From: Methylotenera sp.
Lineage (GTDB): Bacteria; Pseudomonadota; Gammaproteobacteria; Burkholderiales; Methylophilaceae
Assembly: GCA_025359405.1 (NCBI GenBank)
Contig: JANYGD010000161.1
Location: 1 to 32,691, forward strand
Direction of reading: 5' to 3'
DNA: 32,691 nucleotides
Numbering within the stretch: position 1 is the stretch's first letter; the number at the start of each line of letters is the position of its first letter. The notes under the pieces were generated by a model. It was given only the letters and a program-made list of their open reading frames with translations. It was not told where the DNA came from and did no database searches. The translations under genes and the position numbers were made by a program. Shown here piece after piece: positions 1-32,691 of this stretch.

Positions 1-1
1 T

Positions 2-49
2 ATGCGTCAAGATGAGCCGGGTGTAGAATTGGCGAAAGTGTTTGCTTAA
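2..49 (+). CDS. C-terminal fragment of an upstream CDS (…MRQDEPGVELAKVFA*), identity unknown
   Basis: Open frame from the window edge ending in TAA at 47-49, followed by an AAGGA-like SD for hemB. Confidence 0.35.
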   Translation: MRQDEPGVELAKVFA

Positions 50-57
50 AGGATTAA

Positions 58-1074
<1,017 letters not shown>

Positions 1075-1086
1075 TTAGAGTCTAAC

Positions 1087-1605
1087 GTGACAATTGTTGA
1101 GTTAATTAATCAAATTGATAAGGCATTTGATGGGGCAGAGCATTCTGAAACCTCTTTGCGGCAGTTTGTTCTGACAAATAAATTCGGTTTGTCACGGGAT
1201 ATAACTGACAGCGAATGGAGTGAAGCAGGAAAAAATAGAGTTGATACTAAGTGGCAAGAGATTCCTGATTCCGAAATTCAAGAGTGCGACAGCATGCTGG
1301 CACACATGGATTCCGTTGAGTTCCGATATTTTTTGCCTGCGTACATGACATATGCTTTAAAAAATTATCAGGAATCAACTTGGGGCAATGATATTTTAAC
1401 TAGCATAATATTTTCTTTGTATCCATCCTCAAAAGAATCTGACTTATATACCTATGGGGTTAGGCAGTTATCATTACTTGATAACAGTCAGCAACTAGCT
1501 ATAGTTGTCTTTCTAAGGTTTGTTGCTTCTTCTGTAGATTATTCTAATAGTGACGCAAATATAGCCTTAGAACGTTATTGGAACAAAGTAATTCGGAATA
1601 TTTGA
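1087..1605 (+). CDS. Hypothetical protein, DUF6714-like
   Basis: GTG-start 172 aa ORF; 'SVEFRYFLPAYMTYAL' core resembles the DUF6714 family (recognised from memory, not searched). Confidence 0.6.
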   Translation: MTIVELINQIDKAFDGAEHSETSLRQFVLTNKFGLSRDITDSEWSEAGKNRVDTKWQEIPDSEIQECDSMLAHMDSVEFRYFLPAYMTYALKNYQESTWGNDILTSIIFSLYPSSKESDLYTYGVRQLSLLDNSQQLAIVVFLRFVASSVDYSNSDANIALERYWNKVIRNI

Positions 1606-1617
1606 GTCACCATTTCG

Positions 1618-1815
1618 CCTCTAGGCGAGTTTCTTTCTTTTGCTTAGCCAAAAGAAAGAAACCAAAGAAAAGGCTACCCCGCTGCCGCTTGTTTCCTTCG
1701 GTCTTAGCGCCGCATCTGGGCGGCTGTGGAACTCGCGCTTTCAGCACTCAAACAGTCCTCGCCGCTTATCCATCTGCCGCTCAAGCCGAAGGCGCGGCAA
1801 GGGGATTTAAAGTCA
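1618..1815. repeat. Dispersed intergenic repeat with a perfect 14-bp hairpin (GTTTCTTTCTTTTG-cttagc-CAAAAGAAAGAAAC)
   Basis: Hairpin arms 1629-1642 and 1649-1662; the stretch through 'ggctgtggaactcgcgctt…actcaaacagtcctcgccg' resembles intergenic repeats known from many proteobacterial genomes. Confidence 0.55.
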
Positions 1816-1833
1816 CAACCATACGAACCTGAC

Positions 1834-1904
1834 GAAAGTCGGAATCCAGTGACTTTGGTATGAGAAATTAAGTCGCTGGATTCCGTGTCAAGCACGGAAT
1901 GACA
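1834..1904. repeat. Palindromic dispersed repeat (GGAATCCAGTGACTT / AAGTCGCTGGATTCC, plus ATTCCGTG-tcaag-CACGGAAT)
   Basis: Inverted arms 1841-1855 and 1870-1884 (14/15 match); nested perfect 8-bp stem at 1880-1900. Confidence 0.6.
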
Positions 1905-1907
1905 AAT

Positions 1908-1958
1908 AATAGATGCTCTACACACTAATATATTCATACGTCTTCCAGAGCATCTATT
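1908..1958 (-). terminator. Candidate terminator hairpin for the minus-strand gene ending at 1959
   Basis: 12-bp perfect stem AATAGATGCTCT (1908-1919) / AGAGCATCTATT (1947-1958) directly after the minus-strand stop codon. Confidence 0.5.
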
Positions 1959-2582
1959 TTAAGTGTTTAAAAGCACTTGTAAGTCCGTAATATCTGCTCG
2001 TTCTGCATTGCTGCCATCACTGGTTTTCTTTGTCGCAACGCGCATATCATCAACGTCAAACACGCTCAATTTTTGTAAGCCGAGTTCAGTTTCTAAGGTA
2101 AATACAGGTACGGTTTTGCGGACTTTTTCTTTTTTTTCTTTGCTGGGTTTATCCGATATTCGATATGATTTTTCGCTGCTATCAAACGGAATTTGCTGGT
2201 TAAGCAGAAACATTTCCACGTCTTTTGCGCTATCGGCAAATAAGTGAATATCCGTTTGCGAGAATTTCCCTGCGCTGCCATCTAGCACGCTGCCAGTGAG
2301 ATGCGGGTTAAAGTGCTCGAACAACTGCATGGTAACAAGCGCGGTTTTGCGCAGTTTTTCTAACTCTAGCGGTTGTTCATCGGCGTTAAAAATTTCGTGG
2401 TAAAGCCTAATTTCTTCTTCAATTTCGGCGTTGGTGGGTAGCACGCTGCTCTCACTTACGCCTAACTGTTTGCCCGCTTTTTTCTTAGCAAAGGCAAAGT
2501 CATGTATGCCGTCTTCCGCCATCATACGCGCGGCTTGCTGGGCGATGAGTTGCCGAATGTGATCTAAATTTTCACGTGCCAT
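1959..2582 (-). CDS. Hypothetical protein with a nucleotidyltransferase-like segment
   Basis: 207 aa; 'LTGSVLDGSAGKFSQTDIHLFADSAKDVEMFLL' resembles the GS…D.D.HLF signature of nucleotidyltransferase-fold proteins. Confidence 0.6.
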   Translation of the reverse strand: MARENLDHIRQLIAQQAARMMAEDGIHDFAFAKKKAGKQLGVSESSVLPTNAEIEEEIRLYHEIFNADEQPLELEKLRKTALVTMQLFEHFNPHLTGSVLDGSAGKFSQTDIHLFADSAKDVEMFLLNQQIPFDSSEKSYRISDKPSKEKKEKVRKTVPVFTLETELGLQKLSVFDVDDMRVATKKTSDGSNAERADITDLQVLLNT

Positions 2583-2613
2583 GATGCCGAAAATAAAACT
2601 TCAAAAATAAAGT

Positions 2614-5115
2614 TTAAAAACCTGAAGGATTCAATACCTGTGATGCGGGGTCGTCATTCTTCCCACTACGATTGTTAACGCTTGGGGGCTTGGGACGCTC
2701 TTCATTTGGCCTTTGCGTAGCGGTGTTATTTTGAGACTGCTCAGGTGGATGCGGCTGCAACGGGTTATCTGAGATGCTGTTAGGGAACGCGCTTTCAGGA
2801 AAATCTGCAGCCGTCGGCTCTTCCATTGGCGGTAGAATAGTTTCTATCGCGGGAGGCGGGTTTTCCTGATAAAAATATTCGTATATGCCTTCTTCATCCT
2901 CATTCACAAGTATGCCTAATAGTGCGTCAATTTTCACTTGCATGACACCATCAGGCACGCTGTAAGGCACGTCTGGCATGCCATTTAGAGCAGTTGCCAT
3001 GTAGCGTATCCAAATTGGCAGTGCAGCTTTGCCGCCCGTTTCATCTCTGCCTAGCGAGCGCGGTTGGTCAAAGCCTATCCACGCAATGGCGACCTGTTTG
3101 GGATTAAAGCCAGCAAACCAGGCATCCACTTGATTATTCGTAGTGCCGGTTTTGCCGGCCAAATCTTGCCGGCCGAGTACTTTCGCCTTGATAGCCGTGC
3201 CTTTTGCCACCACGTCTTGCATGATAGAAGTCATCAAAAAGGCGTTGCGCGCATCAATCACTCTTGGTGCGTCTTTTCCGGCTTGTTGGTAGTGCATTTC
3301 TTCAATCACTTTGCCATTGCTGTCGGTAATTTTGCTAATAAGATGCGGCGTAATGCGATAGCCGCCATTGGCAAATACCGCGTAGGCACCCGCCATGCCC
3401 CACGGCGTAACGGCACCAGCACCCAGCGCCATGGTTAAATAGGCAGGATGATCTTTACGTGAAAAGCCAAATTTGGTGATGTAATCCTGTGCATAAAGTG
3501 GCCCGATTTTTTGCAGTACACGAATCGACACCATGTTTTTTGATTTGGTCAGTGCTGTGCGTAAGCGAATGGGTCCGTCATATTTATTATCGAAATTTTT
3601 TGGTGCCCAATCTTTATCACTACCTAGTTCGCTGGCTGTCATCGATATTGGCTCATCTTCAACAATGGTGGCAGGCGTAAAGCCCTTTTCTAAAGCTGCA
3701 GAATAGACAAACGGTTTAAAGCTAGAGCCCGGCTGACGCCAAGCTTGAGTCACATGGTTAAATTTACTTTTGTTATAGTCAAAGCCGCCTACTAATGCGG
3801 TCACAGCGCCATCTTGTGGGTCAAGCGCCACCAATGCAGATTCAACCTGCGGTAATTGCACAATTATCCATTCATTTTGGCTTTTAATGACACGTACGAC
3901 CGAACCAGCTTTTATTTTATGGTTTTTAGGGTCTTTATCAGCCAGGTTTTTTTGCAACAAACTTAAGCCTGTGCCGCTAATATCAAGGCTTTCATCATTT
4001 TTGGTATACACTTTGACAGATTTTGCTGAAACATCGGTGACGATGGCAGGTACGAAACCGTTATATTCCTCAATATCGTCCAAAGCCAATTGCAAGCCTT
4101 CAACAAGATTGGTCGATTTGAGTTGGTTTAAATCAATATTTTTTTCTGGTTTTTGATAACCTTGGCGACGTTGGTATTCTAAAATACCTTGCAAAACTGC
4201 GCTGTTAGCCGCTTCTTGATTAGCTTTTTTAATGGTGGTGTATACCTTCATGCCGCTACTGTAAATAGCATCTTGATAGCGCTCATAAAGCATTTGGCGC
4301 ACAATTTCTGCCACATAATCTGCAGCAAAATCGCGCGATTGTTTAGAGGCTTTGAATATTAATTTTTGTTGTAAAGCTGCGCTGTAACTGGCTTGATTTA
4401 TCATGCCATAACGAACCATATCAGATAATACCGCGTGTTGCCTTTCCGTGGCGCGTTTAGGGTTGATGTAAGGGTTGTAGCCAGAAGGCGCTTTTGGTAA
4501 GCCTGCCAGCAGCGCAGATTCGGCCAATGTCAGCTTATTTAAAGGTTTACCATAATATACTTGGGAGGCAGCTGCAAAGCCATACGCCCGTTGACCTAAA
4601 TAGATTTGATTTAAATAAAGCTCAAAAATTTGATCTTTAGATAAAGCTTTTTCAATTTTCATCGCCAATAAAGCTTCTTTCACTTTAGTCACAATGTCGC
4701 GTTTTCCGCCAGGCACGGTGAAAAAGTTTTTAGCCACTTGCATGGTAATCGTACTTGCACCTTCGTGGGCTTTACCGATCAGATTGTCTTTAATTGCACG
4801 TAATACTCCAGTAGTGTCTACCCCGTGGTGTTCATAAAAACGCCTGTCTTCAATTGCTAAAACCGCATTTTTTAAATTTTGTGGCACATCTTGAATTTTC
4901 ACAAGAGCACGCCGCTCTTCGCCAAATTCACTAATTAAGTAGCCATCGGCTGAATAAACACGCAGCGGAAGTTTGGGTTGATAGTTAGTAAGTGCTTCTA
5001 ATGAAGGTAGCGTTGGATAAATGAGTGTGATGGCGAGCGCTGAGAGTGCAGCCAGCGTAAGCCCACCAACAACGACAAATAGTATGAGGAAGTGCCACCA
5101 CTTTTTTGGAGTCAT
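2614..5115 (-). CDS. mrcA: Penicillin-binding protein 1A (transglycosylase/transpeptidase)
   Basis: 833 aa; GT51 motifs (AIEDRRFYEHHGVD, GASTITMQVAKNFF) and transpeptidase motifs (RQPGSSFKPFVY, SKN, KTGTTNNQVDAWFAGF). Confidence 0.96.
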   Translation of the reverse strand: MTPKKWWHFLILFVVVGGLTLAALSALAITLIYPTLPSLEALTNYQPKLPLRVYSADGYLISEFGEERRALVKIQDVPQNLKNAVLAIEDRRFYEHHGVDTTGVLRAIKDNLIGKAHEGASTITMQVAKNFFTVPGGKRDIVTKVKEALLAMKIEKALSKDQIFELYLNQIYLGQRAYGFAAASQVYYGKPLNKLTLAESALLAGLPKAPSGYNPYINPKRATERQHAVLSDMVRYGMINQASYSAALQQKLIFKASKQSRDFAADYVAEIVRQMLYERYQDAIYSSGMKVYTTIKKANQEAANSAVLQGILEYQRRQGYQKPEKNIDLNQLKSTNLVEGLQLALDDIEEYNGFVPAIVTDVSAKSVKVYTKNDESLDISGTGLSLLQKNLADKDPKNHKIKAGSVVRVIKSQNEWIIVQLPQVESALVALDPQDGAVTALVGGFDYNKSKFNHVTQAWRQPGSSFKPFVYSAALEKGFTPATIVEDEPISMTASELGSDKDWAPKNFDNKYDGPIRLRTALTKSKNMVSIRVLQKIGPLYAQDYITKFGFSRKDHPAYLTMALGAGAVTPWGMAGAYAVFANGGYRITPHLISKITDSNGKVIEEMHYQQAGKDAPRVIDARNAFLMTSIMQDVVAKGTAIKAKVLGRQDLAGKTGTTNNQVDAWFAGFNPKQVAIAWIGFDQPRSLGRDETGGKAALPIWIRYMATALNGMPDVPYSVPDGVMQVKIDALLGILVNEDEEGIYEYFYQENPPPAIETILPPMEEPTAADFPESAFPNSISDNPLQPHPPEQSQNNTATQRPNEERPKPPSVNNRSGKNDDPASQVLNPSGF

Positions 5116-5402
5116 AAAGGGACTTTAACGAGTTGAATCATGCTTAATTGCAGTATTTGGGACAATGTATAAGCTTATGCCAATTAACTAAAACTTAGAA
5201 GACAATATTAATTATATAAAATAACAAAGAAATTACTATTGATTATATAGACTGTATTAAAAATGGTACATTAGTGGTAAAAGTGGCTTTTTAATAAATT
5301 TAAAATAAAAATTTGCTTTACAGGGCGATAAGTTGTTGCTAGGATTTAATGTAATTTATCACTATTGTGCATAACTAACGAATATTGAAAGAGAATTTTA
5401 AT

Positions 5403-6473
5403 TTGAAATTCGATTTTTTTAATGAAAGTACACCGCCTCTAATTGGGGTTGATATAAGTACTTCAGCCGTCAAAATGGTAGAGCTCTCATCCTCGGGCAA
5501 GGGTACTTATCGCCTTGAGGGTTACTCTATAGCCGCTATCCCTAAAGATGCGATAGTAGATGGCAATGTCTCGGGATTAGAACAGGTTTCTGACGCTGTT
5601 AAGCTAGCATGGAAATTATTGGGTTCGCGCGAAAAGCGTACAGCGCTTGCTTTGCCTTCTGCGGCAGTGATTACAAAAAAAGTGTTGATGTCTGCCGATT
5701 TGCGTGAAATGGATATGGAAGCACAAGTCGAAGCTGAGGCGAATCAGTATATTCCTTTCCCCTTGGAGGAAGTGAATATCGATTTTCAGGTAATAGGCCC
5801 TTCTTCTAGTAATGCTGATGAAGTTGAGGTGTTGATTGCAGCAGCACGTAAAGAAAAAATTGAAGACCGTGTCGCGGCAGCCGAGGACGCTGGCCTTAAA
5901 GTAACAGTGATGGATGTGGATACATATGCCACAGAAGCCGCATATGGCCTTATTTCGAATCAGTTGCCCAATGCAGGTAAAGATCAAACCGTGATGATTG
6001 TGGATATTGGCGCTGTGATGATGCATATCAATGTATTGCATAACAACACCTCAATTTATACGCGCGAGCAAGCGTTCGGTGGTGGACAGTTAACACAAGA
6101 AATCCAACGTCGTTTTGGCTTATCAGTTGAAGAGGCCGAAATTGCAAAACGTAAGGGTGGCTTGCCTGAGAGCTACGACAATGAAGTGTTGCAACCATTT
6201 ATGCAATCGATGTCGACCGAAGTGGCACGAGCGCTACAATTTTTTACTAGCTCTACACAATATAATCGTGTTGATCACATATTACTTGCGGGTGGTTGTG
6301 CTGCGATTCCTGCGATTGATGTGATGGTGCAAGATCGTACACAGGTGAATACCATCGTCGCGAATCCTTTTCAATCAATGTCATTAGGTTCCAGAGTGAA
6401 ACAGCAGCAAGTCGCAATTGACGCGCCTGCGTTGATTATCGCCTGTGGCCTTGCAATGCGTGGGGTGGATTAA
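5403..6473 (+). CDS. pilM: Type IV pilus assembly protein PilM
   Basis: 'PPLIGVDISTSAVKMVEL' N-terminus, actin-like ATPase; first gene of pilMNOPQ. TTG start at 5403 preferred over TTG at 5385 because GAAAGAGA lies just upstream. Confidence 0.93.
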   Translation: MKFDFFNESTPPLIGVDISTSAVKMVELSSSGKGTYRLEGYSIAAIPKDAIVDGNVSGLEQVSDAVKLAWKLLGSREKRTALALPSAAVITKKVLMSADLREMDMEAQVEAEANQYIPFPLEEVNIDFQVIGPSSSNADEVEVLIAAARKEKIEDRVAAAEDAGLKVTVMDVDTYATEAAYGLISNQLPNAGKDQTVMIVDIGAVMMHINVLHNNTSIYTREQAFGGGQLTQEIQRRFGLSVEEAEIAKRKGGLPESYDNEVLQPFMQSMSTEVARALQFFTSSTQYNRVDHILLAGGCAAIPAIDVMVQDRTQVNTIVANPFQSMSLGSRVKQQQVAIDAPALIIACGLAMRGVD

Positions 6474-6475
6474 TC

Positions 6476-7060
6476 ATGATGCGCATTAATTTATTACCAC
6501 ATCGTCAATTAAAACGTGCTGAGAGGCAACGTCAGTTTGGGCTGATGGCGCTGATGGCAGCCGTAGCGGCAAGTGCCGTGGTATTTTCAGGTTGGACATT
6601 TCTCGGTGCACAAAAATCGTCCCAACTGGAAAGAAATGGTCGTCTAGAAAAAGCAATTTCCAGCCTAGACAAAGAAATTGCAGATATTAAAGATTTAAAA
6701 GATCAAATCAATAATGTGCTGGAACGTAAACGAGTTGTTGAAAACTTACAAACCAACCGTAGTCAAGCGGTGGTGATTTTGGATGAGCTGACACGCCAAT
6801 TGCCTGAGGGCTTGTATCTTAAAAGCATTAAACAGGTGGGTAATTTAATTACATTAGAAGGCGTTGCAGATACCAATGCGCGTGTCGCGACGCTGGTCAG
6901 AAACTTAAGCGTTTCGAATTGGATGGAATCGCCAAACCTTGTGGAAATTCAATCAGCAACTGTGAATAACATCAAGCAAAATAATTTTACGCTTACGGTG
7001 AGTTTAAAAGCGCAAAAAGTGGAAGAAGCGCCCAATAAGAAAAAGATGGGAGCTAAGTAA
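6476..7060 (+). CDS. pilN: Type IV pilus assembly protein PilN
   Basis: 'MRINLLPHRQLKRAERQRQFG' N-terminus, single TM; operon position. Confidence 0.94.
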   Translation: MMRINLLPHRQLKRAERQRQFGLMALMAAVAASAVVFSGWTFLGAQKSSQLERNGRLEKAISSLDKEIADIKDLKDQINNVLERKRVVENLQTNRSQAVVILDELTRQLPEGLYLKSIKQVGNLITLEGVADTNARVATLVRNLSVSNWMESPNLVEIQSATVNNIKQNNFTLTVSLKAQKVEEAPNKKKMGAK

Positions 7061-7695
7061 TGAAATTAGATGATTTTAATAATATAGATTTTAAAAATAC
7101 AGGCAGTATGCCAATGCCTGTTAAGTTGGTGTTGTTGAGCGTTCTATTTTTGATCTTAGTGGGCCTTGGTTATTGGTTCTTGTGGAGCGACCAAATTGCT
7201 GATATTGATCAAGCAAAAGCCAAAGAACAAGAATTGAGACAAGTGTTTTTAACTAAAAAAGCGCAAGCCATTAAGGTAGAAGCTTATAAGCAGCAAATGT
7301 TGGATATTGAAAAAACTTTTGGCGCCTTGTTAAAACAATTGCCAGATAAATCGCAAATGGATGGTTTATTAACCGATATTAACCAAGCGGGTTTGGGTCG
7401 GGGCTTAGAGTTTGAGTTGTTTAAACCAGGCCAAGAAACCGTGGCAGATTTTTATGCCGAGATGCCAATTCAGATTAAAATTAAGGGTAATTACCATGAT
7501 ATTGGTGCGTTTGCGACCGATATTTCAAAATTATCACGAATTGTTACTTTAAACGATTTATCAATCGCGCCAATGAGTAAAGATGCAAAAGATAGCGTGC
7601 TTGCAATGGAAGCGACTGCAAAAACTTATCGTTATTTAGATTCTTCGGAAGTGGCGGCTAAAAAAGCGGCTGCAATGAAAGATAAGCAGAAATGA
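7060..7695 (+). CDS. pilO: Type IV pilus assembly protein PilO
   Basis: Single TM followed by coiled coil; overlaps the pilN stop; operon position. Confidence 0.94.
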   Translation: MKLDDFNNIDFKNTGSMPMPVKLVLLSVLFLILVGLGYWFLWSDQIADIDQAKAKEQELRQVFLTKKAQAIKVEAYKQQMLDIEKTFGALLKQLPDKSQMDGLLTDINQAGLGRGLEFELFKPGQETVADFYAEMPIQIKIKGNYHDIGAFATDISKLSRIVTLNDLSIAPMSKDAKDSVLAMEATAKTYRYLDSSEVAAKKAAAMKDKQK

Positions 7696-8228
7696 TGACT
7701 AAATATTTAATAGGATCTAACTTACTGCTAAAGCTTGTATTTATTGCTTCATTAAGTCTTATTCTTGTGGCCTGCAGTGGTGACAAGGGTGACGATCTCG
7801 ACAAATTTATGGCTACTGCTGCCAATGACATGGGCAAAGGTGTAGAGCCCTTGCCAGAGGTGTTACCTTATACACCCCTACAATATAATGCCGATGGAAC
7901 TTTATCAGACCCTTTCAAAGCGCGTAAAGCGGCCAATAAAGCAGGTGCTTTGCAACCCAACACTAATCGCCCCAAAGAAGCACTAGAGGCTTATCCGCTA
8001 GAAAGTTTGAAATATGTAGGCATGATGAGCAAAAGTAAACTTACTTATGCGCTAATTAAAACGCCAGATAACACTGTGCAACAAGTGAAGGTGGGTAATT
8101 ATATTGGCCCTAATTTTGGCTTGGTGACAAAAATTGACGAAACTGCAATAGCGCTTAAAGAAATTATCCAAGATGACTTAACTGGCGATTGGGTAGAACG
8201 TACTGCTAGTATTAATCTGCAAGAATAA
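7692..8228 (+). CDS. pilP: Type IV pilus assembly lipoprotein PilP
   Basis: Lipobox LILVAC; 'LESLKYVGMM' and 'VKVGNYIGPNFGLVTKI' PilP motifs; overlaps the pilO end. Confidence 0.94.
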   Translation: MMTKYLIGSNLLLKLVFIASLSLILVACSGDKGDDLDKFMATAANDMGKGVEPLPEVLPYTPLQYNADGTLSDPFKARKAANKAGALQPNTNRPKEALEAYPLESLKYVGMMSKSKLTYALIKTPDNTVQQVKVGNYIGPNFGLVTKIDETAIALKEIIQDDLTGDWVERTASINLQE

Positions 8229-10379
8229 ATGATGGGAATGAACATGACTAAAATGATGACAAAACTATTTGCATTAATGCTGCTATTCAGCATAGGCTTA
8301 ATGAGTAATCTATATGCGGCAGATGAAGATTTATTGAGCAATAAAATTGAAAGTATTGATTTTTCCGCACTTTCAGGTGGACGCGTCAGCATTCGCATTC
8401 AAATGAAAGAGGCGCTAGCTAATCCGCCAGCGGGCTTTACCCTAAATAACCCTGCAAGAATCGCCTTAGATTTCCCACAAACTGCGAATGGTTTAGCAAA
8501 AAGTAATATTCCAAGTGAACAAGGCGCGCTTAAAAGCGTGTCTTTGGCACAGGCGAAAGATCGCACACGCATGGTGCTAAATTTATCCAGAAACGTAGCT
8601 TATAACACCGTTTTAAGCGGTAAAGATGTGATTATTACTCTGCAAGGCAGCGAGGCTGCCACTGCAAGCACACCTACAGAAACTCGATTTGCAGAAACGA
8701 AAGCTATAGATTCACAAGAGCACGCTATTTCTAACGTTGATTTTGCTCGCGGAAAAAATGGCGAAGGTCGTGTTATTGTTGATTTATCTGATGCCAATAC
8801 GGGCATTAATATTAAACAAAAGGGCAATTTAATTATCGTTGATTTTGTCAATACGGACGTGCCTGCAGAGTTACAACGTCGCCTGAATGTCATCAATTTT
8901 AATACGCCAGTGTTATATGTAGACACCATGAAACAAGGCAAAAATGGCCGTATGGTGATTGAACCTCAGGGTAGCTGGGAGCAATCGGCCTATCAAGCAG
9001 ATAAAAAATTCATTATTGATGTGCACCAAGTGATTGAAGACCCAAATAAACTGGTTAAAGGTTCAAAACCAGGTTATGCAGGTGAAAAACTATCACTCAA
9101 TTTCCAAAATATCGAGGTGCGTTCTGTGCTGCAAGTAATTGCAGATTTTACTGGCTTAAACATCATTGCTAGTGACACTGTCACCGGCAATTTAACTCTA
9201 AGGTTAAAAGATGTGCCTTGGGATCAAGCCATGGATATTATCATGCAAAACAAAGGCCTGGCGATGCGTAAAGTGGGCAACGTAATTACAGTTGCTCCAG
9301 CAGAAGAAGTAGCTGCTAAAGAAAAAGCCCAGTTAGAAGCAAGTAATGCAATTGAAGATTTGGAGTCTTTACGTACTGAGGTATTTACACTCAAATACCA
9401 AAAAGCAGAGGCGTTTAAAAATATTCTTACCGGCTCCAATTCTAGTGGTGGTGCAAGCGGTCAAAGTAAAAGTATCTTATCTAAACGCGGCAGTGCAATG
9501 TGGGATCCACGAACAAATACCTTATTTATACAAGATACGGCAAAAAAACTTGAAGAAATTCAATCAATTATTAATCAGACAGATGTACCTGTAAGACAAG
9601 TCATGATTGAATCACGCTTGGTGATTGCAGATGATAAATTTGGTAAGGAATTAGGTGCTAGATTTGGTATACAGACTCCCACTTCAGGTTCAAAAGGTAA
9701 TGGTCGATTACAAATCGGTGGCACTATAGGAACTCAACAAGTCGCTCCTCAATTATCACCACTAGCTCAAGTTGGAGCAAATGGGAATGGCTTAAATACT
9801 AATTTACCCGTAACAAATGCATTTGGTACAATCGCCTTTAGCTTGTTTAGGTTGCCTGCAGGTTTGCTACTTAACTTAGAGCTTAGTGCGCTTGAGAGTG
9901 ATAAACGTGGCAAGATTGTGTCTAGTCCACGCGTCACAACTGCTAATCAACAAAAAGCTAAGATTGCTCAAGGTGTTGAGATTGCCTATCAAGAGGCATC
10001 TAGTAGCGGTGCAACTACTACCGCTTTTAAAAAGGCAGAGCTTAGTTTAGAGGTGACGCCACAAATTACACCTGACGATAAAATTATTATGGATTTGGAC
10101 GTTAAAAAGGATAGTTTAGGCGCTGTCGCAGTCAACGGTGCCCCAACGATTAATACACAAAATGTACAAACTCAAGTGTTGGTGGCCAATGGCGAAACGG
10201 CGGTACTAGGCGGTATATACGAGCAAATTGAACGTAATGATGTGGACAAAGTGCCTTTCTTTGGCGATTTGCCAATTATAGGAAATGCGTTCAAACATAG
10301 AACCAAGCAAGATGATAAAACGGAGCTGCTCATTTTTATTACACCAAAAATTATGGACGATAGTCTAGGTCTAAGGTAA
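8229..10379 (+). CDS. pilQ: Type IV pilus secretin PilQ
   Basis: 716 aa; AMIN domains, STN/secretin N-domain, C-terminal secretin signature (VPFFGDLPIIGNAFKHRTKQDDKTELLIFITPKI). Confidence 0.96.
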   Translation: MMGMNMTKMMTKLFALMLLFSIGLMSNLYAADEDLLSNKIESIDFSALSGGRVSIRIQMKEALANPPAGFTLNNPARIALDFPQTANGLAKSNIPSEQGALKSVSLAQAKDRTRMVLNLSRNVAYNTVLSGKDVIITLQGSEAATASTPTETRFAETKAIDSQEHAISNVDFARGKNGEGRVIVDLSDANTGINIKQKGNLIIVDFVNTDVPAELQRRLNVINFNTPVLYVDTMKQGKNGRMVIEPQGSWEQSAYQADKKFIIDVHQVIEDPNKLVKGSKPGYAGEKLSLNFQNIEVRSVLQVIADFTGLNIIASDTVTGNLTLRLKDVPWDQAMDIIMQNKGLAMRKVGNVITVAPAEEVAAKEKAQLEASNAIEDLESLRTEVFTLKYQKAEAFKNILTGSNSSGGASGQSKSILSKRGSAMWDPRTNTLFIQDTAKKLEEIQSIINQTDVPVRQVMIESRLVIADDKFGKELGARFGIQTPTSGSKGNGRLQIGGTIGTQQVAPQLSPLAQVGANGNGLNTNLPVTNAFGTIAFSLFRLPAGLLLNLELSALESDKRGKIVSSPRVTTANQQKAKIAQGVEIAYQEASSSGATTTAFKKAELSLEVTPQITPDDKIIMDLDVKKDSLGAVAVNGAPTINTQNVQTQVLVANGETAVLGGIYEQIERNDVDKVPFFGDLPIIGNAFKHRTKQDDKTELLIFITPKIMDDSLGLR

Positions 10380-10382
10380 TTG

Positions 10383-10402
10383 AAAGTAAAGTAAAGTAAA
10401 GT
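10383..10402. repeat. Pentanucleotide tandem repeat (AAAGT)x4
   Basis: tg-AAAGT-AAAGT-AAAGT-AAAGT-cg immediately after the pilQ stop. Confidence 0.85.
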
Positions 10403-10431
10403 CGAACCTGACAGAACGCTCGCTTTGCCTT

Positions 10432-10463
10432 AAAATGCCTATCATTACTGATAGGCATTTTTT
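10432..10463 (+). terminator. Rho-independent terminator between pilQ and aroK
   Basis: Perfect 13-bp stem AAAATGCCTATCA-ttac-TGATAGGCATTTT followed by TT. Confidence 0.85.
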
Positions 10464-10466
10464 ATT

Positions 10467-11003
10467 GTGGCCAAGAATATTGTGAAAGACAATTCGAGCA
10501 ACATTTTTTTTATTGGCTTGATGGGTGCTGGTAAAACCACTATTGGCAAATTGCTAGCTAAACACTTGGGCAAAACCTTTTACGATACTGATCATGAAAT
10601 AGAGAAACGCACGGGAGTAAAAATCCCGGTTATTTTTGAATTAGAGGGCGAAGCGGGCTTTCGCAAGCGCGAAACAGCGGTTATTCAAGACCTCACTAAA
10701 CTAAAAAATATTGTGATGGCGACGGGTGGTGGCGCGGTGATTGCGGAAGAAAATCGGAAGTTGCTGCAAACCAATGGCACCGTGATTTACCTGCGTGCTA
10801 ATGTAAATGAACTTTGGCACAGAACACGTAACGATAAACATCGGCCATTACTGCAAAACGTGGATATTCGCGCTAAACTAGAGCTGCTCTATGCCGAGCG
10901 TAATCCGCTTTATACGCAAACCGCCACCTTAATTTTCGATACGGGTAATCAGCCCGTAGTACATATACTTAACCAAATTGAAAAAGCGTTAACAGAAAAC
11001 TAA
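10467..11003 (+). CDS. aroK: Shikimate kinase
   Basis: P-loop [30 protein letters not shown]; start uncertain (GTG 10467 or GTG 10482). Confidence 0.94.
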
Positions 11004-11011
11004 CAGAACTT

Positions 11012-12094
11012 ATGATACAAACTTTACAAGTAGCCCTTGGTGACCGCACTTACCCAATTCATATTGGGTCTGGGCTAATTTCGCAAGCTGATTTAATTCT
11101 GCCGCATCTAAAACGTAAGCAAGTGGCGATTATTACTAATACAACTGTGGCACCATTATATATCTCAAAACTTGCTCAGCCATTGCGCGATGCGGGTGTG
11201 AGCGTGATTGAAATTATTTTGCCCGATGGTGAAGCTTATAAAAATAGCGAAACGCTTAATTTAATTTACGATGCCTTGCTTAAAAATCGCTGCGAGCGTA
11301 GCACCACATTAATAGCGCTGGGCGGCGGTGTGATTGGCGATTTAACAGGCTACGCTGCGGCAACTTATTTGCGCGGAGTCCCGTTCATTCAAATCCCTAC
11401 TACCTTGCTATCGCAAGTAGATTCTAGTGTCGGTGGCAAAACTGGCATCAATCATCCGCTGGGTAAAAACATGATTGGCGCGTTTTATCAGCCTAAACTG
11501 GTGTTAGCAGATATTGATACGCTGCAAACTTTGCCAAAGCGTGAGCTTTCAGCTGGTGTGGCAGAAGTGATTAAATACGGCTTGATTCGTGATACCGATT
11601 TTTTCGATTGGCTGGAAACCAATATCCAGCTGCTCATGAGTTTGGATGGGGCGGTGACGACGTACGCCATTTATCGTTCATGCAAAAACAAAGCAGAGGT
11701 AGTCGTGGCGGACGAGCATGAAGCGGGCGAACGTGCTCTGCTAAATTTGGGCCACACTTTTGGCCATGCGATAGAGAACGCCATGGGCTATGGCGTGTGG
11801 CTGCATGGTGAGGCGGTGGCCGCAGGTACCATGCTGGCGGCGGAATTATCGCAACGCATGGGTTGGTTAAGCGCAATTGAATTGAAACGCATGCATGCCT
11901 TGCTAACCGCATCCAGCTTGCCTGTCAGGGCACCTAATTTGGGGGTAGAGAAGTACCTCGATTTAATGGGAATGGACAAAAAAGTAGTGGATGGCAAAAT
12001 CAGGTTGGTATTGCAGCAAGGCATAGGAAAAGCGGTGATTAGCAGCGATTATGATGTGAATATGCTCAAACAAACCTTAGAAGCAATTACCTGA
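11012..12094 (+). CDS. aroB: 3-dehydroquinate synthase
   Basis: [58 protein letters not shown]. Confidence 0.97.
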
Positions 12095-12098
12095 CTAA

Positions 12099-13217
12099 AT
12101 GCTTGCACCATACGCCGCCAATCCTGAAAACTCGCTTGGTCGCCAGCACCAAGAGCCGCCATCACCGCATCGCAACGCTTTTCAGCGCGATCGTGATCGT
12201 ATTATTCACTCTACCGCGTTTCGTCGTTTAGAATACAAAACGCAAGTATTTGTGAACCATGAAGGTGATTTATTTCGCACGCGCTTAACGCATAGCCTAG
12301 AAGTCGCACAGCTCGCACGCGGCATCGCGCGTACGCTCAATTTACATGAAGATTTAACAGAGGCCATCGCGCTGGCGCACGATCTCGGTCATACGCCATT
12401 TGGCCACGCCGGGCAAGATGCGCTAAACGACTGCATGCGGGACTTTGGCGGTTTTGAGCATAATTTGCAGTCATTGCGTGTGGTGGAAAAACTTGAGCAG
12501 CGCTATGCCGAATTTGATGGCTTAAACCTCACTTTTGAGCTGCGCGAAGGCATTTTAAAACATTGTTCTATCAAAAACGCTAAGCAAATTGGTGATGTAG
12601 GTTTGCGTTTTATTAACAAAACCAACCCAAGTTTAGAAGCACAGGTGACTAATTTTGCCGATGAAATTGCCTATAATAATCATGATATTGATGATGGCTT
12701 GCGTTCCGGCTTAATTACTATCGAACAGCTGCAAAGTGTTGAGCTATTTGTCTTGCAGCTCGATATTGTAAAAAGCAAATATCCAAAACTTGAGCAAAAA
12801 CGGCTAATTCACGAAACCATACGCCGCATGATTAACGTGCTGGTGGTAGATTTATGTACACAAAGTGCAAAAAGCATTGCACAGCTAAATCCGCAAAACA
12901 TACAAGATATTCGCCAAGCGCCTTATTTGGTGAGCTTTAGCGAAGACATGATGGCAAAAAATCATGCGCTGAAACAGTTTTTACGCAAAAATTTATATCA
13001 GCATTACAAAGTTAACCGCATGAGCGCCAAAGCGGAGCGCATTATTCGCGAGCTATTTACGGTGTTTTTGAATGATATAGGCTTGATGCCGCACGAGTTT
13101 CAGCAATATGCTAAAGAAGATAGAGCCCGTGCCGTGGCGGATTATATTGCTGGTATGACCGATAGGTTCGCCATACGTGAGCACCGCAGGTTATTTGCAG
13201 TAGAAGAATATTTGTAA
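12099..13217 (+). CDS. dgt: Deoxyguanosinetriphosphate triphosphohydrolase-like protein (HD domain)
   Basis: RDRDRIIHSTAFRRLEYKTQVF, RTRLTHSLEVAQLARGIAR, HDLGHTPFGHAG. Confidence 0.93.
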   Translation: MLAPYAANPENSLGRQHQEPPSPHRNAFQRDRDRIIHSTAFRRLEYKTQVFVNHEGDLFRTRLTHSLEVAQLARGIARTLNLHEDLTEAIALAHDLGHTPFGHAGQDALNDCMRDFGGFEHNLQSLRVVEKLEQRYAEFDGLNLTFELREGILKHCSIKNAKQIGDVGLRFINKTNPSLEAQVTNFADEIAYNNHDIDDGLRSGLITIEQLQSVELFVLQLDIVKSKYPKLEQKRLIHETIRRMINVLVVDLCTQSAKSIAQLNPQNIQDIRQAPYLVSFSEDMMAKNHALKQFLRKNLYQHYKVNRMSAKAERIIRELFTVFLNDIGLMPHEFQQYAKEDRARAVADYIAGMTDRFAIREHRRLFAVEEYL

Positions 13218-13218
13218 C

Positions 13219-15243
13219 TTAACTTTTAAGAGTTTGTATCAGCGGCTCTAAAAAGGCCTCGTAATTTTTCCAACGCTGTACCGATGTCTTATAAATTGGC
13301 TGCCTTACTTGCCAATGCGATGCAGTTTTAACTGACCGTTCTAATTTGTGCGGCGCCAAGCAAGCATCGTCCCATTCTAAGCCAATATGTGCAATTAATT
13401 TGCGCGACCAAAATTCAGGGTCAGCAATGGTGTTTTCATAGTTAATATCCATAATGCGCCCCGGCAATACTTCATGCCAATGCCGCATAATGCGTTGATA
13501 TTGTTGGTAGTGCAAGCCTAAATTACTAAGATCAAAAGCGTATGGATGGCCGTCGCCGAAATTCTGAAAGAAAATAGATAAGCACGTGTCAATCGGGTCG
13601 CGGATGGTGTGAATAATTTTTACATTGGGGAACAACAAAGCAATCAAGCCCACATTTAAAAAATTGTGCGGCATTTTGTCGGTAATGTGACGGGAGTGAG
13701 TGTCTGGCCCTGCAATTTTTCGTAAAATACATTCATACATCATGGCGATATTTTTTGCCTGCACAGGTAACATCTCTTGTAAACACTCGGGATATTTGGT
13801 CATAGTGCCGAGCCTGATAGGCAATGAATCAGGCGCATCATCCCAAAATGCTACTTCACCTGCGCCAATAACATCTGGGTGGCTAGAAATAATTTGTTCT
13901 GTTAAGGTGATGCCAGAGCGTGGCATGCCTACTATCACAACGGATAATTTGCTCTCCGTGCCTAAATGGCGATGCTGGTCAAAAAAGCTAGCATTAAAAA
14001 ATTCTATTAACTTAGAAAATTTAGCCTTATCTTCTTCTTTGTCATAAACTAATTTGTCATAAGCTAAGGTTTCATTTTTAAGGGCATTACTAATTGCAAA
14101 ATGTTTAAAGGCAGCGGCATAATTTTTTTGGTCATCATAAATTTTCCCGAGTGCAAAATTAGCATTAATTTTGCTTTGTTCATCTAGATTTTCTTGGTTT
14201 AAACATTTAAGTAAGCTTTCAGCGAGTCCGTCATTAGTAGTTGATTTCTTGATACTAGATAGTAATGTGTAGCCTTTGGGTTGATTTCCATCCAAAGCAA
14301 TAATCCTGTTGGCCGTATCAATGGCAGCATCTAACTTGCCTGCTTCTTGATAAGCTTGCCCTAAACAACTTAAAGCAGATAAACGGTCTGGGTCTTTTTG
14401 TAGCACAGCATTAAATCGTTCTACAGCAGCTTCAGTATTGCCCATGCCCAAGTAGGTTTGCCCTAGCCGATGAAAGATACCAAGGTTTTGTGGCGATAGT
14501 TGCTCCGCTCGTTTAAAACATTCAAGCGCTTCATCATGGTAGTGGCTTTTAAGTAAGTAAGCTCCGTATAAAGCAAATCCATCTAGGTAATTAGGATCAC
14601 TTTCACAAGTTAGATGATACTGAAGTTCAGCTTCGTAGTCTAAAGAAGCCTTTTCTAATATATTAGCAAAGCACAATCTATACTCGGCTTGTTTTGGTGC
14701 CAAGCCTGTGGCGCTTTCTAGGCAATCCAGTGCTCGGTTGTAATCTTCCACTTCTGCATAAGTCACACCCAATACGTGAAAAGCCCTGGCATTTTTTTTA
14801 TCAAGGTTTAGTGCTTGTTGCAAACAAGCAATCGCCGCCTCATAATTTTTCAGCACACGGTACGCAATGCCACAGTTAATGTGTGTATCTACTAATTTTG
14901 GGTCAAGCTTTAATGCACTTTGGTAATGCTTAATTGCCTCATCATAATGCTGTTGCTCATATAGGCTGTTGGCTAAATTATGGTGTGTGTGGGCATGGTT
15001 TGGGTTGGCCTTTAGCACCACTTTAAATTGTACTGTAGCCTTAGCATATTGCTTGCTGGCAGCATAAGCAAATGCAAGCGCATTTTGTGCCTCAATAATA
15101 TTAGGGCCTTTTTTTAATACCTCTAAAAAGTGTTTTTCGGCTTGGCTAAAAAGGCCTAGCTGCATGGCCCGTTGCCCTTGTTGCAATGTATCGGAGATAA
15201 GTTTGAGTTGTTGTTGCGAATACTGTTTCATCTTGAAATGCAA
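13219..15243 (-). CDS. TPR-repeat protein with C-terminal PAPS-type sulfotransferase domain
   Basis: 674 aa; multiple N-terminal TPR units; C-terminal 'VVIVGMPRSGITLTEQIISSHPDVIGAGE' and 'HTIRDPIDTCLSIFFQNF'. Confidence 0.9.
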   Translation of the reverse strand: MHFKMKQYSQQQLKLISDTLQQGQRAMQLGLFSQAEKHFLEVLKKGPNIIEAQNALAFAYAASKQYAKATVQFKVVLKANPNHAHTHHNLANSLYEQQHYDEAIKHYQSALKLDPKLVDTHINCGIAYRVLKNYEAAIACLQQALNLDKKNARAFHVLGVTYAEVEDYNRALDCLESATGLAPKQAEYRLCFANILEKASLDYEAELQYHLTCESDPNYLDGFALYGAYLLKSHYHDEALECFKRAEQLSPQNLGIFHRLGQTYLGMGNTEAAVERFNAVLQKDPDRLSALSCLGQAYQEAGKLDAAIDTANRIIALDGNQPKGYTLLSSIKKSTTNDGLAESLLKCLNQENLDEQSKINANFALGKIYDDQKNYAAAFKHFAISNALKNETLAYDKLVYDKEEDKAKFSKLIEFFNASFFDQHRHLGTESKLSVVIVGMPRSGITLTEQIISSHPDVIGAGEVAFWDDAPDSLPIRLGTMTKYPECLQEMLPVQAKNIAMMYECILRKIAGPDTHSRHITDKMPHNFLNVGLIALLFPNVKIIHTIRDPIDTCLSIFFQNFGDGHPYAFDLSNLGLHYQQYQRIMRHWHEVLPGRIMDINYENTIADPEFWSRKLIAHIGLEWDDACLAPHKLERSVKTASHWQVRQPIYKTSVQRWKNYEAFLEPLIQTLKS

Positions 15244-15332
15244 TTTGTATAATCAGATGCGAAGTTTACCTTAAAATTAATCCTGTTGCGATTTGCTTAG
15301 CGACATGGCGCATGTTAGGCGCTGTTTCTGTC

Positions 15333-15393
15333 ATTGCGGGTTCGACCCGCAATCTCGTGAAAAGTAAACAAGACCCTGAATCAAGTGCAGGGT
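15333..15393. repeat. Two palindromic repeats of 21 nt each: ATTGCGGGT-tcg-ACCCGCAAT and ACCCTG-aatcaagtg-CAGGGT
   Basis: Stems at 15333-15353 (9 bp) and 15373-15393 (6 bp); same layout as the repeat at 1880-1900. Confidence 0.6.
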
Positions 15394-15676
15394 GACGGTC
15401 ACGATGTTGCGCAATTACAACATTCACTTAAAACTGTCACAAAAAGCCACAAATAGCTTGCCCTTAAAAGCTACCTTTTGGCATACTTGCTAAACCTTCT
15501 TAGTAAATAAATGTAAGTTGTTTTATTGGAAGAGTTCGCGAACTTTCTCGTTTTTGTAGCAAAGTAAGTATTAAGCCAGCAGTGGTTAAAATAAAAGCTA
15601 AGTTTCAAAAATGAGGGTAATTTTAGTAGTAAATTTAGTAATAAACTTTTTTAGAAACAAAATCTTGGAGATTTAT

Positions 15677-16933
15677 ATGAAAACGAAATTAAGTTTAGCA
15701 GTTGCAGCAGCTTTACTAGCTGGTGCTTCAAGCGCAAACGCTGGCATCATGATTCCAGCTGGCGATTGGACATTGGACATTGGTGGCGTTGTAAACGCTT
15801 ACTACACATCAACACGTCATTCAGGCGGTAGTGTTGGTTTAGCAGGTGGTAACGCCACAGGCCAATCAACAGAGTCAAATATCACAACAGGTTTGTTACC
15901 TAACTACCTATCAGTTTCTGGCAAAACTCGCCAAAACGATTTAGATGTTGGTTTCACCATCAGCATTAACCCGGGTGTGTCAACAACAGCATCTGGTAAA
16001 CAATCAGCTCAACAAGAAAACCGTCAAGCGTTCTTAACATTTGGCGACAAATCATGGGGTTCTATCAAATTAGGTAAAGACTTAGGCATTTATGCTTCAG
16101 ACGCTATCTTGAACGACATGACATTGTTAGGCGTAGGTTCTGGTGCTGGTTTCTTGGCCGGTAACACAACTACTCTAGGCCGCATTGGTACTGGTTTTAT
16201 GTATGCTGACTGGAAAGCTCAAGCAGCTTACTCATCACCAAACTGGAATGGCTTGAGCTTTACAGCAGGTGTAACACAAGCGTGGAATGTACAAGGTGCT
16301 ACTTCTACTGCTGCTGTAGGCGGTAGTGCGCATAGTTCAGGCCGTGGTGGTTCATCACCAGCGTTCGAAGGTAAAGCAAGCTACGAGTGGGCTGGCGACT
16401 TTGGCGGTAAAGTATGGGTTTCTGGTATTTCACAAAAAGTTAAAGGTTTGAGCAATACCAATACAGGCGCACCAGTTAATACTGTTACACAAACATCTGA
16501 TACTGCAAACGCATGGGATATTGGTGGTACAGTAAACGTGGCTGGTTTTGGTTTAACTGGTTACTACGGTCAAGGTTCTGGTCTGGGCACTACAGTGCAG
16601 TTTGCTCAGGGTTTTGATTCTACTGGTAAGTCACGTGATTCAGATGACTGGTACGTACAAGGTACTTACACAATTCCAACTGTAGGTACTAAAATTGGCT
16701 TAAGCTACGGTGAGTCAAATCTTGATGGTAACGCGACAGATGCATTTAAATCTCAACAAAACAAAATGTGGACTGTTGGTGCTTATCACCCAATCACCAA
16801 GCACTTAAACTTAGTGGCTGAGTACTCAGATGTTAAAGGCAAAGTTGACAATAACGCTACAACAAACCCAACCGGTGCTAATGCAAATGGTAAATCTAGA
16901 ACCATTGCTTTAGGCGCTATCTTGTTCTTCTAG
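15677..16933 (+). CDS. Outer-membrane porin-like protein
   Basis: Signal peptide MKTKLSLAVAAALLAGASSANA; beta-barrel composition, C-terminal …AILFF; GGAG SD before ATG 15677 (ORF-track start at 15611 is upstream of the likely start). Confidence 0.85.
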   Translation: MKTKLSLAVAAALLAGASSANAGIMIPAGDWTLDIGGVVNAYYTSTRHSGGSVGLAGGNATGQSTESNITTGLLPNYLSVSGKTRQNDLDVGFTISINPGVSTTASGKQSAQQENRQAFLTFGDKSWGSIKLGKDLGIYASDAILNDMTLLGVGSGAGFLAGNTTTLGRIGTGFMYADWKAQAAYSSPNWNGLSFTAGVTQAWNVQGATSTAAVGGSAHSSGRGGSSPAFEGKASYEWAGDFGGKVWVSGISQKVKGLSNTNTGAPVNTVTQTSDTANAWDIGGTVNVAGFGLTGYYGQGSGLGTTVQFAQGFDSTGKSRDSDDWYVQGTYTIPTVGTKIGLSYGESNLDGNATDAFKSQQNKMWTVGAYHPITKHLNLVAEYSDVKGKVDNNATTNPTGANANGKSRTIALGAILFF

Positions 16934-16980
16934 AATTAAGCGCAGGGTTAACCCTGTGTTAGTTTAAGAAAGACAAAACT

Positions 16981-17010
16981 AAAAACGGCAACTTCGGTTG
17001 CCGTTTTTTA
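16981..17010 (+). terminator. Rho-independent terminator after the porin gene
   Basis: AAAAACGGCAAC-ttcg-GTTGCCGTTTTT, UUCG-type tetraloop and T run. Confidence 0.92.
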
Positions 17011-17087
17011 TTGATTAAACTTATATTGATAAAACTTGGCAATTCACTTATATTCAATTTAACAAATTTACAAAATGTATAAAAATA

Positions 17088-17687
17088 ATGGCAAATAACA
17101 TTTATCTGCAGCAAAGCTTGGTGAGTCAATTAGATAGACAACAACAAGCAGGCCATAAAAGCGTGATTTTGTGGTTTACGGGCTTATCTGGTGCAGGAAA
17201 ATCTACCCTTGCACATGCGGTGGAGAAAGCCTTATTTGATATGGGTTGTCGCACCTTTGTGTTTGATGGCGATAATGTGCGACATGGTTTGTGCGCCGAT
17301 TTAGCTTTCTCGGTGGCGGATAGACAAGAGAACATTCGTCGCATTGGTGAAATGAGTAAACTTTTTTTAGAGGCTGGTGTGATTGCGCTGACCGCGTTTA
17401 TTTCGCCCTACCAATCTGATCGCGAACGTGTGCGTAAGCTAGTTCAAAATGACCAGTTTATCGAAATCTACTGCAAAGCCAGCTTAAGTATATGTGAGCA
17501 ACGTGACGTGAAGGGCTTATATGCTAAGGCAAGAAGTGGCGAGATAAAAGATTTTACCGGAATATCTTCACCTTATGAGCCGCCATTGAAACCTGAGATA
17601 GAATTAGATACTGGCGTTGAATCGCTAGAACACTGTGTAAATCAAGTGTTAGCGTATCTTAAGGTGCGTGGCGTGATTACAGGCTAG
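17088..17687 (+). CDS. cysC: Adenylylsulfate (APS) kinase
   Basis: P-loop GLSGAGKSTLAHAVE, FDGDNVRHGLCADLAFS, RQENIRRIGEM, FISPYQSDRERVR. Confidence 0.95.
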   Translation: MANNIYLQQSLVSQLDRQQQAGHKSVILWFTGLSGAGKSTLAHAVEKALFDMGCRTFVFDGDNVRHGLCADLAFSVADRQENIRRIGEMSKLFLEAGVIALTAFISPYQSDRERVRKLVQNDQFIEIYCKASLSICEQRDVKGLYAKARSGEIKDFTGISSPYEPPLKPEIELDTGVESLEHCVNQVLAYLKVRGVITG

Positions 17688-17735
17688 CTCCCATTAATTA
17701 AACCTATGACCTTAGATCTAAATTGAGTTAAAAAT

Positions 17736-18410
17736 ATGAATTTATATCCAGTTACAGTAATAGAAAATTTTTATAAAAATCCTGATGCGATTAGAAAGTT
17801 TGCTTTAGCGCAAGAATACACATTTTGTCATGAGAGACCGAATGTGGAATATGTATATCCTGGAGGTAGAACCAAAGATTTATTTGACCTAGACAGCGAA
17901 CTACATGAAAAAATTTGCAAAAAATTAGTTTCCGTATTTCATAATGCAGAGCATGACTATATGCGCTGGGCGTTGTCAACTAACTTCCAAAGCGTAACAG
18001 AAGAATATAATCAAGGTGTAATCCATACAGACCAAAATACGATATTTGCTGGCGTGCTATATTTATCACCAAATGCACCACTCAATTCTGGTACTTCGCT
18101 ATTTAAAAAAAATAAAACTTTTGATGAGAAGAAGTATCAGCTTGCCTTAGAGCAAAATGACAAGCGATTTAGAGCGGGAGATATCGCAATGAATACTGAT
18201 TACCACAGCATGTTTGATGAAATAGTTCGCGTTAATAATGTGTACAACACGCTCATTATTTATGAAGGCCGGCATTTTCATGCTGCAAATCGGTTTTTTG
18301 GCAAAACAATGAAACATTCAAGGCTAGCACAAGTGTTTTTTGTGAACAAAATCGATGCACAAAAGCATAACGTGTTTCCACTCAACAGAGCAAACGCTAT
18401 TAAAGTTTAA
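17736..18410 (+). CDS. DUF6445-like protein (possible 2OG-Fe(II) oxygenase-like fold)
   Basis: 224 aa; 'VIENFYKNPDAIRKFALAQEY', 'HTDQNTIFAGVLYLSP', 'YEGRHFHAANRFFG' fit DUF6445-type proteins. Confidence 0.7.
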   Translation: MNLYPVTVIENFYKNPDAIRKFALAQEYTFCHERPNVEYVYPGGRTKDLFDLDSELHEKICKKLVSVFHNAEHDYMRWALSTNFQSVTEEYNQGVIHTDQNTIFAGVLYLSPNAPLNSGTSLFKKNKTFDEKKYQLALEQNDKRFRAGDIAMNTDYHSMFDEIVRVNNVYNTLIIYEGRHFHAANRFFGKTMKHSRLAQVFFVNKIDAQKHNVFPLNRANAIKV

Positions 18411-18413
18411 AAA

Positions 18414-19802
18414 TCACTCGTCAATTCCCAGTTCTTGAATCTTCCTTGTAAGCGTATTGCGACCCATGCCAAGCTGATTAGCGGCTTCTATGCGGCGACC
18501 ATCAGTGTGTTGCAAGGCTTTGGTAATCATCACGCGCTCAAAGTCTTTGGTGCGCGCATCTAACACGTTTTGCTCGCCACGGTTAAGCGCATCAGCCACC
18601 TCGGCCGCCAATGCCTCTTGCCATGAGTTGGCACTAATGGTTTTGTTGGTATCTTCTTTAAGTTCTGGCGGCAAATCGGCGACATCCACGCTTTGGCCTG
18701 GCGCCATTACGGTTAGCCAATGACATACGTTCTCAAGCTGGCGCACATTGCCGCTCCAATTCACCGCGGTTAAATAGCGCAACGCAGCAGCTGAGAGTTG
18801 TTTGGGTTCAACACCTAATTGTTTGGCACTTTGCGCGAGAAAGTGTTTGGCTAAATGCAGAATATCTTCACGACGTTCGCGCAGCGGTGGCAGGCGCAAA
18901 CGAATCACGTTCAGTCTGTGGAATAAATCCTCACGAAATAAACCAAGTTTGACACGTTCTTCTAAATCTTGATGTGTTGCCGCAATCACACGTACGTTTA
19001 CTTTTAACGGCTGATGACCGCCTACGCGATAAAATTGACCGTCGCTTAGCACACGTAAAAGTCGCGTTTGCAAGTCAGCCGGCATGTCGCCAATCTCGTC
19101 AAGAAATAAAGTGCCGTTATCGGCTTGCTCAAAGCGACCACGCCGCGCTGCTGCTGCACCAGTAAAGGCGCCACGCTCGTGGCCAAATAGTTCAGACTCT
19201 AATAAATCTTTTGGAATAGCCGCTGTATTGATGGCAATAAAGGGCTTTTCAGCGCGTGGGCTGTGTTTATGCAAGGCGCTGGCTACTAGCTCCTTGCCGC
19301 TGCCCGATTCGCCGTTTATAAGCACTGTAGCGTGTGAGCGGCTAAGGCGGCCGATAGCACGAAAAACCTCTTGCATGGCCGGCGCTTGACCGATAATTTC
19401 GGGCGTTTCCTCTAATGTTACGTCATCAACTGCTTGGCGCATGCTTTCTTCTACCGCACGTTTAATCACATCAATGGCTTGATCGACATCGAAAGGCTTG
19501 GCTAAATACTCAAAAGCGCCACCTTGAAAAGCTGCCACGGCGCTTTCCAAGTCGGAATATGCAGTCATGATAATCACCGGAATATCGGGATATCTTTGTT
19601 TAACTTCTGCCAAGAAATCAAGCCCGGAGCCATTTGGCATGCGGATATCGCTCACCACCACTTGCGGCTGTTCGCGATTTAAGGTATTTAGCGCCTCTGC
19701 TACCGATGAAAAGGTTTTGAATTCTAAATCAGTGCGCGCAAGGGCTTTCTCAAATACCCAGCGGATTGATTTGTCGTCGTCTAATATCCAAATTGGTTTC
19801 AT
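18414..19802 (-). CDS. ntrC: Nitrogen regulation response regulator NtrC (NR(I))
   Basis: Receiver domain, sigma-54 AAA+ domain with GAFTGA, C-terminal Fis-type HTH (AANQLGMGRNTLTRKIQELGI). Confidence 0.96.
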   Translation of the reverse strand: MKPIWILDDDKSIRWVFEKALARTDLEFKTFSSVAEALNTLNREQPQVVVSDIRMPNGSGLDFLAEVKQRYPDIPVIIMTAYSDLESAVAAFQGGAFEYLAKPFDVDQAIDVIKRAVEESMRQAVDDVTLEETPEIIGQAPAMQEVFRAIGRLSRSHATVLINGESGSGKELVASALHKHSPRAEKPFIAINTAAIPKDLLESELFGHERGAFTGAAAARRGRFEQADNGTLFLDEIGDMPADLQTRLLRVLSDGQFYRVGGHQPLKVNVRVIAATHQDLEERVKLGLFREDLFHRLNVIRLRLPPLRERREDILHLAKHFLAQSAKQLGVEPKQLSAAALRYLTAVNWSGNVRQLENVCHWLTVMAPGQSVDVADLPPELKEDTNKTISANSWQEALAAEVADALNRGEQNVLDARTKDFERVMITKALQHTDGRRIEAANQLGMGRNTLTRKIQELGIDE

Positions 19803-19814
19803 AATACTCTCTTA

Positions 19815-20909
19815 CTATTGTTGAATAATGGCATGCTTAATAACGGTGCTTTCAACTGGCAATAATATGGTAAAACACGTGTTTCCAGGCTGACTTTCGC
19901 AATCAATCATACCGTGGTGTTGTGTAACAAAGGTCTGCGCTAAGGCAAGTCCAAGACCACTTCCCCCTTCGTGTCCGGAAACCAAAGGGTAAAAAATTCT
20001 GTCGCGAATATCTACAGGTATGCCAGGGCCGTTATCAATAATTTGCAATTTAATGGCAACACGATAACGCTTTTTAGAAAGTGTTACTTGGCGTTCTGCA
20101 CGCGTTCTAAGCACCACTTCTGCATTTGCTGTGCCGCCCGTCTGCATGGCCTGTACAGCGTTGCGCGCGATATTGAGCACTGCTTGAATCAGCTTTTCGC
20201 GATCGCCAATTAAATCAGGTAAGCTGGTATCGTAATCACGCCGTACTTTGATATTGTTGGGGGATTCGGCCAGTAGCAGGCTACGCACGCGCTCAAGCAC
20301 TTCGTGAATGTTGGTTGACTCATATTTCGGCACGCGATGCGGTACCAGCAGCCTATCCATCAGGCTTTGCAGCCTATCAGCCTCTTTAATAATCACTTGC
20401 GTATATTCGCGCAAACTAGGGTTTGGCAGCTCGTGTTCTAGCAATTGCGCTGCGCCGCGCAGGCCGCCTAATGGGTTGCGAATTTCGTGCGCTAGGTTAC
20501 GTAAAAGTTCTGAATTAGCTTGTTGCTGAATTAACATACGCTCTTCACGTGCGATGCGCAGTTGTTGATCCATTTGCTGAAACTCAAGCAATAACTTGGC
20601 TGCACCAATATCTACGGGTGTTACTGTGCACGTGACGGCAAACGAGTGCTGACGCACTGTTGTGAGCGCAAACTCATGTTCACGGTAGGGGCTATTATTT
20701 TTAACGGCGTTATCAATAGCGATTTGTAAAATCTCACAATTCAGAAAAACTTCTGAAATGTGGTTACCATGAATCTGTGTAGCACTTAGAGCAAATAAAA
20801 TCTCCGTGCTAGGATTAGCATAAACAACGCGATGCGACTGATCGAGCAAAATCACCGCGGTGGCAAGATGCTCTAAACCAGAAAAACCTGAAGGAATATT
20901 TTGTAGCAT
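19815..20909 (-). CDS. ntrB: Nitrogen regulation sensor histidine kinase NtrB (NR(II))
   Basis: PAS domain, H-box NLAHEIRNPLGGLRGAAQLLE, N/G boxes; adjacent to ntrC. Confidence 0.95.
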   Translation of the reverse strand: MLQNIPSGFSGLEHLATAVILLDQSHRVVYANPSTEILFALSATQIHGNHISEVFLNCEILQIAIDNAVKNNSPYREHEFALTTVRQHSFAVTCTVTPVDIGAAKLLLEFQQMDQQLRIAREERMLIQQQANSELLRNLAHEIRNPLGGLRGAAQLLEHELPNPSLREYTQVIIKEADRLQSLMDRLLVPHRVPKYESTNIHEVLERVRSLLLAESPNNIKVRRDYDTSLPDLIGDREKLIQAVLNIARNAVQAMQTGGTANAEVVLRTRAERQVTLSKKRYRVAIKLQIIDNGPGIPVDIRDRIFYPLVSGHEGGSGLGLALAQTFVTQHHGMIDCESQPGNTCFTILLPVESTVIKHAIIQQ

Positions 20910-21017
20910 AGCTTAAGCTCAAGATAGCATAGAAATTGTATAGCAATTGGAACCTTGCTAGTATCTAAGCAAAAGCTAAGCCAGCTTTGGCATTAGCCCA
21001 AAAATTTAAAGATTTAG

Positions 21018-21554
21018 CTAATTTGCTGTGTTAATTTCTTTTTCTAATAAATCAATATTGCGTTGATGCGCATCCACATCGTCCTGCAAAGCTTTCATTT
21101 TTTCATCAAATTTAGGCACGTTGCGTAATGTATTGCCACCCGATTTTTTACCATTAGGGCCAGTAACTACTGGTGTTTTGAAAACTTCTGGGTTAGATTC
21201 GCCTTCGGCATAGGCTTTTTTAGCATCTTCAAGCGCTTTTTTCTCAGCGTCTAATTCACCCTGTAAAATTTCTTTACGCTTGCTATCACGTTGATTTTGC
21301 GTGCCGCTATCCACCTTGGGAAAGCCTTCTGGCGTTGCTGTACGCGTCTGTGACGCGCGTTTACCTTCATGGCTATCATTACCAAAGTTTGTATCCGCAG
21401 GCTCTAACTCGAGTTTTTTTGCACCCTTAATTTTAACGTTAGAATACGTCACATGCCCTTCCGCATCTACCGTTTTATAGATTGCAGCTTGCACCATAAT
21501 TGGCAGCATCAAAGCTGATAATAAAATGCTTAAAAGAGTAATTTGTTTAGTCAT
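21018..21554 (-). CDS. DUF4124 domain-containing protein
   Basis: Signal peptide then AAIYKTVDAEGHVTYSNVKIKGA; coiled-coil C-terminus. Confidence 0.85.
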   Translation of the reverse strand: MTKQITLLSILLSALMLPIMVQAAIYKTVDAEGHVTYSNVKIKGAKKLELEPADTNFGNDSHEGKRASQTRTATPEGFPKVDSGTQNQRDSKRKEILQGELDAEKKALEDAKKAYAEGESNPEVFKTPVVTGPNGKKSGGNTLRNVPKFDEKMKALQDDVDAHQRNIDLLEKEINTAN

Positions 21555-21672
21555 ACCAATAGTTTAGATGAGAGTCTTACAGTTAGCAACGAAGTATTGG
21601 TTATTTTGGTTGACGGCCATAGGTTGAAATGGCATAAGTGTGCTATACACACAACAAGCAAAAAATGAAAAA

Positions 21673-21690
21673 GGGCAGCCTAAGCTGCCC
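21673..21690 (-). terminator. Rho-independent terminator downstream of glnA
   Basis: Minus strand GGGCAGC-ttag-GCTGCCC followed by TTTTTcattttt. Confidence 0.9.
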
Positions 21691-21713
21691 CATTTTGGTG
21701 CGTTTTTACCAAC

Positions 21714-23123
21714 TTAACAACTATAGTACATGCCAAACTCAATTGGGTGTGGTGTCATACGCATTTTGGTCACTTCTTCCATTTTTAGTTCGATGTAAGA
21801 GTTGATCCAGTCATCCGTAAACACGCCACCACGGGTTAAGAACTCGCGGTCGCTATCCAAATACTCCAGTGCTTGCTCTAATGAAGAACATACAGTTGGG
21901 ATTTGCGCATCTTCTTCTGGAGACAGATGGTACAAGTCTTTAGTGGCAGGTTCACCTGGGTGAATTTTGTTTTGTACGCCATCTAAACCGGCCATCATCA
22001 ATGCGCTAAATGCTAGGTATGGGTTAGCGATTGGGTCTGGAAAGCGTGCCTCAATACGACGTGCTTTTTCGCCATGAACAAATGGAATGCGGATAGAAGC
22101 AGAGCGGTTTTTAGCCGAATAAGCCAATTTTACTGGTGCTTCAAAGCCTGGCACCAAGCGTTTATATGAGTTAGTGCCCGGGTTGGTAATCGCGTTTAAA
22201 GCGCGTGCATGTTTGATAATGCCGCCAATGTAGAAAAGTGCGAAATCGCTCAAACCCGCATAGCCATTGCCTGCAAACAGGTTTTTGCCATCTTTCCAAA
22301 TAGATTGATGTACGTGCATGCCGCTACCGTTATCGCCAACGATAGGTTTTGGCATAAATGTGGCTGTTTTACCATAAGCGTGTGCCGTGTTCAGCACCAC
22401 GTATTTCAAAATTTGTGTCCAGTCTGCGCGTTGTGTCAGGCTAGAGAATTTAGTACCGATTTCACATTGGCCAGCCGTGCCCACCTCGTGGTGATGCACC
22501 TCAACAGGCACACCCATTTCTTCTAGTGACATGCAAATAGCAGAACGGATATCTTGCAATGAATCGACCGGAGGCACTGGAAAGTAGCCGCCTTTAACGC
22601 CTGGGCGATGGCCAGTGTTGCCGCCTTCAAACTTGTCACCAGAAGACCAAGCAGCCTCTTCTGAGTTGATTTGCATACCGCAGCCTCCCATGCCAGCGCT
22701 CCAAGTCACGCTGTCAAAAATAAAGAATTCTGGCTCTGGGCCAAAATAAGCCGTATCACCAATACCTGTTGATTTTAAATAAGCCTCAGCGCGTTTTGCC
22801 AAGCTGCGCGGGTCACGCTCGTAACCTTTGCCGTCAGTTGGGTCAACCACATCGCAGGTTAAAATCAGCGTTGGCTCATCCATAAAGGGGTCGATATTGG
22901 CGGTTGAAGGGTCTGGCATCAATTGCATATCAGAGGCTTGAATGCCTTTCCAGCCTGCGATTGAAGATCCATCAAAGGCGTGGCCTTCGGTAAATTTTTC
23001 TTCATTAAATGCAGAAACAGGCACAGAAACGTGTTGCTCTTTACCACGTGTATCGGTAAAACGAAAATCGACAAACTTGATATCGTTATCTTTTACCATT
23101 TTCATTACTTTAGCCACTGACAT
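21714..23123 (-). CDS. glnA: Glutamine synthetase type I
   Basis: 469 aa; [41 protein letters not shown], adenylylation-site region [10 protein letters not shown]. Confidence 0.98.
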
Positions 23124-23209
23124 CAGAATCTCCTAGACGATATAATTAAAAACAAGGATTAGACAAAACAAATTAATTTAATAACACAAAATGTTAACTG
23201 CATTATTTT

Positions 23210-23225
23210 AGCAGGAACTGTGCCA
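23210..23225 (-). promoter_or_regulatory. Sigma-54 promoter of glnA (TGGCACAGTTCCTGCT)
   Basis: Matches TGGCACRNNNNTTGCW with one mismatch and correct GG/GC spacing, ~87 bp upstream of the glnA ATG. Confidence 0.85.
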
Positions 23226-23315
23226 GCGAAAAATAGGAAAAATTGGTTTTTAGTCATTCACTTAGCAAATAAGCATAAAATAGTGCGCCCGAAAATTGAG
23301 CATCAGTGCTAAAAA

Positions 23316-23332
23316 TGCACCATAATAGTGCA
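23316..23332. promoter_or_regulatory. NtrC binding site TGCACCATAATAGTGCA
   Basis: Exact match to TGCACY-N5-RGTGCA, ~100 bp upstream of the sigma-54 -24 element. Confidence 0.88.
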
Positions 23333-23406
23333 CAATAGGATTGCCATCGTTGAATTTGATTTCGCGCTATAATTTGATGCAATTAAATACTATCTAGGAA
23401 TTTGTA

Positions 23407-23856
23407 ATGGAAACGATCAGCAAAATCCTCGAGCGTGCAAAAAAGCGTTCAGAAGAATTAAATTTGCCTTATGCAGGCGCGCTTACACCACAAGAGGCGT
23501 ATGAGGTGCTGCAAAAAAATGCGCACGCTAAATTGGTAGATGTGCGTAGCCAAGCGGAGCTGGATTTGGTTGGTAATGTTCCAGGCGCAACGCATATAGA
23601 GTGGGCATTTTATCCAGGTATGATAGCTAATCCTGATTTTTCAATTCATTTGGATATGCAGGTTGATAAGGAAGCGCTGGTTATTTTTATGTGTAGAACC
23701 GGAGGTCGCTCGCATCACGCAGCTGTAACTGCAGCAAAGATAGGCTTTACAGAAGCATACAATATGCTGGAGGGCTTTGAGGGTGAAGCGAATGCGCAAA
23801 AGCAGCGCACGCTAATTAACGGCTGGAAGCATACTGGCTTGCCTTGGAATAATTGA
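23407..23856 (+). CDS. Rhodanese-like domain protein
   Basis: 149 aa; 'AKLVDVRSQAELDLVGNVPGATHIEW', active-site loop CRTGGRS. Confidence 0.9.
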   Translation: METISKILERAKKRSEELNLPYAGALTPQEAYEVLQKNAHAKLVDVRSQAELDLVGNVPGATHIEWAFYPGMIANPDFSIHLDMQVDKEALVIFMCRTGGRSHHAAVTAAKIGFTEAYNMLEGFEGEANAQKQRTLINGWKHTGLPWNN

Positions 23857-23870
23857 AGGTAAGTTAACAC

Positions 23871-24671
23871 ATGACAGATAAATATGCCGTCATTGGCAAT
23901 CCTATTTCTCATAGTAAATCGCCACAAATTCATGCGGAATTTGCTAAACAAACTAATCAAGATATAAGCTACAAGGCAATATTGGCGCCGTTAGATGGGT
24001 TTGAAGTGACAGTGCGCAGGCTAATAGACGATGGCTATAAAGGCGTGAATGTCACAGTGCCGTTTAAATTGCAGGCATTTTTACTTAGTGATACGCTCTC
24101 GCCACTTGCCCAATCGGCAGATGCCGCCAATACACTCATTCTTAATAGAAAAAATATTCAAGGCCATAATACAGATGGCATTGGTTTAATTAGCGATATT
24201 ACCAAGAATTTAGGCCTTGCCTTGCAAGGCAAGCGGGTATTGCTTCTTGGGGCAGGTGGTGCGGCAGAAGGCGTTTTTAAGCCAATTTTAGAGCAAAATC
24301 CTGCAGTATTAGTTGTGGCCAATCGCACACTAGAAAAAGCGCAAAAAATGGTGAATAAATCGCCCAATAAAGCCAGCACCAGCACCTTTGGTGCCTTGCA
24401 AGGTCAGTTTGACATTGTGATTAATGCAACTTCTACAGGCATAAGCGATATTGCTTTGCCCATACCTAGCTCAATTTTCTCTAAAGATTGCTTAGCTTAT
24501 GACATGATGTATGGCCGTGAAACACCATTTATGGCGCAGGCTAGAGCCACAGGCGCGCAAGTGGCAGATGGTTTGGGCATGCTAGTTGAGCAAGCTGCGG
24601 AGGCGTTTTATTTGTGGCGCAATGTGCGGCCAAAAACCGCACCAGTAATAGCAACGCTTAGAAAAATATAA
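23871..24671 (+). CDS. aroE: Shikimate dehydrogenase
   Basis: YAVIGNPISHSKSPQIHAEFAKQ, GVNVTVPFK, LLGAGGAAEGV, DGLGMLVEQAAEAF. Confidence 0.97.
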   Translation: MTDKYAVIGNPISHSKSPQIHAEFAKQTNQDISYKAILAPLDGFEVTVRRLIDDGYKGVNVTVPFKLQAFLLSDTLSPLAQSADAANTLILNRKNIQGHNTDGIGLISDITKNLGLALQGKRVLLLGAGGAAEGVFKPILEQNPAVLVVANRTLEKAQKMVNKSPNKASTSTFGALQGQFDIVINATSTGISDIALPIPSSIFSKDCLAYDMMYGRETPFMAQARATGAQVADGLGMLVEQAAEAFYLWRNVRPKTAPVIATLRKI

Positions 24672-24672
24672 A

Positions 24673-25407
24673 TTGATTCGTTGGCTGCTCAACAATAAAC
24701 CAAATGCCCACCCCATGGGCTTTGGTGGATTTTTAAAACGCGCTTTCGTACTGTTTTTCACCGTAGTGTTGCTATATCAACTTTGGATTTTTCTGCACAT
24801 TTGCTGGTGGATTAAATTCAACCCATCTTCCAGCGCGTTTATGGAAGACCGCTTACAGATAATTCAAGAAACCAAGCCAGATGCCGAGTTGAAATATAAA
24901 TGGGTAGATTACTCACATATTTCGAATAACCTAAAACGCGCCGTCATTGCCAGTGAAGATTCCAAATTTAACGATCACGAAGGCTTCGATTGGGAAGGCA
25001 TAGAAAAAGCTTACGAGAAAAACCTGAAAAAAGGCAAAATCGTCGCAGGCGGCTCTACCATTAGTCAGCAGTTGGCCAAGAACTTATTTTTATCCAGTAA
25101 ACGCACGCCTTGGCGCAAAGGTGAAGAGGCCATCATCACTGTGATGCTAGAAAAAATGCTCAGCAAACAGCGCATTTTAGAAATTTATTTAAACGTGATT
25201 GAATGGGGCAACGGCATATTTGGCGCAGAGGCCGCGGCAAGACATTATTTTAAAACTAGCGTAGCCGGTTTATCGGCGCCACAAGCGGCAAAACTCGCCG
25301 CCATGATACCTAACCCGCGCTTTTACGATGTGCATAAATCGACCAGTTATTTAAACCGTCGTACCGCGACCATACAAGCTAGAATGCGTTTTGCAGAGCT
25401 GCCTTAA
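24673..25407 (+). CDS. mtgA: Monofunctional biosynthetic peptidoglycan transglycosylase
   Basis: GT51 motifs ASEDSKFNDHEGFDWEGIEKAYEKN, GGSTISQQLAKNLFLS; TTG start. Confidence 0.95.
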   Translation: MIRWLLNNKPNAHPMGFGGFLKRAFVLFFTVVLLYQLWIFLHICWWIKFNPSSSAFMEDRLQIIQETKPDAELKYKWVDYSHISNNLKRAVIASEDSKFNDHEGFDWEGIEKAYEKNLKKGKIVAGGSTISQQLAKNLFLSSKRTPWRKGEEAIITVMLEKMLSKQRILEIYLNVIEWGNGIFGAEAAARHYFKTSVAGLSAPQAAKLAAMIPNPRFYDVHKSTSYLNRRTATIQARMRFAELP

Positions 25408-25408
25408 T

Positions 25409-25633
25409 TTACTGTGTTAAATAGGCAACTATTTTCCTCACCACGGGGGCAATCAGAAAAATACTGGGGAAGGCAATTGGCCAAGCAAGCGCAAAAGAAT
25501 GTAGCCATTGCGCGACGAAATGCGTCGTAAAGCCTAGATGAATGGCAGTGAGTATGCCCGACATGAGAAATGCCATGAGTACTGACATAAAAAATGCGAA
25601 TAATAAATTGGTATGTTTTGGGTTGATTTTCAT
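25409..25633 (-). CDS. DUF2798 small membrane protein
   Basis: 74 aa with two TM segments, DUF2798-like; starts 1 nt after the uvrA stop. Confidence 0.75.
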   Translation of the reverse strand: MKINPKHTNLLFAFFMSVLMAFLMSGILTAIHLGFTTHFVAQWLHSFALAWPIAFPSIFLIAPVVRKIVAYLTQ

Positions 25634-25634
25634 T

Positions 25635-28448
25635 TTATAAAATGGCTTTCAAATATTTCCCAGTATAGCTTTTTTTGTTTTCCGCCACTTGTTCGGGTGT
25701 GCCTTCCGCAATCACCGAACCACCACCATCGCCGCCTTCTGGACCCATGTCTATCAACCAATCGGCGGTTTTAATCACATCCAGATTATGCTCGATAATA
25801 ATCACAGTGTTACCCGCGTCGCGCAAGCGGTGAATCACATCCAACAATAGCTGAATATCGGCGAAGTGCAAGCCAGTGGTGGGCTCATCCAAAATATATA
25901 ATGTGCGACCCGTGTCGCGTTTGCTCAATTCTAGTGAAAGTTTTACGCGTTGCGCTTCACCGCCGCTTAATGTGGTGGCAGATTGCCCAAGAGTAATGTA
26001 GCCCAAACCCACGTCTAGCAAGGTTCTCAGCTTACGCGCGACGACAGGAATCGCCTTGAAAAATTCATGCGCTTGTTCCACCGTCATCTCTAGCACTTCG
26101 CGAATATTTTTACCTTTAAAATGAATTTCCAACGTTTCGCGGTTGTAGCGTTGGCCTTTGCACACGTCGCAGGGCACGTAAACGTCGGGTAAAAAGTGCA
26201 TTTCTACGCGAATCACACCATCGCCTTGGCAGGCTTCGCAGCGGCCACCTTTTACGTTAAATGAATATCTGCCTGGTCCGTAGCCGCGCGCGCGGCTCTC
26301 GGGCACACCAGCAAATAAATCGCGAATAGGTGTAAATAAGCCTGTATATGTCGCAGGGTTTGAACGTGGCGTACGACCAATCGGGCTTTGGTCAACGTCC
26401 ACCACCTTGTCGAAAAACGCCAAGCCATCCACCTCGCCAAACGGCGCAGGCTCAGTGTTGCTGCCGTATAAATGCTGCGCGACGACGCGATAAAGCGTGT
26501 CGTTAATGAGTGTCGATTTGCCGCTACCAGAAACGCCTGTAACACAGGTGAGCAGCCCAACGGGGATTTCTACGGACACATTTTTTAAGTTGTTGCCAGT
26601 GGCATTAGTGAGTTTTAGCCAGCGTGAAGGGTCAGTTTTGGTGCGCGTTTTTTTGTAGATAATTTGCTTTTTACCGCTTAAATATTGGCCTGTAAGCGAT
26701 TTTGCATTGGCTTGAATTTCCGTAGGCGTGCCTTCCGCCACGATTCTTCCACCGTGCTCGCCAGCGCCAGGGCCAATATCCACCACGTAATCTGCACTCA
26801 AAATCGCATCGTGGTCGTGCTCAACCACAATCACCGTGTTGCCAATGTCACGCAAACGTTTAAGTGTTTCCAGCAATCTATCATTGTCGCGTTGATGCAA
26901 GCCGATTGAAGGTTCGTCCAGCACATACATTACGCCCGTTAAGCCGCTGCCAATTTGGCTGGCTAATCTAATTCTTTGTGCCTCGCCACCAGACAAAGTC
27001 TCGGCCGAGCGTGAAAGTGACAAATATTCCAGTCCGACGTTGGTTAAAAACTTAAGACGATTCTGAATTTCCGTCACGATTTTATCGGCAATGGCCAGCT
27101 TAGCACCTTTTAATTCAAGCGTTTCAAAAAAAGTGAGCGCTTGCTTTAACGGAACTTCACATACTTGATGGATATTTTTATTACCCACTTTTACGTGCCG
27201 TGCTTCGATGCGCAGTCGCGTGCCAGCACATTCTGGGCAGGGCTGATTATTGAGATATTTAGCCAACTCTTCGCGCACGGCAGATGAATCACTTTCGCGA
27301 TAACGGCGTTGCAGATTGTTTAAAATACCTTCGAAGGTATGCGTTTTTCCAAAAAAAGTGCCGCGCTCGTTTAAGTATTTAAAGGCAATTTGTTCACGCC
27401 CAGAGCCGTTTAATAGCACGTCTTGAATATGCAGTGGCAAGTCTTCAAACGCCATTTCTAAATCAAAATTGTAATGCGCGGCCAAGCTTGCCAGCATCTG
27501 AAAATAAAATTGGTTGCGTTTATCCCAGCCTTTAATGGCGCCGCTTGCCAGGGATAAGGTGGGGAAAGCGACGACGCGTTTTGGGTCGAAAAAGCTGATG
27601 TTGCCCAAGCCATCGCACTTGGGGCACGCGCCCATTGGGTTGTTGAACGAGAATAGGCGTGGCTCTAATTCTGCCAAAGAATAATCGCATACCGGACAAG
27701 AGAATTTAGCCGAAAATAAATGCTCTTTTTCGCTATCCATTTCCAGCGCAATTGCCTTGCCATCCGCCAAACGAAGCGCGGTTTCTAGCGATTCCGCAAT
27801 GCGTTGCTTCATATCTTCTTTGATTTTTAGGCGATCCACAACAACATCTACCGTGTGCTTGGTGGTTTTGGCAAGTTGCGGCAGCGCGTCCATTTCGTAA
27901 ATTTTGCCATCTATTCTTAGTCTTACGAAACCTTGTGCTTTTAGGTCATCAAATAAATCCAGTTGCTCGCCCTTGCGGTTCGCCACCACGGGTGCGAGTA
28001 TCATCAGCTTAGCGTCTTCTGGCAGTTTTAAAATGGCATCGACCATTTGCGAAACTGTTTGTGCCTCAAGTTTGATGTTATGGTCTGGGCATTCTGGGTC
28101 GCCAGCGCGTGCGTACAAAAGTCGCAAATAATCATGAATCTCCGTGACTGTGCCGACAGTTGAGCGTGGGTTGTGCGAAGTGGCTTTTTGCTCGATAGAA
28201 ATTGCAGGCGATAAACCTTCAATCAGGTCAACATCAGGCTTATCCATACGCGCTAAAAACTGCCGCGCATAGGCGGAAAGGCTTTCTACGTAGCGGCGCT
28301 GGCCTTCTGCATATAAAGTGTCAAACGCCAAACTGGATTTCCCCGAGCCAGAAAGCCCAGTAATGACAATGAGTTTATTGCGTGGTAAATCCAACGAAAT
28401 ATTTTTAAGGTTATGGGTGCGCGCACCACGAATTTTAATAAATTCCAT
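25635..28448 (-). CDS. uvrA: Excinuclease ABC subunit UvrA
   Basis: 937 aa; two ABC ATPase modules, zinc-binding CxxC sets, start [26 protein letters not shown]. Confidence 0.98.
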
Positions 28449-28475
28449 TGAGCTTTGAACGAAAATTAAGGCAAC

Positions 28476-28491
28476 CTGTTAATATACGCAA
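28476..28491. promoter_or_regulatory. Weak LexA-box-like sequence CTGTTAATATACGCAA
   Basis: CTG-N10-CAA versus CTG-N10-CAG consensus; in the uvrA/MFS divergent promoter region. Confidence 0.35.
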
Positions 28492-28538
28492 TTATTTTGT
28501 TTTCAGCTAAATTTTTCTGTTTTAATTATTAGGTTTTC

Positions 28539-29933
28539 ATGCAAATTTCCGACAAAATGACTAGTACCGAGATGCGAGCAACTGTGAGTTTGGCTTCTAT
28601 CTATGGCTTGCGCATGCTGGGCATGTTTTTAATCTTGCCCATTTTTGCCATTTATGCCGAAAAATTAGAAGGTGGTAGCAACCATACCCTGATCGGCTTG
28701 GCACTTGGTGCGTATGGCCTGATGCAAGTGTTGTTGCAATTGCCTTTTGGCATGGCATCAGATAAATACGGTCGCAAAAAAGTGATTTATGTCGGCCTCA
28801 TTTTATTTGCAATCGGTAGTGTGGTTGCTGCCATGTCGCACGACATTTATATGGTGATTATTGGTCGTGCCATTCAAGGCGCGGGCGCAATTTCTGCCGT
28901 GGTAACCGCGCTGGTGGCGGATTCTACAAGAGAAGAGCATCGCACCAAAGCCATGGCCATGATAGGCGCGACCATTGGTTTGACGTTTGCGGTTTCACTG
29001 GTGGCGGGGCCGCTACTTAACCAATTAATTGGCGTGCCAGGCATTTTTTGGATGACGGCGGTACTTTCTATTTTGGCGCTAGGCGTGGTGAAATACCTTG
29101 TGCCAGACCCTGTTCACAGCCAGTTTCACTCAGACGCGCAAACCGCGCCTAGTAAAATAAAAGATGTGCTGCGCGATAAGCAACTCTTGCGCTTAAACTT
29201 TGGTACTTTTTGTTTGCACGGCGCGCAAATGGCCATGTTTATCGTGGTGCCATTTGCCATAAAAGAAACCAGCGGCATGAACGAAAACCAGCATTGGCAA
29301 GTGTATTTTCCAGTGTTAATCGCATCATTCGCGTTAATGATTCCCGCCATTATTTATGCAGAAAAACGTGCCAAATTGAAACCAGTATTTATCGCGGCAG
29401 TGGCCTTAATGCTGGCAGCGCAAATTGCTTTCGCGCTAAACATTCATGTATTTTGGGGCATTGTGGCTTCACTTTTTGTGTACTTTGTGGCGTTTAATAT
29501 TTTAGAGGCCTCATTGCCTTCGCTCATTTCCAAAATGGCACCTGCCGCCTCAAAGGGCACCGCCATGGGTGTGCATAACACAGCGCAATCGTTCGGCATG
29601 TTTTTAGGCGCAATTATGGGCGGATATTTGTCGCACAAACTGGGCTATTCGGCGGTGTTTGTGTTTTGCGCGGTACTAATGGGCGTATGGTTATTGCTGG
29701 CATTTGGCATGAAAACACCCCCTAGCGTGAAGACAAAGATGTATCATATGGATGGTTTAGACGAGCTAAAAGCCAAAGCGCTGGCAGATAAAATTGGCCA
29801 AATAGCGGGTGTGCAAGAGGTGGTGGCGATTGCAGCTGAGGGTACGATAATAGTAAAAATTAACAATCAGCAAGGCAAAGAGGCGTTTAATTTGGTTGAG
29901 CAAGGTATATTAAAACTGATAGGGAGCAAATAA
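28539..29933 (+). CDS. MFS transporter with C-terminal ferredoxin-like (YAM-type) domain, YajR-like
   Basis: 12-TM MFS with [10 protein letters not shown] motif A; soluble C-terminal segment '[37 protein letters not shown]'. Confidence 0.88.
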
Positions 29934-30436
29934 TGGCATCGGTAAATAAAGTAATTTTAGTGGGTAATTTGGGGCGAGACCCAGAAGTGCGCTACATGCC
30001 CAACGGTGAAGCAGTATGCAACTTTAGTATTGCCACAACGGAAAACTGGAAAGATAAATCGGGCGTAAAACAAGAAAAAACCGAGTGGCACAATATTGTG
30101 ATGTATCGCAAATTGGCTGAAATAGCGGGCGAATATTTAAAAAAAGGCCGTCCGGTGTATGTGGAAGGCCGCTTGCAAACACGCAAATGGGAGAAGGATG
30201 GCGTAACGCGCTATACCACCGAAATTATTGCCGATAACATGCAAATGCTTGGTAGCAAAGATGGCGGTAGTAGCAATGCAAGTTATGACGGCGGTAGCAT
30301 GGATCAAGGCTCGGCGCCGGATGATATGAATCAAGCGCCCGCTAGACAATCTGCCCAAGCTGCACCGCAACAGGCCCCTGCAAAATCGGGCGGAGGTGGC
30401 AATTTTGACGACTTTGAAGACGATATTCCGTTTTAG
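29933..30436 (+). CDS. ssb: Single-stranded DNA-binding protein
   Basis: [37 protein letters not shown]; acidic tip DFEDDIPF. Confidence 0.98.
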
Positions 30437-30472
30437 CCTGTACCTGCGATGTAATTGTAAAGTATTTTCTTT

Positions 30473-30499
30473 AAGCCCCTGTTTGTAGGGGCTTTTTTT
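30473..30499 (+). terminator. Rho-independent terminator of ssb
   Basis: AAGCCCCT-gtttgt-AGGGGCTT followed by T-rich run. Confidence 0.9.
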
Positions 30500-30819
30500 A
30501 TGTTTATCGAATAAATAAATGTAAAGAATTTTTGACAGAAAAGTAGGTTATTTGACACCTTGTGTTTCTGTAAAGAATATCGTGTTTTTTATATCAAAAG
30601 TACTCAATTAGTCAGTCTTTTGAAAATTCATTATCCCTTTGTGACTAGTTCATAAATTAAAATTCTGTACACCATTCTGACCATTCCAGTGACTAAATAT
30701 AACAGTCTATTTCATGTGTTTTAATTTATTAACAGTTGCGTTGAATTAAATTATGATTTTCTAAAGTTGTGGTAATGAAAAAAAGTTGTTTCGATAATTA
30801 TTAAAAAGATTAGGTTTAT

Positions 30820-32076
30820 ATGTTTTTTAATGTATTCATGAAAAGTTTTGTGATGGCTGAGGGTGAGAGGTATTGCCTGCTTGTAGAGAAAATTACAGGG
30901 TTGCCACTCTATTTTCCTAATCTTTTTGTTACAACCCAAGTACGCAATCGGTCATTATCTTCCTCAACGATGAAGTCAGCTCTGAGTGGAATTGCTGTGT
31001 TACTAAATTTTATGTTTGAGCGTGACGAAGATATTGAAGATCGATTTAAACAAAAATTTTTTTTTGAAATAAATGAGTTAGATGCGATTAAAGATTTTTG
31101 CCAAATAAAGTTTAGTAATAGAGTAATTAAAACAGATTCAGCTAGCGCATTTACGTTAGCTGAATTGCGGGAATTTAATGAAAAAGTGAGTTCACAAACT
31201 GAGTATGTTCGGCTGACCGTCATTTCATATTATGTGAAATGGTTGGCTGAGTTGCTGACAGGTGAAGCAAGGGACAAAAATGTTGCACTCAGAATTAGCA
31301 AGATGGCGAAAGGATTGTTAGAAAGACGTCCTGTGAAAAAGAACAGAAATATTGGGTTGGTTGAAAAAGGATTGGATGAACAACAGCTTGTAATTCTCTT
31401 TGAGTTGTTTAGGCCAGAATCAGAATTTAATCCATTTTCTAATAAATCCGTAAGAGTTCGCAATCGGCTAATGTTTTTGCTTTTATATCATCTCGGCATA
31501 AGAGGAGGTGAGCTGCTAAATATTAGAATTAAGGATATTGATTTCAATCAGAACCAACTTCTAATTGTCAGGCGTGCAGATGAGAAAGACGACCCCAGAA
31601 AAGAGCAGCCACTTGCGAAAACATTAGATCGCCGCATTCCTCTAAAAGAAACATTAGTCAAAGAGATTCATAACTATATTCTCAATTTTAGAAGATTAGT
31701 TGTTGGACCTAGACAGCCTGACTATCTTTTTGTGACACATAAATCAGGTCCAACAAAAGGGTTGCCTATTACTGTTTCTAGTTACAGAAAAGTTATGGGA
31801 ATTGTTCGAATGGCATTTCCTCAATTGTATAACCTTACAGGACATCGATTACGCCATGCTTGGAATGAGAAGTTTTCGGAGCTTATGGATTCCATGAGCA
31901 ATCCACCAATCGAAGAAATACAAGAAGCAGTAAGATCGAATTTAATGGGGTGGAAGTCTGGCTCTGGCACAGCTACTATTTACAATCAACGCTTTATTAA
32001 AAGAAAAGGGCATGAAGCCGCACTGATGCTACAAAAAGGTATGGTTCGTTTTCCAAAGGATCTTACGAATGAATAA
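30820..32076 (+). CDS. Tyrosine-type site-specific recombinase/integrase
   Basis: 418 aa; catalytic signatures LLYHLGIRGGELLNIRIKDIDF, TGHRLRHAW (HxxR), GSGTATIYNQRF (Tyr). Confidence 0.92.
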   Translation: MFFNVFMKSFVMAEGERYCLLVEKITGLPLYFPNLFVTTQVRNRSLSSSTMKSALSGIAVLLNFMFERDEDIEDRFKQKFFFEINELDAIKDFCQIKFSNRVIKTDSASAFTLAELREFNEKVSSQTEYVRLTVISYYVKWLAELLTGEARDKNVALRISKMAKGLLERRPVKKNRNIGLVEKGLDEQQLVILFELFRPESEFNPFSNKSVRVRNRLMFLLLYHLGIRGGELLNIRIKDIDFNQNQLLIVRRADEKDDPRKEQPLAKTLDRRIPLKETLVKEIHNYILNFRRLVVGPRQPDYLFVTHKSGPTKGLPITVSSYRKVMGIVRMAFPQLYNLTGHRLRHAWNEKFSELMDSMSNPPIEEIQEAVRSNLMGWKSGSGTATIYNQRFIKRKGHEAALMLQKGMVRFPKDLTNE

Positions 32077-32553
32077 CGCTAAGAATCTTAAAATTTTTTC
32101 TTCAAAAAAATCACATAAATCCAAGTCGGGGTATACCTTCATTGAAGGCAACACTCACTGGCAATTGGATAAAAATACCAATGTTGCGGTTGGTAAAGTT
32201 TTAGACCTACTTAATAATGATGCTGGTGCAGGATTTGTAGCAACTTTAATTTTTTATGCCAATAACTATTCTGCAAAGTATACGGAAAATATAAATGAAA
32301 GATTTTTTTACATGTTGCGAACTACTGGAGCGTCTATAGTTAACGCAAGTGTATTAATTAACTATCGATCATCTCTATCCTCAGAAACTGAGTGGTATTT
32401 GGGAGGAATTAAAGCATTTTTAAATAAATGGTATGAGCTAGGATATTCTGGAGTTTCTGAAGCAGCAATTCAATTGCTTAATAGTTGGAAATTGAAAGGA
32501 AATATAAAAGGTGATGTTGTAAAACGTCTTGATTCAGCTCAAGGCCCCCTGAG
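32069..32553 (+). pseudogene. Second, probably recombinase-related ORF truncated by an IS (N-terminal part only)
   Basis: ATG overlaps the integrase stop by 8 nt (ATGAATAA); native frame ends at …KRLDSAQGPL(S), then reads into the IS terminus. Confidence 0.7.
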
Positions 32554-32691
32554 TGTTGACGCGCGTTTAAAACTGACCACCTGTGCGCGTTGAATTTTGA
32601 CCAGGCGTTTATTAGGTGTAGATTACTACACCGCTGTGGATAAGTCGACCAAACTGACTAAGTCTTAAGCTCCTTTTTTAATACTTGATTA
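32554..32691. mobile_element. Terminus of an IS21-family-like insertion sequence (partial, runs off the window)
   Basis: TGTTGAC… end plus two spaced repeats GCGCGTTTAAAACTGACCA (32561-32579) and GCGCGTTGAATTTTGACCA (32585-32603), typical of multiple terminal repeats in IS21-type elements. Confidence 0.7.

Follow-up and report, generated by a model that had tools for sequence, protein, structure and literature searches.

The 5' part of a GInt island, truncated within ginB, at the 3' end of ssb in a Methylotenera-like betaproteobacterium

The locus behind ssb

The window, by which we mean the whole stretch of 32,691 nucleotides analysed here, ends in an AT-rich segment behind ssb that carries one complete recombinase gene and the beginning of a second. 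GC content is 34.5% over this segment and 46.9% upstream of it, in keeping with the first-pass annotation, which had described the region as visibly richer in AT than the flanking core genes. The following features were identified.

29933..30436, plus strand: ssb, the target gene, with a product ending ...FEDDIPF* (open reading frame and translation; 86-95% identical ssb in 14 genus relatives)
30428..30434, plus strand: putative attL crossover core CCGTTTT, spanning the Pro and Phe codons at the SSB tip and the base after them, the first of the stop codon (placed from homologous attL cores)
30442..30461, plus strand: GInt left-end motif ACCTGCGATGTAATTGTAAA, 7 nt past the core (fits the motif regex; ACC at 30442, TGTAAA to 30461)
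30473..30494, plus strand: intrinsic-terminator-like hairpin followed by a T run, element-borne, behind ssb (sequence search)
30557..30574, plus strand: left-end motif repeated (ACCTTGTGTTTCTGTAAA); 38 of 60 left ends likewise have a second one
30820..32076, plus strand: ginA (ORF1), complete tyrosine recombinase of 418 aa (Pfam PF00589, Phage_integrase, E 1.2e-14)
32069..32553, plus strand: ginB (ORF2), reduced to its 5' third, with about 161 residues out of about 515 (NF041502, E 4.5e-41; 8-nt overlap with ginA)
32554..32691, no strand assigned: repeated, insertion-sequence-like end that truncates ginB, with the contig end inside it (same sequence on other contig ends)

A complete tyrosine recombinase with RGGEL, HRLRH and YNQRF motifs, overlapping a second reading frame by 8 nt, had been reported in the first-pass annotation, and both statements hold. 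Besides the Phage_integrase match, residues of the catalytic type are in place at R228 (RGGEL), H342 and R345 (HRLRH), W378 and Y388 (YNQRF), and ORF2 starts at 32069, inside ORF1, which ends at 32076, the 8 shared nucleotides being ATGAATAA. The recombinase-like character proposed for the ORF2 N-terminus is confirmed by its match to NCBIfam NF041502 ("integrase_1", site-specific integrase; 141 bits, model positions 1-142 of 484) and by 45-54% identity to the GinB proteins of relatives, an alignment that runs to residue 162 and then ends.

ORF2 is, however, an incomplete gene, which had escaped that annotation: it is cut at 32553/32554 by the end of a repeated DNA. The repeat, starting TGTTGACGCGCG, recurs at the ends of three contigs of the same genome (C137 and C193 at 100%, C82 at 78%), and the final 12 or so residues of ORF2 derive from it. 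Given the repeat at 32554 and the end of the GinB alignment at residue 162, ORF2 is interrupted by an insertion-sequence-like repeat, within which the contig comes to its end. An IS21-type end was suspected from the TTAAAACTGACC and TTGAATTTTGACC stretches, but the genome's IstB matches sit on other contigs, and a similar stretch on an Acinetobacter plasmid is without an annotated transposase. Unannotated stretches about 78% similar to the repeat are found on many Acinetobacter plasmids.

The contig thus stops after 161 codons of ginB; complete ginABCD occurs in relatives. Searches of the genome's own assembly of 202 contigs found neither ginC nor the native right-flank genes fmdB and DUF502, and the only match to the rest of NF041502 in the genome, at 18 bits, was to a different integrase. 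Since ginC, fmdB and DUF502 are all missing from the 202 contigs, the absence of ginC is not proof of its loss; and with the contig breaking off in the repeat and its native right flank unassembled, no attR or cargo is demonstrable here. The element would have continued into ginC, ginD and cargo. With ginB interrupted by an insertion-sequence-like repeat, it should be unable to move, and the module in the window is probably inactive.

Attachment core and element ends

The SSB tip DDIPF is intact in the window and the left-end motif begins at the stop codon, so the target product is left as it was by a site-specific insertion. We defined the crossover by comparing the empty site of MG1655 with the occupied sites of AP026530, a 655-kb E. 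coli replicon with a chromosomal uvrA-ssb-soxS segment, and of the IncF plasmids pSD_88 and pETN48. The attB of MG1655, together with attL and attR of the occupied sites, gives the core CCGTTCT. One element right end, ...ATCAGGTTATGTGAA, joins this core; beyond it lies GATTTGTC in the chromosomal case and AACGAAAG in the plasmid case, and the plasmid flank begins to match gin-free plasmids exactly at the core. In general form the core is CCNTTYT: it spans the Pro and Phe codons at the SSB tip and the base that opens the stop codon. Among 64 ssb-linked left ends it was seen with each of the four codons for Pro and each of the two for Phe.

Beyond the core, left ends carry ACC at or near 7 nt and TGTAAA 8-18 nt further on. 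A regex for this motif fits 57 of the 64 left ends against 34 of 12,800 random positions (a background of 0.27%); as it was written after many left ends had been viewed, the 57/64 describes the family and is no blind test. A perfect hairpin and T run lie at the same place as the one in the window in 40 of 60 homologous left ends; within the region itself two terminator-like sites were found against 1.5 expected by chance.

The right ends of four elements read GGT (or TGGT), 8 nt, core, so that circularisation would place inverted motifs on either side of the core, an arrangement that a recombinase binding site would be expected to show. An attR regex run over the scanned loci returned four candidates, of which the one in L083, in a GC-rich context, is likely a chance match. 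In L063 and L101 the Pro wobble base differs between the attL core and the attR core, a difference that would fit core exchange between hosts. In the same two loci (at 9785 in L063 and 10589 in L101) the right end of one GInt adjoins the left-end motif of another, which suggests repeated insertion.

Distribution of relatives

A scan of 84,980 species genomes yielded 80 ginA loci. An ssb with a DDIPF-type end precedes ginA in 53 of them; the others are mostly distant partial matches or contigs without the upstream side, with a minority at other targets. To this minority belong L064, L078, L099 and L121, among which the relative in Pseudomonas rhodesiae (L099) sits at the 3' end of a TraU-like gene and that in Rugamonas (L078) inside an SRAP-like gene, both genes being named from reading their translations. 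Relatives at targets other than ssb point to target switching. Complete ginABCD was found downstream in most of 24 loci examined, and the cargo of relatives is variable and frequently anti-phage, which agrees with the earlier expectation of an island with such a load.

A tree was built from 68 GinA proteins, of which 55 are labelled ssb, 11 other and 2 unknown. None of its large branches lacks ssb-linked rows, and target labels change 8 times as compared with 12.1 in shuffles. The window groups with a Gallionella MAG, to whose GinA it is 67% identical; identity to GinA of the E. coli and Citrobacter elements is about 50%. The homologues at this level of identity in E. coli, Citrobacter, Salmonella and Klebsiella have, behind ssb, a third recombinase-like gene of about 670-677 aa with a weak integrase match and, in most, a fourth, small gene (about 139 aa).

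The ssb locus of close relatives, which had been proposed as a check, bears out a variable occupant: ginA of the window's family is present in 3 of 15 genus genomes, the window's included, and the others have none or just a distant recombinase. Where native genes come directly after ssb in gin-free relatives, they are fmdB, DUF502 and aspS (names from reading translations).

Assignment to the GInt family and alternative readings

We consider it very probable that the stretch behind ssb is the 5' part of a GInt, a ginABCD island of the Tn6571 family, represented by ginA and a truncated ginB and integrated at the 3' end of the chromosomal ssb of a Methylotenera-like betaproteobacterium. The assignment is based on gene organisation, the ssb target, an E. 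coli element at a published hotspot and NF041502. GInts were described as carrying a ginABCD operon in which all four genes are required for excision and integration, and ssb 3' ends were already reported as a preferred target of distantly related members (Bardaji et al. 2017, PMC5385486). With these islands the window shares a first gene for a complete tyrosine recombinase, an overlapping second gene of GinB type that matches NF041502 (recognised here on its N-terminal third), insertion at the ssb end with an attL that keeps SSB unchanged, AT-richness and variable presence, while likeness in ginC and ginD is provided by the element's close relatives. It differs in that ginB is truncated by a repeat, that no ginC was found in the assembly and the contig shows no ginD, cargo or attR, and that its ginA is just 67% identical to that of its nearest relative in the scan, the Gallionella MAG.

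In E. coli, GInts with defence systems occupy hotspot 39 (Hochhauser 2023, PMC10121019), which corresponds to the yjcB-ssb interval (2024, PMC11728103). The hotspot 39 element resembles that of the window in GinA (about 50% identity) and the GinB N-terminus (48%), and has the same ssb end and the same left-end motif spacing; unlike the window element it is intact, in the copy read it bears Avs4 together with an AbiGi-type gene, and it is also found behind plasmid ssb.

The first-pass annotation had recognised that a genomic island with several recombinases probably begins behind ssb, which is borne out in the form of a GInt, but had suggested kinship with the gamma-mobile-trio (GMT), in which GmtY, GmtZ and GmtX head an island with cargo. 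GMT islands carry defence and toxin cargo, and GMT is likewise a multi-gene recombinase module at the head of islands, with GmtY sharing the general catalytic region of tyrosine recombinases. This shared region accounts for a GmtY score of 16.2 bits, where the curated cut-off is 340, so that a GmtY identity of ORF1 is refuted by the very model search that had been proposed; the second gene, though truncated, reaches 141 bits with NF041502, its sole NCBIfam match, and no Gmt model recognises it. Relatives, moreover, have three recombinase-like genes and a small one, with no Gmt match for the third or the fourth gene. With partner genes so different, we give a GMT module practically no chance. 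Nor is there any real prospect that ORF1 is a lone housekeeping recombinase of the XerC/D type, or a prophage integrase, lying beside ssb by chance: the XerC and XerD models do match, but at 39.2 bits against a cut-off of 335 and 34.6 against 330, the ssb position recurs in several proteobacterial and other classes and throughout the large branches of the GinA tree, and a single-protein scan of viral contigs found no relative. Recurrence at ssb and the model scores together refute this reading.

A nearer comparison is offered by strand-biased circularizing integrative elements (SEs) and Tn554-like transposons, in which a copy-out mechanism leaves the donor site occupied. Like GInts these are multi-recombinase, site-specific elements that exchange a short core; SEs have a similar four-gene layout and a similar core exchange of 6-7 bp, the wobble differences between attL and attR cores in L063 and L101 would suit them, and the mechanism may be common to both groups (PMC10214605). 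Gene order or number nevertheless appears to differ. The SE order is intA-tfp-intB-srap, with a non-catalytic Tfp second and IntB third, whereas here the second gene matches the NF041502 integrase and the weakest integrase match of relatives sits in the third gene. SE and GInt proteins also cluster apart and have no detectable sequence similarity in the published comparison (PMC10214605). We regard an SE or Tn554-like element as very unlikely, and the GInt assignment is retained below.

Solo left ends and plasmid ssb

The pattern of an ssb end followed by the left-end motif was found in 29 of 187 Methylophilaceae genomes, the reversed control giving 0. In just 11 of the 29 does ginA or a piece of it follow. 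The other 18 are solo left ends with no ginA behind them, a count that is relative to the GinA set used, as some may hold a more distant recombinase. Some solo left ends lead directly into fmdB, and in others 2-12 kb of different genes separate the left end from the native fmdB.

Plasmid ssb genes are occupied as well: GInts follow them on IncF plasmids from both E. coli and Salmonella, on a Klebsiella oxytoca IncC plasmid, on a plasmid of Citrobacter and on a conjugative plasmid of P. aeruginosa. On three ginA-bearing plasmids that were examined, ginA is not at ssb. E. coli places number 376 on chromosomes and 30 on plasmids, nearly all of them at least 99% identical to one query. One GInt with Avs4 and an AbiGi-type gene (L040, L137 and L139) occupies both the chromosomal ssb, on the 655-kb replicon, and the ssb of IncF plasmids; such a distribution is consistent with plasmid ssb having served as a travel route for GInts.

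Proposed mechanism and significance

We propose that recombination takes place within a core of about 7 bp, CCNTTYT, whose sequence specifies the invariant Pro-Phe-stop at the C-terminal end of SSB, its tip, and that the SSB protein would remain unchanged because the core itself encodes this tip. The remaining bases of the ssb stop codon would come from the element, as, probably, would a new terminator. Integration and excision would be the joint work of GinA, GinB, GinC and GinD, acting through ACCT-type motifs that stand inverted on either side of the core once the element is circular. At the locus in the window, insertion by core exchange would have come first, and disabling by the repeat in ginB later.

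It was already published that GInts insert at ssb and that the ssb hotspot of E. coli holds defence cargo. New here are the core CCNTTYT, the spacing of the left-end motif, the presence of one Avs4 GInt at both types of ssb, and the solo left ends in Methylophilaceae. The GInt in the window is ordinary in kind and probably dead, and it is the core, the left-end motif, plasmid occupancy and the solo left ends that lend it some interest.

Two matters were left open in the papers on GInts: the signal that makes distantly related GInts choose ssb, and how they travel between cells without mobility genes. A core made of SSB-tip codons, with ACC motifs at near-fixed spacing, may answer the former, and plasmid ssb genes acting as carriers the latter. 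In a broader reading, which we advance tentatively and rate at slightly below even chances, GInts of this clade would read the DNA of the SSB tip (Pro-Phe-stop, CCNTTYT with any wobble base), making any ssb a ready site. Since conjugative plasmids carry their own ssb, insertion behind it would be the missing transfer route of otherwise non-mobilizable islands that are often loaded with anti-phage genes, and repeated visits would leave solo left ends as a fossil record. Both the codon core and the plasmid carriers are directly testable in E. coli.
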